Assembly (NCBI GenBank): GCA_947499565.1 | Contig: CANMOV010000001.1 | Location: 806,001 to 870,000 of the forward strand | Length of the DNA stretch: 64,000 nt | Direction of reading: 5' to 3' | From: an uncultured Croceitalea sp. | Lineage (GTDB): Bacteria; Bacteroidota; Bacteroidia; Flavobacteriales; Flavobacteriaceae | Shown: positions 1 to 64,000 of the stretch, piece after piece | Position numbering within the stretch: the first letter of the stretch is position 1 | How the letters are laid out: each line of letters begins with the position of its first letter | The notes under the pieces: model-generated | Seen by the model: only the letters and a program-made list of their open reading frames with translations | What the model was told of the DNA's origin: nothing | Database searches by the model: none | Position numbers and translations under genes: made by a program

Positions 1-133
1 TAGCACCTCCTGGATAACCATATAACAAATCTACCCCCTCAGCTAAAAGACAATGAATAATAGCTTCTGCACCAGATATTTTTACAGTCTTTTCCTTTTT
101 GATTTGGATTTTCTTTTCTTTTAGTGTTTCCAT
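1..133 (-). CDS. ilvB: Acetolactate synthase large subunit, N-terminal fragment (runs off window)
   Basis: Only the first 44 codons are present; the gene continues beyond base 1. The ATG is the reverse complement of 131-133. A lysine-rich start is followed by ISGAEAIIHCLLAEGV and then YGYPGGA, which is the beginning of the pyrimidine-binding domain of thiamine-diphosphate-dependent acetolactate synthase. The enzyme condenses pyruvate with pyruvate or 2-ketobutyrate in valine, leucine and isoleucine synthesis. It starts 13 bp after the ilvD stop on the same strand, so the two are almost certainly co-transcribed. Confusion with another ThDP enzyme is possible in so short a piece, but the ilvD neighbour settles it. 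Confidence 0.88.
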   Translation of the reverse strand, partial: METLKEKKIQIKKEKTVKISGAEAIIHCLLAEGVDLLYGYPGGA

Positions 134-146
134 CTTTCAAAATATT

Positions 147-1823
147 TTAGAATTCATCAGTAACGCAACCTTCAGCAGCTGATGATACCGAGCGAGCATA
201 CTTATATAACACTCCTTTTTTAAACTTTAACTGAGGTTCCACCCAAGCAGCTTTTCTTTTAGCAAGTTCCTCTTTAGTCACTTCTACATTAATAGCATTG
301 GTTTCAGCATCTATTACAATAGTATCGCCATCATTAACTAAACCAATTACGCCTCCTTCTTGAGCCTCGGGAGAAATATGCCCTACTACAAAACCATGCG
401 TTCCTCCAGAAAAACGGCCGTCCGTAATAAGTGCAACATCTTTACCAAGACCTGCCCCCATAATAGCTGCAGTTGGTTTAAGCATTTCTGGCATTCCAGG
501 TCCGCCCTTAGGACCCTCATAGCGTATAACTACAACATCACCTTTTTTAACCTTCCCAGTTCTTATTCCGTCATTAGCGTCATACTCACTATTAAATACT
601 TTTGCAGTACCCTTAAACACAAGCCCTTCCTTACCTGTAATTTTTGCAACAGATCCGTTCTCTGCTAGGTTTCCATATAACATGCGTAAATGTCCTGTTG
701 CTTTAATTGGATTCTCTAAAGGTCTAATCACATCTTGCCCTTCTTCCAAATCAGGAACATTTTCCAAGTTCTCTGCTAATGTTTTACCGGTAACAGTTAA
801 GCAATCGCCATGCAATAAACCGTTCTTTAATAAGTATTTTAATACCGCTGGTATTCCTCCAACACGGTGTACATCTTCCATTAAATATTTTCCACTTGGT
901 TTTAAATCCGCAATAAATGGAGTAGTATCACTTATGTGTTGAAAATCTTGAAGCGTGAATTCTATCTCAGCAGTTCGAGCAATAGCTAAAAAGTGAAGTA
1001 CTGCATTTGTTGAGCCACCCATAATAGTGACTAATCGAATGGCATTTTCTAAAGATTTCCGAGTAACAATATCCAAAGGCTTAATATCATTTTCTATAAG
1101 ATATCGCATCTGTTTTCCAGCAGCCAAACATTCTACCTCTTTGTTATCACTAATTGCGGGATTCGAAGAATTATATGGTAAGGACATTCCAAGAGCTTCA
1201 ATTGCAGAAGCCATAGTATTAGCGGTATACATTCCTCCACATGCTCCTGCACCTGGAATTGATTTTTTAATAATATTTTTAAACTCTTTCTCCTCCATTG
1301 TTCCCGCCACTTTTTCACCCCAAGCCTCAAAAGCAGAAACAATGTCTAATTTCTTATCATTATGGCAACCAGAAGCAATAGTTCCTCCATAAACTAAAAT
1401 AGCTGGGCGGTTAAGTCTTAGCATAGCCATTAAGGCACCCGGCATGTTCTTATCACATCCGACTACCGTTACCAGAGCATCATAAGACATCCCTTGTACT
1501 ACAGTTTCCATTGAATCTGCTATGACATCACGAGATGGTAGCGAAAAACGCATTCCCGGGGTACCCATAGAAATGCCATCACTTACACCAATTGTATTGA
1601 ATATAAGGCCAACAGTTTCTTTAGAGTTTACTCCCTCTTTAACCAATTTAGCAAGGTCATTCAAATGCATATTACATGGATTTCCTTCATAACCAGTACT
1701 AGCGATACCAACTAATGGTTTTTCAAAATCCTCATCCTTAAAACCAATCGCGTAAAGCATTGCTTGGGCTGCAGGTTGTGTAGGGTCCTGTGTTACGTTT
1801 TTGCTATATTTATTTAATTCCAT
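147..1823 (-). CDS. ilvD: Dihydroxy-acid dehydratase
   Basis: Dehydrates 2,3-dihydroxy-isovalerate and -methylvalerate to the 2-keto acids of valine and isoleucine, using an iron-sulfur cluster in the cytoplasm. The 558-residue length is normal for the family. The three cluster cysteines are at expected places: C50 (GNPCNMH), C123 (GCDKNMPG) and C195 (GACGGMYTA). The C-terminal half has the usual GGPGMPEM and GRFSGG segments. It is the first structural gene of a minus-strand ilv operon continuing into ilvB. A roughly 190-nt leader separates it from an upstream terminator hairpin, consistent with control by attenuation. Confidence 0.97.
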
Positions 1824-2017
1824 TAAAAGTTTCTTTCAAAATGTTTAAAAGCGTTGAAAATACTTTACTAACCAAAAATAATTGTTTCAAATACCGTAAT
1901 ATTTTAACAGTTCTGAATGTGCTAAATTCATTTAAAAAATTATATGCTTAAACACTTGACTAACAATATTTTAAATCAAAATAAAATACCACATTCACTT
2001 ATCTTAAATACATGCAT

Positions 2018-2051
2018 AAAAAAAGCCTGTATCGGTTAGATACAGGCTTTT
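2018..2051 (-). terminator. Intrinsic terminator in the ilv leader (attenuator hairpin)
   Basis: Read on the minus strand, AAAAGCCTGTATC pairs perfectly over 13 bp with GATACAGGCTTTT around a TAACC loop and is followed at once by a run of T (2024-2018). There is no gene end upstream on this strand, so it is not an ordinary 3' terminator. It sits about 195 nt before the ilvD start and 20 nt after the stop codon of an Ile-rich leader ORF, the position of a transcription attenuator. Because the arms are A-rich/T-rich it could in principle also stop plus-strand transcripts. Confidence 0.85.
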
Positions 2052-2073
2052 CTATTACAACAAAGTCCGTATC
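2039..2073 (-). promoter_or_regulatory. Predicted antiterminator of the ilv attenuator
   Basis: On the minus strand the segment 2073-2062 reads GATACGGACTTT, a near copy of the terminator 3' arm GATACAGGCTTTT. It can therefore pair with the terminator 5' arm (2051-2039): GATAC with GTATC, GG with CC, and CTTT with AAAG, with two single-base bulges and a 10-nt loop. Formation of this hairpin would exclude the terminator. The leader ORF stop codon (2074-2072) overlaps the first bases of this segment, so a ribosome finishing the leader would cover it, and one stalled on the Ile codons would leave it free. Confidence 0.7.
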
Positions 2074-2128
2074 ATTCCATTTCTGGAATAATAATGACAT
2101 TGATAATATTAGTTGTGTTTTTTACCAC
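2072..2128 (-). CDS. Leader peptide of the ilv operon (18 codons, Ile/Val-rich)
   Basis: A minus-strand ORF opens after an in-frame TGA with GTG and encodes MVKNTTNIINVIIIPEME. It holds five isoleucines (two, then three in a row), two valine codons counting the GTG-adjacent GTA, and two threonines, in a layout like the VVVIIIPP stretch of the enterobacterial ilvG leader. Codons 15-18 lie in a small hairpin with a GAAA loop (2090-2075). The stop overlaps the antiterminator segment. GTG is the only canonical start in this frame, and a promoter-like box ends 4 nt before it, so translation may be leaderless. The role is inferred from composition and RNA architecture, not from homology. Confidence 0.7.
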   Translation of the reverse strand: MVKNTTNIINVIIIPEME

Positions 2129-2132
2129 AGGT

Positions 2133-2163
2133 CAAGATTACATAAAATATTCTTTAAATCCAA
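2133..2163 (-). promoter_or_regulatory. Candidate promoter of the ilv leader
   Basis: On the minus strand TTG (2163-2161), a 20-nt spacer and TAATCTTG (2140-2133) match the Bacteroidota housekeeping promoter pattern TTG-N19-21-TAnnTTTG with one mismatch in the -7 box. Transcription would begin next to the GTG of the leader peptide. Confidence 0.5.
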
Positions 2164-2178
2164 TCAACTTCATATTAA

Positions 2179-2186
2179 TATATTTG
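2179..2186 (+). promoter_or_regulatory. Candidate -7 box of the nitroreductase gene
   Basis: TATATTTG is an exact match to the Bacteroidota -7 consensus TAnnTTTG. It ends five bases before the chosen ATG at 2192, so a transcript from it would be nearly or fully leaderless. No convincing TTG -33 box is seen at the right distance. Confidence 0.4.
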
Positions 2187-2191
2187 TCTCT

Positions 2192-2920
2192 ATGGAAAAA
2201 ACTGTTACAGAGGCTATTAATTACAGACGTTCTGTTCGCATCTTTAAAGAGCATATAGAATTAGATACCGAAAAAGTAAAGGATTGCATTAAAAATGCAA
2301 CATTAGCAGCAACTAGTAGTAATCTTCAACTTTGGGAGTTTTATCATATTACGGACAAGGCAATACTAAATAAAATGACCAAGGCATGTTTAGGTCAGAA
2401 TGCTGCTAAATATTCCAAACAGCTGCTTGTTGTCGTTGCCAGAAAGGACTTATGGTCTAAGCGAGCTAAAGCAAATGCTGCATATTTAAAAAGCACCTTA
2501 AACGGTAAACCAAAAACCGAATACACCAAACGAGAAAAGTTTGCATTGTCATATTATGAAAAACTAATTCCTACTGTTTATACTGAATTTTTGGGAATAC
2601 TTGGCTGGCTTAAGTATTTGGTTTTTCAAGTCGTTGGGCTTTTTAAACCAATTTATCGGCAAACTCGAAATTCTGATATGCGCATAGTGGCTCATAAAAG
2701 TGCTGGGTTAGCAGCTCAAAATTTCATGATTAGCATGGCCGCTATTGGCTATGACACTTGTCCTATGGAAGGCAGTGATACGCTAAGAATCAAAAAAATA
2801 TTGAAGCTTTCTAGGGGTGCTGAAATTAATATGGTAATAGGCTGCGGAATTCGCGATGAAAAAGGAATTTACGGTGAACGTTTTCGTATACCTTTCAAAG
2901 ACGTTTATTTTAAGGTTTAA
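2192..2920 (+). CDS. Nitroreductase family FMN-dependent oxidoreductase
   Basis: A 242-residue cytoplasmic nitroreductase-fold protein. The N-terminus (TVTEAINYRRSVRIFKEH) carries the family signature of paired arginines and a serine that contact FMN phosphate, and NATLAATSSNLQLWEF is the usual flavin-side segment. The reading frame is open for another 60 codons upstream, but that part crosses the ilv attenuator and is not protein-like, so the ATG at 2192 is taken. Substrate is unknown. Its stop lies 11 bp inside the end of the convergent pxpC gene, with no terminator between them. Confidence 0.85.
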   Translation: MEKTVTEAINYRRSVRIFKEHIELDTEKVKDCIKNATLAATSSNLQLWEFYHITDKAILNKMTKACLGQNAAKYSKQLLVVVARKDLWSKRAKANAAYLKSTLNGKPKTEYTKREKFALSYYEKLIPTVYTEFLGILGWLKYLVFQVVGLFKPIYRQTRNSDMRIVAHKSAGLAAQNFMISMAAIGYDTCPMEGSDTLRIKKILKLSRGAEINMVIGCGIRDEKGIYGERFRIPFKDVYFKV

Positions 2921-3755
2921 ACATTTTAAATTTAAGTTTATCTGTAGATTTTTTTTGCGCCAAAATACAAATTGCTTCCTCGCTTAGCTGCAAAATCCTT
3001 GGATACCCTCCAGTTGTTTGCCCATCTTTCATTAGAATAATTATCTTTCCGGAAGGAGTTAATTGTACTGTGCCTGGTTGCGTTGCTGAAGTTAAAATCG
3101 TTTTCGAATGACCAGTTATCGTTTCGTTCAATTGATATGCCATTCTATTGTTGTCTTTAGAAACAGAGAACTCTTTTAAAAAGAGATCCTCTAATTGCTT
3201 TTTGCCAAGCATTTTATATTCTGGACCTTGGTACACTTCTAGTAAATTGATGTCTAAATAAGTGTCCATCTGAAGCTCTGAAATTTTTGGTGCAAAAGAG
3301 CCGCATTCGTTAAATTCAATTTCTTGTAATTCCGAAATACATTTAGTTGCTGTTAGTGGATAGTAATGTGATTGACTCCCTAAAACTGGAGTCGTTTTAA
3401 ATCCATCTTTTACTGCCAAATAACTTCTAAAACCTTTTTCTAATCTTCCGTAAGATAAAATATCTCCTTTTAAGGCCTTATAAACTTTGTAGTTGTCTAT
3501 TGGCTTATTATTCAAGGTTGGGGATAACCAAGCTCCTCCAAGAGCTATATACGTATCATTTTCAAATAATAAAGTGGGACCAGTCATTGTAATTTCCAGA
3601 ACAGCAGCGTTTAAATTGTTTTCAAGCAATCTATTTGCTCTTGATACAGAAACCATATCCATTGCACCAGAAACTGGAACTCCTTTATCACGATATCCAT
3701 ACCGACCATTGTCCTGTATAGTTGTAAAAAAACCAGATTTAAGTACTTTAAGCAT
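2910..3755 (-). CDS. pxpC: 5-oxoprolinase subunit C (biotin-dependent carboxyltransferase-like)
   Basis: A 281-residue protein of the KipA/AHS2 (cyclophilin-like) family. It opens with LKSGFFTTIQDNGRYGYRDKGVPVSGAMD, of which the QDNGRYG..G.PVSGAMD pattern is the family hallmark; the later TSATQPGTVQLTPSGKIIILM and GGYPRI segments also fit. With PxpA and PxpB it forms the ATP-dependent enzyme that opens 5-oxoproline (pyroglutamate) to glutamate. The ATG overlaps the end of pxpB by 8 bp, so translation is probably coupled. It is the last gene of the operon and overlaps the convergent nitroreductase end. Confidence 0.93.
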   Translation of the reverse strand: MLKVLKSGFFTTIQDNGRYGYRDKGVPVSGAMDMVSVSRANRLLENNLNAAVLEITMTGPTLLFENDTYIALGGAWLSPTLNNKPIDNYKVYKALKGDILSYGRLEKGFRSYLAVKDGFKTTPVLGSQSHYYPLTATKCISELQEIEFNECGSFAPKISELQMDTYLDINLLEVYQGPEYKMLGKKQLEDLFLKEFSVSKDNNRMAYQLNETITGHSKTILTSATQPGTVQLTPSGKIIILMKDGQTTGGYPRILQLSEEAICILAQKKSTDKLKFKMFKP

Positions 3756-4479
3756 TTAAGGAAATTTTTTCTGGTTTATAAATCCCTACTTCTCCTTCTA
3801 TTTTATGGAGGTCATATTCCGCCCGTGAAATAGATTCGAATTTTATTTTATCGCCCACATTAACAAAACAAGGTTCTTTAGCATTCGAATTAAATATTGG
3901 GATAGGACAATTGCCTATGATATTCCAGCCGCCAGGAGATTCCTGTGGATAAATACCTGTTTGCTTTCCTGCTAGACCCACAGCCCCTTTAGTAACTTTT
4001 AACCTAGGCACGTCTTTTCTTTTAGTTTCTATTTTTCCTGGCAAACCTCCTAAATACATAAAACCTGGGAGAAAGCCAATGCCGTAAACCGTATAGTTAT
4101 GGGAAGAATGAATTTTTATTAGTTCCTCGGGGGTCATATTAAGATTGGAAGCAACTTCTCTTATATCAATTCCAAACTCAACATCGTAACATACAGGAAT
4201 CTTCCAAAGAACCTTTTCCGTTTTAATTAAAGTTCTGTTTTTCTCATAAAGACTTGGGATTTTTTTTTCTAACTTTTCAAGATTAAAATTGGTAGTATTA
4301 GAGATAATAGCAATTGAATTGTATGCTGGTACAAACTCGAAATTAGCATCTAATTCTGATTCTAATAGAGCTTTAAACCTAATGATATCCTCTAAAATAG
4401 CCTCCTCAACTTTATTGGGCCACTCAATAAGAATAGCTTTCTCGCCAAAAGTCTTTAATGTAATGGGGTAACTTTTCAC
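3748..4479 (-). CDS. pxpB: 5-oxoprolinase subunit B (KipI family)
   Basis: A 243-residue protein of the KipI/AHS1 family. Typical blocks are VPAYNSIAII near residue 60, the IPVCYDVEFGIDI segment, and GIGFLPGFMYLGGLP with RLKVTKGAVGLAGKQTGIYP and SPGGWNIIG downstream. It partners PxpC in ATP-dependent 5-oxoproline cleavage. The start is GTG, and the sequence GTGA overlaps the pxpA stop by 4 bp, a sign of coupled translation. In Bacillus the homologue KipI was first described as a kinase inhibitor, but the pxpA and pxpC neighbours argue for the metabolic role. Confidence 0.93.
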   Translation of the reverse strand: MKSYPITLKTFGEKAILIEWPNKVEEAILEDIIRFKALLESELDANFEFVPAYNSIAIISNTTNFNLEKLEKKIPSLYEKNRTLIKTEKVLWKIPVCYDVEFGIDIREVASNLNMTPEELIKIHSSHNYTVYGIGFLPGFMYLGGLPGKIETKRKDVPRLKVTKGAVGLAGKQTGIYPQESPGGWNIIGNCPIPIFNSNAKEPCFVNVGDKIKFESISRAEYDLHKIEGEVGIYKPEKISLNA

Positions 4480-5219
4480 TTGCTAATTTGAATTCTTCTT
4501 TTTGGTAATTCATTTGAAAGATACGTTAATATTTCAATAGCATTTGGAGTATCACCATGAATACAAAAAGTATCTGCTTTTATTTTCTTTATACTCCCAG
4601 ATATTGTTTTAACAGCGTTGTCTTCAACTATCCGAAGAACATGCTCAAATACTTTTTTCTCATCTAGAATTAACGAATCTTTTTCTTTTCTGGAAACCAA
4701 GGTCAAATCGTCATTGTAATTCCTATCACAAAAGACTTCATACCTTATAGCAAAACCTCTTTCTTTAGCTATTTTAGCAACTACAGACTTATATGGTACA
4801 TAAAGTATTGCCTTTTTCTTAAATTCATGTATTGCTTCCAAAAAAGTAATTGCAACTTTATTATTCTTAGCTATCTCATTATATAATGCTCCGTGCGGTT
4901 TAATATGATTCATAGTAACACCTGCTGAAACTATTACTTTTAAAAAGGTATTAACCTGATGCTTTAGCGTTTCTTTAAGCTCTTTCTCCGTAATATCAAG
5001 TGCAACTCTTCCAAAATTATCTTTATCAGGATAACTAGGGTGAGCGCCTACTTTAACCTTATGCTTATTAGCTAATAATCCTATTTCACGAATAGTGTCC
5101 TCATCACCTGCATGTCCACCGCACGCAATATTACAAGAAGAAATAAACGGAAACAGCTCAGGTTCGTTCCCAATACCTTCACCAACATCACAATTAATAT
5201 CAATATTCTTACCGTTCAT
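4476..5219 (-). CDS. pxpA: 5-oxoprolinase subunit A (LamB/YcsF family)
   Basis: A 247-residue protein with the LamB/YcsF signature: DINCDVGEGIGNEPEL at the start, SSCNIACGGHAGDEDTI around residue 30, and VGAHPSYPDKDNFGR at about 56-70. It is the third component of the bacterial 5-oxoprolinase complex. The ATG follows directly on the stop of the transporter gene with no spacer. The order transporter-pxpA-pxpB-pxpC resembles the ycsF-ycsG-kipI-kipA cluster of Bacillus subtilis, where YcsG is also NRAMP-like. Confidence 0.94.
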   Translation of the reverse strand: MNGKNIDINCDVGEGIGNEPELFPFISSCNIACGGHAGDEDTIREIGLLANKHKVKVGAHPSYPDKDNFGRVALDITEKELKETLKHQVNTFLKVIVSAGVTMNHIKPHGALYNEIAKNNKVAITFLEAIHEFKKKAILYVPYKSVVAKIAKERGFAIRYEVFCDRNYNDDLTLVSRKEKDSLILDEKKVFEHVLRIVEDNAVKTISGSIKKIKADTFCIHGDTPNAIEILTYLSNELPKRRIQISK

Positions 5220-6413
5220 TTAAAATATTCCAAAGACTTTAAAAATGCTTTTTGCGCCAAGAAGAATGGATAGCCCAATAATTAAAAATCCAATTATATT
5301 TTGGAACAAGGTATTCTTATATTTTCCCATCACATTTTTCTTATTCACTATCCATACTAACAGAATTGCTATAACTGGTAATAACATTCCATTTGCAACC
5401 TGAGCAAATTTTATGATCTCTATAGGTTTAATCTCAAAGGATAGTGATAAAACTCCTAAAAACAATATACTTATCCATACCAAACGAAACTTCCAATCTT
5501 TTAGACCAACACTCCATCCAAAACAACTGTTTGCAACATAAGCAGCAGCTAAAGGAGCAGTTATTGAAGATGTAATGCCAGCTGCAAAAAGCCCTATTCC
5601 CATAAAATATTTTGCATTACCACCAAACAACGGCTCCAATCCTTTGGCAAGGTCTAAAGCTCCTGTTACTTCATTAATAGGAATAGCCGTAGCAGCAATT
5701 ATAATCGCCATAGAAACAATACCACCAATACCAATAGAAATTACAGTATCTCTTCTGGCATCTTTTAAATCACTTTTTAATTTCCATTTCTCATTTACAA
5801 GTGAAGCATGCAAAAAAAGGTTATACGGAACGATCGTGGTGCCGACCAATGCTATAATTGTTAACAGACTCTCTCTTGGAAAAGAAGGAACTAATAGCCC
5901 TTTTACAACTGAGAAAATTGCTGGCTTGGTTAGTATAGCTGTTATGATAAATGAAATACTCATTAAAAAAATTAAGCCTACAAAAACTTTTTCCAGCATT
6001 TTATAACTCCCCATCCATAATAAGATAAAAGCCAAAAAACCAATAATAAAAGGATAGTAATTTAAGAAGTCCTCGCCAAAAAGGGCTTGCATTCCTAATG
6101 TTGCACCACCAATATTACCAGCTTCATAAGCCGCATTACCAATTAAAATGGCCCCTAAAATTATTCCCGCGACTATAAACCTAATCCATTTAGATTCTAA
6201 TTGTTCTTTAATTACATTAGCTAAGCCCCTTCGGGTTATAATACCCAAACGAGCCGCCATCTCTTGTAAAACCATTGTAGCTAAAATCGACAATAGCATT
6301 GCCCATAGCAAGGCATAACCAAAACCTACTCCGGCTAAGGTACAGGCAGTTATAGTCCCAGGACCAATAAAAGCTGCTGCGACTAAAACACCAGGTCCAA
6401 TTTTTTTAAACAT
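5220..6413 (-). CDS. NRAMP-family transporter linked to 5-oxoprolinase
   Basis: A 397-residue inner-membrane protein with about eleven hydrophobic helices and an NRAMP fold. The ATG at 6413 gives the usual short N-terminus (MFKKIGPGVLVAAAFIGPGT); the frame could extend 11 codons to a TTG at 6446, which is less likely. The metal site of true Mn/Fe transporters is not conserved: the TM1 DPGN motif is G17-P-G-T20 and the TM6 MPHN motif is V195-P-Y-N198. Being first in the pxp operon, it probably brings in 5-oxoproline or a related compound or ion needed for it; substrate is inferred from context only. Confidence 0.85.
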   Translation of the reverse strand: MFKKIGPGVLVAAAFIGPGTITACTLAGVGFGYALLWAMLLSILATMVLQEMAARLGIITRRGLANVIKEQLESKWIRFIVAGIILGAILIGNAAYEAGNIGGATLGMQALFGEDFLNYYPFIIGFLAFILLWMGSYKMLEKVFVGLIFLMSISFIITAILTKPAIFSVVKGLLVPSFPRESLLTIIALVGTTIVPYNLFLHASLVNEKWKLKSDLKDARRDTVISIGIGGIVSMAIIIAATAIPINEVTGALDLAKGLEPLFGGNAKYFMGIGLFAAGITSSITAPLAAAYVANSCFGWSVGLKDWKFRLVWISILFLGVLSLSFEIKPIEIIKFAQVANGMLLPVIAILLVWIVNKKNVMGKYKNTLFQNIIGFLIIGLSILLGAKSIFKVFGIF

Positions 6414-6637
6414 AATACGTATAGCAATTACTAAAAACCATTTCAAGATAGTTGAAAAAGATGCATAGTCAACTAGGTTTTCACCACAATTTTAACATTT
6501 TAATTTGCCGTTTATCTAAAAAATTACCGTTCGTCTAAAACTTAGGTGTCATACATCGATTCTTAATACTATTCCAAAAAAGTTACTGTTATACTAATCC
6601 CAAATCTTAATATTAATACCAAAACGACCTACTTAAC

Positions 6638-7084
6638 ATGACCTGCAAAGATTGTGAAAAAAACATCGGCTATGAAGAGCACAAAAATTCTATGGATTCT
6701 CTTGGAGTAGAATTATGCGCAAGACATACTAAACTTATTAAAAAAGTAATATTAGACAACGGAACTCCTATCGAGGCCATTCATTTGTTCTACGCTTTAA
6801 AAGCCGCTGGAGTAAATCCTATGTTGGAATGGTGGGATGGCAAAAAATCTGTTGATATTGCTATATCTAGAGTAAAACTGAATATTGAAATTGATACCGA
6901 TTATGAGATGATTACTCATGATCAAGCTATTAATGACTTGGAACAAGCCATGCATTCCTTTAAAAATGGATTCACTACCATACGCATTCCGCATGTGGTT
7001 ATCAAATACTATTTGATTGATACCGTTAAAAACATACAAGGAATTATTGAAGGTTTAAGAGCGAACATAAAGGTTGTGGGTTAA
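6638..7084 (+). CDS. Small zinc-motif protein with DUF559/Vsr-like nuclease fold
   Basis: A 148-residue protein without a named family. The N-terminus has four potential zinc ligands (C3, C6, C27, H30). The rest resembles the PD-(D/E)XK-fold DUF559/Vsr group: SVDIAIS with D73, then KLNIEID with E84 and D86, H94 in MITHDQAINDLEQAM, and GFTTIRIPHVVI as the last strand. This order matches the acidic catalytic pattern of such nucleases, but the usual lysine is absent. It stands alone between diverging units, with about 220 bp upstream. A DNA-repair or defence nuclease role is only a suggestion. Confidence 0.55.
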   Translation: MTCKDCEKNIGYEEHKNSMDSLGVELCARHTKLIKKVILDNGTPIEAIHLFYALKAAGVNPMLEWWDGKKSVDIAISRVKLNIEIDTDYEMITHDQAINDLEQAMHSFKNGFTTIRIPHVVIKYYLIDTVKNIQGIIEGLRANIKVVG

Positions 7085-7371
7085 ACAATTCTAAGCTAAC
7101 CATACCACTTTATCTAGACGACGAAGCTTTGTTATGAAAACAATGTGATAGTCACAATTGTAATACACCTATGTTAAATTTCTATATTTACTCATCTTAA
7201 AAGAGTTTTAGATGGTAAATCTATGAGATGATATAGTCCACGAAACATAACCATCTTTTCTAATTAGTTAGGTTTTAAAATGGTAAATAAAATTCAAACA
7301 GCTTCTTAGTATATTATACTGAGTAATACTGAAACCTGTTTAAATGTAAAATGCTCATGATAATTTAAGCT
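7085..7371 (+). other. Gene-free stretch
   Basis: No ORF, tRNA or clear hairpin terminator is seen. Two similar short stretches (near 7208 and 7274, around ATGGTAAAT) hint at decayed duplication, but nothing can be assigned. Confidence 0.4.
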
Positions 7372-8031
7372 ATGAAAAGTTTTATTGAAAAAGTCAGAGA
7401 TAAAAGTATCCCCGATTTATCCCGATTATTATATGCGAAAATATGGGATAGGTGCTTTGATTTCAAGTATAATCTTGAAACAAGCTCCCATGTTCATTTG
7501 GAAAATTTGGATTTTAGTGACGAGCAAAAAAAACATTTCTATTGGTATGAAGGCACCTATGTTGTTCAGCTTAGAAAGTTATTTAACAAACTTCAAATTC
7601 CAAAAGAAAAAGTTTTTGTCGATATAGGTTCAGGAAAAGGTCGTGTCCTATTGATAGCTGCCGAATATGGGTTTAAGAAAATAAAGGGTGTGGAATTGTC
7701 TTCTAATTTATGTGAAATTGCAAAAAAAAATCTAAGCGTATTTATAAGTAAAAAAAAATACAGCTCTGATATAGAGGTAATTAACAAAAATGCTTTGCAT
7801 TACAATTTTACAGATGATGAGGATATTTTTTTTCTTTATAATCCTTTTGGCGAGCAGGTTTTGAGACAATTCATTGTCAATATTAAAAACTCAATACTAC
7901 GCAATAAAAGAAGTGTAAAAATAATTTATGTAAATCCAATTCATAGCAACGCCATTAAAGAGAACATTGCTGTAGCTAAAACAGTAAGTTTCCGTTTATA
8001 CGGTACAAAGTTTATAATATTTGATGTTTAA
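7372..8031 (+). CDS. Class I SAM-dependent methyltransferase
   Basis: A 219-residue cytoplasmic protein. Motif I is VFVDIGSGKGRVLLIAA (D84-G90), followed by IKGVELSSNLCEIAKKN, whose acidic residue would bind the ribose of S-adenosylmethionine. A motif-IV-like FFLYNPFG (N157-P-F) suggests a polar or planar methyl acceptor. The N-terminal 60 residues, rich in aromatic and charged residues, precede the Rossmann domain. The substrate cannot be told. The neighbouring genes are unrelated accessory genes, and the flanking DNA shows signs of rearrangement (duplicate comM end at 8111). Confidence 0.8.
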   Translation: MKSFIEKVRDKSIPDLSRLLYAKIWDRCFDFKYNLETSSHVHLENLDFSDEQKKHFYWYEGTYVVQLRKLFNKLQIPKEKVFVDIGSGKGRVLLIAAEYGFKKIKGVELSSNLCEIAKKNLSVFISKKKYSSDIEVINKNALHYNFTDDEDIFFLYNPFGEQVLRQFIVNIKNSILRNKRSVKIIYVNPIHSNAIKENIAVAKTVSFRLYGTKFIIFDV

Positions 8032-8110
8032 GAAGCTGTTCTTGAATTAATAGAAGACCTAGTAACCTGTGCTGATGGAAAATTATCAAAGGAGGTACAA
8101 TCAAAGCAAC

Positions 8111-8221
8111 CTACCCCAACCATCCCTCTCTATCCAAACTACGGTATTGTATAGCTTCGGAAATATGGTCGCCATTAATCGCAATCGCCTTTTCCAAATC
8201 GGCTATAGTTCTAGCTACTTT
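8111..8221 (-). pseudogene. Orphan copy of the comM 3' end (111 bp)
   Basis: This segment repeats the last 111 bp of comM at 10524-10634, in the same orientation, with three mismatches. Translated on the minus strand it keeps the frame through [12 protein letters not shown] and the stop codon. All three differences are synonymous (GTA/GTT, TTG/CTG, GGA/GGT). The homology fades at about 8222, where the rest of comM is missing. It is best read as the old end of comM left behind when DNA carrying the 8352-10523 gene and another comM end arrived. The short open stretch at 8032-8110 just before it has no start codon and no recognisable product. Confidence 0.85.
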
Positions 8222-8351
8222 GGTCATAAAATTTCATTGTAAGCGGATTTAAGCCTCTCCTAAAAACTATAACTTTTAAAAACCTTCAGTAGCAATTACT
8301 CTTATTAGTCTTATATTTAAAGCAGATAACTAATTGCACAAACCAATAATA
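8222..8351 (+). other. Junction region between comM remnant and TPR gene
   Basis: About 130 bp with no gene. The first 35 bases weakly resemble the continuing comM sequence and then similarity is lost, so this is likely the breakpoint region of the insertion plus the promoter area of the following gene. Confidence 0.4.
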
Positions 8352-10523
8352 ATGTCCGATTCGAACAATTGGCAAAAAAAATGGGTTAAAACCTCAAAGT
8401 TTATAGTGGCCTATCTTGTTGCTGCATGGACTTTTCTTCAGTTTATAGACTGGGTATTGACTAGGTATCAAATATCTCCTTATTGGGTTGATATATTATT
8501 GTGGTTTTTTATTGGTATTATTCCTTCTTTACTGATTTATTTTTATCATCAGGAGCGTATTAATAAAAAAATACTGCTGCTACGGGAGAAAATTATATTT
8601 CCAACGAATATCATCTTGTTGGCAGTTGGGCTATATTTTGGGTTTGGAACTTCTGACCTTGGTGCTACCACTAAAGAGGTGAAATACATTGATACAGAAG
8701 GTCATATAACTGAAACCACCATTACCAAAGAAGAATTTCGGACCATTATACCCATTTACAACTTTACATCTAAAACTAAAGACAGCAGCCTTTCATGGAT
8801 GAGCAGAGGAATTACCGGACTTCTATTTTATGACTTATTACAAGATAAAAGTTTATCTCCTGACTGGTCATATGCAGATAATACTATTGATAAAGTAATA
8901 GAAGCAAAATTGGTTTCCTCATTTTATGTAGATGGTTCATATCAAAAAAATGGTGATTTATATGAAATAACAACTACTATTAGAAATAGTAAGACTGGAA
9001 AGTTGAAATCCACAAAAACAGTTGAAGGAACAGATTTTCTTGACTTAATAGATCAAATAAGCATTTATATTAAAGGAGAAGTCAGTGTTGCTACAGAAAA
9101 CTCATTACAACATATAGATTTGAATGTTAAAGACTTTATTAGTAACTCATTACCAGCCTTAGAAGATTATTTTAATGGCGACTACGAAAATGCAATATCA
9201 AAAGACAGCACATTTGCTCTAGCTTATTTACAAAACTCAAGACGAAATTTGCGCTATAGTCAAGGTAAACATGAAGAACAAGCATTAGCAGAAAAAGCTT
9301 ATGAGTTACGAAATAAATTACCTTATGATTTACAGATGGAAGCCATGGCCATACGATATTTGGCTTATGATAGATTTGATGAAGCCAAAGAGCTCGTTAA
9401 AATGCAATTAGAGATATCACCTCAAAATATTTTTTTAAATAACTTATTGTATGGTATTTATGGCGAAACCAAAAATATAGATGATTTCTTTACAACTACG
9501 GAGAAGCGCTTTAATACCTCAAAAAGTAGTTACAATTTAATGGCTTTGGCCAATGCTAGCTTAGCAAAAGGGGAATATGAGCGTTATATTGATATGGTTA
9601 ACCTGTATAGCAAAATAAGTCCCAACAATAATTATATTTTTCCTTATAAACTTGTTCCACAAATTTTATCTGGAAAAGCTAATGATGCAAAAGACACTTT
9701 CAAAAAGTTAAACATAGTTCACCCTGATTTTAAAAATTTAAATAAAGTATATGAAAAACCAATTGAATACCAAGCAAAGAACAAAATAGATAGTGAATCA
9801 TTGAAATTTTTTGAAGGTGAATTTAAATCTGAGAACAGTGAGGCAATACAAACTATTTGGGTGGAGAAAAATAAGCTTTTAGGGTATTACTCAAACCAAA
9901 GAATACAAGCATATATTCCCTCAAGTAAATACACATTTATAGGAGGATTACCAAATCAAAAAACTTTTGAATATGAATATAAGCAAGATGAAAATGGTTT
10001 GGTCTATGCACACGTTAGAAAAGAAAATTTTACTGAAAGTTCTAGATTATATTGGTTGTGGAAGTTAGATGATTCAATAAAAAAAGCTGAGAAATACTTA
10101 GTTAATGCTGATTATAAAAATGCAGAAGAAGCTTATAAGAAAGCAATAAAGACCAATCCCAAACATTATTATTTAAAAAATGCATTACAACATATTGAAT
10201 ACGTAAAAGAAAAAGACTCTCTCCAATTAGCCCAACAATATCAAAAGGTTATAGGTACATATTCTAAAAAAGAAAATGAAAGAAAACGCAACATCTTTTT
10301 AAAGAATGGTAAATTAATGTACAAAAGAGATGGTCTACCTAGTAAAGAACTATTACCAATATCGGAAACTCGTTATATGAATTTATCTTCTTATAAAAAC
10401 CACTACGAATTCGTTCTTGAAGATGAAGAAGCAATTGCTAGTTTTGCATGGGTATATAATGCCGATAAGGAAGAATGGGAAGAGTTTGGTTCTAAGCAAA
10501 ATTATCTTTTAAAAGAAGAATAG
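8352..10523 (+). CDS. Membrane-anchored TolB/FlgO-like TPR protein
   Basis: A 723-residue protein starting at ATG 8352 (a TTG six codons earlier is a weaker option). Three hydrophobic helices lie in the first 110 residues; TSKFIVAYLVAAWTFLQFID matches the membrane part of large TPR proteins often fused to adenylate cyclase or CadC-type domains. Next, IIPIYNFTSKTKDSSLSWMS and FYVDGSYQKNGDLYEITTTI follow the FlgO/TolB-N pattern, and a tetratricopeptide-rich region and a lipocalin-like C-terminal part follow. No enzymatic domain is visible. Its stop touches the comM stop, and the comM fragment at 8111 indicates that it was inserted here. Confidence 0.65.
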   Translation: MSDSNNWQKKWVKTSKFIVAYLVAAWTFLQFIDWVLTRYQISPYWVDILLWFFIGIIPSLLIYFYHQERINKKILLLREKIIFPTNIILLAVGLYFGFGTSDLGATTKEVKYIDTEGHITETTITKEEFRTIIPIYNFTSKTKDSSLSWMSRGITGLLFYDLLQDKSLSPDWSYADNTIDKVIEAKLVSSFYVDGSYQKNGDLYEITTTIRNSKTGKLKSTKTVEGTDFLDLIDQISIYIKGEVSVATENSLQHIDLNVKDFISNSLPALEDYFNGDYENAISKDSTFALAYLQNSRRNLRYSQGKHEEQALAEKAYELRNKLPYDLQMEAMAIRYLAYDRFDEAKELVKMQLEISPQNIFLNNLLYGIYGETKNIDDFFTTTEKRFNTSKSSYNLMALANASLAKGEYERYIDMVNLYSKISPNNNYIFPYKLVPQILSGKANDAKDTFKKLNIVHPDFKNLNKVYEKPIEYQAKNKIDSESLKFFEGEFKSENSEAIQTIWVEKNKLLGYYSNQRIQAYIPSSKYTFIGGLPNQKTFEYEYKQDENGLVYAHVRKENFTESSRLYWLWKLDDSIKKAEKYLVNADYKNAEEAYKKAIKTNPKHYYLKNALQHIEYVKEKDSLQLAQQYQKVIGTYSKKENERKRNIFLKNGKLMYKRDGLPSKELLPISETRYMNLSSYKNHYEFVLEDEEAIASFAWVYNADKEEWEEFGSKQNYLLKEE

Positions 10524-10634
10524 CTACCCCAACCAACCCTCTCTATCCAGACTACGGTATTGTATAGCTTCGGAAATATGGTCGCCATTAATCGCAATCG
10601 CCTTTTCCAAATCGGCTATAGTTCTAGCAACTTT
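10524..10634 (-). repeat. Direct-repeat copy B: functional comM 3' end
   Basis: The last 111 bp of comM, repeated at 8111-8221 at 97 percent identity (108 of 111 by eye). The two copies are 2413 bp apart and enclose the TPR gene. Confidence 0.85.
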
Positions 10635-12059
10635 AAGAATTCTATCGTAAGCCCTAGCCGAAAGGTTTAATCGTTCCATCGCATTTTTTAGAAGCTCTTT
10701 TGAAGCCTCATCAAGTTTGCAATGTTCACGAATTTGTTTGGTGTTCATTTGGGCGTTGTAATGTACATTTTCAAGTTCCATAAAGCGTTTCGTCTGTATT
10801 TCTCGAGCTGCAGTAACCCGTTTTCTAATTTCAACACTACTCTCCCCTTTTCGTTCTTCGGATAACTTATCAAAAGGTACTGGAGTAACTTCGATATGGA
10901 TATCTATTCTATCTAATAGTGGTCCAGATATTTTACTCAAATAACGTTGCATTTCTGCTGGCGAAGAAGTTACGGGAGCATCTGGGTCATTAAAATAACC
11001 GCCTGGACTTGGGTTCATACTCGCCACTAACATAAAACTACTAGGATAAGTGACCGTAAATCTTGCTCTTGAAATTGTTACTTCACGATCCTCTAGGGGT
11101 TGCCTCATAACTTCTAAAACCCCACGCTTAAACTCTGGTAGCTCATCCAAAAATAATACGCCATTATGTGAAAGAGAAATTTCACCAGGTTGCGGATACG
11201 CTCCTCCTCCAACTAATGCAACATCAGAAATGGTATGGTGCGGACTACGAAATGGTCGCTGACTCATTAAGCCCATATTCTTTATCTTACCCACCACACT
11301 ATGTATTTTGGTGGTTTCCAAAGCTTCATGTAAGGTCATTGGAGGTAGGATAGAAGGCAACCTTTTTGCCAACATCGTTTTACCTGCTCCTGGAGGACCA
11401 ATTAATATGATATTATGGCCACCAGCTGCCGCGATTTCCATACAACGTTTTATACTTTCTTGGCCTTTAACATCAGAGAAATCAAACTCTGGAAAGTCCA
11501 GACTCTTATAAAACTCAGCTCGTGTGTCTATTATAGTTTGTTCTAAGGGTTTTTGAATATCAAAAAAATCGATTACTTCTTTAATATTTTCTACACCGTA
11601 CACATCTAAATCACTAACAATAGCGGCTTCCTTGGCATTTTGTTTTGGCAGAATAAATCCTTTGTAACCTTCTTCTTTTGCTTTAATAGCAATGGGTAAT
11701 GCGCCTTTTATGGGTTGTAAGCTTCCATCCAAAGAAAGTTCTCCCATAATAAGGTATTGCTCTATTTCTTCTGATTTAATCTGATTAGAAGCGGCTAAAA
11801 TCCCTAAAGCTAGTGTTAAATCATAAGCAGAACCTTCTTTTCTAAGGTCTGCCGGAGCCATATTAATAGTAATTTTTTTACCTGGAATCTTATATCCATT
11901 ATTCTGTAATGCGGCAGCAATTCTATAGTTACTTTCCTTAATTGCATTGTCAGGAAGGCCAACTAAATGATAACCAATCCCTTTATCAATATTTACTTCT
12001 ACAGTAATTGTGGTTGCTTCAACGCCAAAGACGGCGCTTCCAAAAACTTTTACAAGCAT
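10524..12059 (-). CDS. comM: YifB/ComM family AAA+ ATPase (Mg chelatase-like)
   Basis: A 511-residue protein with the three-part ComM layout: an N-terminal Lon-protease-S5-like domain (1-170), an AAA+ Mg-chelatase-type core with Walker A GPPGAGKT at 221-228 and Walker [11 protein letters not shown], and a C-terminal Mg_chelatase_C domain ending in SLDREGWLG. ComM is a hexameric helicase that promotes branch migration when naturally transformed DNA is integrated. The ATG start gives the standard [15 protein letters not shown]. The last 111 bp are duplicated beyond the neighbouring gene, so the present C-terminus may derive from a related strain. Confidence 0.95.
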
Positions 12060-12107
12060 TATTAGTGTTTGCCGCTAAAATATAGTTTTTAAGGCCAATT
12101 ACATTAC

Positions 12108-13874
12108 CTAATCTACCCTTATTGTTTTCTTCAAAGAAATGGGTTTTCCATAGGTGGTAAATCCTTCCATTACTATTTCATAATCTCCTTTAATATCCGA
12201 AGTAAAAAACGTTATAGGTAAGCTACCTTCCTTAATTGTTATATCCGGATACCAAAGTAGTATTCTACGATAATCTGGTATTCGCTTAGAATCACTTTCA
12301 TTCGAATATTGCTGCTTGAAATAATTTTTCTTGATTCTAGGGTATTCTAAATGACTTACTTGAGTATTTGTATTCGTATAGTTTTCAAAAAAATCACCCT
12401 TTTTAGTTTCTATGGATACCAATCCTTGATACTCGGTTGAGCCTAGAACCAATCTGTCTTGAAGAACCAGTATTCGCTCAATGAGTTCCGAATTAAAATC
12501 TCTAATTTCCGAATGATTTTGTATAAAAACCCCATCAATTAAAACAATTGCTGGAAAATCGTTGTACGCAATATTCACCTTTTCAAATTCCTGAGCTACC
12601 CTAATATATTCTCCTCCTTTTCTATAACCAACATTACTTAATATTTCTACAAAGGTCTCTTGTAATGTAGGAAAGCGAGTGTATTCGTCTAAATTGTATA
12701 TTTCTGGTAATCCACCATCAAACAAATCTATATTGTCCTTTGGTAAAATAGAATCTGGTTTTATGCTAAAAAAGTTATTTTCTATTTGATTATATACACT
12801 CCTACTTTTAATAGACTCAGCGTATTCCTCTTTAATCAAAAAATTTGTGAACTTTATTTTAGAAAAGTCCAATTCTTTTTGTTTTAGAATATCAATTTTA
12901 AAATCACCTTCATTAAGTACTTGTACTATTATTTCTGAGTTTTTATAATCCTTCTTTATGTAGGTATAAAAATTTCCGTTTTTATCACTTATGGCATTCT
13001 TAAGTATAGGCTCTTTTCCTGGTATAGAAATAACCACGTCTATATCTGAAGCTGGCAATTCTGTCTTTTTATCTATTACTCTGCCAAAAAACAACTCCCC
13101 TCTTTGTTCTGGCAAAAAAATACTGTCACCTACTTTCTTTACTAATGCTTTATCCGTTCGTAAATACCCTCTAGAATATTCTTCTGCTGACAAGGGATTC
13201 GAACTCGCAAACTCATTTTTCTTTTGAATTAATAGTGAATAATTACCATTACCTAGCTTTCCCTTATAATTTCTTAGCTCTAGTTCTACCTTTTCACGTT
13301 TGGAAAACCTTACCCTAGAAGTATTAAGTTCAAAAAAGCTATTACTATTAGATATAACAGCTTTATTCATAGTTATTAGCGAATCTTTTCTTTCTATAAC
13401 AGTAGAATCTTTAGCTACATTTAGAAGTGCTGTTTGATCCGATAAATAGGGGTTAACAATTACAATATCATCTTTAAATACTTGTTCTACCCCGCTATTT
13501 TTCATCCATTGGGTATATGCAATTAATTTGTAGTTTCCAGAAGGTATAGTTGTATTGATGAAAAAATCTCCCGTGGCCAGCCCTTTTTGAAGTTTTACTT
13601 TATGTTTAAATATCTGTTTACCTTGAGTGTCGATTAAAGTTACATAAGCTACAGAGCTAATTGTACTCAACCTATTATCCTGAGCATTTTTGCAATATAC
13701 CTTATAGTAAATATACTCCCCAGTAAATACCAATGAAGCGCTATGGTGAACATAAATTTTTTCTTGAGGTAATTTTTGTAAACTAGCTAACTCTGCATTA
13801 TTCTTAATTGCGTATTGCGAGAAAGTCGTTTTAGAAAAAAGGATTAAGATTAATATGGCTACAAAGTTCTTCAT
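12108..13874 (-). CDS. Exported MG2-like protein with TonB-plug-like C-terminus
   Basis: A 588-residue protein with signal peptide (MKNFVAILILILFSKTTFSQ). Residues about 35-135 (KIYVHHSASLVFTGEYIYYK and IPSGNYKLIAYTQWMKN) resemble macroglobulin MG2 domains. A carboxypeptidase-regulatory-like stretch lies in the middle, and the C-terminal part (PAIVLIDGVFIQNH, ELIERILVLQDRLVLGS, GLVSIETKKG) follows the pattern of a TonB-receptor plug domain without any barrel. It is the last gene of the locus led by the TonB-dependent receptor, 9 bp after a DUF4249 gene. It probably acts in the periplasm with that receptor; no specific function is known to me. Confidence 0.65.
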   Translation of the reverse strand: MKNFVAILILILFSKTTFSQYAIKNNAELASLQKLPQEKIYVHHSASLVFTGEYIYYKVYCKNAQDNRLSTISSVAYVTLIDTQGKQIFKHKVKLQKGLATGDFFINTTIPSGNYKLIAYTQWMKNSGVEQVFKDDIVIVNPYLSDQTALLNVAKDSTVIERKDSLITMNKAVISNSNSFFELNTSRVRFSKREKVELELRNYKGKLGNGNYSLLIQKKNEFASSNPLSAEEYSRGYLRTDKALVKKVGDSIFLPEQRGELFFGRVIDKKTELPASDIDVVISIPGKEPILKNAISDKNGNFYTYIKKDYKNSEIIVQVLNEGDFKIDILKQKELDFSKIKFTNFLIKEEYAESIKSRSVYNQIENNFFSIKPDSILPKDNIDLFDGGLPEIYNLDEYTRFPTLQETFVEILSNVGYRKGGEYIRVAQEFEKVNIAYNDFPAIVLIDGVFIQNHSEIRDFNSELIERILVLQDRLVLGSTEYQGLVSIETKKGDFFENYTNTNTQVSHLEYPRIKKNYFKQQYSNESDSKRIPDYRRILLWYPDITIKEGSLPITFFTSDIKGDYEIVMEGFTTYGKPISLKKTIRVD

Positions 13875-13883
13875 ACAAACGAT

Positions 13884-15188
13884 TTATTCTTCCCAAAATT
13901 CTGGAACTATATTACTACCAAGCGTTCTGCAGTCTCCACATATTTTTGATACATAAGCATATGGTCCTGGGCAATCACCAATATTACTATCATTTCTTCC
14001 TACATAAGTAATTAAGCCTAAATCTATTTGTTCAATAATTGATAGTGGGCAAGAGGTTCCTCCATCTGGTCCTGTTGCACAATAGGAACGATGCGATTCT
14101 GGTGATGAATTAATGGTACAATTAAATGGAAAAGGAGGTAATTCATCATTGGGGTAAAAGTCTGTGTAGTTAAAAAATAATCGCTCTTTCGTGCTTGAAA
14201 CTACATCAAACAGCCCTATCACATTGTCTAAACTACCATCATCACTGGTAAGGTTTCCATTTAAAAATCCAGGCTGAACTTGTGAGAACACATTACCGCT
14301 TTTACTAAAGTTGTTTAGTTTTTCATAAAATCCAAAGGACTCTGAACTTGAAACTAATTGAGCAATTTCGATGCTATATCTATGTGAAATAATAAAATTA
14401 TCTTTCTTTAAAAAACGTACCATAAACTTCTTTACTCCACCATTGGTCAGATTGGATAGCTGAGTTTGCAGAATTAGATTTGACTTAATTGTTCTAAAGC
14501 AAACTTGTGTTTCCTCTTCCTGAGCTATTATTTCTAGATTATAAGTAGGAACCGGTAAAGCACATGGGTCGTAATTGGTTAGTCTGAATTTAGAAGGAGA
14601 CCAATTAGGAGCTATTATCTTGTAAGTTTCATCGTATAAAAACCTAAGGTTTTGAGATTCTCCTTCAATTACATCACTATCTATAAAAATACCTATACCT
14701 TCCGTTCCTTCATCATTAATAATTTTTTCAGCATATATTTTTTCAATTCCTGACGTTCCTCTTATTTCACATTTTTCTGATGTATACCCTTTGCCATTGG
14801 AAGTCTTAACTTTTAGAATATAGGATTCATTTAATTGCGCTGCGAATACCATATCAGATTCATAGATGCCAGCACTTACCTCCGTAAAATCAAATTCAGT
14901 TCCGCTACTAGATATAACCGTTACTTCAGCGTTCTCTTCATACTTAATTAAGTCTAAATTGACACTATTTATGGTTCCAAAAGGACTAAATGTAGAATCA
15001 ATCCCTAGATCTAAAATTGTATCCATTCTGCTGAGGGTTACGCTATGTTTTTTGAGCTCATCCGTTAAAGTAGCTTCAACAATTAAAATGTTATCTATTT
15101 CACCATTATTTGTTACTGCTATATCTAGTTCATCTACACAACTAAAAATAACAATACCTAAACATAGTAAAAGTACTTTCCTAATCAT
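13884..15188 (-). CDS. DUF4249 family outer-membrane lipoprotein (second copy)
   Basis: A 434-residue lipoprotein: signal peptide with lipobox ending at C17 (VIFSC). The N-terminal ILIVEATLTDELKKHSVTLSRM and the TYKIIAPNWSPSKF, RTIKSNLIL and FVRFLKKDNFIISHRYSIEI segments match DUF4249, a family found next to TonB-dependent receptors in Bacteroidota. Paired cysteines at the end (KICGDCRTLG) also occur in the paralogue. It follows that paralogue by 2 bp, so the two were made by tandem duplication and are co-transcribed. It presumably sits on the outer membrane and binds or hands over the receptor's ligand, in the way SusD does; the ligand is unknown. Confidence 0.85.
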   Translation of the reverse strand: MIRKVLLLCLGIVIFSCVDELDIAVTNNGEIDNILIVEATLTDELKKHSVTLSRMDTILDLGIDSTFSPFGTINSVNLDLIKYEENAEVTVISSSGTEFDFTEVSAGIYESDMVFAAQLNESYILKVKTSNGKGYTSEKCEIRGTSGIEKIYAEKIINDEGTEGIGIFIDSDVIEGESQNLRFLYDETYKIIAPNWSPSKFRLTNYDPCALPVPTYNLEIIAQEEETQVCFRTIKSNLILQTQLSNLTNGGVKKFMVRFLKKDNFIISHRYSIEIAQLVSSSESFGFYEKLNNFSKSGNVFSQVQPGFLNGNLTSDDGSLDNVIGLFDVVSSTKERLFFNYTDFYPNDELPPFPFNCTINSSPESHRSYCATGPDGGTSCPLSIIEQIDLGLITYVGRNDSNIGDCPGPYAYVSKICGDCRTLGSNIVPEFWEE

Positions 15189-15190
15189 AT

Positions 15191-16477
15191 CTATTCTATC
15201 CAGTATTCTGGCATAACATTTTCTCCAAATACCCTACAATCCACACAACCTCTTGCCTTAACTAGAAAAGGAGCTCTATCCGGATCACCATTTTCATCAA
15301 CTTGTCTATAGTTCTCATTTTCTGAGTGAAAGCCTAATGCTCCAGACAATATTCCTTCTATTAAAGGAGAACTATCATTACCATCCAAAACTATCTTACC
15401 ATTTATCTCGGTTGCATGAAAACCTTCTGGATAAAGTGATGGTTTGCCTACAATAAAACAATTAGTTAAATATGGCGGAAGCGGTTCTCCTGGAAATAAA
15501 TCTTCATAATTAAAAAACAATCGCTTCTCACTGTAAGAACTTAATTCAAAATAGCCAATTACAAGAGCATTGCTATTTTGGACATTTAGGTTTCCTTCTA
15601 GCAATCCTGTTTGCGTATTACTAAAAACGCTTTCTTCACTAGAAAAATCATTTAACGTATTGTAAAAAGAGGCTGCATTTGCATTATGATGATATTGCTT
15701 TACCAAAATGCTGTAACGATGGGCAATAAAAGGGTTGTCATTTCCCAAAAACCTAACCTCAAAACTTTCAAGATTGTTCCCGCTCAAGTTCTCGGTAGAG
15801 GTTAAAATCACATCTTTTGAAACATTTGTTGCATAACAAATTCTTGCTTCTTCTTGACGCACTGCCACGGTCACTTCCCAACCATCATCATCTTCACAGA
15901 AAAAATCATAATCAACCTCATCCCAATCAAATGGATTAAAGTCTGGAGCTATTAGCTTATACGTTTCATCATACTCATATCTAAAATAATTGGGAGTTAA
16001 AGAAGCGTTTGAATTACTAACTTGGATAGCCACACCATCTATGCCTGAATTATTTGTTACGCGCTTAGCATTTAATTCACCTATCGGAATATTTTCTGGA
16101 AAGCTTTCAAAATCAGATATATATATTGTATTATCTTGAGTTTTAATCTGCAATTGATATTGTCTATCTGCAACTAATTGTAATGGCCCGTTTGAGCTGT
16201 ACGTGCCTGGTGTAATTTCATTGAAAATTATAGAAGTTCCTAAATCATCGTTTACAACTACCTCGGCTTGGGTTTCGGGCTGTGGATTGTCAGAATCAAA
16301 AGCAAAAGTTCTAGAAAGCATAATTGATTGTTCAATGTTTTGATCCGTAAGTCTTGCATCAACAACCAAAGCATCGGTGATACTAATTTCAGTATCAGTG
16401 TCAAATGGTTCTACGCAACTACTCATAAATAGACTTGCTACGAGGAAAAATACGAGTATGTGTTTTCTAATGAGCAT
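15191..16477 (-). CDS. DUF4249 family outer-membrane lipoprotein (first copy)
   Basis: A 428-residue lipoprotein with lipobox cysteine C21 (LFMSSC). LVVDARLTDQNIEQSIMLSR, TYKLIAPDFNPFDW, FEVRFLGNDNPFIAHRYSIL and the closing GCVDCRVFGENVMPEYW match its downstream neighbour block by block, so both are DUF4249. The gene follows the TonB-dependent receptor by 16 bp. It is the likely surface partner of that receptor. No catalytic motif is seen. Confidence 0.85.
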   Translation of the reverse strand: MLIRKHILVFFLVASLFMSSCVEPFDTDTEISITDALVVDARLTDQNIEQSIMLSRTFAFDSDNPQPETQAEVVVNDDLGTSIIFNEITPGTYSSNGPLQLVADRQYQLQIKTQDNTIYISDFESFPENIPIGELNAKRVTNNSGIDGVAIQVSNSNASLTPNYFRYEYDETYKLIAPDFNPFDWDEVDYDFFCEDDDGWEVTVAVRQEEARICYATNVSKDVILTSTENLSGNNLESFEVRFLGNDNPFIAHRYSILVKQYHHNANAASFYNTLNDFSSEESVFSNTQTGLLEGNLNVQNSNALVIGYFELSSYSEKRLFFNYEDLFPGEPLPPYLTNCFIVGKPSLYPEGFHATEINGKIVLDGNDSSPLIEGILSGALGFHSENENYRQVDENGDPDRAPFLVKARGCVDCRVFGENVMPEYWIE

Positions 16478-16493
16478 TACTATTTATTACCAA

Positions 16494-19301
16494 TTAAAAT
16501 TTAAAATTATACGTAATTGAAGGAATTGGAATTGCAAAAATTGAACTCTGTAATGCCTTCACTTCTCCATTATCCGTTACAAAAAATACTGAATAGGGGT
16601 TGTTTCTTCCCAGCACATTATAAACAGAAAATGTCCAAAAACTATGCGCTAGTTTATTCTTTTTATGATTCCCTTCCATATTAAAACCTAAATCCAATCG
16701 GTAATAATCTGGAATTCTAAATTCATTGCGATTACTAAAAGCGACGAAATCCGCATTGTTAAACCTAAATGTCCCTATTGGATAGGTAACCGGTCTGCCA
16801 GTCTGGTATACAAAATTTCCTGAAAAACTAAAACGCCTTGTTAACTTGTAATTTACGATTAAACTTACATCATGTGGTTTGTCAAAATTAGAAGGGAAAA
16901 ACTCTCCATTATTAATTCGTTCTTCGTTAAACTCGCTATCAAAGCGATATAATGATCTAGAATAGGTATAGCCCAACCATCCATTAAAATCTCCCCTATT
17001 TTTCTTAATTAAAAATTCAACTCCATATGCTTTACCATCACCTTGCAATATTTCTGTTTCAACATTTTCATTTAAAAACAGGTCTGCTCCAGTTTTAAAA
17101 TCCAAGACATTCTCCATTCTACGATAATATCCTTCTAGACTTATCTCGTATTCATTTTCATTTAAGTTTTTATAAATACCCAAAGAAGCTTGATATCCTT
17201 TCTGGGCTTCAATATTTAAATCACTTAATTTCCAGGTATCTATAGGAGAAACAGTGGTATTATTAGACAACGTATGTAAAAATTGGTAGGAATTGTTTAC
17301 ACTTGCTTTAATTGATAAATCTGGAGTCAATAAATAGCGCGCAGATAGTCTTAATTCCGGACCTCCATAAGTTTCAATAAACTCTCCATTACCGTAGCTA
17401 ATAGTATCTCTTACGGTTGACTCATTTCTTGGTTGGTTATCATTATAAGTCCGTTGTGTAGCTTCACCCAGCGCTGCAAAAAATGCATAACGTAACCCAA
17501 GATTAACTAAAAATTTATCATTTATTTTTAGTTCATCACCTATAAAAACAGCACCTTCTAGAGCTTTTTCTTTTGAAATTCTTCTAGAAGCAATATCCGA
17601 ACTACTGCCGGAAGGTTCTATACTACCCGGGTTTACGGAATAATATTTAGACGAAAGCCCATAATTAAGTGTATGATTATCGTTCACTATCGTCTGCATT
17701 TTATATTTTAAAGCAGTCTCATTAATACCATAATCCAATTCAAAATCGTTATTCGATTCTCCATCAAAATCAATCCCAAAACGATAATCACTATTCCCGA
17801 TAAACAGAGCACTATTTGTCTTATCACTTACTTGCCGGTCCCATCTTAATGAAAAAAGACGATTGCTATAATTGTATAAAGAATCTGATGTTATACTAAA
17901 ATTATCTCTACTGTAATAACCAGACGCTCTAATCTCGTTCTTGTCGTTTATCTTATCATAATATTTTACTATACCATCAAAAAAGGAAGCTTCGCTATTA
18001 TTTAATGACTCCTCATCTAGAGACCTTAATATCCAATCTGCGTAGGCTCCTCTTGCGCCTATTATAAGTGAAGATTTATTTTTTTCTAATGGAACTTCTA
18101 ATGCCATATTACCTGTAACTGGTCCTATGGACCCTTCACCTGCTACCTTCTCTACATTTCCATTCTTAGTTCTAATGTCAAAAACAGAAGAAAGGCGTCC
18201 GCCATATTCAACTGGCATACTACCCTTATAAATAGCAACCCCTTTAGTTGTAAATGGATTTAATGCTTGAAAAATACCGAAGAAGTGCGTAGGATTGTAA
18301 ATAACTGCGTCATCAAGTAATACTAAGTTTTGATCAGTCTTTCCTCCACGCACATTTAAACCAGTAGCTCCTTCACCCGCTGAGGAAATCCCAGGCAAAG
18401 CTTTTGCTACTTGCAAAATATCTCGTTCGCCCAATACTAAGGGAATATTTTTGGATTCTTCAGAGTCAATTTGTTCACTACCAGTTATTGCATCTTCAAC
18501 ATTACTTGCAGCGTCCGCTTCCACCACAACCTCATCTAAACGTTCTAAACCTTCTTCTAAAACTAAATTTAATTCTCCGTCAGCGTACATAATCACCTCC
18601 CTCTTTGAGTCTTCTATACCCATTGCACTGGTTGCAATAGCATTATACCCAGCAGGCAGCTCAATGGAATAATTACCATTTGCATCCGTAGCTGTAATTA
18701 AATTTGTATTAACCACCCTTATTGCTAAATCTTGAATTGGTTCCCCTGTAGAAGTATTAATTGCTTTACCGGAAAGGATATAAGAACTCTTAGCGTTAGT
18801 AGCACTTGCCTTACCTATTCTAACAATCTGGAATAATTTTTCTTTTTGTCTAATATCATCATTAAAAAAAACGGGTTTAGGCGTTGTAAATCCTTTTTCT
18901 GTATTAACAATAATAGATGAGTCTGCTTTTCTTCCAAAAAACCCTCTTGGAAGTTCATCATAAATAACTGTATTCTCTACAAGAAAAACTCTTTTATCTT
19001 TTTTTAAAATATAATAGTTCAGTTGGGTTTTGGAAAAAAGTCTATCCAGAGCGCTTTCTAAATTCTCATTATTAAAAGATATTGTTACACTATCTTTTTG
19101 AACCCAATCCTTAATAAAAAAGAAGCTATAATCGCTTTTCGATTCTATATCAGTAATAATATTATATAAAAGTGCATTATCGTATGTGCCAGATATAAGA
19201 TTATCCTCTTGAGCATTACCATACCAAAATACTATGACGAAAAAAAAGATAAAGGCGCCACGCCTTTGCGTAAAAGCAGAATATCTAGGCATGTAGTCCA
19301 T
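16494..19301 (-). CDS. TonB-dependent receptor with STN domain
   Basis: An outer-membrane transporter of about 935 residues. After a signal peptide (FIFFFVIVFWYGNAQ) comes an STN (secretin/TonB N-terminal) domain (about 50-120), a carboxypeptidase-regulatory-like domain (GKAINTSTGEPIQDLAIRVV), a plug (GATGLNVRGGKTDQNLVLLD) and a 22-strand-type barrel ending in YNFKF. STN domains usually contact an anti-sigma factor, but no FecI/FecR pair is in the window. ATGs at 19301 and 19292 are both possible; a TTG at 19325 is less likely. It leads an operon with two DUF4249 lipoproteins and a plug-like protein. Substrate unknown. Confidence 0.9.
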   Translation of the reverse strand: MDYMPRYSAFTQRRGAFIFFFVIVFWYGNAQEDNLISGTYDNALLYNIITDIESKSDYSFFFIKDWVQKDSVTISFNNENLESALDRLFSKTQLNYYILKKDKRVFLVENTVIYDELPRGFFGRKADSSIIVNTEKGFTTPKPVFFNDDIRQKEKLFQIVRIGKASATNAKSSYILSGKAINTSTGEPIQDLAIRVVNTNLITATDANGNYSIELPAGYNAIATSAMGIEDSKREVIMYADGELNLVLEEGLERLDEVVVEADAASNVEDAITGSEQIDSEESKNIPLVLGERDILQVAKALPGISSAGEGATGLNVRGGKTDQNLVLLDDAVIYNPTHFFGIFQALNPFTTKGVAIYKGSMPVEYGGRLSSVFDIRTKNGNVEKVAGEGSIGPVTGNMALEVPLEKNKSSLIIGARGAYADWILRSLDEESLNNSEASFFDGIVKYYDKINDKNEIRASGYYSRDNFSITSDSLYNYSNRLFSLRWDRQVSDKTNSALFIGNSDYRFGIDFDGESNNDFELDYGINETALKYKMQTIVNDNHTLNYGLSSKYYSVNPGSIEPSGSSSDIASRRISKEKALEGAVFIGDELKINDKFLVNLGLRYAFFAALGEATQRTYNDNQPRNESTVRDTISYGNGEFIETYGGPELRLSARYLLTPDLSIKASVNNSYQFLHTLSNNTTVSPIDTWKLSDLNIEAQKGYQASLGIYKNLNENEYEISLEGYYRRMENVLDFKTGADLFLNENVETEILQGDGKAYGVEFLIKKNRGDFNGWLGYTYSRSLYRFDSEFNEERINNGEFFPSNFDKPHDVSLIVNYKLTRRFSFSGNFVYQTGRPVTYPIGTFRFNNADFVAFSNRNEFRIPDYYRLDLGFNMEGNHKKNKLAHSFWTFSVYNVLGRNNPYSVFFVTDNGEVKALQSSIFAIPIPSITYNFKF

Positions 19302-19360
19302 TGAATTAGCATAAGTAAGATACAAAAGAAAGTGAATCCTTAAAAGAAAACAGATTGTAA

Positions 19361-21757
19361 TTATTGATTTGGCACAAAATTCAATTGCGAATTTGTGTTC
19401 TCCATAATTTCTTGCTTATTCATCATCATTTTTCTGAATTCTCCTCTTACAAACATTTCGGCTTGATCCTTATAATATTTACTAAATGGATTTCCAGATT
19501 GTCCGGTTGGCAAAATACTAATACTGTTCTCTATATCTGAAAAATCTATAATACGCCGTGTTGATGGTCCTGAACTTACCTTATAAAATCCTGTACTATC
19601 ATATGGAAAACTCATATTATTAATAACTTCTCGTGTTCCGTGAACAGGAAATGGACCTACATTAAAATACTTTCTTAACGCTGCAACCTGTCCTATGGGG
19701 TGACCATGCTCAATTGTATGAACTTTGTCCCATGTCCAATTTGATGGGTCAGGTCCAAAATCTCTAACCAAAGAGGTCCAAGCGTCTGCAAACGATTTTA
19801 AAGCAATATCTCCACGAGTTTCTACCTTATCTTTTGTATGGACATTATCCCACCAAAGTCCAATCTCTTTTGCCGTTCCCCAAGCTATATGCCGTTTTAA
19901 AAGATGGGTAGACAAAAACTGTTTAAACTGTTCTTTTCCCAATTCATCTTCAAAGGTGTTTTTGAGCACATAATATTCACATCTGTGGTATAGAGTGGCA
20001 CTCGTATTTTCTAAGGGATAATTTCCTTTCCAGTTTTTAAGCGCATCAAGTTGCACAAGCTGTTCCTCTGAAAGACTTGAAATATCTACTAACTTTATGA
20101 GCTCCGTAACTAGTTCTGGATTTACAGAAGAAGTAACATCCAAGGTCATATTACTTACAGACTCTTTATCCCAATCATCTTTCTCATCTAAAAGTGTAAC
20201 TATACGTTTTGCTCTATTTTCAGGCAGGTAATATCCTGGATATAACATTCCTCCAATAGAATCGGGTTGGTTATTAGCTGAATAAACATAATTCCATGGT
20301 GGATTTATTGCCTGAGGATTCTCGGTAAAATCTAAAAATCGGAGCGGTTCTTCTTTACCTGTAGTACCGTCAAGAATAAATTTAGTAGAAATACCATCCG
20401 GCATTTGATAGAGCTTTGCAGTAGCCCACCAAGCTACATTACCTTTAGCATCGCCATACATAACATTTAAACCTGGAGCATGTATTTTTGGTAAAGCGGC
20501 TTCAAACTCTTTAATATCTTCTGCGTGACTTATTCCGTACAAGGCATCCATCACTTCATTTGAAACTTGCGTATAAATCCATGACATAGCAACAGGTTGT
20601 TCGCCCTTTATTTGATTAGAAATTTTATTTAAGACAGGGCCGTGTCTTGTTTTCTTATAATCAAATTCAATATCTTTTTCATCTTTTACTTTAATAGTTT
20701 TTGAAACATATTGATACGATTCCCATCCAGATTCTGTTTTGTATTGCGTACTATCAGACGGGTTTGTTTCTTCAAAATAAAAATCGATATCGTCATTTTC
20801 AAACATCGTTAAACCATATGCTAAATTTCTATCATGACCTAAAAGTGGGAACGGAATTCCTGCCATATGATATCCATATTTCTCATAGTTTGGAGTGTTC
20901 ACATGAGCCTCGTACCATACTGATGGCTGCGCAAAACCAATATGAGGATCGTTGGCTAAAATTACCTTTCCGTTTTTGGTTTTCTCTGGAGCTAACACCC
21001 AACTATTACTCCCAATAAATTGTGGTATCGGTAATTTTTCCATCGCTTTTGTAACGTTAGCAGTAATATTAATTGGGATACTATCCGTTGTCTTATCGGT
21101 ATGGTTTTTTATCCAAACAGTGCTGCTATCGGAATCAACTGCTAACTCCTTAATATATGCATTACCCAGTTGGTTTCTTATGTTAGTTAATAATGGATCT
21201 GTTTTATGCGCCATGGCAAAACTAAATGCCATATAACCTACGGCGTCATAAATATCCACCAATGAAAAAGGGGTTTTATCTAAACCAGTTAAATAAAATT
21301 CAATAGGTGTTGGTCCATCTTCAATAAAGGCATTAACTCCATCCAAATAGGCTTGTGAGAGCTTAACCATTTCAGTTTCTTTAGCTATCTCAGAAACAGT
21401 TTTTTTGCTTTGCTCATCAATACCAAGGGAGAGAAAAAATTTATCGGTTGCCACCAAATCTTTTCCAAAAACCTCAGACAAGCCACCTTTGGCCACTCTG
21501 CGGAGTAATTCCATTTGCCAAAGCCTGTCTTGTGCATGCACATAGCCTAATGTTCTAAAAGCATCTTCTTCGTTTTCAGCATATATATGGGGGATTCCAT
21601 AGGTGTCATAATAGACATTCGATTCCGCTGAAAGTGATTTTAATTCTTTTGTGCCTTCGTAATCTGGCTTTAGAGAATTAATAAAGAAGAGGGATGCAAT
21701 ACCAAATACTACCAATAAAATTAGCAGCACTAGAAGTACTTTCTTTATTATTTTCAT
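19361..21757 (-). CDS. Penicillin acylase family protein (N-terminal nucleophile hydrolase)
   Basis: A 798-residue exported enzyme with an uncleaved-looking N-terminal hydrophobic segment (residues 5-27). The alpha-chain part has YDTYGIPHIYAENEEDAFRT and GYVHAQDRLWQME. The self-cleavage site and catalytic serine is S250 in FIGSNSWVLAPEKT, followed by LANDPHIG. Such enzymes cleave amide bonds of acylated substrates such as beta-lactams, acyl-homoserine lactones or cyclic lipopeptides; the natural substrate is not predictable. It lies 59 bp downstream of the DsbD-like gene and ends 59 bp before the TonB receptor, so it may have its own promoter. Confidence 0.92.
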   Translation of the reverse strand: MKIIKKVLLVLLILLVVFGIASLFFINSLKPDYEGTKELKSLSAESNVYYDTYGIPHIYAENEEDAFRTLGYVHAQDRLWQMELLRRVAKGGLSEVFGKDLVATDKFFLSLGIDEQSKKTVSEIAKETEMVKLSQAYLDGVNAFIEDGPTPIEFYLTGLDKTPFSLVDIYDAVGYMAFSFAMAHKTDPLLTNIRNQLGNAYIKELAVDSDSSTVWIKNHTDKTTDSIPINITANVTKAMEKLPIPQFIGSNSWVLAPEKTKNGKVILANDPHIGFAQPSVWYEAHVNTPNYEKYGYHMAGIPFPLLGHDRNLAYGLTMFENDDIDFYFEETNPSDSTQYKTESGWESYQYVSKTIKVKDEKDIEFDYKKTRHGPVLNKISNQIKGEQPVAMSWIYTQVSNEVMDALYGISHAEDIKEFEAALPKIHAPGLNVMYGDAKGNVAWWATAKLYQMPDGISTKFILDGTTGKEEPLRFLDFTENPQAINPPWNYVYSANNQPDSIGGMLYPGYYLPENRAKRIVTLLDEKDDWDKESVSNMTLDVTSSVNPELVTELIKLVDISSLSEEQLVQLDALKNWKGNYPLENTSATLYHRCEYYVLKNTFEDELGKEQFKQFLSTHLLKRHIAWGTAKEIGLWWDNVHTKDKVETRGDIALKSFADAWTSLVRDFGPDPSNWTWDKVHTIEHGHPIGQVAALRKYFNVGPFPVHGTREVINNMSFPYDSTGFYKVSSGPSTRRIIDFSDIENSISILPTGQSGNPFSKYYKDQAEMFVRGEFRKMMMNKQEIMENTNSQLNFVPNQ

Positions 21758-21816
21758 TAAAATTTTGAGTTGGTTGAGCTTTAAAGTTAAGTCATATTCT
21801 TTAAAACTACCTAATA

Positions 21817-23799
21817 TTACTCCATGGAAAGTAAATGAAGTTCTTTACCGGATTTTAACCAAGCTTCATAGGCTTCAATATCAGTATATTGAATGGCTGA
21901 GTTTAAAACTTCCAAATCATGAGAAAGTAAAACATAATATGGCTGTGAAGCTGCATTAAAATTGATTGTTTGAAAAGTACCCCACTTCTCCCCTACAGTT
22001 TCAATTGTTTTTATTCTACCAGATTCATATTGGAAATCGAACTGCTGTTCAACTGCAAGTTCCTTTCTATCATCTACATAGAGCGAGATTAACACATAAT
22101 CATCCTTGAGTAATGCATAAATTTTAGAGTCACTCCAAACATTTTCCTCCATTTTACGGCAATTTACACATGCCCAACCAGTAAAATCCAGCAATATGGG
22201 TTTATTAGTAGCTTTTGCAAATGCCAAACCTTCATCAAAATCTTTAAAACAATCTAAGCCTAAAGGACAGTCCGATTCTTTTTCTACAATACTATAAAAA
22301 TCTGGTGGGGGAAACCCGCTTAATAATTTTAGATGAACAACATTGGATAATCCCAATATTAGATAAACCGCAAAAGCAGCACTTACTAATCCGGTTACTT
22401 TTCTTCCAAATTGTAATTTTTGCTTTGGCCCATCATGCGGAAAACGGAAAATTCCAAAAAGATATAGTGCAAGTAAAATAAATAGTACTATCCAAATACC
22501 TAGAAAGATTTCTCTTTTAAAGATACCCCAATTGCCTACTAAATCTGCATTGGATAAAAATTTAAATGCCAGTGCTAATTCTAAGAAACCAAGAACAACC
22601 TTTACTGTTGTCATCCATCCGCCAGATTTAGGTAAGGAATTTAACCATGCAGGGAATAGCGCAAAGAGCGCAAATGGTAAAGCCAAAGCCAGTCCAAAAC
22701 CTGTCATCCCAAAAGAAAGATTTGTTGCAACGCTACCCTGTGCTAATGCAGTACTTCCTAAAAGACCTCCTAAAATAGGTCCTGTGCATGAGAAGGATAC
22801 AATAGCCAATGTTAATGCCATAAAGAAAATTCCAAAAACACCTCCCACTTTAGCCGAAGCTGTATCCATTTTATTTGCCCAGGAACTAGGTAATGTTAAC
22901 TCATAGTAACCAAAGAATGAAAAGGCAAAAAACACAAAAATCGCAAAGAAAAATATGTTCAACCATATGTTAGTAGCAATTGTGTTTAATATCTGAGAAT
23001 CTACCGAATCGAATACATGAAATGGAAGGCTCAACAAAAAGTATATTAAGACAATAAAGAAACCATATAAAATAGCATTGGTGATGCCTTTAGACTTGTT
23101 TTTAGATTGCTTTGTAAAATAGGATACAGTTAGCGGTATTAATGGAAAAACGCAAGGTGTAAGCAATGCAATTAAGCCCCCTAAAAACCCTAATCCAAAA
23201 ATCATCCACAAACTAGATTCATTGGAAGTTTTTGAGTCACTTCCTTGGTTAAGCAGTTCTTTATTTTTTAAGTCCAATTTTAAGGCATTGGTCATTGCCA
23301 GACTTCGTTCATCAACACTTTTGTTTTCAGCAATAAATGAGCTGCCATCTAATGAAATTTCAAAAACCTCTTGTTGCAGAAGGCATACTGTTTTACAAAT
23401 CTGATAGTTAAGTGTAATAGAGATTTGTTTTAAATCTGGTTTTAAAAGGCGTATTTTTTGCTTGAAAATTGCTTTCTCTTTAAAGAATGTCTCTTCAACA
23501 TCAAAAACTTCTGTATACTTTTTATAGGTCTTCCCTTCTATTGTTTTTCCTAAAAGTTCATAATCAATCCCAGCACCTTCAAAATCAAATTCACTTGGCA
23601 TAGATCCCCCTTCTGCTGTGTAAAGTGAGTATATATACCATTCTTTAAAGATGTCTGCTGAAAATACAAGTTCGTATTCCGTCTCTGATATTTTATTCAC
23701 TTGGTGATTCCAAACAGCTGGAGTATCGTCAGATTGTCCAAATGCAAATCTTGAAAGAAATAAAACTATTAAAACGCTAAAAACTCTTATTTGTGCCAT
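21817..23799 (-). CDS. DsbD-like thiol:disulfide reductase (thioredoxin fusion)
   Basis: A 660-residue inner-membrane protein. Signal peptide 1-21; a DsbD-alpha-like periplasmic domain containing ICKTVCLLQQE; an eight-helix CcdA-like region with LTPCVFPLIPLTV and FSCTGPILGG, whose cysteines carry electrons across the membrane; and a C-terminal thioredoxin domain with GWACVNCRKMEENVW (C544 and C547). It moves reducing power from cytoplasmic thioredoxin to periplasmic disulfide proteins or cytochrome c maturation. Its start overlaps the tilS end by 13 bp, indicating co-transcription. Confidence 0.92.
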   Translation of the reverse strand: MAQIRVFSVLIVLFLSRFAFGQSDDTPAVWNHQVNKISETEYELVFSADIFKEWYIYSLYTAEGGSMPSEFDFEGAGIDYELLGKTIEGKTYKKYTEVFDVEETFFKEKAIFKQKIRLLKPDLKQISITLNYQICKTVCLLQQEVFEISLDGSSFIAENKSVDERSLAMTNALKLDLKNKELLNQGSDSKTSNESSLWMIFGLGFLGGLIALLTPCVFPLIPLTVSYFTKQSKNKSKGITNAILYGFFIVLIYFLLSLPFHVFDSVDSQILNTIATNIWLNIFFFAIFVFFAFSFFGYYELTLPSSWANKMDTASAKVGGVFGIFFMALTLAIVSFSCTGPILGGLLGSTALAQGSVATNLSFGMTGFGLALALPFALFALFPAWLNSLPKSGGWMTTVKVVLGFLELALAFKFLSNADLVGNWGIFKREIFLGIWIVLFILLALYLFGIFRFPHDGPKQKLQFGRKVTGLVSAAFAVYLILGLSNVVHLKLLSGFPPPDFYSIVEKESDCPLGLDCFKDFDEGLAFAKATNKPILLDFTGWACVNCRKMEENVWSDSKIYALLKDDYVLISLYVDDRKELAVEQQFDFQYESGRIKTIETVGEKWGTFQTINFNAASQPYYVLLSHDLEVLNSAIQYTDIEAYEAWLKSGKELHLLSME

Positions 23800-25094
23800 A
23801 CAATCTTTACTATCTGTTTTGTTGCTGGGGTAATTTTAAATCTTTCATCCGCCCTTCTTCCTATTACCCATACAATTTCGCTACCCGAACAAAGCAACCA
23901 TTGTTCTTCTTTACCTATAATAGCTACTTTTTCATCTTTAAAGTATTTGGACAATTTTTTTTTGCCTTTCATACCTAACGGATAAAAATAGTCGCCATTA
24001 TGCCATTTTCTTAACATTAACGGAAAATTTAACTTTTCAATATCAATATAAAGTATGTTCTCATGAGTTTCTGAAACTTTTACAACTTTTTCAATACTTA
24101 ATTTTAGGGGCTTATTTATTGCTGTACAATCGCTCTTTATATAAAATTCAGATTGAATTTCTTCAGAAATTGGAGCTAACAAAAGCCTTTCTCTATCTTT
24201 TAATAATCTATGCGTAGTGGAGCGTACTTCTTTGCCACTTTCTGCATTCAATAAATTTAGAATATCCTCCCACGCTGTAAACTCATATTCCTGAAACAAC
24301 AAATACAAGTATGAACTTAAAGGGTCTAGCCTTTGTAAAGCCTTTATGGAAATTATGACAGTATTGCCCTCATAAACAAACAAAGTTTTTTGCAATTCTT
24401 TCTTTGTACGCTCTAGAATTAATGATGATTCCCGAAGTCTTTGTTGTGTATTCAAAAAATTGCTGAGGAAATTTCCGTTCGTTTCTTTCAACTTGGGAAT
24501 TATGGCATGCCTAATCTGATTTCTAAGGTATTTGGTTTCAGTATTGCTACTATCCTCTCGCCAAGTTAGCTTATTGGACTCTGCATAAGCTAGAATAGCT
24601 GCTCTTGAGAAAGGTAATAAGGGTCTAACAATACTCCCATTCTTATAAGGAATGCCTGTTAAGCCTACAATACCTGTTCCACGAGATAAATTAATTAAAA
24701 AGGTTTCTAAGCTATCATCTGCATGATGTGCGGTTAACAAATATGAATACTCACCAGACTCCAATAGTTCTTGAAACCATTTATAACGCAAATCACGAGC
24801 TACCATTTGGATGGAGCCACCGAGTTGTTGCTTCTCCTTTTTAGTATCAAAGGTTTTGGTATATAAAACTACACCTAAGTCTTTAGAAAGTTGCTTAACA
24901 AATTGTTCATCTTCATCACCCTCTTTCTCTCTTAATCCAAAATTGCAATGTACTAGCGAAAAATCAAGGTCTGACTCCTTAGCAAGAATCGAAAGTACAG
25001 TACTATCCAACCCTCCGCTACAGGCAATAAGTAGTTTGGCTCCTCTTAAAAAAGGAAACTGTTTTTTAATATGTGATTGGAATGCAGCTAACAC
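23787..25094 (-). CDS. tilS: tRNA(Ile)-lysidine synthetase
   Basis: A 435-residue cytoplasmic enzyme that attaches lysine to C34 of tRNA-Ile(CAU), so that it reads AUA. The PP-loop SGGLDS is at residues 26-31 (LLIACSGGLDST), with LVHCNFGLREKEGDEDEQFV and LTAHHADDSLETFLINLSRGTG downstream and the C-terminal substrate-binding domain (MLRKWHNGDYFYPLGMKGKKK). The start is GTG. The gene overlaps the following dsbD-like gene by 13 bp. Confidence 0.95.
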   Translation of the reverse strand: MLAAFQSHIKKQFPFLRGAKLLIACSGGLDSTVLSILAKESDLDFSLVHCNFGLREKEGDEDEQFVKQLSKDLGVVLYTKTFDTKKEKQQLGGSIQMVARDLRYKWFQELLESGEYSYLLTAHHADDSLETFLINLSRGTGIVGLTGIPYKNGSIVRPLLPFSRAAILAYAESNKLTWREDSSNTETKYLRNQIRHAIIPKLKETNGNFLSNFLNTQQRLRESSLILERTKKELQKTLFVYEGNTVIISIKALQRLDPLSSYLYLLFQEYEFTAWEDILNLLNAESGKEVRSTTHRLLKDRERLLLAPISEEIQSEFYIKSDCTAINKPLKLSIEKVVKVSETHENILYIDIEKLNFPLMLRKWHNGDYFYPLGMKGKKKLSKYFKDEKVAIIGKEEQWLLCSGSEIVWVIGRRADERFKITPATKQIVKIVWHK

Positions 25095-25112
25095 AGGTCA
25101 AAATTAAGCATA

Positions 25113-26414
25113 TCAATTGCTTTCAAGAACTTTACGCATTGCTTTTGCCTTTAAAAGACATTCTTGGTATTCTTTTTCGGGGTCAGAATTAGCCGTAATT
25201 GCGCTACCAACTGAATAAGAAACATACTTTTGGGTTTTGTTATATAGAATACTTCGGATGATTACGTTAAAATCAAAATCTCCCGTTGGCGTAAAATACC
25301 CAACGGCTCCACTATAAAGACCTCTTTTTGTTTCTTCTAAGTCTTCAATTAGCTTCATTGCCGCTATTTTAGGTGCACCCGTCATGCTACCCATTGGGAA
25401 AGTTGCTTTTATAATATCAATTGAGTTTTCCTCTTTATCAACCAAAGCAGTAATCGTAGAAATCATTTGATGTACTTGCCTAAAAGAATATACTTCACAT
25501 AATTCTTCAACTGTTACCGTACCCTTTTTGGCAAATTTGGATAAATCGTTTCGGACTAAGTCCGTTATCATAATATTTTCCGCACGTTCTTTAGTATCTA
25601 ATTTTAGGTTCTTTTTTAAAGCCACATCTTCCTTAGCATCATCTGAACGTGCTGCTGTTCCTTTTATAGGCTGAGAAATAACTTTATTCCCTATTTTTTT
25701 CAAATATCGCTCAGGAGTTGCTGAAAGCAAGTAGTTAGCATCAAATTTTAAAAAAGTGGCAAAAGGCGGTTCTGATATTTCATTTAAATTAAAATAAGTA
25801 GAAACTGGTTCTATCTCGGTATCTTCCGCATAAAACTCCTGACAAAAATTTGCCTCATAAATATCACCTCTATGAATATGTTTTAAAAATAAGTTAGCTT
25901 TATTATGGTATGCATCCTTATGTATACGAAGTCTAATTTTAATATTTGTTTTAGGTGGTTTTAAATGTACTTCTGTAGTTAATTCTAAAATGGCTTTAAA
26001 ATCTTCTTCCGCTTCATAAGAAATACCTTCTAAGTATAAAAATTGAGCTTTATTTCCATTTAGAATAATGATTTTTTTAGGTTGGAAAAAATAAAGTTCT
26101 GGAAAATGTAATCCATCGTAATTATTTGATTCTAAAGATTCTAACTCATTCTTTAAATCGTAAGAAAAGTACCCAAATAGCCAATCTTTCTTTTCTTCTT
26201 GAGCAAGTTTTAATTTTGCAAAAGAATTTGAGTTAGAGCTTAAGCTGTAATTTGAATCAACTGCCAATACTGCATCAAAAGTACCATAGGAGTCTTTATG
26301 AAAATTACTATCGAGAAAGACAGCTTCCTCATATTTTTTAGCCCAAATAAGAAGTCTTGTCCTAAACTCAGCGCTATTAGAAATTAAAAAAGTATGCGTT
26401 GTACGCAAATGCAT
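25113..26414 (-). CDS. pabB: Aminodeoxychorismate synthase component I
   Basis: A 433-residue chorismate-binding enzyme that aminates chorismate for p-aminobenzoate and folate synthesis. The active-site block ISQPIKGTAAR has the lysine that marks PabB rather than the alanine of TrpE; AENIMITDLVRNDLSKF, ATFPMGSMTGAPKIAAM and GLYSGAVGYFTPTGDFDFNV complete the family pattern. The N-terminal third is less conserved. It starts 5 bp after the FMN-reductase stop and ends 18 bp before tilS, as part of a minus-strand operon. An isochorismate or anthranilate role is unlikely given PIKGT. Confidence 0.92.
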   Translation of the reverse strand: MHLRTTHTFLISNSAEFRTRLLIWAKKYEEAVFLDSNFHKDSYGTFDAVLAVDSNYSLSSNSNSFAKLKLAQEEKKDWLFGYFSYDLKNELESLESNNYDGLHFPELYFFQPKKIIILNGNKAQFLYLEGISYEAEEDFKAILELTTEVHLKPPKTNIKIRLRIHKDAYHNKANLFLKHIHRGDIYEANFCQEFYAEDTEIEPVSTYFNLNEISEPPFATFLKFDANYLLSATPERYLKKIGNKVISQPIKGTAARSDDAKEDVALKKNLKLDTKERAENIMITDLVRNDLSKFAKKGTVTVEELCEVYSFRQVHQMISTITALVDKEENSIDIIKATFPMGSMTGAPKIAAMKLIEDLEETKRGLYSGAVGYFTPTGDFDFNVIIRSILYNKTQKYVSYSVGSAITANSDPEKEYQECLLKAKAMRKVLESN

Positions 26415-26419
26415 AGGAT

Positions 26420-26947
26420 TTAGAGTGAGGCCAAAAAAGCTTGAAGCGCAGTTTGATGTTTTTCCTTTAATTCAGAATTTATAATTCCATCATCAAAATT
26501 TTCTAAGAAACTAGGTAATGAATAGTCTGTGATAATTTCAGCGCCAAACCTAGGTAACATTTTACTTACTACTTCTAATGCATGTTTTGCCCCTCCTTTA
26601 CCTGGAGAAGTAGCCATTAAAAAAACCTTTGTTCCATCAAGGAAATTACGATTAATGCGCGATAACCAATCTAGAACATTCTTAAAGTATGCAGATGGGT
26701 TTCCATTATGTTCATTTACCGAAAGAATTAAACCTTGAGCATTATTAATATCTTTCATAAGCTCAACCAAAGAATTCGAATAGCCGTGTTCTGTCTCAAA
26801 ATCAGAACTATACATTGGAAAAGGGAAATTAGCCATGTTAATTAGTTGAACTTGATGATTATCTAATTCAGAAACGGTAAACTTTACCAATTTATAATTA
26901 ATAGATGTGGAAGAATTACTTCCTGCGAATGCCAAAATCTTAGCCAT
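26420..26947 (-). CDS. NADPH-dependent FMN reductase family protein
   Basis: A 175-residue flavodoxin-like oxidoreductase. AGSNSSTSINYKLV is the FMN-phosphate loop; NMANFPFPMYSSDFE and LILSVNEHNGNPSAYFKNVLDWLSR are the conserved active-site segments; ATSPGKGGAKHALEVV is the second flavin contact. Likely reduces quinones, azo compounds or flavin with NAD(P)H. It heads the minus-strand operon continuing into pabB and tilS. Confidence 0.9.
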   Translation of the reverse strand: MAKILAFAGSNSSTSINYKLVKFTVSELDNHQVQLINMANFPFPMYSSDFETEHGYSNSLVELMKDINNAQGLILSVNEHNGNPSAYFKNVLDWLSRINRNFLDGTKVFLMATSPGKGGAKHALEVVSKMLPRFGAEIITDYSLPSFLENFDDGIINSELKEKHQTALQAFLASL

Positions 26948-27012
26948 AGTTGCAATTTTTTATCTTCTTTGCTAAAATACCTTAAATACAATTCTTTTGG
27001 TCAAATTTTAGC

Positions 27013-27020
27013 TAATTTTG
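27013..27020 (+). promoter_or_regulatory. Candidate -7 promoter box
   Basis: TAATTTTG matches the Bacteroidota -7 consensus TAnnTTTG and lies 57 bp before the ATG of the membrane acetyltransferase. A TTTTGG lies upstream, but the spacing is short. Confidence 0.3.
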
Positions 27021-27076
27021 CTTCGTAAAACATCCAAAACAGCTGTGCTGCAAGTATATAGAGTTAAGTTAATATC

Positions 27077-28273
27077 ATGGACGTAAATTCTAACAGACTA
27101 TTTTTTATAGATGCTATGCGAGCTTGGGCTATTCTAATGATGTTACAAGGTCATTTTATAGATGGTCTTTTAGATACGTTATTTAGAGATCCAAACAATC
27201 TATTTTATATAACATGGCGTTACTTTAGGGGTATTACCGCGCCTGTTTTCTTTACTGTTTCTGGATTTATTTTCACCTATTTATTAATTAAAGCCAAAGA
27301 GAAAGGTTGGAAAAATCCTAGGGTTAAAAAAGGAATACGACGTGGACTTCAGCTGCTCTTAATAGGTTATTTATTGCGTCTTAACCTATTTGGACTGCTT
27401 ATTGGTGAAATCTATGAAAGTTTTTATTTGGTTGATGTTTTGCATTGTATAGGGCTGTCTCTTATAGCAATTATTGCTATTTATCTTATTTCATCTAACA
27501 GGAATAAATATTTGTTTCCATCTATTTTATTACTCTCTACTTTAGGTTTATTTTTATTTGAACCCTACTACAAACAGTGGTCTTTTTCGTTTCTACCAAA
27601 TGCTATAGCAAATTACTTTACCAAATCTAATGGCTCAGTATTTACCATAATTCCTTGGTTAGGATATACTACTTTAGGCGGATTTGTTTCCATACTATTT
27701 ACAAAATTCAAAGATCTAAAGCATTTCTACCCAGCAGCAATTACAACTGCACTAGGCACCGGCCTTTTACTCATTTTTACATCTTCTGATGGATTTGTAT
27801 TCCTTTTTGAGCAAACCGGAATTAAATTATTTAAACTAATAGAATTAAATAATTACCTGTTCATACGCTTGGGGGATGTCTTATTAGTTTTTGCGGTATT
27901 TATGATTTTTAGAAGTTTAATGATGAACAAAACAATACTGAAAATTGGTGCTAACACACTGTCTATTTATGTGATCCATTTTATAATCCTCTATGGAAGT
28001 TTTACTGGATTAGGGCTTTATCGCTTTTTTCATCACCAATTAAGCCCAATAGCTGTTATAATTGGTGCGATTGCGTTCATCTTTGTTTGCACTTATCTTT
28101 CTTTACTTTATGCTAAGCAGGAATTAGCAATTAAAAATCAACTCTCAATCGCATATGCGAGCATAAAACAAGAAGCTATATTGTTACAAAAAAGCGTAAT
28201 GCCAAAATCAAGATTTTATCTTTTAAAAATTAGATTACGTTTACTTAGGTTAATCAGATTCGTGAAAAACTAA
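27077..28273 (+). CDS. DUF1624/heparan-alpha-glucosaminide N-acetyltransferase-like membrane protein
   Basis: A 398-residue inner-membrane protein with about ten helices. FFIDAMRAWAILMMLQGHFI at the start, with the conserved R and H, and RYFRGITAPVFFTVSGFIF match the catalytic region of the HGSNAT/DUF1624 family, which moves acetyl groups across the membrane. The cytoplasmic C-terminal tail is basic. It is transcribed away from the FMN-reductase operon. Substrate unknown; the acyltransferase-3 family is a distant alternative. Confidence 0.82.
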   Translation: MDVNSNRLFFIDAMRAWAILMMLQGHFIDGLLDTLFRDPNNLFYITWRYFRGITAPVFFTVSGFIFTYLLIKAKEKGWKNPRVKKGIRRGLQLLLIGYLLRLNLFGLLIGEIYESFYLVDVLHCIGLSLIAIIAIYLISSNRNKYLFPSILLLSTLGLFLFEPYYKQWSFSFLPNAIANYFTKSNGSVFTIIPWLGYTTLGGFVSILFTKFKDLKHFYPAAITTALGTGLLLIFTSSDGFVFLFEQTGIKLFKLIELNNYLFIRLGDVLLVFAVFMIFRSLMMNKTILKIGANTLSIYVIHFIILYGSFTGLGLYRFFHHQLSPIAVIIGAIAFIFVCTYLSLLYAKQELAIKNQLSIAYASIKQEAILLQKSVMPKSRFYLLKIRLRLLRLIRFVKN

Positions 28274-28358
28274 CTTTTCAATATCCTTTCCCTCATAATA
28301 ATTAGTTAAAATAAAAAGTTGGTTCATTTTTACTCGACTTAGAGGTAAAATTGCGATT

Positions 28359-29756
28359 ATGCTTAAAAAAATAAAACTAGCCAGCTTTGTCTGTTTTGGA
28401 TTAGCCATTGCATTGTTATTGTACTATTTTCTTCTTGCAGCCACTCCAATAGAAAGAGATACATCTGAAAAGGAATCCATTGAATATTTTCTAAATCTTA
28501 TTAATTCCAATTCAACAGAAACTATCAATAAAAATATAGCTCTTATAGATGAAAATTGGGAAGAAGGTTACCAAATAATGCTGATTGAAACCATTTATTT
28601 TTCACAAAACAATAGACATTCTGGTAAGCTATTAAAGTTGCTAGAGAAAAAAACTGGTAAGAACTTTGGTTATGATTTTGATAAATGGTTTGAATGGATT
28701 TGGAATAAAGAAGAAACCTACCCTCCCTCCTATTTTAATTTTAAAGCTGAAATACATAAACAGATAGACCCTAAGTTTGAAAAGTACTTTTTAAACCGCT
28801 CCAATACTGCAACCATACGTTTAGATGAGGTTCGCTGGGGTGGTGTGCTGCAAGATGGGATTCCCCCACTAAGAAATCCCAAAATGACAAATGCCTTGAA
28901 TGCTACTTATTTAAAAGATAATGCCACTGTCTTTGGTATAGCTATAAATGGTGACGCAAGAGCATACCCAAAGCAGATTCTCGCATGGCATGAAATGTTT
29001 GTGGATACTGTTGGTAACGAAAAAGTTGCGGGCGTTTACTGCACACTTTGTGGAACGGTAATTCTGTATAAGACGGAGCAAAATGGTATTAATTATGAGA
29101 TGGGCACTAGCGGTTTTCTATACCGTTCTAACAAATTAATGTATGATAAAGCTACCCAATCTTTGTGGAGTACTTTAGAAGGAGAACCAGTAATAGGCCC
29201 TTTGGTTGGTAAAGGTGTGCAATTAGATTACTTAAGTGTGGTAACTACCACCTGGGGAGAATGGAAAAAAAGACACCCAGACACTAAAGTTCTATCATTA
29301 AATACCGGACATCGTCGTGATTATAGAGATGGTGTCGCCTACAAAGATTATTTTTCCACAGATGAGTTAATGTTTACTGTCCCAAAGATTGATAAAAGCC
29401 TTAAAAATAAGGACGAGATTTTAGCAATACGCTTGCCTGAAGAAAGTAATGAAAATTTTGCGATAAGCAGTAAATTTTTAAAAAGAAACCCCATCTATAG
29501 CAACACCTTAGGAAAAACCAATTTTACTGTATTTACTGATAAGTCTGGTGCCCATAGAGTTTTTAAAACCAAAAAAGTACGCTTTAAAGACTATAACCAA
29601 GAATACAAAGCAGTTGCTGAAAACAACACTGTTTGGCAGGTAAAAGAGAATTATCTTATTAGTACAACAGGAGAAAAATTAGAGAGATTACAATCTTATA
29701 ACGCTTTTTGGTTTGGCTATAAAGCTGCTTTCCCCGATGTAACTTTAATAAAGTAA
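28359..29756 (+). CDS. DUF3179 domain-containing exported protein
   Basis: A 465-residue protein with an N-terminal membrane segment (residues 8-28). The DUF3179 domain covers about residues 165-320 and shows the family marks: VFGIAINGDARAYPKQILAWHEM, GVYCTLCGTVILY with two cysteines, YEMGTSGFLYRSNKLMYD and SLWSTLEGEPVIGPL. DUF3179 has no established activity; the cysteine and histidine pattern suggests metal or thiol chemistry in the periplasm. Its stop is only 2 bp from that of the convergent lpd gene, with no terminator between them. Confidence 0.88.
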   Translation: MLKKIKLASFVCFGLAIALLLYYFLLAATPIERDTSEKESIEYFLNLINSNSTETINKNIALIDENWEEGYQIMLIETIYFSQNNRHSGKLLKLLEKKTGKNFGYDFDKWFEWIWNKEETYPPSYFNFKAEIHKQIDPKFEKYFLNRSNTATIRLDEVRWGGVLQDGIPPLRNPKMTNALNATYLKDNATVFGIAINGDARAYPKQILAWHEMFVDTVGNEKVAGVYCTLCGTVILYKTEQNGINYEMGTSGFLYRSNKLMYDKATQSLWSTLEGEPVIGPLVGKGVQLDYLSVVTTTWGEWKKRHPDTKVLSLNTGHRRDYRDGVAYKDYFSTDELMFTVPKIDKSLKNKDEILAIRLPEESNENFAISSKFLKRNPIYSNTLGKTNFTVFTDKSGAHRVFKTKKVRFKDYNQEYKAVAENNTVWQVKENYLISTTGEKLERLQSYNAFWFGYKAAFPDVTLIK

Positions 29757-29758
29757 TA

Positions 29759-31165
29759 TTAAATATGTAATGCTCTGTCTTCAGTTGCTGCCAATGCAGC
29801 TTCTTTCACAGCTTCTGCATAAGTTGGATGGGCATGACTCATACGTGCTATATCTTCAGCGGAAGCTCTAAACTCCATTGCTGTTACAGCTTCCGTAATT
29901 AAATCCGCACAGCGTGCACCAATCATATGAACTCCTAATACTTCGTCCGTTTTAGAGTCTGCAAGAATTTTCACAAAACCATCAATATCCATACTGGCTC
30001 TAGCACGACCCAGGGCTCGCATAGGGAACTGTCCAACTTTATAGTCCACTCCAGCTTCTTTTAACTCTTCCTCAGTTTTGCCAACTGCAGCAACTTCTGG
30101 CCAAGTATATACCACTCCGGGAATAAGGTTGTAGTTAATATGTGGTTTTTGTCCAGCTAAAACTTCTGCAACTAGCGTACCTTCTTCCTCGGCTTTATGT
30201 GCTAGCATAGCTCCTCGCACCACGTCTCCAATAGCATATATATTGGAAACATTGGTCTGTAAATGGTCGTTTACTGCTATGCAACCACTGTCATCCAGTT
30301 TTACACCAGCAGCCTCGGCATTTAAACCATCTGTATAGGGTCTTCTTCCAACCGAAACCAAACAATAGTCGGCATTAAATTCAACTTCTTTTCCTTTTTT
30401 ATCATCTGCTTTAATGATAATTTCATCGCCCTTACGTGCTACGGATTTTACTTTGTGAGCTAAGTTGATTTTCACTTTCTGCTTTTTCATACTTCGCATT
30501 AACTCCTTAGACAAGCCTGCATCCATCCCAGGGATAATCCTGTCCATATACTCTATTACGGTTACTTCGGCTCCTAGTCTTTTGTATACTTGCCCTAGTT
30601 CCAGTCCAATTACACCGCCACCAATAACAACCATGTGTTTTGGGATCTCTTTTAATGCTAAGGCTTCTGTAGATGTAATAATTCGTTCTTTATCAATTTT
30701 GATAAAGGGTAAGGTAGAAGGTTTAGAACCTGTGGCTATTATTGTGTTTTTAGCTTCAATAGTTTCCTTTTTACCATCATTTTTAGCGATTTCAATATGA
30801 GTCGCATCTTTAAAACTGCCTAATCCCTGAAAAACGTCAATCTTGTTTTTATTCATTAAAAACTCAATCCCTTTTGTGGTTTGGTCTACAACTGCTTGTT
30901 TTCGACCAATCATTTTTTCAAGATTTACTTTTACCTCTCCAGGAATTTCAATACCATGTTCTTCAAAATGCTTTACAGCATCTTCATAATGATGTGAAGA
31001 ATCCAAGAGTGCTTTAGATGGAATACACCCAACATTAAGACAGGTTCCTCCTAAAGTTGCGTATTTTTCAATAATTGCAGTTTTCATGCCTAATTGAGCA
31101 CATCTAATTGCTGCTACATAACCTCCAGGTCCGGAACCGATAACGGCCACATCATATTGACTCAT
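29759..31165 (-). CDS. lpd: Dihydrolipoyl dehydrogenase
   Basis: A 468-residue flavoprotein, the E3 subunit of 2-oxoacid dehydrogenase and glycine-cleavage complexes. FAD-binding GSGPGGYVAAIRCAQ at the start, redox-active disulfide C42-C47 in GGTCLNVGCIPSKAL, NAD-binding VVIGGGVIGLELGQVYKRLG, and the C-terminal AHAHPT-type motif seen here as SHAHPTYAEAVKEAA, with the catalytic histidine and glutamate. It stands alone rather than beside E1/E2 genes, so it probably serves several complexes. Confidence 0.97.
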   Translation of the reverse strand: MSQYDVAVIGSGPGGYVAAIRCAQLGMKTAIIEKYATLGGTCLNVGCIPSKALLDSSHHYEDAVKHFEEHGIEIPGEVKVNLEKMIGRKQAVVDQTTKGIEFLMNKNKIDVFQGLGSFKDATHIEIAKNDGKKETIEAKNTIIATGSKPSTLPFIKIDKERIITSTEALALKEIPKHMVVIGGGVIGLELGQVYKRLGAEVTVIEYMDRIIPGMDAGLSKELMRSMKKQKVKINLAHKVKSVARKGDEIIIKADDKKGKEVEFNADYCLVSVGRRPYTDGLNAEAAGVKLDDSGCIAVNDHLQTNVSNIYAIGDVVRGAMLAHKAEEEGTLVAEVLAGQKPHINYNLIPGVVYTWPEVAAVGKTEEELKEAGVDYKVGQFPMRALGRARASMDIDGFVKILADSKTDEVLGVHMIGARCADLITEAVTAMEFRASAEDIARMSHAHPTYAEAVKEAALAATEDRALHI

Positions 31166-31237
31166 ATATTTATAGTATAAAGATGAATATTAACAAATCG
31201 ACTACAAAAATACGAATGTTTTTCCGTTAAGAAGTTA

Positions 31238-31630
31238 TTATGATACGGGTGCTAAAGGAAACTTTAGCGCACTAAAATGTCCCAGCCAAAGCCCTAAAAT
31301 TAAAGAGCTATCTATCCCTATTTCAAAAAGAAAAGAACCTGTTAAAAAAGAACAACTTGCTATAAAAGACATTTTTACCAACACTCCTAGTGATAGTAAT
31401 ATATGTGGCAAGTAGGTTTTACGGACTACAATAATAGAGGTAATAAAACCTGCTGTAACCGCTGCGGTGAACATGAGTAAACTGCCGAAAACCAATTCCA
31501 TATTCGTTGAACCACAAAGGCTTAAACCATTAAACAAAATGTCTTTAGTGATTTTGGTAAAAAGCAACAAGGAGAAACCTCCAAAAATAGTTGCTCCGCC
31601 ATAAAGCAGTGCTTTGTTTTTTGATGACAT
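31238..31630 (-). CDS. Small four-helix membrane protein
   Basis: A 130-residue protein with four hydrophobic segments (about 8-27, 42-68, 74-95 and 100-125). No family is recognised. Glycine- and serine-rich helices and a conserved-looking KTYLPHILLSLGVLVKMS stretch are visible. It is on the same strand as lpd, 72 bp upstream of its start, and could be a separate unit. Function unknown. Confidence 0.65.
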   Translation of the reverse strand: MSSKNKALLYGGATIFGGFSLLLFTKITKDILFNGLSLCGSTNMELVFGSLLMFTAAVTAGFITSIIVVRKTYLPHILLSLGVLVKMSFIASCSFLTGSFLFEIGIDSSLILGLWLGHFSALKFPLAPVS

Positions 31631-31873
31631 TGATGCTAGTTTTTTGATTGAACGTCAAATTAATGACATTAGTTCAATACAAAACTCAATTTAACAAGGC
31701 TTTAGGTTAAAGTTTGTATAATTTCTTACTTAAAATAGCGTAAAGAAAATGAATTGTTTTTTTGACATACGAAAAAGAAAATCCAAGCATAGAAATAGCT
31801 ACGGGAGTATTTTATTTTGAAGTAAGGCGTAAAAAGAAACTTTTTATGAGTTTTTTTTGAATAAGATAGTATA

Positions 31874-32332
31874 CTATATAAAAATTGCAGTAGTTTTTTT
31901 AACAGGGTTAATGACAAAAGAACTTTGTGTACTCCCAATTTGATCAATGACTGTTAATTTATTTATCATGAATTCTCTATACGCTGCCATATCGGAAACA
32001 TGGACCGTAAGAATATAATCATAATCACCGCTCACATGGTTGCACTCAGAAACTTCGTCCAATTGTTGTACTTGCCGCTCAAAACGCAACACATTGTCTT
32101 TGGTATGTTGCGATAATCGTATATGGCACAATACCGTAAAACTGCGGTTTACCTTTTTCTTATCTACTAATGCAACATAACTAGTAATTACACCTTCACG
32201 TTCCAGTTTTCGAATGCGTTCGTAAACTGCTGTAGTTGATAATTTTAACTCTAGGGCATATTGTTTAGTTGTCTTTTTACTATCCTCTTGTAATAAAGCT
32301 AATAACTTCTTATCTGTTGCGTCTAAAACCAT
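31874..32332 (-). CDS. Lrp/AsnC family transcriptional regulator
   Basis: A 152-residue DNA-binding protein. The helix-turn-helix is in DATDKKLLALLQEDSKKTTK and LSTTAVYERIRKLEREGVI; the rest is the RAM ligand-binding domain (SGDYDYILTVHVSDMAAYREF). These regulators respond to amino acids. It is divergent from the Cys/Met-type PLP enzyme at 32487 across a 154-bp region that must hold both promoters, so it likely controls that enzyme and itself, possibly in response to methionine or another amino acid. Confidence 0.92.
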   Translation of the reverse strand: MVLDATDKKLLALLQEDSKKTTKQYALELKLSTTAVYERIRKLEREGVITSYVALVDKKKVNRSFTVLCHIRLSQHTKDNVLRFERQVQQLDEVSECNHVSGDYDYILTVHVSDMAAYREFMINKLTVIDQIGSTQSSFVINPVKKTTAIFI

Positions 32333-32486
32333 ATAGAATAATATTCGTTTTAAGAACTGTAAAAATACTATTTATAGAATTATAATCTATATTTTTATTA
32401 TATTAATGTTTTAAAATCCAATTTTAAAACTAATAGTTGATTTATTATCTACTTAAATGTAATTTGGTCTTTTAAAATTTAGCCTC
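32333..32486. promoter_or_regulatory. Divergent promoter region of the Lrp regulator and PLP enzyme
   Basis: A very AT-rich 154-bp spacer between two divergent starts. Short inverted A/T-rich stretches (for example around 32360-32400) are the kind of site an Lrp protein binds, but no operator can be pinned down by eye. Confidence 0.4.
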
Positions 32487-33707
32487 ATGGATTATAAGTC
32501 AGCAGATACGATTCAAGATTTACAATATTTTGGTGAGTTTGGCGGTGTAAACCCTTCCATTTCGGATTCTTCTACCTATACCTTTCTTTCAGCCAAAACA
32601 ATGTTCGACACTTTCGAAGGAAATACTGAAGGTTGTTATTTATATAGCAGACATTCTTCACCATCAAACCTATATCTTGGAGAAGCTTTAGCAGCTCTGG
32701 AAGGTACAGAATCTGCAAATGTATACGCAAGTGGCATGGGAGCAATAAGTGCAGTAATTATGCAATTGTGTGACACTAGCGAGCACATTGTAAGCAGCAG
32801 GACGATATATGGTGGAACTTATGCATTCATGAAAAACTTTTTAAAGAAGTTTGATATCAACACCTCTTTTGTAGACATTACCAATCTTAAAGCCGTTACG
32901 CAAAGCATCACTCCTAAAACAAAAATGATTTATTGCGAAGCAGTTAGTAATCCTTTGTTAGAAGTTGCAGATATCAAAGCGCTTTCTAAGCTAGCTAAGA
33001 AATACAATATCCCATTAGTAGTGGATAATACGTTCTCTCCTTTAAGTATATCAGCTGCGCAATTAGGTGCCGATATCGTAGTGCATAGCTTAACCAAGTT
33101 TATAAATGGTGCAAGTGATTGTGTTGCAGGTGCAGTATGCGCTTCTACCGAATTCTGCTTGCAATTAAAAGATGTAAATGATGGTGCCGGAATGCTATTT
33201 GGAAGTACACTAGATAGTTTAAGAGCAGCATCAATATTAAAAAACATGCGAACACTGCATATTCGTATGAAAAAGCACAGTGAAAACGCACTATTCTTAG
33301 CACAGCAATTTGAAAATGATGGCTTACGAGTTGTTTATCCTGGACTAGCCTCCCACTCTGGTCATAAAACATTTACAGTGCAAATGAATTCTGAATACGG
33401 TTATGGAGGACTAATGACCCTCGATGTTGGAAGTTTGGCTATGGCCAACGCTTTTATGGAATTAATGCAGCGAGAAAATCTTGGGTATCTAGCAGTTAGT
33501 CTTGGATTCTATAAAACATTATTTAGCGCTCCGGGTAGCTCCACATCTTCTGAAATACCGCAAGACGAACAGGATGAAATGGGACTTACAGATGGCCTAA
33601 TTAGATTCTCTATTGGTTTGGATAATGATATTCAAAAAACTTACATAGCTATGAAAAAGTGTATGCTTAAACTCGAAATCTTAAAAGAAGAAGGTGCATT
33701 AGTATAA
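32487..33707 (+). CDS. Cys/Met metabolism PLP-dependent enzyme (methionine gamma-lyase-like)
   Basis: A 406-residue fold-type-I PLP enzyme of the trans-sulfuration family. YSRHSSPSNLYLGEALAALE resembles the phosphate-binding region, IPLVVDNTFSPLSISAAQLG holds the cofactor-contacting aspartate, and the Schiff-base lysine is K204 in VVHSLTKFINGASD; the end GSSTSSEIPQDEQDEMGL is typical. Candidates are methionine gamma-lyase, cystathionine gamma-synthase or a related lyase; a catabolic role is favoured by the divergent Lrp regulator and the NhaC transporter 59 bp downstream. Confidence 0.85.
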   Translation: MDYKSADTIQDLQYFGEFGGVNPSISDSSTYTFLSAKTMFDTFEGNTEGCYLYSRHSSPSNLYLGEALAALEGTESANVYASGMGAISAVIMQLCDTSEHIVSSRTIYGGTYAFMKNFLKKFDINTSFVDITNLKAVTQSITPKTKMIYCEAVSNPLLEVADIKALSKLAKKYNIPLVVDNTFSPLSISAAQLGADIVVHSLTKFINGASDCVAGAVCASTEFCLQLKDVNDGAGMLFGSTLDSLRAASILKNMRTLHIRMKKHSENALFLAQQFENDGLRVVYPGLASHSGHKTFTVQMNSEYGYGGLMTLDVGSLAMANAFMELMQRENLGYLAVSLGFYKTLFSAPGSSTSSEIPQDEQDEMGLTDGLIRFSIGLDNDIQKTYIAMKKCMLKLEILKEEGALV

Positions 33708-33766
33708 GTTGGTTTGGAGATCAGTTACTAAAATTGTAATATTACCTGATTACCAAACCCAATAAG

Positions 33767-35254
33767 ATGACCGAGAAAAAGAAAAAAGCCAAGTATCGCG
33801 AAGATGAGAATATTGTTGAAAACAAAGAACTAAATATTTGGGAAGCATTACTACCCGTCTTTATTTTGGTGGGGATGCTCGCTTACAATGTGTATGTTTT
33901 TGGAGATGACGCATTAAGTGGTTCTAATCAATTTATTCTTCTTTTAGGTGGCGCCGTTGCTGCAATTGTTGGCTTTTTTAACAAGGTCTCTTATAAGCAA
34001 ATGCTTTCTGAAGTTGCAGAAAATGTAAAGTCTACCACTGGGGCATTACTCATTCTTTTAATGGTAGGTGCTTTATCTGGCACCTGGTTGGTAAGCGGTA
34101 TAATACCTGCCATGATTTATTATGGCTTACAAATTTTAAATCCTACCATATTTTTAGCAGCATGTGTAGTTATTTGCGCTATTATTTCTGTTGCAACAGG
34201 AAGTAGTTGGACAACCTCTGCAACCGTTGGTATCGCATTAGTAGGTATTGGAGAAGCATTAGGAATATCATTAGGAATGACTGCAGGAGCTGTACTTTCT
34301 GGAGCATATTTTGGAGATAAATTATCTCCATTAAGTGATACCACCAATTTAGCTCCGGCTATGGCTGGCGGAGAACTTTTTTCTCATATTAAATATATGA
34401 CATGGACTACCATACCTACCATATCCGTTACATTATTAGTTTTTATAATTCTTGGACTTACTATTGACACTTCTGGAGTGGCGGATACGGATGCTATTTT
34501 GAGTACTATTGACGCAACCTTTAATATAAACGGATGGTTATTTTTAGTACCACTTGCTGTTATTTTTATGATTGTAAAAAAAGCTCCTCCCCTATTAGCT
34601 TTACTAATAGGAACTTTATTGGGTGGCGTTTTTGCGCTAATCTTTCAACCCGAAATTATTACTACTATCGGAGGTGGAGACGTACTAAATTTTGAATCAA
34701 GCTATAAAGGAATCTTAAATGCCATCACCATTGATACTGCTATTGAAACCACAGACCCTGCATTGAACGATTTATTTTCTTCTGGTGGAATGGCCGGTAT
34801 GCTTGGAACTATTTGGTTAATTGTTTGTGCTATGGTTTTTGGAGGCATCATGGATGGTATAGGAGCCTTGCAGCGCATTACCAAATCCTTATTAAACATG
34901 GTTACGTCAGATACGGGACTTTTTGCTAGTACGGGTTTAAGCTGTATTGTTTTAAACGGTACTGCATCAGACCAATACTTAGCGCTTGTCGTCCCTGGTA
35001 AAATGTTTTCAAAAGCATATGAAGAGCGTGGCCTAGCACCCGAAAATTTAAGTAGAACATTAGAAGACACTGGTACGGTGACCTCGGTATTAGTTCCTTG
35101 GAATACCTGTGGAGCATACCATAGCGGTGTGTTAGGAGTAGGTGTCGGTGAGTATTTTGCCTATGCAATTTTTAATTGGTTAAGTCCAATTATGACCATG
35201 ATTTTTGCAGCTTTCAAGATTAAAATTAAAAGACTTGCAGGTTACACTAGCTAA
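33767..35254 (+). CDS. nhaC: NhaC family Na+/H+ antiporter
   Basis: A 495-residue inner-membrane protein with about twelve helices. ATGSSWTTSATVGIALVGIGEALG and GAYFGDKLSPLSDTTNLAPAMAGGELFSHIKYM are the signature blocks of NhaC, of which the acidic and polar residues in FGDKLSPLSDTTN are the ion path. The C-terminal half ends with SRTLEDTGTVTSVLVPWNTCGAY. It exchanges sodium for protons, or, since some homologues exchange amino-acid-derived compounds, it may move a product of the upstream PLP enzyme. Confidence 0.92.
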   Translation: MTEKKKKAKYREDENIVENKELNIWEALLPVFILVGMLAYNVYVFGDDALSGSNQFILLLGGAVAAIVGFFNKVSYKQMLSEVAENVKSTTGALLILLMVGALSGTWLVSGIIPAMIYYGLQILNPTIFLAACVVICAIISVATGSSWTTSATVGIALVGIGEALGISLGMTAGAVLSGAYFGDKLSPLSDTTNLAPAMAGGELFSHIKYMTWTTIPTISVTLLVFIILGLTIDTSGVADTDAILSTIDATFNINGWLFLVPLAVIFMIVKKAPPLLALLIGTLLGGVFALIFQPEIITTIGGGDVLNFESSYKGILNAITIDTAIETTDPALNDLFSSGGMAGMLGTIWLIVCAMVFGGIMDGIGALQRITKSLLNMVTSDTGLFASTGLSCIVLNGTASDQYLALVVPGKMFSKAYEERGLAPENLSRTLEDTGTVTSVLVPWNTCGAYHSGVLGVGVGEYFAYAIFNWLSPIMTMIFAAFKIKIKRLAGYTS

Positions 35255-35321
35255 CTAAGTTTTCATATTGGTTTTGGCCTTGTAGTTTCTTAACTTCACG
35301 CCGTAATTTAAAAACATACAA

Positions 35322-35828
35322 ATGGCATCAATAACATTAGGTAGAACACCTGTTTCTACAGTAGGCGAACTTCCAGCAAAAAATACAACTGCTCCAAATT
35401 TTACGTTAACAAAAGTTGATCTTTCCGAAGCTTCTTTAAATGATTACAAGGGGTCTAAAGTTGTAATGAATATTTTTCCAAGTGTAGATACAGGGACTTG
35501 CGCTAAATCTGTTCGTCAATTTAATGAGGAAGCGGCAGAATTAACTAACACAAAAGTACTTTGCATCTCTAGAGATTTACCTTTTGCACAGCAGCGTTTT
35601 TGCGGAGCTGAAGGCATTGAAAATGTAGAGATGCTTTCTGATTTTAAAACTGGAGCTTTTGGAAAGGCTTATGGACTTGAGTTTGCATCTGGTGGTTTTA
35701 GTGGTTTGCATTCAAGGTGCATTGTGGTTTTAGACAGCAATGGAAATGTACTGCACACAGAACAGGTTCAAGAAACTGCAGATGAACCAAATTACAAAGC
35801 TGCACTAGAAGCATTAATGGATGCCTAA
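35322..35828 (+). CDS. tpx: Thiol peroxidase (atypical 2-Cys peroxiredoxin)
   Basis: A 168-residue peroxiredoxin that reduces hydrogen and organic peroxides with thioredoxin. Peroxidatic C60 is in VDTGTCAKSVRQFN and resolving C94 in QQRFCGAEG, the positions typical of Tpx. It is the first gene of a tightly packed plus-strand run; the following dgkA start overlaps its stop by 8 bp. Confidence 0.96.
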   Translation: MASITLGRTPVSTVGELPAKNTTAPNFTLTKVDLSEASLNDYKGSKVVMNIFPSVDTGTCAKSVRQFNEEAAELTNTKVLCISRDLPFAQQRFCGAEGIENVEMLSDFKTGAFGKAYGLEFASGGFSGLHSRCIVVLDSNGNVLHTEQVQETADEPNYKAALEALMDA

Positions 35829-36186
35829 AGAATCTTTTTTTAAAAATAGAATCAAAAGTGTTGGCTTTGCTTTTAAGGGGATGTTTTTGCTTTTAAGAAC
35901 AGAAGCCAGCATTAAAGTCCAATTCGTTATTGCGCTAGTAACAGCAGCTGCCGGCTTTTATTTTGAAATTTCTATAACAGAATGGATTTTACAATGCCTT
36001 GCCATAGGATTGGTTATGGGCATAGAAGGAATGAATACCGCTGTAGAGAAACTATCGGATTTTGTACAACCAGAACATGATGAAAAGATTGGTTTTATAA
36101 AAGATGTATCTGCAGGTGCTGTTATGATTGTCTCAATACTGGCTTCAATTATAGGCTTATTAATATATATTCCCAAAATCTTCTAA
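35821..36186 (+). CDS. dgkA: Diacylglycerol/undecaprenol kinase family protein
   Basis: A 121-residue membrane enzyme with three helices and the family motif GMNTAVEKLSDFV, whose glutamates bind Mg-ATP, followed by KDVSAGAVMIVSILA. In Gram-negatives DgkA recycles diacylglycerol; in many other bacteria the same family phosphorylates undecaprenol for wall synthesis, and which applies here is open. It overlaps tpx by 8 bp. Confidence 0.92.
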   Translation: MPKESFFKNRIKSVGFAFKGMFLLLRTEASIKVQFVIALVTAAAGFYFEISITEWILQCLAIGLVMGIEGMNTAVEKLSDFVQPEHDEKIGFIKDVSAGAVMIVSILASIIGLLIYIPKIF

Positions 36187-36191
36187 GGAGA

Positions 36192-36209
36192 CAACCATTT
36201 CAATGGTTG
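36192..36209 (+). terminator. Short perfect hairpin between dgkA and ftsK
   Basis: CAACCATT pairs with AATGGTTG around a two-base loop. There is no T run behind it, so it is at best a weak terminator or a processing/stability element after dgkA. Confidence 0.35.
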
Positions 36210-36215
36210 GCATCG

Positions 36216-36223
36216 TAAATTTG
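36216..36223 (+). promoter_or_regulatory. Candidate -7 promoter box of ftsK
   Basis: TAAATTTG fits the Bacteroidota TAnnTTTG box and lies 27 bp before the ftsK ATG. A -33 element is not evident. Confidence 0.35.
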
Positions 36224-36250
36224 TAAATTAGTCCCTTATTAATACTATTA

Positions 36251-38596
36251 ATGGCCAAAAAACGAAGAAAATCTAAAGCTGCTGTAACTAAAAAGAAGAC
36301 TTCTTTTAAGCTTTCAAAAAAAAACAAAATTATTCTTGGTAGTTTTTTGATTGTGCTTAGTATAGCGCTATTCTTTTCCTTTATATCCTACTATTTTACT
36401 TGGCAGGCGGATCAAAGTTTACTAACCGAGTTCCGCGATAGAAATGCAGAAGCTGCAAATCTCTTAAATAAATTTGGCGCGGCCATAAGCCATTTTTTTA
36501 TGTATCAAGGTTTTGGTCTTGCTTCTTTTGTTTTTCCTATATTACTTGCGGTAACTGGTCTATATCTTTTCTTAGGCTTAGCTACAAAAAATCTTTGGAG
36601 CAAATGGATTTGGGGCTTATTAGGTGTTATCTGGGTGTCTATAGCACTTGGGTTTTTTGCGACTGAAAGACCGCTATTAGGTGGTTTGATTGGTTATGAA
36701 ATGAATGATTTTTTGCAGGATTATGCAGGTAAGATTGGGGTTTTATTGCTACTTGTATTCACGCTGATTATCATTTTAGTTCGTCTATTCAATTTTTCGC
36801 CCGAAGCAATTGGCAATTATTTTAGAACAAAAAGAGACTCCTTTAAAAGAGAGGTAACTCCAGAAATACTTGATGAAAGTTCCATTGAATTAGCGCTAGA
36901 AGATGAACCTGAAGTAAAAATTGACACCTACACTCATAAGAAAGATATCCCACCTTTGCGGAACGAAGCTGGTTTGGATGTTAACTTACCAGAAGAAGAA
37001 CCTAAAATAGATTTAGAAGTAAGTAAAGTTGCCGTAGAAAAGGAAGAGAAAGATATAAAGGCCGATAAATTGGTCAAAGATTTTGGCGAGTTTGACCCCA
37101 GACTTGAATTAGGTAAGTATAAATTTCCAACACTAGACTTATTAGATCAGCATGGCGTTACAGGCGGTATTACAATTAACCAAGAAGAGCTAGAAGAGAA
37201 CAAAAATAAGATTGTAAATACCCTTAAAAATTATAAAATTGGTATTGCACAAATAAAAGCCACCATTGGACCAACCGTAACACTTTATGAAATTGTTCCA
37301 GAAGCGGGGATTCGCATATCTAAAATTAAAAATCTTGAAGATGACATTGCGCTTTCCTTAGCAGCATTAGGAATTCGTATTATTGCCCCTATTCCTGGGA
37401 AAGGTACTATTGGTATTGAAGTCCCAAATAAGAATGCTACTATTGTTTCCATGCGTTCTGTTATTGCTTCAAAAAAGTTTCAGAATGCCGAAATGCAATT
37501 GCCCATTGCCTTTGGTAAAACTATTAGTAATGAAACTTTTGTGGTAGACTTAGCAAAAATGCCGCACTTATTAATGGCAGGTGCCACTGGACAGGGGAAG
37601 TCTGTAGGGTTAAATGCTGTAATTACTTCGCTTCTGTATAAAAAACATCCGGCAGAAATTAAGTTTGTATTAGTAGACCCAAAAAAGGTAGAGTTAACGC
37701 TTTTCAATAAAATTGAACGTCACTTTTTAGCAAAACTACCAGATTCTGAAGAAGCAATTATTACGGATAACACAAAGGTTATAAACACGTTGAATTCCCT
37801 TTGTATTGAAATGGATAATAGGTACGAGCTTTTGAAAGGGGCAATGGTTCGTAATATAAAAGAATACAATACGAAGTTTAAAGCTCGAAAGTTAAACCCG
37901 AATGACGGGCACAAATTCTTACCTTATATAGTTTTGGTGATAGATGAATTTGCAGACCTTATTATGACTGCTGGGAAAGAAGTTGAAACCCCAATAGCTA
38001 GATTGGCGCAATTGGCAAGAGCCATTGGAATTCACTTAATTATAGCAACGCAAAGACCTTCTGTAAATGTTATTACGGGTATTATAAAGGCTAATTTTCC
38101 AGCTAGAATTGCATTTAGGGTTACCTCTAAGATAGATTCGCGTACAATTTTAGATGCACAAGGTGCGGACCAATTAATTGGTAAAGGAGACATGTTATAT
38201 ACTCAAGGGAATGATGTTACCCGGATACAATGTGCCTTTGTAGATACGCCTGAAGTAGAAAAAATTACCGAATATATTGGTTCCCAAAGAGCGTACCCTA
38301 GCGCTCATGAACTTCCCGAATATATTGGCGAAGATTCTGGCACGAGTCTTGATTATGATATTTCGGATAGAGATAAATTATTTAGAGATGCTGCTGAGGT
38401 TGTCGTAATTGCGCAACAAGGTTCCGCTTCTTTAATACAAAGAAAATTAAAGCTTGGCTATAACCGAGCTGGTAGAATTATAGATCAGTTAGAAGCAGCA
38501 GGGATTGTGGGTCCTTTTGAAGGCAGTAAAGCCCGCCAAGTGCTGGTAGTAGATATTTTTGCACTAGATCAATTATTACAAAATGAGTCAAAATAA
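36251..38596 (+). CDS. ftsK: FtsK/SpoIIIE family DNA translocase
   Basis: A 781-residue septal DNA pump that clears and resolves chromosomes at division. A basic N-terminus, four membrane helices (about 25-190), an acidic linker (200-280), the alpha/beta motor with Walker A GATGQGKS near residue 444 and IVLVIDEFADLIM as Walker B, and the C-terminal winged-helix gamma domain (DAAEVVVIAQQGSASLIQRK) that reads polar chromosome motifs. The linker is short, as in SpoIIIE-like members. The lolA-like gene follows directly. Confidence 0.96.
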   Translation: MAKKRRKSKAAVTKKKTSFKLSKKNKIILGSFLIVLSIALFFSFISYYFTWQADQSLLTEFRDRNAEAANLLNKFGAAISHFFMYQGFGLASFVFPILLAVTGLYLFLGLATKNLWSKWIWGLLGVIWVSIALGFFATERPLLGGLIGYEMNDFLQDYAGKIGVLLLLVFTLIIILVRLFNFSPEAIGNYFRTKRDSFKREVTPEILDESSIELALEDEPEVKIDTYTHKKDIPPLRNEAGLDVNLPEEEPKIDLEVSKVAVEKEEKDIKADKLVKDFGEFDPRLELGKYKFPTLDLLDQHGVTGGITINQEELEENKNKIVNTLKNYKIGIAQIKATIGPTVTLYEIVPEAGIRISKIKNLEDDIALSLAALGIRIIAPIPGKGTIGIEVPNKNATIVSMRSVIASKKFQNAEMQLPIAFGKTISNETFVVDLAKMPHLLMAGATGQGKSVGLNAVITSLLYKKHPAEIKFVLVDPKKVELTLFNKIERHFLAKLPDSEEAIITDNTKVINTLNSLCIEMDNRYELLKGAMVRNIKEYNTKFKARKLNPNDGHKFLPYIVLVIDEFADLIMTAGKEVETPIARLAQLARAIGIHLIIATQRPSVNVITGIIKANFPARIAFRVTSKIDSRTILDAQGADQLIGKGDMLYTQGNDVTRIQCAFVDTPEVEKITEYIGSQRAYPSAHELPEYIGEDSGTSLDYDISDRDKLFRDAAEVVVIAQQGSASLIQRKLKLGYNRAGRIIDQLEAAGIVGPFEGSKARQVLVVDIFALDQLLQNESK

Positions 38597-38600
38597 TACC

Positions 38601-39248
38601 ATGATAAAAAGAACACTAATACTAGTAACATTTATAGCATTCGGATTTTCCTCTTTTGGGCAAAATTCCCAAAAGGCAAAAGCCCTATTAGATGAGGTTT
38701 ACAATAATGTCACTTCTTATGAGAATATCTATATTGATTTTAACTATTCCCTTGAAAATACGGAAGCCGATATAAAACAAGAAACAAAAGGCAATGTTAC
38801 CTTAAAAGGTGATAAGTATGTAGCTAATCTTTTTGGAGCCAAGCAGCTATTTGATGGTGCCAAGGTTTACACCGTAGTTCCCGAAAATGAGGAAGTAACT
38901 ATTGAGAGTCCTAGCGAAGAAGAAAATACGGTTACGCCATCTAAAATGCTAACTTTTTATAAGACAGGGCATAACTACCAATGGGATATTTTACAAAACG
39001 TAAATGGTAGAAAAATTCAATTCATTAAACTTATCCCAATTGACACAAATACTGAAATAAAGTCTATTTTACTTGGTATTGATGCAGGAACCAAACATAT
39101 CTATAAACTGATTGAAACAGGAAAGAATAGTACAAAAACTACGATTACCGTTAATTCTTTCAAAACCAATCAGCCCTTATCAAAAAGCTTGTTTACTTTT
39201 GATGAGGCCAAGTACAAAGACGATGGCTATTATATCATAAGAAATTAG
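38601..39248 (+). CDS. LolA-like outer-membrane lipoprotein carrier protein
   Basis: An exported protein of about 215 residues; the ATG at 38601 gives a clean signal peptide (MIKRTLILVTFIAFGFSSFGQ), while an earlier in-frame ATG at 38583 would overlap ftsK by 14 bp. The mature part (YENIYIDFNYSLENTEADIK, GNVTLKGDKYVANLFGAKQLFDGAKVYTV) follows the LolA/LolB half-barrel pattern that shields lipoprotein acyl chains. Between ftsK and an LptF/G permease, it belongs to a conserved Bacteroidota envelope cluster. Confidence 0.85.
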   Translation: MIKRTLILVTFIAFGFSSFGQNSQKAKALLDEVYNNVTSYENIYIDFNYSLENTEADIKQETKGNVTLKGDKYVANLFGAKQLFDGAKVYTVVPENEEVTIESPSEEENTVTPSKMLTFYKTGHNYQWDILQNVNGRKIQFIKLIPIDTNTEIKSILLGIDAGTKHIYKLIETGKNSTKTTITVNSFKTNQPLSKSLFTFDEAKYKDDGYYIIRN

Positions 39249-39249
39249 T

Positions 39250-40731
39250 GTGTTACCAATAATTGACCGATATATATTATCGAGATTTCTTTATAATTTT
39301 TTCAGTTCGTTTGTAATATTGATGGTCATCTTCATATTCCAAACGGTGTGGCTTTTTATAGATGATCTTGCTGGTAAAGACCTTGATATTTGGATAATTG
39401 GTAAGTTCCTTTTTTACCTAATGCCCAATTTAACAGAGAAGGTACTGCCACTTACCGTTTTACTTTCGTCCATTCTTACTTTTGGAAGCTTTGCAGAAAA
39501 CTATGAGTTTGCCGCAATGAAGGCATCTGGTATATCGCTTCAAAAAGCGATGCGAAGTCTTATTGTATTTACGGTGCTGCTTGGGATTTTTACATTTTTC
39601 TTTGCCAACAGTGTTATTCCTGCTTCAGAACAAAAAATATGGAATATGAGGCGAAATATTGCTAAAGTTAAACCTGCCGCAGTAATTGTAGAAGGTGTCT
39701 TTAGTGATATTGAGGGTACTGAAATGAATATTAAAGTTGAAAAAAAATCTGGAGATAATGATCAGTATTTAGAAGATGTTGTAATTCATCAAAAATCAAA
39801 GACTAAAATTAATACAACGGTCATTAAAGCAAAAACTGGTGAGTTGATTAGTAGCGAAGAATCTGATATTATTCAGTTGGTTTTAAATGATGGGCATCGC
39901 TATGAAGAAATGCAACCAAAAGCTGCTAAAGAAAAACGCAAGCATCCGTTTACCAATGCAGAATTTGAGACATACATTACGAACATAGATATTTCGTCTT
40001 TGGGTAGTAAGGATCTTGAAGAAGAATCAGATATCACAACTGATAAAATGAAAAATATCGCTCGCTTAAGTAAAGATATTGATTCATTAAAGATTAATAA
40101 CCTGAAACAAGTAAATGCCTTTTCAAAAAGTATTACTTCAAGAATGGGGGCTTTTCCAATAGTACTGCCCGATTCTATTGCATCCCTAAAACCTACAAAA
40201 GAACATAAAGAAGTAATAAAAGATACTATTAAAAGTACAGAAGACCTATTAGCAGCACTTCCAGAATGGCAAAAAACGCAATTACTTAGTAATGCAAAGA
40301 ATACAGTTACCAATGTTCTAAATACCATTAAGGGTAAAAAACTTGAACTGAATAAAAGGTACGAAGTCTATAACCGTCATATTTTATCCTTACACAAAAA
40401 ATTTGCTTTAGCTTTTTCTTGTATTATTCTATTTTTTGTAGGAGCTCCGCTAGGTGCCATAATTCGCAAAGGTGGGCTAGGTTTGCCTATGGTTATTGCA
40501 ATAATTTTATTTTTGACTTACTATTTTATAGGTGTTTTTGCAGATAATTATGCCAAAAAAGGAGAAATGCATCCCATTTTAGGAGCATGGTTATCTACAC
40601 TCATTATGTTACCTTTAAGTATCTTTTTAACCAAAAGAGCTACTGCAGACCGAGGACTAATGAGTGTGGGCGGTATTTTGGATGTATTTAAAAGCATATT
40701 TAAAAGGAAGGAAAAGAAACAACACGCATGA
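39250..40731 (+). CDS. LptF/LptG family LPS export permease
   Basis: A 493-residue YjgP/YjgQ-family inner-membrane protein. Helices lie near the N-terminus (ILSRFLYNFFSSFVILMVIF and following) and in the last 130 residues (LAFSCIILFFVGAPLGAIIRKGGLG), separated by a large periplasmic beta-jellyroll region. It is part of the ABC exporter that extracts lipopolysaccharide from the inner membrane. The start is GTG, 1 bp after the preceding stop. The family cannot be split reliably into LptF or LptG from sequence alone. Confidence 0.9.
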   Translation: MLPIIDRYILSRFLYNFFSSFVILMVIFIFQTVWLFIDDLAGKDLDIWIIGKFLFYLMPNLTEKVLPLTVLLSSILTFGSFAENYEFAAMKASGISLQKAMRSLIVFTVLLGIFTFFFANSVIPASEQKIWNMRRNIAKVKPAAVIVEGVFSDIEGTEMNIKVEKKSGDNDQYLEDVVIHQKSKTKINTTVIKAKTGELISSEESDIIQLVLNDGHRYEEMQPKAAKEKRKHPFTNAEFETYITNIDISSLGSKDLEEESDITTDKMKNIARLSKDIDSLKINNLKQVNAFSKSITSRMGAFPIVLPDSIASLKPTKEHKEVIKDTIKSTEDLLAALPEWQKTQLLSNAKNTVTNVLNTIKGKKLELNKRYEVYNRHILSLHKKFALAFSCIILFFVGAPLGAIIRKGGLGLPMVIAIILFLTYYFIGVFADNYAKKGEMHPILGAWLSTLIMLPLSIFLTKRATADRGLMSVGGILDVFKSIFKRKEKKQHA

Positions 40732-41870
40732 GCGAAACCATAGATCATACAGTTCAGCTAAATACTATAGAAGAAGCTATTACCGATATCCGACAAGGAA
40801 AAGTAATCATAGTTGTTGATGATGAGAACAGAGAGAATGAAGGGGATTTTTTGGCAGCAGCTGAATCTATTACCCCAGAGACCATAAATTTTATGGCAAC
40901 TCATGGTCGTGGTCTTATTTGCGCTCCCCTAACCGAAGGTAGATGTAAAGAGCTAGGACTTCATAAAATGGTAACCCACAATACTGATCCTCTTGAAACA
41001 GCTTTTACCGTTTCAGTAGATTTAAGGGGTAATGGAGTTACAACAGGAATTTCGGCCTCGGATCGTGCAAAAACTGTTATTGCCCTTACCCAATCAGAAA
41101 CAAAACCACATGAGTTAGCAAGACCTGGTCATATTTTTCCTTTAATAGCAAAGGAAGGTGGGGTGTTACGACGCACTGGACATACAGAAGCTGCTATAGA
41201 TTTTGCAAGACTAGCTGGGCTTAAACCTGCGGGAGTTATTGTAGAAATCATGAATGAAGATGGCAGTATGGCCAGATTACCTCAATTAATTGATGTTGCA
41301 AAAAAGTTTGATTTAAAAATTGTTTCCATCGAAGACTTGGTCGCTTATAGAATGGAACACGATAGCCTAATAGAAAAAAAAGAGGATTTCACGCTTAAGA
41401 CCAGGTTTGGCGAGTTTAGATTACGAGCCTATAAACAAACTACAAACGAACAAGTGCATATTGCATTAACTAAAGGAAGCTGGAAAAAAGATGAAAAAGT
41501 CTTAACCAGAATTAATTCTACTTTAGTCAACAATGATATTTTAGGTACGCTTACCAATAATCCTGATAGTAAATTAAGTGACATGTTTGCTGCAATAAAT
41601 GCAGAAGGAAAGGGGGCTTTTGTTTTTATAAACCAGGAACCACAGGCTATGAATCTATTGGGACGCTTAGAAGAATTAAAAGAATTACAGACCGACACCA
41701 TAGTAAAAGCTCCAAAAATAGATATGGACGCCAAAGATTTTGGAGTTGGTGCACAAATACTTCACGATTTAAACATTTCTAAAGTTAGGTTGCTTTCTAA
41801 TTCTGAACAAACCAAACGTGTTGGTATTGTTGGGTATGGGTTAGAGATTATAGAATATGTAAAGTACTAA
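40728..41870 (+). CDS. ribB: 3,4-dihydroxy-2-butanone 4-phosphate synthase with degenerate GTP cyclohydrolase II domain
   Basis: A 380-residue RibBA-shaped protein. Residues 1-205 are a complete RibB: DDENRENEGDFLAAAE, THGRGLICAPLTE, RPGHIFPLIA and RTGHTEAAIDFARLAG, so it should make the four-carbon precursor of riboflavin from ribulose 5-phosphate. The C-terminal half keeps the GTP-cyclohydrolase-II fold (FGVGAQILHDLNI) but the zinc motif with three cysteines is replaced by NSTLVNNDILGTLTNN and QEGRGIGL by QEPQAMNL, so it cannot be an active RibA. It overlaps the permease stop by 4 bp and the convergent aminotransferase by 4 bp. Confidence 0.92.
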   Translation: MSETIDHTVQLNTIEEAITDIRQGKVIIVVDDENRENEGDFLAAAESITPETINFMATHGRGLICAPLTEGRCKELGLHKMVTHNTDPLETAFTVSVDLRGNGVTTGISASDRAKTVIALTQSETKPHELARPGHIFPLIAKEGGVLRRTGHTEAAIDFARLAGLKPAGVIVEIMNEDGSMARLPQLIDVAKKFDLKIVSIEDLVAYRMEHDSLIEKKEDFTLKTRFGEFRLRAYKQTTNEQVHIALTKGSWKKDEKVLTRINSTLVNNDILGTLTNNPDSKLSDMFAAINAEGKGAFVFINQEPQAMNLLGRLEELKELQTDTIVKAPKIDMDAKDFGVGAQILHDLNISKVRLLSNSEQTKRVGIVGYGLEIIEYVKY

Positions 41871-43060
41871 AAGAGCTCTCTTAAAACAGAAATGATTTTC
41901 TGTGCTCTTTTTTCTACTTCAGCCTCTGTCCAGCTTAGCTTTATCAAACAAGAAATGGTTCTGCTAATCCAATGGTCCGAATTTGAAAAGTCAGATTTCG
42001 AATAATCAGGTAGGCCTTCTTTAACTTCAGCAGGCAATTTTCCTAATGATTTTAAATTGGTTAAATGTTCCCACTTACGGTAATAATGCCAATTATTATC
42101 ATACCAATAAAAGCATGCATCAATTCCATTTTCCCCCAGAGCTTTATGTGCTTTTCGTGTAATTTCTTCGGAAGGAAGAAAGAAATTTAAAAAAGAATAG
42201 TTCTCCACTCCCCCATTTGGGACACGTCTAAAGCTAACTTGAGGTATTTGCGCTAAAGCGCTTCTCAACAGAGTATAGTTATGTTCTTGAATGGTTATAA
42301 ATTCGTTCAATCTTAGTATCTGGGCGCAACCTACAGCGGCATTTAATTCGGAAATACGAAAATTATAACCTAAAAATGGGTGTTGCTCTGCTCCCCTATC
42401 ATTGCCTATGTGGTCATGACCATGGTCTGAGTATTTATGTGCGTTTTCGTAATAATCTCCATTATTCGTTACCATAGCACCACCTTCCCCACAGGTTATC
42501 GTTTTCACATAATCGAAAGAGAAGCATCCCAAATCACCAATACTACCTAGTGGTTTACCTTTATAACTGCCTCCTATTGCCTGGCAAGCGTCTTCTAATA
42601 ATAGCAAACCATATTTATTACAGAGTGCCTTCAATGCATCTAAATCTGCCATAGAACCACACATATGCACTGGCATAATTACTTTAGTTTTATCAGTAAT
42701 TGATTTTTCAACAGCTTTAGGATTCAATGTGAGCGTGTCGTCCACATCAACCAAAACTGGAATAGCCCCTAATGCCAAAATGGACTCAAAGCTAGCTACA
42801 AATGTGAACGTAGGCATAATTACTTCATCTCCAGCTCCTATTCCTGCGCTAGCTAAAGCAACAGTTAATGCTGCTGTTCCACTACTTAATAAATGCACAT
42901 GGCTTACTTCCATCCTATTTGCAAGAGCAGCTTCTAATTCTTTGGCCTTCCATTGTCCATCTCGCATTCCATCAAACCCATAACGCATTAGCACTCCAGT
43001 ATCTAGTACTTTTTCTACTTCTGATTTCTCTTTATCTCCAAATAATTCAAATCCAGGCAT
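41867..43060 (-). CDS. DegT/DnrJ/EryC1/StrS family PLP aminotransferase
   Basis: A 397-residue fold-type-I aminotransferase of the sugar-aminotransferase family. VHLLSSGTAALTVALASAGIGAGDEVIMP binds the cofactor phosphate, LLEDACQAIGGSYKGKPLGSIGD holds the PLP-ring aspartate, and K186 in SFDYVKTITCGEGG forms the Schiff base. Such enzymes aminate keto-sugars for surface polysaccharides or antibiotics. No sugar-biosynthesis neighbours are seen, so the substrate remains open. It converges on ribB. Confidence 0.88.
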   Translation of the reverse strand: MPGFELFGDKEKSEVEKVLDTGVLMRYGFDGMRDGQWKAKELEAALANRMEVSHVHLLSSGTAALTVALASAGIGAGDEVIMPTFTFVASFESILALGAIPVLVDVDDTLTLNPKAVEKSITDKTKVIMPVHMCGSMADLDALKALCNKYGLLLLEDACQAIGGSYKGKPLGSIGDLGCFSFDYVKTITCGEGGAMVTNNGDYYENAHKYSDHGHDHIGNDRGAEQHPFLGYNFRISELNAAVGCAQILRLNEFITIQEHNYTLLRSALAQIPQVSFRRVPNGGVENYSFLNFFLPSEEITRKAHKALGENGIDACFYWYDNNWHYYRKWEHLTNLKSLGKLPAEVKEGLPDYSKSDFSNSDHWISRTISCLIKLSWTEAEVEKRAQKIISVLRELF

Positions 43061-43077
43061 TCTAAATATTTCAAATA

Positions 43078-43839
43078 TTAATAATTGCTAAAAAACCATA
43101 ATTTAATAGCCATAATAGTAACCATTACCACCAAAAAGGTTTTAATAAAACCATCTCCTTTTTTCACTGAAAAACGGCTCGCTACCCATGCTCCAGTACC
43201 ATTTCCAATGGCTAAAACAAAACCAACAAACCACACAACTTTGTCATTAAGAGCAAAAACAACAAGGGCAGACAACATATACGTGAAAACCACTACCACT
43301 TTAGTAGCATTAGCACGCACTAGCGTCATCCTATTCACAAAATTCAAAAATAATAGCATTAAAAAACCTAAACCAGCATTTATAAAACCACCATAAATAC
43401 CAAAAAAGAAAAAAACAACTATACCTAACCATAAATACTTTCCGGTAAGCCTTTCTTCTAAATCGTTTATCTTAATTCTTGGTTTAAATAGGATAATTAA
43501 TACCACTGATAGCATTACTATAGCAAGAATTCTATTAAAAGCTTCCCCATCAACATCTACGGCGATTCTGGCTCCAATTATAGCTCCTAAAAGAGCCGAA
43601 ATACCTAAATAAATATTAAAAGGAAAAGTACTAACTCCTTTGCTTTTAAACCCTGCGGTTGCCATTGCAGTTTGTACCACAATTGCAACGCGATTAGTAC
43701 CATTAGCCACTGCTGGTGGTAGTCCAAGGAAGATTAATACTGGCAATGAAAGTAGGGAACCTCCACCGGCCACGGTATTAATAAAGCCAACAGCAAAACC
43801 AACAATAATAAGTAGTAGGTAGTGGTACCATTCTTCCAT
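43078..43839 (-). CDS. TauE/SafE (TSUP) family sulfite/anion exporter
   Basis: A 253-residue inner-membrane protein with about eight helices. The repeated half-motifs GFAVGFINTVAGGGSLLSLPVLIFLGLPPAVANGTNRVA and GIYGGFINAGLGFLMLLFLNFVNRMTLVRANATKV mark the TSUP family, which moves sulfite, sulfoacetate and similar anions. It lies 17 bp before the DegT gene on the same strand, so they may be co-transcribed. Confidence 0.9.
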   Translation of the reverse strand: MEEWYHYLLLIIVGFAVGFINTVAGGGSLLSLPVLIFLGLPPAVANGTNRVAIVVQTAMATAGFKSKGVSTFPFNIYLGISALLGAIIGARIAVDVDGEAFNRILAIVMLSVVLIILFKPRIKINDLEERLTGKYLWLGIVVFFFFGIYGGFINAGLGFLMLLFLNFVNRMTLVRANATKVVVVFTYMLSALVVFALNDKVVWFVGFVLAIGNGTGAWVASRFSVKKGDGFIKTFLVVMVTIMAIKLWFFSNY

Positions 43840-43923
43840 TTTGTAAAAGTACTACTGATAAATGTATTGGGAATCATTAAAAAAATATACTTATCCTTCT
43901 TTTAGATTAATAAAAAAGGTTAG

Positions 43924-43931
43924 TATATTTG
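43924..43931 (+). promoter_or_regulatory. Promoter -7 box of tRNA-Ser
   Basis: TATATTTG is an exact TAnnTTTG box ending 11 bp before the mature tRNA 5' end, a sensible distance for a short precursor leader. Confidence 0.55.
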
Positions 43932-43942
43932 CAGCCGCATTA

Positions 43943-44027
43943 GGAGAAATGGCAGAGTGGTCGAATGCGGTAGTCTTGAAAACTATTGAGGGTCACACCT
44001 CCGGGGGTTCGAATCCCTCTTTCTCCG
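43943..44027 (+). tRNA. tRNA-Ser (anticodon TGA)
   Basis: The acceptor arms GGAGAAA and TTTCTCC pair fully; the anticodon arm GTAGT-CTTGAAA-ACTAT gives anticodon TGA; a long variable arm (GAGGGTCACACCTC) marks a class II serine tRNA; the T arm is GGGGGTTCGAATCCCTC. The discriminator is G and CCA is not encoded. It reads UCN serine codons. Its 3' end plus terminator recur at 62988-63092, so it served as the integration site of the downstream island. Confidence 0.96.
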
Positions 44028-44120
44028 CAATCAAGTCCAAGGCTTGAAAATAAAAAACCACCAAGTTTACTTGAGTGGTTTTTTTGTTTTTAAGATGTAG
44101 GCATTTGCAGAATGCCGTAA
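44016..44120 (+). repeat. Left direct repeat (attL-like): tRNA-Ser 3' end plus terminator
   Basis: From CCTCTTTCTCCGCAATC to GCCGTAA this 105-bp stretch is repeated at 62988-63092 with no difference that I can see. It includes the last 12 bases of the tRNA, a small TCAAG/CTTGA hairpin, the terminator, and a GGCATT-TGCAG-AATGCC hairpin (44100-44116). Weaker similarity to the right copy continues to about 44150. Confidence 0.9.
44052..44085 (+). terminator. Bidirectional terminator after tRNA-Ser
   Basis: AAAAAACCACCAAG pairs with CTTG-A-GTGGTTTTTT around a TTTA loop, giving a 14-bp stem with one bulged A, an A run before and a T run after. An identical copy is at 63024-63057 within the right repeat. 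Confidence 0.88.
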
Positions 44121-44345
44121 AAAGCATATTGGAACAAAATTCCTCTCTCCAATCAAAGAACCTATAAAAGGCACTAAAAATCCTATGAAAAATGATGTAT
44201 TTCACACTTTTTATTTGGTAATAAAAGGAACTGGGATGCAAGAGAATGAGCAAATTGACGGTCATTTTTATTGAATAAATATTCTTTAAAAAATATTTAA
44301 TGTTCGAATTGATTTGTACTTTGTGAACTGAATTTCTTATGAAGT

Positions 44346-45383
44346 ATGAATCAACAATTACTATTTTTCTTTAGTGCTTTAGGAGCTTTTAATGGGCTTC
44401 TTGTTGGTCTGTATTTTATTTTTTTAACTAAGCCAAAACATCTATCAAATACTCTTTTAGGTGCGCTTTTTCTTGCGCTAAGTGTTCGCGTGGGCAAATC
44501 AGTATTTTTTTATTTCTATGATAGTATTGCTGATGGGTATATTCAGTTTGGTCTTTTTGCTTGTTGGCTCATAGGTCCATTTTTGTTTTATTATGTTAGA
44601 AGTGCGATTAATCCAAAATCAACACTAGCTAAGGAAACCACTCTTGTACTTTTATTACTATCTGTCTTTGGTATAGTTATAAACCTTCTTTTTTCTTGGT
44701 CCGGATATCCTAATTTATGGAACTACTTCATTAAGTTTATTTACTTACAATGGTTAGCGTTTGTAATTTTGACAGGATGGCTATTGTATAAGTATAGAAA
44801 CCGATGGCTCGTTGGCAGTAAAAACAAACCCTTTAAATTGTGGTTGTCAAGCATTTATTTTGGAAATTTTATTATCTGTATTGCGTTTAATACGGGGAAT
44901 TATACATCTTATATTGTAGGAGCACTCAGTTTTTCATTTGTGTTCTATGCGCTTATCCTATTCCTTACTTTCCATAAACGGCGAGATGAACTCTTATTTT
45001 TAGCGGCTAGAAAATACCTAAGTAATAAGCTTGATACTAAAGAAGCACAAGAACTTAGCATTAAGCTAGAAAGTATACTTAAAAAAGACAACCTATTTCT
45101 AGATTCTAATCTATCACTTGATAGGGTTGCTAAATTACTTAATGTAAATCGAGGGAAAGTATCACAAACATTAAATGAATACCGCCAGACCAATTTCAAT
45201 GATTTTATAAATGCATATCGAATTCAAGAAGCAAAGGTTATGATTAAGAACAAAAGTGAATACACTTTTGAAGCTATTGCAGTGGATTGCGGCTTTAATT
45301 CAAAATCCACTTTTTACACTGCGTTTAAAAAACATTCGGGTATGACACCTGCAAAATTTAGAAATCAAATTTTAGAAGCCTAA
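44346..45383 (+). CDS. Membrane-bound AraC family transcriptional regulator
   Basis: A 345-residue protein: about seven hydrophobic helices in residues 5-220 (FFFSALGAFNGLLVGLYFIF onward) and an AraC double helix-turn-helix in the last 100 residues (LSLDRVAKLLNVNRGKVSQTL and AIAVDCGFNSKSTFYTAFKKHSGMTPAKFRN). Such Bacteroidota regulators sense a signal at the membrane and bind DNA from there. It is the first gene inside the island, with 225 bp of gene-free DNA between the left repeat and its ATG, so it is a candidate regulator of the hydrolase genes that follow. Confidence 0.9.
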   Translation: MNQQLLFFFSALGAFNGLLVGLYFIFLTKPKHLSNTLLGALFLALSVRVGKSVFFYFYDSIADGYIQFGLFACWLIGPFLFYYVRSAINPKSTLAKETTLVLLLLSVFGIVINLLFSWSGYPNLWNYFIKFIYLQWLAFVILTGWLLYKYRNRWLVGSKNKPFKLWLSSIYFGNFIICIAFNTGNYTSYIVGALSFSFVFYALILFLTFHKRRDELLFLAARKYLSNKLDTKEAQELSIKLESILKKDNLFLDSNLSLDRVAKLLNVNRGKVSQTLNEYRQTNFNDFINAYRIQEAKVMIKNKSEYTFEAIAVDCGFNSKSTFYTAFKKHSGMTPAKFRNQILEA

Positions 45384-45468
45384 ACGTACAATATAATTAT
45401 TCCGTACTCCTAAATTATTTAAAGAAATCTTTTTTTTCTCCACAATAAGTATTCTTGTCTTAAAAAAG

Positions 45469-46263
45469 ATGAGAACTATATTCCTTCTATACCTAGTATT
45501 ATTTTTAGTAGGCTGCACCGAAAAGACATCTCAACTTACTTCCAAGGAAACAACCTCCAATCCAAAGTTTACTGAGGCGAACCGGAAGTATAAGGTTTTG
45601 TTTGTGACCAGCAACGCCAAGTATTATGGGGATTCTGATATTGAAACCACTAATAACTTTCCTGAAATTGTTTATGCTTATCATGAGTTTGTAAAGGCAG
45701 CGGTCGATATAGATTTTGTAAGCCCTAAAGGTGGTCAAGTACCAATAGGTTATATCCATAGTTCAGATAGTATTCTCCAACAATATTTACTCGATGACAT
45801 ACTCTCACAAAAGTTAAAAAACACGTTTTCGCCTGATGAAATAGAAACAAATAATTATGTCGCCATTTATTACGTAGGTGGTGGTAGTGCCATGTTTGGA
45901 GTACCTGAAAATAAACAGATTCAAAAAATTGCAAGAATTATTTTGGAAAAGGAGGGTGGAATATTATTTGCGATTTGTCACGGCACGGCGGGTATAACAA
46001 CTATTAAAACAAAAAATAGTGATTTTGCTATTTCTAATCATAAGATTACAGGATTTCCTAATTCTTTTGAAGATACTTCAGCAACCTATTATAAAGAGTT
46101 TCCGTTTGCAATTGATGATGCAGTTACTGAAAGTGGTGGATCATTTAAATATTCAGATGAAGGATGGGACGGATATGTTGTTGTAGATAGAAATATTATC
46201 ACAGGACAGAATCCTACAAGTGCATCTTTAGTGGCAAAAGAAATAATAGAAAAAATAAAATAA
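45469..46263 (+). CDS. DJ-1/PfpI-type lipoprotein (class I glutamine amidotransferase-like)
   Basis: A 264-residue lipoprotein with lipobox cysteine C16 (LVGC). The mature part is a DJ-1/PfpI fold: YKVLFVTSNAKYYG first strand, DIDFVSPKGG, YYVGGGSAMFG, and the nucleophile elbow GGILFAICHGTAG with C170 next to H171. Relatives include Hsp31-type chaperone/glyoxalases and C56 peptidases; here it would act at the envelope. It ends 18 bp before the first serine-hydrolase gene, which suggests co-transcription. Confidence 0.82.
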   Translation: MRTIFLLYLVLFLVGCTEKTSQLTSKETTSNPKFTEANRKYKVLFVTSNAKYYGDSDIETTNNFPEIVYAYHEFVKAAVDIDFVSPKGGQVPIGYIHSSDSILQQYLLDDILSQKLKNTFSPDEIETNNYVAIYYVGGGSAMFGVPENKQIQKIARIILEKEGGILFAICHGTAGITTIKTKNSDFAISNHKITGFPNSFEDTSATYYKEFPFAIDDAVTESGGSFKYSDEGWDGYVVVDRNIITGQNPTSASLVAKEIIEKIK

Positions 46264-46281
46264 TCGATAACCTCTTATAAA

Positions 46282-47997
46282 ATGAAACAAGTATATATCT
46301 TAATTACATTATTCTTAATTCAATTTCAATGCGTTGCTCAAGAGGGCAAAATAAATTCATTAAATGCCCAACAGACAAAAACTGTCGATAGTTTAACCTC
46401 TCATTGGGATAAAAATATGATGCCTGGAGGTGCTATTGCCATTATTCACAATGGCAAGATTGTCTATCAAAGCACTTTAGGGCTTGCCAACACAGCATTA
46501 GGAAAAAAAAACACCGCACAAACTCCATTCCTTTTGGCACAAATTTCAGACAATTTTGTGGCTTATGCTATGCTCGATTTGATAAACCGAAAGAAATTAT
46601 CTTTAGACAGTAAATTACACAATTTCTTGCCATATACAACTCACTTAGGTAAACAAATTACACTTAGAAATTTACTGGAAAAATCTTCAGGTCTCCACGA
46701 TTTCGAAGTTTTAAGAAATATTGCAAGTTGGAGCGATAGCAGTCCATTCTCGATTTCAGATGTTGAACAACTAATTTCTAGACAACAAAACCTTAATATT
46801 GAGCCTGGAAGAGAGTTTTCTGATTCCCGGACAAATATGGTCCTTCTATCAGAAGTAATTGCTAAGGTTTCTGGAATTAGCTTTTCAGAATATATGGAAC
46901 AATTCATTTTCAAACCTTTAGGTATGAAAAACTCCTTTGTTTTGAGTCATTCTAATCAATCACAAAATAATCTAGCTAAATCATATAGAATTTCCGAAGA
47001 AGGGGAAGCCATCTTAATTCCATCAAAAAAAGAAACATACGCATCAATAAATATAGCTGCCTCAATCGAAGATATGGTCTTATGGGAAATGAATCTTAAA
47101 TTACCTTCTGAAAAATCGAAACCCATAGTACACCTATTTCATACTTATGTAAAGCTAAAAAATGGAAAGGAATATAATATTCCAATGGGTAAGTTAATGT
47201 ATGGTCAAAAATACGTCCATAAAGAACGCGGAATAGAAACCGCAATGGTTACGGGCGGAATTGATGGGTACGCATCAGCTATTTTTAACTTTCCTAGCGA
47301 AGAGTTTACTGTTATCACATTGAGTAATAATGGAGAATCATATAATGGATACATTGGTATGCTATCAGCTCATTCCATAATTGAAGATTCATTTTTAGAA
47401 CCAGCCACAATTGATTTCAGCACCATAAAGACAATAAAGTTAAATCCAAATTATTGCAAAAAATATGAAGGCCTTTATTGGGACGCTGCTGGAGAAATAT
47501 CACGTGAAATTAAGATTGTTAACGATACGTTGCGTTATATTCGTTCAAATGGTTCTACCTCTGCTTTTATACCCTTATCCAACAATAAATTTCAAAGAAA
47601 AACGGATTTTGATGATAAAATGTTTCTCATCTTCAAAGAACAAAACGGACAAATATCAATGCAATATCTTATAGGAGAGGCCACACCTTTTGATTTCGTA
47701 AAATACAATCAAAAAAAAATTAGTAAAGAAGAACTTAGTCAAACATATTCTGGAATTTATTATTCAAAAACTTTAGGTATTGGATATGAAATAAACGAAA
47801 AAAAAGGCAAGCTAGTTGCTTCAAACATAAAGTCAGAAGATATTACATTCCAACCAATTATGGATGAATTATTTGCCGGGGACAAATGGTTTCTTGGAAG
47901 TATTGAGTTTAATAAAGATACAAATGACAACGTAAAAGGGTTTTATGTTAAAAACGATGCCATACGAAATCTTTGGTTTCAAAAATTGGACAAATAA
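46282..47997 (+). CDS. Beta-lactamase-fold protein lacking all catalytic motifs (pseudoenzyme)
   Basis: A 571-residue exported protein (signal peptide MKQVYILITLFLIQFQCVAQ) whose sequence follows the serine-hydrolase family closely (LINRKKLSLDSKLHNFLPY, LRNLLEKSSGLHDF, PGREFSDS). The SxxK motif is Q87-I-S-D90, YxN is D181-S-R183, and the HxG/KTG-equivalent is V323-T-G. All three catalytic elements are therefore replaced while the frame is intact, so it is probably a binding or sensing protein, not a hydrolase. Two C-terminal beta-barrel-like repeats (about 390-475 and 485-571) follow, making it longer than its neighbours. Confidence 0.85.
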   Translation: MKQVYILITLFLIQFQCVAQEGKINSLNAQQTKTVDSLTSHWDKNMMPGGAIAIIHNGKIVYQSTLGLANTALGKKNTAQTPFLLAQISDNFVAYAMLDLINRKKLSLDSKLHNFLPYTTHLGKQITLRNLLEKSSGLHDFEVLRNIASWSDSSPFSISDVEQLISRQQNLNIEPGREFSDSRTNMVLLSEVIAKVSGISFSEYMEQFIFKPLGMKNSFVLSHSNQSQNNLAKSYRISEEGEAILIPSKKETYASINIAASIEDMVLWEMNLKLPSEKSKPIVHLFHTYVKLKNGKEYNIPMGKLMYGQKYVHKERGIETAMVTGGIDGYASAIFNFPSEEFTVITLSNNGESYNGYIGMLSAHSIIEDSFLEPATIDFSTIKTIKLNPNYCKKYEGLYWDAAGEISREIKIVNDTLRYIRSNGSTSAFIPLSNNKFQRKTDFDDKMFLIFKEQNGQISMQYLIGEATPFDFVKYNQKKISKEELSQTYSGIYYSKTLGIGYEINEKKGKLVASNIKSEDITFQPIMDELFAGDKWFLGSIEFNKDTNDNVKGFYVKNDAIRNLWFQKLDK

Positions 47998-48149
47998 ATG
48001 GTATCAAATTCTTTTTTATAAACACCTCAAAATCAAACACACCTGTACAAACTATTTTATTACAACTTTTAAAAAATATAATCTTTCATCAACACATTAA
48101 AAGGTATTTTGAAAATGGTTTCAAGAAATTTGGTTCAACTCTATAAGAA
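47998..48149 (+). other. Gene-free stretch
   Basis: About 150 bp of AT-rich DNA after the pseudoenzyme gene without ORF or strong hairpin; the decayed gene copies begin after it. Confidence 0.4.
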
Positions 48150-48380
48150 TAGGTAGCAATGCAGTTTCACATTACAATACCGACCGATATTAAGAACTTC
48201 AATGTTTTGTTTTCTATAGTGCTTCTCCATTCGTATCGGAAGATCAAGTAGCAAAGCGTATTGATAGAATTTTAAAAACGTTAAATGTACAAGGCGGTAC
48301 TGTAATTGTCACTAATTAGAAAGAAGTATTTTTTCAATAATATTATGGATATCAGGGATATACATCTATCTATTGGAGAA
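48150..48380 (+). pseudogene. Decayed 5' copy of the serine hydrolase at 50455
   Basis: This stretch aligns with 50455-50685 almost base by base: TTAAAAACGTTAAATGTACA and TGTAATTGTCACTAAT recur exactly. It covers the signal peptide and first 75 codons. Two premature stops are visible: GAG changed to TAG (48317) and CAA to TAA shortly after, plus an indel near 48184. After about 48380 the similarity stops abruptly. It is the left end of a collapsed duplicate module. Confidence 0.85.
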
Positions 48381-48400
48381 TATTTTTCTATTTATCGAAG

Positions 48401-48553
48401 ATGGCCTTTATCATACTTTTTACCTCCTACTTAATAGCTAAATCAAAACAATCAAGCCTAAATAGATTTCTTTATTTAGGTTGGTTATTCCATATAATAC
48501 AACGGAAGGATACTTACCGATTTAAAACTTTCCCAGTACCAGAAATAGTGTAA
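48401..48553 (+). pseudogene. Short ORF, likely remnant of a membrane protein
   Basis: A 50-codon ORF with one hydrophobic segment (MAFIILFTSYLIA) followed by polar residues. It lies inside the scar between two identified gene remnants, and I find no parent gene for it in the window. It could be a leftover of a membrane regulator; function is not expected. Confidence 0.35.
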
Positions 48554-48606
48554 CATATAATAACTTATTGAGAAGCAATAGTGTTATGCGTAAGAATTGT
48601 TTACTA

Positions 48607-48752
48607 CATATAAAGTCGAAGATCTTCAAAGTAAAATTCAATTTTCAGCTACTACAATACAATACAACTAACAATTATTTAGTACCGTCCACAAATCATA
48701 ATTGTCCAGCGCAAAACCAATTTCTTATTCTTTAGTTGAGTTGTTTAATTAG
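48607..48752 (+). pseudogene. Decayed 3' copy of the histidine-kinase gene at 52712
   Basis: Aligns with 55499-55644, that is the last 25 codons of the histidine kinase, its stop codon and about 70 bp beyond (shared GTCGAAGA.CTTCAA, ATACAACTA, and GCAAAACCAATTTC). Together with the hydrolase remnant at 48150 it shows that a second hydrolase/response-regulator/kinase module of about 5.2 kb once stood here and lost its middle. Confidence 0.8.
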
Positions 48753-48814
48753 AAAAAGGTTTGAAAATATTCTATTATTGGTAAGTTCAACTAACCTCAA
48801 AATACATCTCTTAA

Positions 48815-50356
48815 ATGATTGTCCCTATATCTATAATTCAAAAAAACATAATAATTATTACGCTACTCTTTACTGCCACAGTAGTTAGTCAAAACCAAAG
48901 ATTTGATACGTTTATAAAAGATTCGTTAGACAACTATATTGAGAGCTCCATACTCAAATGGGAAATTCCTGGTCTTGCCATAGGCATTGTTAAAGAAGGC
49001 CAAATAATTTTCAACAAAGGTTACGGAATAAAGCAAATTAACAAATCAGATACTGTAAATAGAAATACACTATTTAATATAGGTTCGCTTACTAAAGCAA
49101 TTACCTGCGCTTCTGTTGTCATTGAAAGCCAAAAAAATAATTTCGCACTAAGTGATCCAATTAATAAATGGTTGCCAAATTTTCATTTCAAGAACAGCAT
49201 TGCTAGTAGTAATGTAATTATCGAGGATATCCTTACTGGCAGAACTGGTTTAGGAAGTCATCAAGGAGATTTTCTTTTTTGGAAAACGCAACTTAACAAA
49301 AATAACATCATTAATATTTTTCATCACATAGAAACAGAAATAGTACCTAGACGTAAATTCATTTACAATAACACATCCTATATCTTATTAGACGACATTC
49401 TCTTGAACGCTACAGGTAAAGATTGGAAGGGAACCATAAAATCGAATTTCTTTTTTCCATTAAAAATGAATGACAGTTACACGTCCAGTAATGAAATACC
49501 AATAGAAAAAAAGAATTGCTTAGCTTATCCTCATCTTAAACATACTAAGAAAATTATCAGATTATCCCATGAGGATATTCAAAATATGGGCCCAGCTGGC
49601 TCAATTGTTTCTAGTAGTACAGATATGTGCAAATGGATGATGGAGTTTATTAATATGGATGGAGTGTTTGGAAGTTCAACTAAGAAAACAATAAGAAGAC
49701 CATATCAACTGCGAGGATATAGAACTCATAAAGAAAATACGAATCAATTACGCTTTTTATTTAGTGGCATGGGATGGAATATTTTTGAAGAATATAACCA
49801 TTTAACGTATGTCCACGATGGAGGAACAGATGGTTATAAATCCTATTTAATGATAATCCCAGAAAGTAAATATGGTGTAATTGTGTTAACCAATTCTCGC
49901 TCTCATAATTTTGCAGAAGCACTTGTAGAAGAGTTGCATTATGCAATTATGAATCAACCATTTCAAAATATCAGTAATGAGTACTTAAAAACATATCGAG
50001 CAAAAGAAAGGGAAGAACTTAATAATGAGACAAAACTAAACAAACTAAAACACACCAAAACCGCCTATTCAATTGAAGATTACACTGGTACATACCATAA
50101 CCTTTTGTATGGCAATATGAAAATTGAGTTATCTAACAACTATTTGAAGCTTCGTCTCCTTCAACATCAAAACACTTTATCAGCTCAAATGAGTTATTTA
50201 GGCAATGATAGTTTTTTGCTTAGTTTTTCATCACCCGAATTTTCGTCAACACGTATTGATTTTTCTAGAAAAAACAATCAAGTTGAAGGTTTTACTTTTT
50301 TTGCAGAAGCTTCAGGAGATATCAATTATGAGTTTTTGAAAGTTAAGTCTCTTTAA
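48815..50356 (+). CDS. Exported serine hydrolase, beta-lactamase/S12 family
   Basis: A 513-residue periplasmic hydrolase (N-terminal hydrophobic signal, residues 8-25). Catalytic motifs are intact: S91-L-T-K94 in FNIGSLTKA, Y184-N-N186 in KFIYNNTSYILL, and H334-D-G in YVHDGGTDGY. A DUF3471-like C-terminal beta domain (YTGTYHNLLYGNMKIELSNN onward) completes it. Likely activities in the family are D-peptidase or esterase; the substrate is unknown. It follows the scar of the collapsed module by 62 bp and has no close-packed neighbour upstream. Confidence 0.9.
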   Translation: MIVPISIIQKNIIIITLLFTATVVSQNQRFDTFIKDSLDNYIESSILKWEIPGLAIGIVKEGQIIFNKGYGIKQINKSDTVNRNTLFNIGSLTKAITCASVVIESQKNNFALSDPINKWLPNFHFKNSIASSNVIIEDILTGRTGLGSHQGDFLFWKTQLNKNNIINIFHHIETEIVPRRKFIYNNTSYILLDDILLNATGKDWKGTIKSNFFFPLKMNDSYTSSNEIPIEKKNCLAYPHLKHTKKIIRLSHEDIQNMGPAGSIVSSSTDMCKWMMEFINMDGVFGSSTKKTIRRPYQLRGYRTHKENTNQLRFLFSGMGWNIFEEYNHLTYVHDGGTDGYKSYLMIIPESKYGVIVLTNSRSHNFAEALVEELHYAIMNQPFQNISNEYLKTYRAKEREELNNETKLNKLKHTKTAYSIEDYTGTYHNLLYGNMKIELSNNYLKLRLLQHQNTLSAQMSYLGNDSFLLSFSSPEFSSTRIDFSRKNNQVEGFTFFAEASGDINYEFLKVKSL

Positions 50357-50454
50357 ATAAAAAAAATTACAGTTTTACAATGACATCAAAGTGTTCTAGT
50401 AATACCTCTAGTTCTATTTTATAGGATGGTATACAAAAATATGAAATAAAAAAA

Positions 50455-51939
50455 ATGGAAGTAAACAATTTTACATTACAATCCCGACTGATATTAAGAG
50501 TCTCAATTTTTTGTTTTCTATGTACTTCAACATTCGTATCAGAAGCTCAAGTTGCAAAGCGTATTAGTAGTATTTTAAAAACGTTAAATGTACAAGGCGC
50601 TACTGTAATTGTCACTAATGAGAAAGAAGTACTTTTTCAACAATATTATGGATATAGGGATAGATATCTATCCAAAAGTGTGAATAAAAACACGTTATTC
50701 CCAATTGGTTCTTGTTCAAAAGCATTCACAGCTGCGCTTACTGGAATACATAAAGTTGACTTAGATAAACCTATTTCCTCTTACTCCAAGGATTTCAAGT
50801 TAATTGATGAACACATAACTAACCAAGTATCATTACGAGACTTTCTATCGCACAGAACTGGTTTGCCTAGTCACGATTTGAGTTTTTATCTATTCCACGA
50901 AAAGGAAAGTGATAAGCTTTTGGAAAAACTAGCTAACCTACCTTTTAGTTCTGCTTTAAGAGAAAAGTATCAATATAATAATTACGGATATCTACTAGCT
51001 GCCGATTTAGTTGAAGAAATAACGAATGATTCTTGGAACAACCTTATTGAAACCAAATTACTTCATCCCTTAAAAATGAAGTTAACATTGACTAATTTAC
51101 CTGAAAAAGCAATGAACCTATCTCACGGTTTTTCGATAGTAAATGATGAATCGAAGTTTATGCCCTATTACAAACTGGAAGGTATGCAAGCTGCCGGAAG
51201 TATAGTTAGCAACGGACTTGATATGGCAAAATGGATTCGCTGTTGGATAAATTTTGGAAAGTTTGATAATAAACAAATCATACCTGTTAGTTATGTCCAG
51301 GAGGCAATAAGCTCTCAAATGATAATGCGACCTGAGCTACCTGATAACGAATTCCCTAATCTTTTTTTTAAGAATTATGGATTTGCCTGGATGCTTTCGT
51401 CTTATAAAGGATTGTATCGTGTAGAACATGGAGGAAATATTAATGGCTTTTCGGCTAATATGTGCTTTTTCCCAACTGAACAATTAGGTATTATAGTATT
51501 GACAAACCAAAATAACTCGTCAGCGCCATATATCATCAGAAATACGCTAGTAGACCATTTTCTTAGCCTACCTAAAGACGATTGGTTAACAGATTATTTA
51601 AATCGAAAATCATTAAATAATTCTGATGAAACCTCAAATAGCACAGAGCTTACACCTTTAAAAAAAAGTTCCCTTTCTGGGGACTTTAATCATCCTGGAT
51701 ATGGGACAATACATATTAGTAATGTAGATGGGTTCACTTATGCAACAGCAGGGTTATTTTCATTCGGCGTATTTCAAAAAAATAAGAATTCGTATGTTTT
51801 AAAGGCACAACCAAATCAAGCTATAGATGCTGACACTCTGCCTGATATCAATTTTGATGTAAACGATGATGGCACTGTTATCGCCGTCGAATTAGAATCT
51901 AGAGTACCTCCTCTTCTCTTTAATTTGGTAAAGGACTAG
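50455..51939 (+). CDS. Exported serine hydrolase, beta-lactamase/S12 family
   Basis: A 494-residue hydrolase with signal peptide (hydrophobic 11-30, cleavage near SEAQ). Motifs: S86-C-S-K89 in FPIGSCSKAFTAAL, Y174-N-N176 in YQYNNYGYLLA, H325-G-G in RVEHGGNINGF. The C-terminal domain begins near LSGDFNHPGYGTIHIS. A decayed copy of its 5' end lies at 48150. It is 20 bp upstream of the LytTR response regulator and presumably co-transcribed with it, so this hydrolase is tied to the two-component system either as target or as part of signal processing. Confidence 0.9.
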   Translation: MEVNNFTLQSRLILRVSIFCFLCTSTFVSEAQVAKRISSILKTLNVQGATVIVTNEKEVLFQQYYGYRDRYLSKSVNKNTLFPIGSCSKAFTAALTGIHKVDLDKPISSYSKDFKLIDEHITNQVSLRDFLSHRTGLPSHDLSFYLFHEKESDKLLEKLANLPFSSALREKYQYNNYGYLLAADLVEEITNDSWNNLIETKLLHPLKMKLTLTNLPEKAMNLSHGFSIVNDESKFMPYYKLEGMQAAGSIVSNGLDMAKWIRCWINFGKFDNKQIIPVSYVQEAISSQMIMRPELPDNEFPNLFFKNYGFAWMLSSYKGLYRVEHGGNINGFSANMCFFPTEQLGIIVLTNQNNSSAPYIIRNTLVDHFLSLPKDDWLTDYLNRKSLNNSDETSNSTELTPLKKSSLSGDFNHPGYGTIHISNVDGFTYATAGLFSFGVFQKNKNSYVLKAQPNQAIDADTLPDINFDVNDDGTVIAVELESRVPPLLFNLVKD

Positions 51940-51959
51940 TTTTAAAATATATTTATAAA

Positions 51960-52715
51960 ATGAGCCAACTTAGAGCCATAATTGTAGATGACGAAAAACG
52001 TTCCCGGAGAGTTCTTAAAAATTTATTGTCTGATTTTTATCCTAAAATTATAGTTCTTGATGAATTTCCTGAGCTAACAACTGCTATCGCAGGAATTAAA
52101 AAATTGAAACCTGATGTTGTTTTTTTGGATATTCAAATGCCTCAATATGCCGGCTATGAAATCGTTAACTTTTTTGAGGATATAGATTTTCATATAGTTT
52201 TTGTGACAGCTTTTGACCAATATGCCTTGAAAGCCTTTGAGTTGTCGGCATTGGATTATTTATTGAAGCCAATAAATATTGATAGACTAGAATTAACTAT
52301 AAATCGATTAATTGAAAACGTCTCGCTTGAAAAAAAATACGAAAAATATAAGGTCTTATTTAAAAATTTTGGTCCTGCAGAACAACATAAGCTAGTTATA
52401 CCAGAAGTAGGAAATAGACGTATTTTAAACGTCGAAGATATCATTGCAATTGAAGCTGATGGTTCTTACACTACATTTCATCTGGTTAAGTCAGAAAGCT
52501 TTACAGCGAGTAAAAACGTCAAATATTTCAGTAATTTATTAGAAGATAGGACTTGTTTTTTTAGATGTCATCGTGCTTGGTTAATCAACACAAATTATCT
52601 GAGGTACAGAAATAAGATGGAAGGAACATTGACTATGGAGGGTGGTCTAAAGGTTAAACTATCTCGCCATCAAATTAAGGCATTTGAAGAAGAGATAAAA
52701 GTAATAAACGAATGA
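51960..52715 (+). CDS. LytTR-type response regulator
   Basis: A 251-residue two-component regulator. The receiver domain has the acidic pocket D10-D11 (IIVDDEK), phospho-acceptor D57 (VVFLDIQMP), T/S and lysine (FVTAFDQYALKAFE, DYLLKPIN). The C-terminal LytTR DNA-binding domain spans about 145-248 (IEADGSYTTFHLV, FFRCHRAWLINTNYL, LKVKLSRHQIKAFEE). It overlaps the histidine-kinase gene by 4 bp (ATGA) and is its cognate partner. LytTR proteins bind pairs of imperfect direct repeats; none was located here with confidence. Confidence 0.93.
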   Translation: MSQLRAIIVDDEKRSRRVLKNLLSDFYPKIIVLDEFPELTTAIAGIKKLKPDVVFLDIQMPQYAGYEIVNFFEDIDFHIVFVTAFDQYALKAFELSALDYLLKPINIDRLELTINRLIENVSLEKKYEKYKVLFKNFGPAEQHKLVIPEVGNRRILNVEDIIAIEADGSYTTFHLVKSESFTASKNVKYFSNLLEDRTCFFRCHRAWLINTNYLRYRNKMEGTLTMEGGLKVKLSRHQIKAFEEEIKVINE

Positions 52716-55573
52716 AATGCTATGTACTCATAACGTTATTATTCTTTCAAGGTTTTAATTTAATTGCTCAAGACTTTAGCTATTTTACGCTAGGCAAGGA
52801 AGAACTCAATAGTGCCGAAATATATTCGATTTTACCAACAAATGATGGAAAGTTGTTTGTTTCAACAGATATTGGATTTTACGAATACGTAAGTGGTAAA
52901 ATGAGACAGGTATCTGTATCAGAATCTACTAATTTGCAAGGACCACTTTTCAATCTCATTCAAAACAGTAAAAATGATGTTTTTGGTTCTGATTTACTTG
53001 GTAATATCTACAATATAAAATCAGATTCAATATCCCTTTTTTTTGAGATGCCTAAAAAATATCTTGGTTCTGACATCTATCTATGCACTGATGAGGACGA
53101 CAGTATTTTAGTTGCGAGTAATGGATGTATTTCAATAGACAATAGTAAATTTACCGAGCTATATTACAATGAAAGAGACCAAGCAAATGGATTAAGCAAG
53201 AAACCTAATGGGGACATTATATTATCTTTTGCAAAGAAAGACTCAATAGCTTATGTAAAAGACAAAAGTATCAACTATCTACCCCGAAAAATTGGTGGTG
53301 ATTTTTCCAAGAAAAACATCTTTGTTTTAAGTGGCTCATTATTTACTGTTGGGAATAACGCGAATCAAATACTTAGTATAACTGATGGAAAACTCTATCC
53401 TTACAATACTATAAACAGGTTTATAGATTATGAGCAATACAATGAAAAAGAAGTCTGGGTCAGGCATCCTGACAAAGGACTTTCTATTTTACAGTTTAAA
53501 AATGACAATTTCAAAGTTTCCAACCTAAAACTCACAGATTATTTTATCTCTGATGTTGTTTCAGCCATCGATGGAACCATCTATGTCGGTACTTTTGGCG
53601 AAGGCGTTTTAGTTATACCTAATCAAAATGTTATTCATCATAGACTTAACTTTACTAGTAGTAAACTCATAGACATTGAAGTAGCTGAAGACAACACCTT
53701 GTACGTATTAGACCGTTTTAATGGTCTTTACAATTACAAAAAAAATGAAACTAAACAACTCCTAGGAACCTCACTTCGAAGAGACCGTATTTTCTATCAT
53801 CCCAATTACACATCTGGTAGCTTACCAGGAGCACCATCTCTTTACTTCCAAGGAGAAAATCCTGGTGGTGCAGAAAAAGATATTTCAATAATTAACAAAG
53901 ATGCATATTTAATTGCATCTTCGGTTGGCATTAAATTGTATGGCCACTATGAACCTTTTGCAAATGATATTTGGGTAATACCAGATAAATCATTTGACTA
54001 CAGAACCTTCAAAAAACTGAAGGAACGATGCGTAGCGATAGCCTTTAATACTTATGATAGTAGTTTTTTTGTGGCAACACTATCAGAGGTTTATAAGGTT
54101 ACTAAAAATGGAGGTATTTTTCCTATTACTTACAAATCAAAAAAAATTAGAGCCAACCAATTATTAATTAAGAATAATGAGCTATGGATAGCTACTAGAG
54201 ATAATGGCTTATTAGTTTCCAAAACTCCTAATGTGAAATCCAGTTTAGTGAAATATGCTGGATTACAAAGTGACTACATCAAACAAATACAATTTCAAGA
54301 AAATAAGCTCTTTATTTCTCACAATGAAGGTTTCCAAATTATCAATTTAAATAATCAAGAAATTACAAGTTTTGGCCGAGCTGATGGTATTGTTAACAAA
54401 GTAATGAAAGACTTTACAGTGAATAAAAAGCATTTATGGTTCATCTCAGATAATAAATTGTTGTCTTTAAATATTGACTCACTTAAGAAAAAGACTCCGA
54501 ATATTAATCTAGAACTTGCGAAAGTTTTAGTAGAAAATAAACATAGAAAATTTCAAGATTCAATATTCAATAACAATGAGAATGATTTCACATTTATCCC
54601 ATTATTTAGAGGTTTGTTGTTTGAGAAAGAAGCAAGAATCCAATATCGATTATTAGGATTACAAGATAACTGGAATGAATTACCAGCAACGACTGGACGT
54701 ATAGAATTTAACTATTTACCATCTGGTTCTTACACTTTACAATTAAGAGCAATCTTTCAAGATTACCGTACCCCGATTATTAAATATTCGTTTAGGGTAA
54801 AAGAGGTTTTTTGGAAAACTACTTGGTTCATTTTAGGAATATCCGTACTGACCCTCGGTCTTTTCTTATATCTCATAAGGGTACGTAATGCTAGAATTCA
54901 TCGGAGAAACATGCAGAAGATTGAGAAACAAACTTTGAAAGCCGAGGCAGTTAAAAGCGAATTAAAAGCACTGAAAGCCCAGATGAATCCTCATTTTATA
55001 TTTAACTCTTTAAATGCAATTCAAGACTTAATTTTACAAAAAGAAACGAAGCCATCCTATAACTACATAGAACTTTTTGCTTCTTTAATCAGAAGAGCTC
55101 TAGTCTTTTCTGAAAAGACATATATCGCTGTAGAAGAAGAATTAGATTTTCTTGACACCTACCTCAAGTTAGCGCAGCTTCGTTTCGATGAAGAAAATTT
55201 TGAATATACTTTTAATTGCGAAGTACCTCTTGACCAAAAGATACCTACTCTATTGCTTCAACCTTTTGTTGAAAATGCATTGAATCACGGTTTATTTCAT
55301 AAAACAGGTTTTAAAAATATTAAAATTCATATATACAATGAAGGCTCGATGTATTGCATTATCGAGGACAATGGCATAGGAAGAAAAGCTTCTTCTGAAA
55401 TTCTTAAACGTCAAAAAAGTGGGCATCAATCATTTGCGATGGCAGCAATTAAAAAAAGACTTGAAATGTTATCTGAAAAAGAAAATACAACAGCTATCTA
55501 CAGAGTCGAAGACCTTCAAGAAAATAATCGTTATTCAGGAACTAGAATAACTATACAACTACCAATCATTTAG
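52712..55573 (+). CDS. Sensor histidine kinase with periplasmic propeller (PF06580 type)
   Basis: A 953-residue membrane sensor. Signal peptide (1-20), a long periplasmic region with two-component-regulator propeller blades (for example NNELWIATRDNGLLVSK), a Y_Y_Y-like domain (YRLLGLQDNWNELPATTGRIEF), one transmembrane helix at about 702-724, and a LytS/YehU-type kinase core with phospho-acceptor H761 in QMNPHFIFNSLNAIQ, N-box LQPFVENALNHG and GxGxG-type EDNGIGRKA. It should detect an extracellular or periplasmic ligand and signal to the overlapping LytTR regulator. A 3' remnant of a duplicate is at 48607. Confidence 0.92.
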   Translation: MKCYVLITLLFFQGFNLIAQDFSYFTLGKEELNSAEIYSILPTNDGKLFVSTDIGFYEYVSGKMRQVSVSESTNLQGPLFNLIQNSKNDVFGSDLLGNIYNIKSDSISLFFEMPKKYLGSDIYLCTDEDDSILVASNGCISIDNSKFTELYYNERDQANGLSKKPNGDIILSFAKKDSIAYVKDKSINYLPRKIGGDFSKKNIFVLSGSLFTVGNNANQILSITDGKLYPYNTINRFIDYEQYNEKEVWVRHPDKGLSILQFKNDNFKVSNLKLTDYFISDVVSAIDGTIYVGTFGEGVLVIPNQNVIHHRLNFTSSKLIDIEVAEDNTLYVLDRFNGLYNYKKNETKQLLGTSLRRDRIFYHPNYTSGSLPGAPSLYFQGENPGGAEKDISIINKDAYLIASSVGIKLYGHYEPFANDIWVIPDKSFDYRTFKKLKERCVAIAFNTYDSSFFVATLSEVYKVTKNGGIFPITYKSKKIRANQLLIKNNELWIATRDNGLLVSKTPNVKSSLVKYAGLQSDYIKQIQFQENKLFISHNEGFQIINLNNQEITSFGRADGIVNKVMKDFTVNKKHLWFISDNKLLSLNIDSLKKKTPNINLELAKVLVENKHRKFQDSIFNNNENDFTFIPLFRGLLFEKEARIQYRLLGLQDNWNELPATTGRIEFNYLPSGSYTLQLRAIFQDYRTPIIKYSFRVKEVFWKTTWFILGISVLTLGLFLYLIRVRNARIHRRNMQKIEKQTLKAEAVKSELKALKAQMNPHFIFNSLNAIQDLILQKETKPSYNYIELFASLIRRALVFSEKTYIAVEEELDFLDTYLKLAQLRFDEENFEYTFNCEVPLDQKIPTLLLQPFVENALNHGLFHKTGFKNIKIHIYNEGSMYCIIEDNGIGRKASSEILKRQKSGHQSFAMAAIKKRLEMLSEKENTTAIYRVEDLQENNRYSGTRITIQLPII

Positions 55574-55661
55574 TTACCACCCACAAATTACAATCATCCA
55601 ACGCAAAACCAATTTCATATTTTTTAATTGAATTGTTTACTTCGGACAAAACAATTTAGTT

Positions 55662-56114
55662 ATGAAAAACATTTTATTTCTTGGGATGATTATCTGTTCC
55701 TTGTACAGTTGTACAGAATCGCAATTTATGGATGAAGCTGAAACTGGCCATGACCCAGATGCTCAGAATGTTCAAACCAACAGTGAGAATACTAATCAAA
55801 ATGCGCAAAACAGTTTGAACATTCGATTACAAAATGACACTGATTTTGATATGGACAATATCATTGTAAACACATCGACAGGTGATGAAAGTTTCCCTAG
55901 TCTTGAATCAAATCAATTCTCTGACTATAAAACTTTTGACACAGCATATAGTTACGCTTACATTTATCTAACCACAGTAAATGACACTATAGTACTTCAG
56001 CCTGCAGACTATGTTGGAGAAACACCGTTAGCAAATGGTAACTACACCTATAAACTCAATTTTTATTCTCAAAATGACGAAACTGAATTATCCATTGAGC
56101 TAATTGAAGATTAA
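55662..56114 (+). CDS. Small lipoprotein of unknown function
   Basis: A 150-residue lipoprotein, lipobox cysteine C17 (SLYSC). A low-complexity Asn/Gln/Asp linker (about 25-50) is followed by a single beta-rich domain (NIRLQNDTDFDMDNIIVNT to ELSIELIED). No family is recognised. It lies between the histidine kinase (88 bp) and a serine-hydrolase lipoprotein (15 bp), so it is probably in one transcript with the latter and may sit beside it in the envelope. Confidence 0.7.
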   Translation: MKNILFLGMIICSLYSCTESQFMDEAETGHDPDAQNVQTNSENTNQNAQNSLNIRLQNDTDFDMDNIIVNTSTGDESFPSLESNQFSDYKTFDTAYSYAYIYLTTVNDTIVLQPADYVGETPLANGNYTYKLNFYSQNDETELSIELIED

Positions 56115-56129
56115 TTCTTAAACATTAAT

Positions 56130-57503
56130 ATGAAAATTTTCCGCTTAACAAAACTTGCTTACTTATTATTTACTATTGTATTTCTTTTACATTCTTGCTC
56201 CAATGATAATAAAAAAAATAAGCTAGAGTCTACAAAAAATGACTACAGCCAGTTAGAAAACAAAATCACCAAATGGCAGCAGGAATTAAACATTCCTGCT
56301 ACCGGTGTTGGTATCATCGACAATGGGGAAATTGTATTTTCAAAAGTTATTAGCCCATCTGATACTTTAGTAAATCAAGATTTGCTATTTAATATCGCTT
56401 CCATAACGAAGGTAGTTTTTGGAACTACAGTGATGAAATTGGTCAATACTGATAAGTGGAATCTAGATGAACCTATTTACCCTTATCATATCGATGAGGA
56501 TGTGAAAGACGACCCTCGTCATAAATTATTAACCGCACGTCACATTTTAAGTCAGCAATCTGGATTTGTAAACTGGCGCTGGAATCACCCTACCGAAAAA
56601 TTGACTTTCGATTTTGACCCAGGAACAACATTCAACTATTCTGGCGAAGGAATGGAATATTTGAGATTGGCTATTGAGAAACGTTACAATACGACCATTG
56701 ACAAAATTGCCGACTCCTTAATTTTCACTCCTGCGGCAATGACTAATACTTCCCATTCTTGGGATGGCATTTCCAACTTTGATAAGTTCAGTAGATTTTA
56801 TGATACTTCTGGAAAAGAACACAAATTAGATGATTATAGTTTTACTGGTCAGGCTGCCGACGATATAATGACCACAGTTGATGATTTAACAAGATTCGGA
56901 TTATACATTCTAAATGGTGCGGAATTAGATGCTGATATATATAATGAAATGGTATCTCCTCAAACTGCAATAACAGATAATCAAGAACAAGCACTTGCTT
57001 GGCGCCTAATTCAGAATCTTCCCAATAATGAATATGCGATACATCACGGAGGGAATGACATTGGGGTTGCCACGCTCATTGTATTATTACCTAAAAGTAA
57101 AAGAGGCATTGTTGTAATGACAAATTCTGATAGCGGTCTGGTAATGTGCAATAATATTGTTCGAGAGGTCTGGAAAGAAGGTCCTAAAATTATCCATAGA
57201 GCTTATAGAAGCGGTTCTATGAATGAAATTCCAAAAGCAATCAAAGTACCATCAGAAATACTAAAAACATATGAAGGTGTATACGAGCAGCCTAGCGGAA
57301 GAAAAGTAACTATTTCTAGTGCAAAAGAAGGTCTTTTAATGGTAATGCCTGGGGTTCCTAATTTACAGTTGCTTCCTAAAACAGAGAATGAATTTTTTCT
57401 TAATGACTTTGACCCCATAATCGCTTTTGAGCAAGGAGACGATGACACATCGATATTAAAAATAATAGAAGGAGAAAATATAATTGAGTGTAAAAAATTA
57501 TAA
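56130..57503 (+). CDS. Serine hydrolase lipoprotein, beta-lactamase/S12 family
   Basis: A 457-residue lipoprotein (lipobox LLHSC, C23). Catalytic motifs: S91-I-T-K94 in FNIASITKVVFG, Y170-S-G in FNYSGEGMEYLRLA (the YSGEG variant of YxN), and H305-H-G-G in AIHHGGNDIG. A DUF3471-like C-terminal domain starts near YEGVYEQPSGRKVTI. Being lipid-anchored, it would work at the inner or outer membrane surface. It is 15 bp downstream of the small lipoprotein gene. Confidence 0.9.
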   Translation: MKIFRLTKLAYLLFTIVFLLHSCSNDNKKNKLESTKNDYSQLENKITKWQQELNIPATGVGIIDNGEIVFSKVISPSDTLVNQDLLFNIASITKVVFGTTVMKLVNTDKWNLDEPIYPYHIDEDVKDDPRHKLLTARHILSQQSGFVNWRWNHPTEKLTFDFDPGTTFNYSGEGMEYLRLAIEKRYNTTIDKIADSLIFTPAAMTNTSHSWDGISNFDKFSRFYDTSGKEHKLDDYSFTGQAADDIMTTVDDLTRFGLYILNGAELDADIYNEMVSPQTAITDNQEQALAWRLIQNLPNNEYAIHHGGNDIGVATLIVLLPKSKRGIVVMTNSDSGLVMCNNIVREVWKEGPKIIHRAYRSGSMNEIPKAIKVPSEILKTYEGVYEQPSGRKVTISSAKEGLLMVMPGVPNLQLLPKTENEFFLNDFDPIIAFEQGDDDTSILKIIEGENIIECKKL

Positions 57504-57517
57504 TACTTTATAAACTG

Positions 57518-57676
57518 ATGAAATTCCCAAACTTACTAACCATAACTGTTATAACCTCCTTTATACATACTGTCTTTGGTCACGATAATAGATTGAACTC
57601 TTTTGCAACCACATTACAGCACTCCATTATGAAGATAAAACCAGTAAGTTTAGTACCAATGCTACAAAAAGAGTAA
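57518..57676 (+). pseudogene. 52-codon remnant with signal peptide
   Basis: ATG 57518 opens a signal-peptide-like N-terminus (FPNLLTITVITSFIHTVFG) followed by about 30 residues and a stop. In an island of exported hydrolases this is most simply the truncated start of another exported protein; a genuine small secreted peptide cannot be excluded. The next gene starts 27 bp later. Confidence 0.4.
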
Positions 57677-57703
57677 GGTATTAATAAATATGCACATTAA
57701 ATT

Positions 57704-59080
57704 ATGAAGATATTTTTAGGTATAGAGTTTTTATTTTTATTACTATCAGGAGCCACCTATTCACAAACCGATTTTCCATTATTAGATAAGTATATTTCTG
57801 AACTATCAAGTAATGATAAGTCTAGCGGTCATTTACTTGTATCAAAAGATGATACTATTATTTACTCAAATGCATTTGGTTTTCAGAAAGACAATATTGA
57901 TGAAAACACCAAGTTTATAATCGCTTCTATCGCTAAACAATTTACAGTAGCTGGATTAATCTTGTTAGAAAGAAAAGGAGAAATTGACCTTGAAGCTCCC
58001 ATCTCGAAATATATAAGTGAGTTAAAATGTTTTGGAAATGTTAAAGTAATTGAACTCATCAATCACCAAAGCGGTATTCCCGACCTGTATGGAGAAGAAG
58101 GCATTTTAGTACAAATGCCTGATAATAGTGTGACATCTAACAATCAGTTTATTAATGACTTTGCTACATTAAAACTCAAACCTCTATTTGCTCCTGGTTT
58201 GAAGTACGAATATTCAAACACAAATTATATCCTCTTGGCCTCAATTCTAGAGCGTATTACCAAGGAAGCTTTTGCTCCTTGGATGGAGAAAAACCTATTC
58301 AAGCCAAATGGGCTTAACAACACCGGAGTAATTTCATTAAATACATCCACAATAGCCTTAGATAATTCAGTTTCTGGTATGGTATATTCTAATGCAAATA
58401 AAAAAATCACACTTGCTGAAAAAGCACAAGAAACAGCTGAAATGGTAAGAAGTACAGGGAATTTGTTAGGACAAGGAGCTATGTTTTCTACTCCTAGTGA
58501 TTTATTAAAGTGGACATCATTAGTTTATACCGGTTTTTTCAACGATGAAGAGAAACAAAGAATTTTCGGTGTACTGGTGGATGATGATTCTTCTCAATAC
58601 AGTTTTGGTTGGGAACTAGAGAATTCAAATGAATTCGGAAGAATTGCACACCACAGTGGAAGATGGCCTGGATGGAACTCAAACTTAGAACATCAAATTG
58701 ATAATAATGTAACCATTGTTTACTTGAATAATCTAGAAGGTAAGGATTATGAATATCCTGATTTTTACAAAATAAGACAAATAGTTGCAGGAACGTATTA
58801 TGACTTAAACAAAACTAATATTTATAAGTACGTTGGTAACTATCAAACAGAAGACGGTAAGAATGATGTTTTAGTTGCAAGAGATAATGAGCTTTTTAAG
58901 GTATACGGCGAATATGAATTAAAGCTTATTCCAAGGTCAAAAACAAGGTTTGAATTACAGGGCTTCGCACCAACTGTTACTTATGAATTCACCTTTGACG
59001 ACCAAGATAATATAATTGAGTCGCGAATGTTTCAAAAAGGTGCTGGCGTAGATGTAAAATTCACAAAACGAAGTAAATGA
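57704..59080 (+). CDS. Exported serine hydrolase, beta-lactamase/S12 family
   Basis: A 458-residue hydrolase with signal peptide (MKIFLGIEFLFLLLSGATYS). Motifs: S75-I-A-K78 in IIASIAKQFTVAG, Y170-S-N172 in YEYSNTNYILLAS, H317-S-G in AHHSGRWPGW. A C-terminal beta domain begins at YVGNYQTEDGKNDVLVA. It is the most canonical member of the cluster. Its end overlaps the next gene by 4 bp (ATGA), so the following membrane proteins are co-expressed. Confidence 0.92.
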   Translation: MKIFLGIEFLFLLLSGATYSQTDFPLLDKYISELSSNDKSSGHLLVSKDDTIIYSNAFGFQKDNIDENTKFIIASIAKQFTVAGLILLERKGEIDLEAPISKYISELKCFGNVKVIELINHQSGIPDLYGEEGILVQMPDNSVTSNNQFINDFATLKLKPLFAPGLKYEYSNTNYILLASILERITKEAFAPWMEKNLFKPNGLNNTGVISLNTSTIALDNSVSGMVYSNANKKITLAEKAQETAEMVRSTGNLLGQGAMFSTPSDLLKWTSLVYTGFFNDEEKQRIFGVLVDDDSSQYSFGWELENSNEFGRIAHHSGRWPGWNSNLEHQIDNNVTIVYLNNLEGKDYEYPDFYKIRQIVAGTYYDLNKTNIYKYVGNYQTEDGKNDVLVARDNELFKVYGEYELKLIPRSKTRFELQGFAPTVTYEFTFDDQDNIIESRMFQKGAGVDVKFTKRSK

Positions 59081-59508
59081 ACTATAAATTCAGAAACAAA
59101 AAGGGAAAGCTTTTAATAATTGTAACGGCCATAGTTGCTCTACTTTCTCTTTTTATCCTATATCTCTTTTTTACACAAGGAATTTGGTTGTTTACTTTGA
59201 TTCTATTAGTCTACCTATTTTTAATACTAGTCTATTTACTTTGGATTCTTAATCGTACTTCCTACGAAGTAATAGATAATATTCTGAAATACAGAAGCGG
59301 CTTCAATTCAGGTAAGATACATATTGACACAATCTCTAAAATTGAAATAAATAAAACAAAATGGATTGGACTAAAACCGTCGACAGCATCAAAAGGAATG
59401 ATTATCCATTATAATAAATATGACAGTATTTACATATCACCCATTGATAATAGTATAGTTGCGGTTGTTTTAAGGGAAATAAATCCTTCAATTCGAATAC
59501 TCAATTAG
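59077..59508 (+). CDS. Two-helix membrane protein with bacterial PH-like domain
   Basis: A 143-residue protein: two hydrophobic helices (about 12-33 and 37-58) and a C-terminal domain (YEVIDNILKYRSGFNSGKIH, ISKIEINKT, YISPIDNS, REINPSIRI) that fits the DUF1200/bPH family found in Firmicutes and Bacteroidota membrane proteins. Function unknown. It overlaps the serine hydrolase by 4 bp and abuts the next gene directly. Confidence 0.7.
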   Translation: MNYKFRNKKGKLLIIVTAIVALLSLFILYLFFTQGIWLFTLILLVYLFLILVYLLWILNRTSYEVIDNILKYRSGFNSGKIHIDTISKIEINKTKWIGLKPSTASKGMIIHYNKYDSIYISPIDNSIVAVVLREINPSIRILN

Positions 59509-60107
59509 ATGAAAAAAAGTAAAGTTGATATTCGCCATTTATCTACCCTAGCAGTTTTGCTCATATCAATATGTGCACTAGTTGTTTCTATAAGACAAAC
59601 ATTCCTATTGTCAGAACAACAAGAGCTAATTACAAAAGCGGAAAAAGCACAATTATGGCCTCGTATATCGATTAAAAGTGAAAGTACCACAACAAAAGGA
59701 AAATATAAAAGATTTGAATTTTCGATTATTAACGTAGGTGTTGGACCCGCAATAATTGAGTCTTTCGAAATTAAGTATAAGGAAGAATTGATTACAAGTT
59801 TTCTTGATGCATATAAGACGAGTATATCTCAAAAGACATTTAACGAAAGTTTAAAAGAGATTCAGATTGATAATGGGTTACTACTGCTCAAGTAGTTCCT
59901 GCAGGAGAAACAATACTATTATTTGCAATAGAGGTAGATACGCCTGGTAAACAATCAGAAATATTCGACATATATACAGGGACTAACCAACCACAAGTTA
60001 AAGTTATATATCGTTCAGTTTTTGATGATATGTGGCAAATTGAATCAAAAATGATATCGTACAATACAATTCCAAAAGCATTGGATACCAAAAAAGATGA
60101 AGAATAA
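59509..60107 (+). pseudogene. Single-helix membrane protein gene with a frameshift
   Basis: The first frame encodes 128 residues: one membrane helix (HLSTLAVLLISICALVVSIR) then a beta-rich domain, and stops at 59893. From the GGG at 59875-59877 a shift to the neighbouring frame continues without stop as VTTAQVVPAGETILLFAIEV to a TAA at 60105-60107, exactly overlapping the next start as tightly packed genes here do. One missing G explains it: restored, the protein would be about 199 residues. It is a recent mutation, a sequencing error, or less likely programmed frameshifting. No family recognised. Confidence 0.75.
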
Positions 60108-61533
60108 ATTCTTTTTTATATTTCTATTTATAGCCTTTCAATCGAGAGGGCAAACTTGCGATTGTGCAAAAGAATTTGAATGGTTAAAAACTACTTTTGA
60201 AACCAATGACGCTGGTTTTTCCCAGACTATTGACAGTAAAGGAAAAGACGCTTACCAAATTCATAATATCCTCTTTGAAAAACGTGTTTCAAATAGTTCC
60301 TCAGCTTCGGAGTGCGAATCAATATTAAACAATTGGTTGCACTTTTTCAGAAAAGGTCATATTGGTATAAGATATTTAGGCAGTTCAATAAACGATGGAG
60401 TTTCTAAATTCAAATATAAAAACACAGGTTTAGTGGATGTTGATGTTGATGTTGATGTTGAGACCTATCTAAAAAATCAAAACAAGGTAAATAAAAAGGG
60501 TTTTCTAGATATATGGTATGATGATACATATAGAATTGGAGTAAAGAAAGAGGGTGACAAATATTATGGGTTTGTCATTTCAAGTAAAAATAAAAATTGG
60601 AAACCAAAAGAAATCAAATTCATAATTAATCCCGATAGTTCGGCAACTTATTATATGGGTAATAAATCTTCTGTTGCTTTCGCGAAAGCGGAAATAACAG
60701 GAGAGAATTATTTAGTAATGGATTATATAGGTTTTCAAAGAGAAAATCCAAAGCTAGAAACACCTATAACCACAAAATTACATTATAGAGCTTTAAAGCA
60801 AAAAGGTCCATTTATTGAAAAAATAAACAGCAATACACTGTATCTAAACATACCTTTCTTCTATCCAAGTGTAAAGCCTAAAATAGATAGTGTTTTGCAA
60901 AAGAACGCTTACATTCTTAAAAGCACTCCTAATCTGGTTATTGACATTCGAAATAATGGAGGTGGGGCAGATAGAAGCTATAAAGAAATCATACCATATC
61001 TATATACTAACCCAATTAAGTCAGTAAGTGTAGAATGGCTCTCTAGTAAAGCCAGTCAGAAAGAAATGAAGAATTTTTCTCAAACAATAACTGGCGCCAA
61101 ATCTTACTACGAAAATGCGTTAAAAAGAATGATTGGAAATGAGGGTGAATTTATAAACATAAGTAATAAACCCTTCTCAGTATACAAACAACCTGAGGTC
61201 TTTAAAAACCCACAAAATGTAATAATTCTAATTAACAATTTTGTCGGCAGTACAAGTGAGCAGTTTTTGTTAGCAGCACGACAAAGCAGGAAAGTGAAAT
61301 TACTAGGAAGACCTTCGGGCGGGGCTATTGATATTTCTAATCTCAATCTTCAGACTTCTCCTTCGGGATTGTTTGAGCTTAAGTATGGACAATCAAGGAG
61401 TCTTCGTTACCCTCTAATGAAAATTGATGATGGAGGCATACAGCCAGATTATTTTATGGACGCAACATTGCCTGAGTATAAATGGATAGACTACGCTGTT
61501 GAATTATTATCAAATGCTAGCGCTCATAAATAA
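60097..61533 (+). CDS. S41 family peptidase (C-terminal-processing-protease-like)
   Basis: A 478-residue exported protein (signal FFFIFLFIAFQSRGQ; later C21 and C23). The S41 catalytic fold covers about 245-460: LVIDIRNNGGGADRSYKEII, then ILINNFVGSTSEQFLLAARQ with serines S385/S387 and E388, and LLGRPSGGAIDISN. The lysine of the CtpA/Prc dyad is absent; the GG in its place resembles tricorn-core and IRBP-like S41 members. No PDZ domain is evident. A GTTGAT hexanucleotide repeat encodes a run of Val-Asp at about 113-121. It overlaps the frameshifted gene by 11 bp. Confidence 0.85.
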   Translation: MKNKFFFIFLFIAFQSRGQTCDCAKEFEWLKTTFETNDAGFSQTIDSKGKDAYQIHNILFEKRVSNSSSASECESILNNWLHFFRKGHIGIRYLGSSINDGVSKFKYKNTGLVDVDVDVDVETYLKNQNKVNKKGFLDIWYDDTYRIGVKKEGDKYYGFVISSKNKNWKPKEIKFIINPDSSATYYMGNKSSVAFAKAEITGENYLVMDYIGFQRENPKLETPITTKLHYRALKQKGPFIEKINSNTLYLNIPFFYPSVKPKIDSVLQKNAYILKSTPNLVIDIRNNGGGADRSYKEIIPYLYTNPIKSVSVEWLSSKASQKEMKNFSQTITGAKSYYENALKRMIGNEGEFINISNKPFSVYKQPEVFKNPQNVIILINNFVGSTSEQFLLAARQSRKVKLLGRPSGGAIDISNLNLQTSPSGLFELKYGQSRSLRYPLMKIDDGGIQPDYFMDATLPEYKWIDYAVELLSNASAHK

Positions 61534-61571
61534 ATCGAACCTTGAATCAACAGCTACTATAAACCTTAAAA

Positions 61572-62699
61572 ATGAAGAACCTAAAATCAATAATTGCCGC
61601 TACGACTCTACTCGCTTCATTATCTATTTCAGCTCAAGTAAATGATAGCGTAATATCATCTCAATTTGATGAAGGCTATTTAATGCTTATCGGCGGTCGT
61701 ATTTCACAAGAACACGCAGACTTCATTAAACGATTTACTACTTCAGATAGCCCTTTGATAGTCATTCCTACAGCTTATTCTGATGATAATATCAAAAGAG
61801 ACACAACCTTTACCAGACTACGAAATAGATTTAAAAAAATAGGAATAGACACTATCCAGGTCCTACATACTAGAAGTCGAGAAGAAGCTAATAGAGATTC
61901 ATTTATCCGACCTATTTTAGCTTCCAATGCAGTATTCTTTATGGGTGGAAATACGGCAAACATTGTAGGTGTTTATAAAAACACCAAGACCCATACAGCA
62001 CTTGAGAATTTGTTAGAACGTGGAGGACTCGTGTCTGGGGTTTCAGCAGGCTCCGGTTCTCAAGCTAGTTATTTTACAGGAGATTCCAAATTGAATTTAG
62101 GGTTTGAGTTTTTAAAAAATGTGATTGTAATGAACCATTTTTTAAAGCGAAATAAGCCATTTGATAATATAGATTTTTTTAAAGAAAATAGGTCGTATCT
62201 AGGTTTGGGTATTGATGATAATACAGCAGTAATTTTTCATAAAGGTGTCGGAGAAATCTTTGGGAGTAGTTATGTTGCAATTTATGATGGTACTAATTAT
62301 GTGAGAAGTAATGACGAAATTATTCCTTTGCCAAATACTTCAGAAAGATTCTATTTCCTTCAGAACGGTGACCGTTATGACATAAATAATAGAGAGGTAC
62401 TTTCTAATAAAAGATTAACACCAATAGAAATTCCATTAGAAGAATATCTAGGCAGCTATAAATCAATTACCAATAAATATGGCATAGAATTATCAAAACA
62501 GAATAATGTATTAATGCTAACTAATAGTTGGGGATGGGAACCTTATCCTATATACCCATCAGAAAAAGATCTTTTTTTTGCAAAAAACCGGACAATGTGG
62601 TTTCGATTTAAAAGGTCAAATGAAGGAGAAATCACAGGAATTGATAAAATGAAATCTGTATTACAAGAGGCAATTATTAATGAATTGAAAAAAATATAA
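61572..62699 (+). CDS. S51 family peptidase (cyanophycinase-like) with extra C-terminal domain
   Basis: A 375-residue exported protein (signal MKNLKSIIAATTLLASLSISA). The S51 part covers about 33-285: LMLIGGRIS, IVIPTAYSDD, FFMGGNTANIVG, the nucleophile S158 in SGVSAGSGSQ, and LGLGIDDNTAVI. Family members cleave cyanophycin or aspartyl dipeptides. Residues about 290-375 (EYLGSYKSITNKYGIEL, YPSEKDLFFAKNRTMWFRF) are not part of S51 and resemble the DUF3471-like C-terminal domain of the neighbouring serine hydrolases. It is the last intact gene of the island. Confidence 0.87.
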   Translation: MKNLKSIIAATTLLASLSISAQVNDSVISSQFDEGYLMLIGGRISQEHADFIKRFTTSDSPLIVIPTAYSDDNIKRDTTFTRLRNRFKKIGIDTIQVLHTRSREEANRDSFIRPILASNAVFFMGGNTANIVGVYKNTKTHTALENLLERGGLVSGVSAGSGSQASYFTGDSKLNLGFEFLKNVIVMNHFLKRNKPFDNIDFFKENRSYLGLGIDDNTAVIFHKGVGEIFGSSYVAIYDGTNYVRSNDEIIPLPNTSERFYFLQNGDRYDINNREVLSNKRLTPIEIPLEEYLGSYKSITNKYGIELSKQNNVLMLTNSWGWEPYPIYPSEKDLFFAKNRTMWFRFKRSNEGEITGIDKMKSVLQEAIINELKKI

Positions 62700-62812
62700 T
62701 GTGCCTTTGTAATCAACTTATATCCATTCGTATTAAAATACTCATCATTCTATTTTCGACGATAGCGTACAATACAGTTGTTGCTCAAAGCAGTATAAAA
62801 AGAGTAACATAG
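62699..62812 (+). pseudogene. 37-codon remnant with signal peptide
   Basis: The ATG overlaps the stop of the S51 gene (TAATG). The product is a signal-peptide-like sequence (IKILIILFSTIAYNTVVAQ) ending after nine more residues. It looks like the start of another exported gene whose body has been deleted. Confidence 0.45.
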
Positions 62813-62987
62813 CGAGCTGTACTCGCCCAGTGACCTTGGTTATTACTTTGATGAAATAATATATCAAATACTATCATATAAAATTATATGTTAAATTTTT
62901 CTAAAAAAGGGGCTAACTAGGAGTCACTAAAATTTAAGGCATCTTTTAAAGTTTATAAAACCTAGGAAAGATATTCTTTGGATAGTT
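62813..62987 (+). pseudogene. Degenerate stretch at the right end of the island
   Basis: About 175 bp without a complete gene. The start reads LYSPSDLGYYFDEII in one frame, reminiscent of the FSTPSDLLKW segment of the serine hydrolases, and may be a piece of the gene whose start lies just upstream. The remainder is uninformative AT-rich DNA up to the right repeat. Confidence 0.35.
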
Positions 62988-63092
62988 CCTCTTTCTCCGC
63001 AATCAAGTCCAAGGCTTGAAAATAAAAAACCACCAAGTTTACTTGAGTGGTTTTTTTGTTTTTAAGATGTAGGCATTTGCAGAATGCCGTAA
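62988..63092 (+). repeat. Right direct repeat (attR-like): tRNA-Ser 3' end plus terminator
   Basis: Copy of 44016-44120, including CCTCTTTCTCCGC of the tRNA, the terminator (63024-63057) and the GGCATT/AATGCC hairpin. The rest of a tRNA is missing upstream, as expected for the distal att site of an island. A further tRNA-3'-end-like sequence lies at 63110-63126. Confidence 0.9.
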
Positions 63093-63109
63093 GAGGGAGG
63101 TTGGAACAA

Positions 63110-63126
63110 AATCCCTCTGTCTCCGC
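63110..63126 (+). repeat. Second tRNA-Ser 3'-end-like fragment
   Basis: AATCCCTCTGTCTCCGC matches 16 of 17 bases of the tRNA-Ser end at 44012-44028. It lies 18 bp beyond the right repeat and could be an older att site or the relic of a second serine tRNA. Confidence 0.55.
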
Positions 63127-63147
63127 TTAGTAATATAAAATCACAAC

Positions 63148-63182
63148 AAAAAACCTGTAAGTCATTGATTTACAGGTTTTAC
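63148..63182 (-). terminator. Terminator of the OmpA-family gene
   Basis: AAAACCTGTAA and TTACAGGTTTT form an 11-bp stem around an eight-base loop. On the minus strand it is followed by TTTTTT, and it lies about 60 bp after the OmpA-family stop; it may also work on the plus strand. Confidence 0.8.
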
Positions 63183-63241
63183 TTTTTATGTCAAAGACGC
63201 ATTTGCAGTTATGTGAAAATGTCTAGGTCATTTTTATGTCA

Positions 63242-64000
63242 TCATTCTATCTCAACTATTATAAATTCTGATCTACGATTGGTATTATGTTCTTCATTGG
63301 AGCATTTAACACCGTTAATGCAACGATTCAATATTTGCTTTTCACCATATCCAATAGCACTTTTAATCCTTATACTTTCAATACCTTGTGAAACAATATA
63401 ATTTCCAGTTGATTTAGCTCTACGGTTAGATAGTTTTTCGTTATACTGGTCGCTTCCTCGCGAATCAGTATGCGCTTCAATCTTGATGACCATTTTTGGG
63501 TACTCTTTCATTACTTCCACAATTTTATTGAGTTCTTGTGCTGCGTCTGGTCTAATATCAGCTTTATTTAAATCAAAATAAATATTGTCGATTTTAATTT
63601 TAAGCACTCCATTTTCCTCAACGATAAGTTTATTTCGCTCTTTTTTCATTTCTAACGGAACCATATTTATAAAATCAGCTTCATCAGTTGTGGTAAATGC
63701 TTTTTTATCCGAATAAAATCCTGTTTTTGAAATTTGTAATTCATAGACCAATTCACACTCTAATATTTCTGTGAATGAGAATGCCCCATAAGGATCAGTA
63801 GTAGTTGTAGCTATAATAGTTTTATCCAAAACTAGATTGACTATTACATCTGATACTGGAATGGCATTGGCTTTTCGGACCACAGTTCCCTTTACATATT
63901 GCTCACATTTTTGCGCTAATCTGGTAAAGGAGTAAATATCATCATCCCCTTTTCCGTTATCCCTATTTGAAGAAAAATATCCTTTTCGAGTTGCTTCATT
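63242..64000 (-). CDS. OmpA family protein, C-terminal part (5' end beyond window)
   Basis: An open frame from the window edge to a stop at 63242, about 252 residues. It opens with GYFSSNRDNGKGDDDIYSF, a PD40/WD40-like blade typical of large Bacteroidota OmpA proteins, then a carboxypeptidase-regulatory-like domain (VKGTVVRKANAIPVSDVIVN to MVPLEMKKE) and an OmpA/MotB peptidoglycan-binding domain (IYFDLNKADIRPDAAQELNK, IEAHTDSRGSDQYNEKLSNRRAKST). Such proteins are often encoded next to PorP/SprF of the type IX secretion system. It anchors the outer membrane to the wall. Confidence 0.9.
   Translation of the reverse strand, partial: NEATRKGYFSSNRDNGKGDDDIYSFTRLAQKCEQYVKGTVVRKANAIPVSDVIVNLVLDKTIIATTTTDPYGAFSFTEILECELVYELQISKTGFYSDKKAFTTTDEADFINMVPLEMKKERNKLIVEENGVLKIKIDNIYFDLNKADIRPDAAQELNKIVEVMKEYPKMVIKIEAHTDSRGSDQYNEKLSNRRAKSTGNYIVSQGIESIRIKSAIGYGEKQILNRCINGVKCSNEEHNTNRRSEFIIVEIE

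Follow-up and report, generated by a model that had tools for sequence, protein, structure and literature searches.

Probable ribosome-mediated transcription attenuation upstream of ilvD in a member of the Flavobacteriaceae, with recurrent leaders and a putative bypass promoter

The attenuators of the enterobacterial ilv, thr, his and trp operons, which the site described here resembles, combine runs of regulatory codons with mutually exclusive pairings between RNA segments (1:2, 2:3 and 3:4). Their leaders are preceded by a 5' UTR with a Shine-Dalgarno site, and Shine-Dalgarno initiation is rarely used in Bacteroidota. The closest mechanism found in the literature is that of the Corynebacterium glutamicum ilvBNC operon, where the three hairpins are described as an anti-antiterminator, an antiterminator and a terminator (PMC11857589). 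For Flavobacterium psychrophilum, in which Shine-Dalgarno initiation is also described as rarely used, 'strong clues' have been reported that amino-acid operons are preceded by leader-peptide attenuators, with mention of pheA and hisG 5' elements in other genera; section 19 of that article gives no leader sequences or alternative pairings, and 'ilv' is absent from its main text (PMC9723704). Short ORFs reminiscent of attenuation leader peptides have been noted in Bacteroides (PMC7366714), and Bacteroidetes leader genes near start codons have been counted (PMC4833913); 'ilv' occurs in neither. A first-pass annotation of the DNA analyzed here had called such an attenuator little described in Flavobacteriaceae, which is fair, as the main text of PMC9723704 gives clues without detail. 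No paper on a flavobacterial ilvD attenuator was found in a literature search that covered few subscription papers. A comparative paper by Lopatovskaya and colleagues from 2010, cited in PMC4833913, may list Bacteroidota cases.

The DNA under analysis, called the window throughout, is a stretch of 64,000 nucleotides, and the site lies on its minus strand upstream of ilvD (1823-147; dihydroxy-acid dehydratase, NCBIfam TIGR00110 at 761.4 bits and NF002068 at 832 bits). We read the site as a ribosome-mediated ilv attenuator that senses charged tRNA-Ile and probably charged tRNA-Val and is probably bypassed by a second promoter, P2, and give this reading a probability of about 0.92. In the direction of transcription, the site begins with a putative distal promoter, P1 (2163-2133), which consists of TTG at 2163-2161, a gap of 20 nt and the -7-like box TAATCTTG at 2140-2133, with one mismatch to TAnnTTTG on direct reading of the sequence. 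Four nucleotides separate this box from the GTG (2128-2126) of the leader ORF MVKNTTNIINVIIIPEME (2128-2072), which has 18 codons, five of them Ile and two Val after the start, and ends with TGA at 2074-2072. The protector hairpin 1:2 (2093-2070) has arms at 2093-2085, which holds Ile codons, and at 2078-2070. Segment 2, the 5' arm of the antiterminator (GATACGGACTTT, 2073-2062), is overlapped by the leader TGA and is a near copy of the 3' arm of the terminator. The intrinsic terminator 3:4 (2051-2018) is composed of AAAAGCCTGTATC (2051-2039), the loop TAACC, GATACAGGCTTTT (2033-2021) and T's to 2018; its stem is a perfect 13 bp, and it ends about 195 nt before ilvD. The promoter-like boxes, the 18-codon GTG leader, the overlapping stop and the 13-bp terminator had been proposed by the first-pass annotation, and direct reading confirms them. 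A scan of both strands of the 64-kb window for short ORFs that carry a residue cluster and are followed by a terminator of at most -10 kcal/mol, run with ten sets of residues (His, Trp, Phe, Ile/Leu/Val, Thr, Pro, Cys, Met, Tyr and Arg), found no site other than the one at ilvD.

A 116-nt stretch of the site folds to -39.9 kcal/mol (z = -7.9), as good as none of 200 shuffles. The first-pass annotation was wrong in finding no partner for the antiterminator strand in a ribosome-free RNA: 2093-2085 pairs with 2078-2070 in a helix of 9 bp that extends into the first bases of segment 2, and all three classic pairings exist at the site. The 3:4 duplex is perfect (-17.3 kcal/mol), and the 2:3 duplex pairs 11 of 12 bases with one mismatch (-9.3 kcal/mol). 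Folding the RNA as it stands before segment 4 is made gives helix 1:2 when nothing is masked (-21.5 kcal/mol) and helix 2:3 when segment 1 is masked (-10.0 kcal/mol), and masking segment 2 leaves the terminator to form alone (-21.3 kcal/mol). If segment 1 is masked but segment 4 is present, the terminator still wins at equilibrium (-21.3 kcal/mol). Antitermination must therefore be kinetic, with 2:3 forming first, because the terminator is the more stable structure once segment 4 exists.

From this arrangement we infer how translation, stalling and termination would follow one another. Transcription from P1 would begin at or beside the GTG, and a ribosome could for that reason start on the first codon of the transcript. 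With plentiful Ile and Val, the ribosome would reach the UGA within segment 2 and mask that segment, the 3:4 terminator would form, and transcription would stop about 195 nt before ilvD. A ribosome stalled on the Ile codons of segment 1 would prevent the 1:2 hairpin; segment 2 could then pair with segment 3 ahead of the synthesis of segment 4, and the polymerase would read into ilvD-ilvB-x-ilvN-ilvC-ilvA. Without a ribosome, 1:2 would form and termination would be the default.

The operon order ilvD-ilvB-x-ilvN-ilvC-ilvA, followed by an aldehyde dehydrogenase-like gene, is read from a locus of the same genome that contains this site (L111), and no leu genes are among the operon genes read there. 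The gene x, between ilvB and ilvN, encodes 193 aa (L111:11805-12383, minus strand) and has no NCBIfam match at E <= 1e-10; the start of its protein resembles, in our impression, a SAM-dependent methyltransferase. A leader rich in Ile and Val and poor in Leu fits an operon without leu genes, and the 41 leaders of the class to which the window belongs (class B, defined below) contain 26.0% Ile, 15.7% Val and 6.8% Leu. The first-pass annotation had taken Ile as the regulatory residue, which is borne out for Ile itself and not for Ile alone, as Val codons are present too. It had also suggested looking for conserved Ile/Val codons in relatives, and at positions 5 to 9 before the stop these two residues reach 66-90% across the 41 class-B leaders. 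Read in frame, the leaders have 43.5% Ile plus Val, against 9.1% and 4.0% off frame; the leaders were chosen with an Ile/Leu/Val detector, so that composition counts on its detections, this one included, are inflated.

Conservation was surveyed in upstream regions gathered from 80 named ilvD loci, 29 loci from the genomes of 59 relatives and 129 family-sample upstream regions. The family sample has almost one genome per genus (199 genomes, 164 with a match); the best 152 of the 164 matches are listed, and 151 of these have usable upstream sequence. Removal of one empty region and of duplicates leaves a survey set of 234 distinct upstream regions. L097, with no upstream sequence, is left out, and the dropped duplicates are L091 (identical to L017), L126 (L008, with an attenuator) and L174 and L182 (L018 and L019, both without). 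The detector looks for a terminator together with a short ORF that has at least five Ile/Leu/Val codons making up 33% or more, or six and 40% in its strict form. An Ile/Val/Leu-rich leader with a terminator is found in 109 of the 234 distinct regions (98 strict), compared with 13 on the opposite strand (6 strict) and 2, 2 and 0 in three shuffles (1, 2 and 0 strict); with five other residue sets the real sequence yields 0-30 detections, or 0-7 in the strict form. Five doubtful detections (L023, L080, L104, L106 and L134) were removed, and in L095 and L090 the leader start was set manually, after which 117 attenuators in 104 loci remain. Within the family sample (best 152 of 164 matches), an attenuator is present in 72 of 148 distinct regions, or 73 of 151 counting three duplicates. 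A looser look at the 76 family negatives reveals a few probable misses (L117, L162 and perhaps L222), and most of the 76 lack any terminator.

Sorted by the 5' arm of the terminator, the curated attenuators comprise 64 of class A (CCUUCC type), 41 of class B (CCUGUAUC type) and 12 others, and the window carries a single attenuator of class B. Alignment A1 contains 29 of the 41 class-B attenuators, with L146, L211 and 10 of the 11 class-B attenuators from tandem loci left out. Covariation across aligned upstream regions, which had been suggested as a check, is seen in helices 1:2 and 3:4: 97.4% of their cells are paired, and 9 of 21 pairs are changed on both sides, compared with a shuffled mean of 2.9 and none of 500 shuffles as high. 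Helix 1:2 contributes two-sided changes in 5 of 9 pairs with 94.3% of cells paired and helix 3:4 in 4 of 12 pairs with 99.7% paired, and when the partner is shifted by one to three alignment columns, pairing in the two helices falls to 39-52%.

For helix 2:3, the same 29 loci have 92.8% of cells paired (shuffled mean 91.1, 0/500 as high) and 8 cells with a two-sided change (shuffled mean 3.3, 0/500 as high), and these cell counts and the score exceed all 500 shuffles; the two-sided changes fall in only 2 of 11 pairs, a number that 112 of 500 shuffles reach. Segment 3 is nearly invariant within class B, and the better evidence for 2:3 is therefore the comparison across loci. Over all 117 attenuators, each segment 2 pairs with its own segment 3 at a mean of -8.55 kcal/mol, against -6.33 (sd 0.20) for permuted partners (0/5000), and in 103 of the 117 a locus's own segment 2 is better than the mean of its own shuffles. 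The preference persists within class B (-10.96 versus -10.11 kcal/mol, 0/5000 permutations) and is small within class A (-7.20 versus -6.69 kcal/mol, 8/5000 permutations).

Two attenuators lie in series in 13 loci of the 234 regions (L010, L011, L032, L034, L101, L127, L129, L153, L157, L159, L178, L180 and L206). A class-A attenuator is distal and a class-B one proximal in 11 of the 13, and the other two pair an attenuator of the 'other' group with class A. Both segment 2 strands prefer their own segment 3 over the neighbor's in 10 of the 13 tandems, in L011 by only 0.2 kcal/mol on one side; the exceptions are L032, L101 and L180. Among the class-B leaders of the tandem loci, 1 of 11 has a -7-like box 3-6 nt before its start, which suggests that most second leaders would be reached only through read-through of the first terminator. 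These 13 loci allow the contribution of a second attenuator with the same specificity to be studied in natural variants.

The first-pass annotation had judged the leader to be probably leaderless, and the spacing between box and start codon supports this view. A box of the form TAnnnTT[GA] ends 3-6 nt before the leader start in 26 of the 30 single class-B loci, the window included, compared with 110 of 3812 ATG or GTG codons in the same regions (2.9%); the count of 26 allows another in-frame upstream start and is slightly more permissive than the single-codon control. Counting the assigned start codons alone gives 25 boxes, of which 24 lie at 4 or 5 nt, and the four single class-B loci without a box are L083, L146, L177 and L211. 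Class-A leaders start 4-12 nt after a TTTG-like motif in 42 of 64 cases and farther away in 8, and 14 are without the motif. The proposed GTG start is supported by the congener L095, which has ATG at the same position and at the same 4-nt distance from the box. On the evidence of this spacing, the leader probably starts at or next to the 5' end of the transcript. The consensus used for the -7 box is TAnnTTTG (PMC9723704). Leaderless transcripts account for only 5.5% of the mapped mRNAs of F. psychrophilum (PMC9723704), so this arrangement is not the default there.

A second putative promoter, P2, is marked by the -7 box TATTTTTG (1880-1873, minus strand), a match to TAnnTTTG between the terminator and ilvD. 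A TAnnTTTG ending 90-20 nt before ilvD, mostly near 50, is found in 27 of the 30 single class-B loci, and shuffling the last 150 nt yields one at the P2 position in 10.3% of cases (fraction 0.103). The box also occurs in 34 of the 76 family loci without a detected attenuator (best 152 of 164 matches), in 5 of 37 single class-A family loci (best 152 of 164 matches) and in 4 of 13 tandem loci, and it is kept in the congeners L094 and L096, both of which are without an attenuator. Upstream of P2 lies an array of three boxes (1997-1922, minus strand), TGAATGTGGTA at 1997-1987, TGTTAGTCA at 1965-1957 and ATGAATTTAG at 1931-1922, with the consensus boxes TTGAATATGATA, TGATAATCA and TTGRATTTA in aligned relatives. 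Of the 30 single class-B loci, 27 have box 1 (shuffled fraction 0.007). The start of box 2 follows box 1 at 31-32 nt in 13 of the 15 pairs found, and box 3 follows box 1 at 65 or 66 nt in all 19 pairs found. Elsewhere, box 1 occurs in 2 of 13 tandem loci and in 17 of the 76 family loci without an attenuator (best 152 of 164 matches), and it is absent from all 37 single class-A family loci (best 152 of 164 matches). The spacing is near three helical turns and suggests that protein binds on one face of the DNA, and the array is a putative set of protein-binding sites, possibly for an ilv regulator. Promoter activity and the binding protein are likewise what we infer from these patterns. With a conserved putative P2 downstream of the terminator, the attenuator should govern the transcripts of the distal promoter only; P2 transcripts would probably escape attenuation, perhaps under the control of an array-binding protein, and P2 may carry much of ilvD transcription. 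Attenuation of ilv transcription as first proposed is supported as a mechanism and should apply to part of the transcription rather than the whole, as P2 appears to bypass the terminator.

The good conservation of P2 (27/30) and its persistence in congeners without an attenuator are also what would be expected if 2018-2163 held a plain terminator with a fortuitous ORF, insulating ilvD from upstream transcription and leaving P2 as the sole functional promoter. This explanation is improbable, as the upstream gene is divergent (its ORF is on the plus strand) and no transcript needs to be ended at 2018-2163, the explanation leaves no place for the covariation in 1:2 or for the recurrent Ile/Val leader, and a -7-like box is conserved at a fixed distance from the leader start. 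Ribosome-mediated attenuation is instead supported by the recurrence of leader ORFs, the covariation of 1:2 and 3:4, antiterminator complementarity that tracks the locus and the Ile/Val operon downstream.

A leader that binds a metabolite or tRNA, of the riboswitch or T-box type, with an ORF that has no role, would account for the strong structure and for a weak resemblance to the Rfam Thr_leader family (RF00506), which is the best match in window positions 1-6000 at a permissive threshold and scores 38.2 bits against a gathering score of 55. We consider such a leader very unlikely: none of the Rfam families scores at or above its gathering threshold at this site (L111) or in L278, L095, L101 and L129, the eight Rfam matches that window positions 1-6000 give up to E = 5 include no T-box and none is found at the gathering score in L111, and the conserved feature is an ORF with many Ile/Val codons. 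Equally hard to credit is a trans-acting leader RNA ending near 2018, working as a small RNA or through its peptide, with attenuation secondary. The leaderless Sinorhizobium meliloti attenuator RNA and its peptide, both acting in trans (PMC7298713), are a precedent, but outside the Ile/Val block the peptide differs from locus to locus.

The proposed ribosome-mediated attenuation may not be the only case in this genome. A His-rich leader, MQKNNIHHHIVIHAQAR, with a terminator of -19.1 kcal/mol lies about 160-50 nt before hisG (position 1501 of L278) in the leader/terminator scan, and the hisG upstream region is a probable second attenuator of the genome, which suggests that attenuation is probably not confined to ilv. 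The genome's own leuA match (L279) has no terminator in the 900 nt upstream. This match scores 568.6 bits, below the family cut-off of 598.7, and its reading frame crosses one TGA and one TAA. A covariance model built from the 29 class-B attenuators gives the ilvD site 83.9 bits in its own genome; the next-best match there, at 34.5 bits, is on the opposite strand and overlaps the ilvD site, and the rest score 29 bits or less. Only the ilvD site is convincing, and a repeated element with other targets is therefore rejected at this model's similarity. Over 247 genomes of the class, the same model yields 66 matches at E <= 0.01, but besides G000 these score at most 46 bits, include several opposite-strand pairs and look like terminator resemblance, and no conclusion is drawn from them.

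Among six same-genus loci, an attenuator is present in L001, L095 and L083, the last with a short leader and no P1 box, and none is detected in L094 and L096. The sixth, L082 (genome G006), keeps the terminator and part of the hairpins with no leader ORF detected, and looks like an attenuator in decay. The congeners G001 and G005, with part of ilvD only, are outside the comparison. Loss in close relatives had been named in advance as an outcome that would speak against the attenuator, and it is seen in part, in L094 and L096 for the whole attenuator and in L082 for a detected leader ORF; given how widely attenuators recur elsewhere, turnover is a likelier explanation than chance. Mapping the presence or absence of the attenuator on an ilvD tree of 108 loci (FastTree) requires 25 changes, compared with a shuffled mean of 34.1 and 1 of 500 shuffles as low, and the tree's three AB tandem loci fall in three separate places. 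With 25 changes, no clean clade history of the attenuator is found on this tree, and an ancestral tandem is therefore not claimed.

A broader and rather doubtful proposal is that ilvD control in Flavobacteriaceae is modular, with one or two leaderless or near-leaderless Ile/Val attenuators in series (class A distal, class B proximal), whose pairing segments largely do not interfere and which have been gained or lost repeatedly, plus a separate bypass promoter with a three-box operator. If this were so, a leader start at the 5' end would make the coupling of ribosome and polymerase depend on 70S-type initiation, and the switch could then respond to the condition of leaderless translation in addition to the supply of Ile and Val.

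The site is a well-supported further case of a known mechanism, ribosome-mediated transcription attenuation, in a group where it has so far been little detailed, and its less ordinary features are the probable leaderless start, the tandem relatives and the putative bypass promoter. It provides a base-by-base attenuator model for Bacteroidota with a large comparative set, and makes testable both leader translation without a 5' UTR in Flavobacteriaceae and the shares of ilv expression that are attenuated or come from the downstream promoter. Unlike the enterobacterial leaders, the leader in the window would start at or near the 5' end. A leaderless RNA is described for S. meliloti trpL (PMC7298713). 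The Salmonella mgtCBR operon is likewise preceded by two successive leader ORFs, each with an attenuator, but there the two sense different signals, ATP and proline (PMC3641672); in the flavobacterial tandems both leaders are Ile/Val-rich. The C. glutamicum ilvBNC operon shares with the site a leader peptide containing Ile, Val and Leu and the three hairpins; its transcription starts one nucleotide from the leader start codon and it has several promoters (PMC11857589), comparable with the probable leaderless start and the two putative promoters of the site. It belongs to another phylum and has ilvB as its first gene (PMC11857589); on the flavobacterial side, unlike in C. glutamicum, the leader stop overlaps segment 2, some relatives carry attenuators in tandem, and a putative promoter lies between the attenuator and the first gene.
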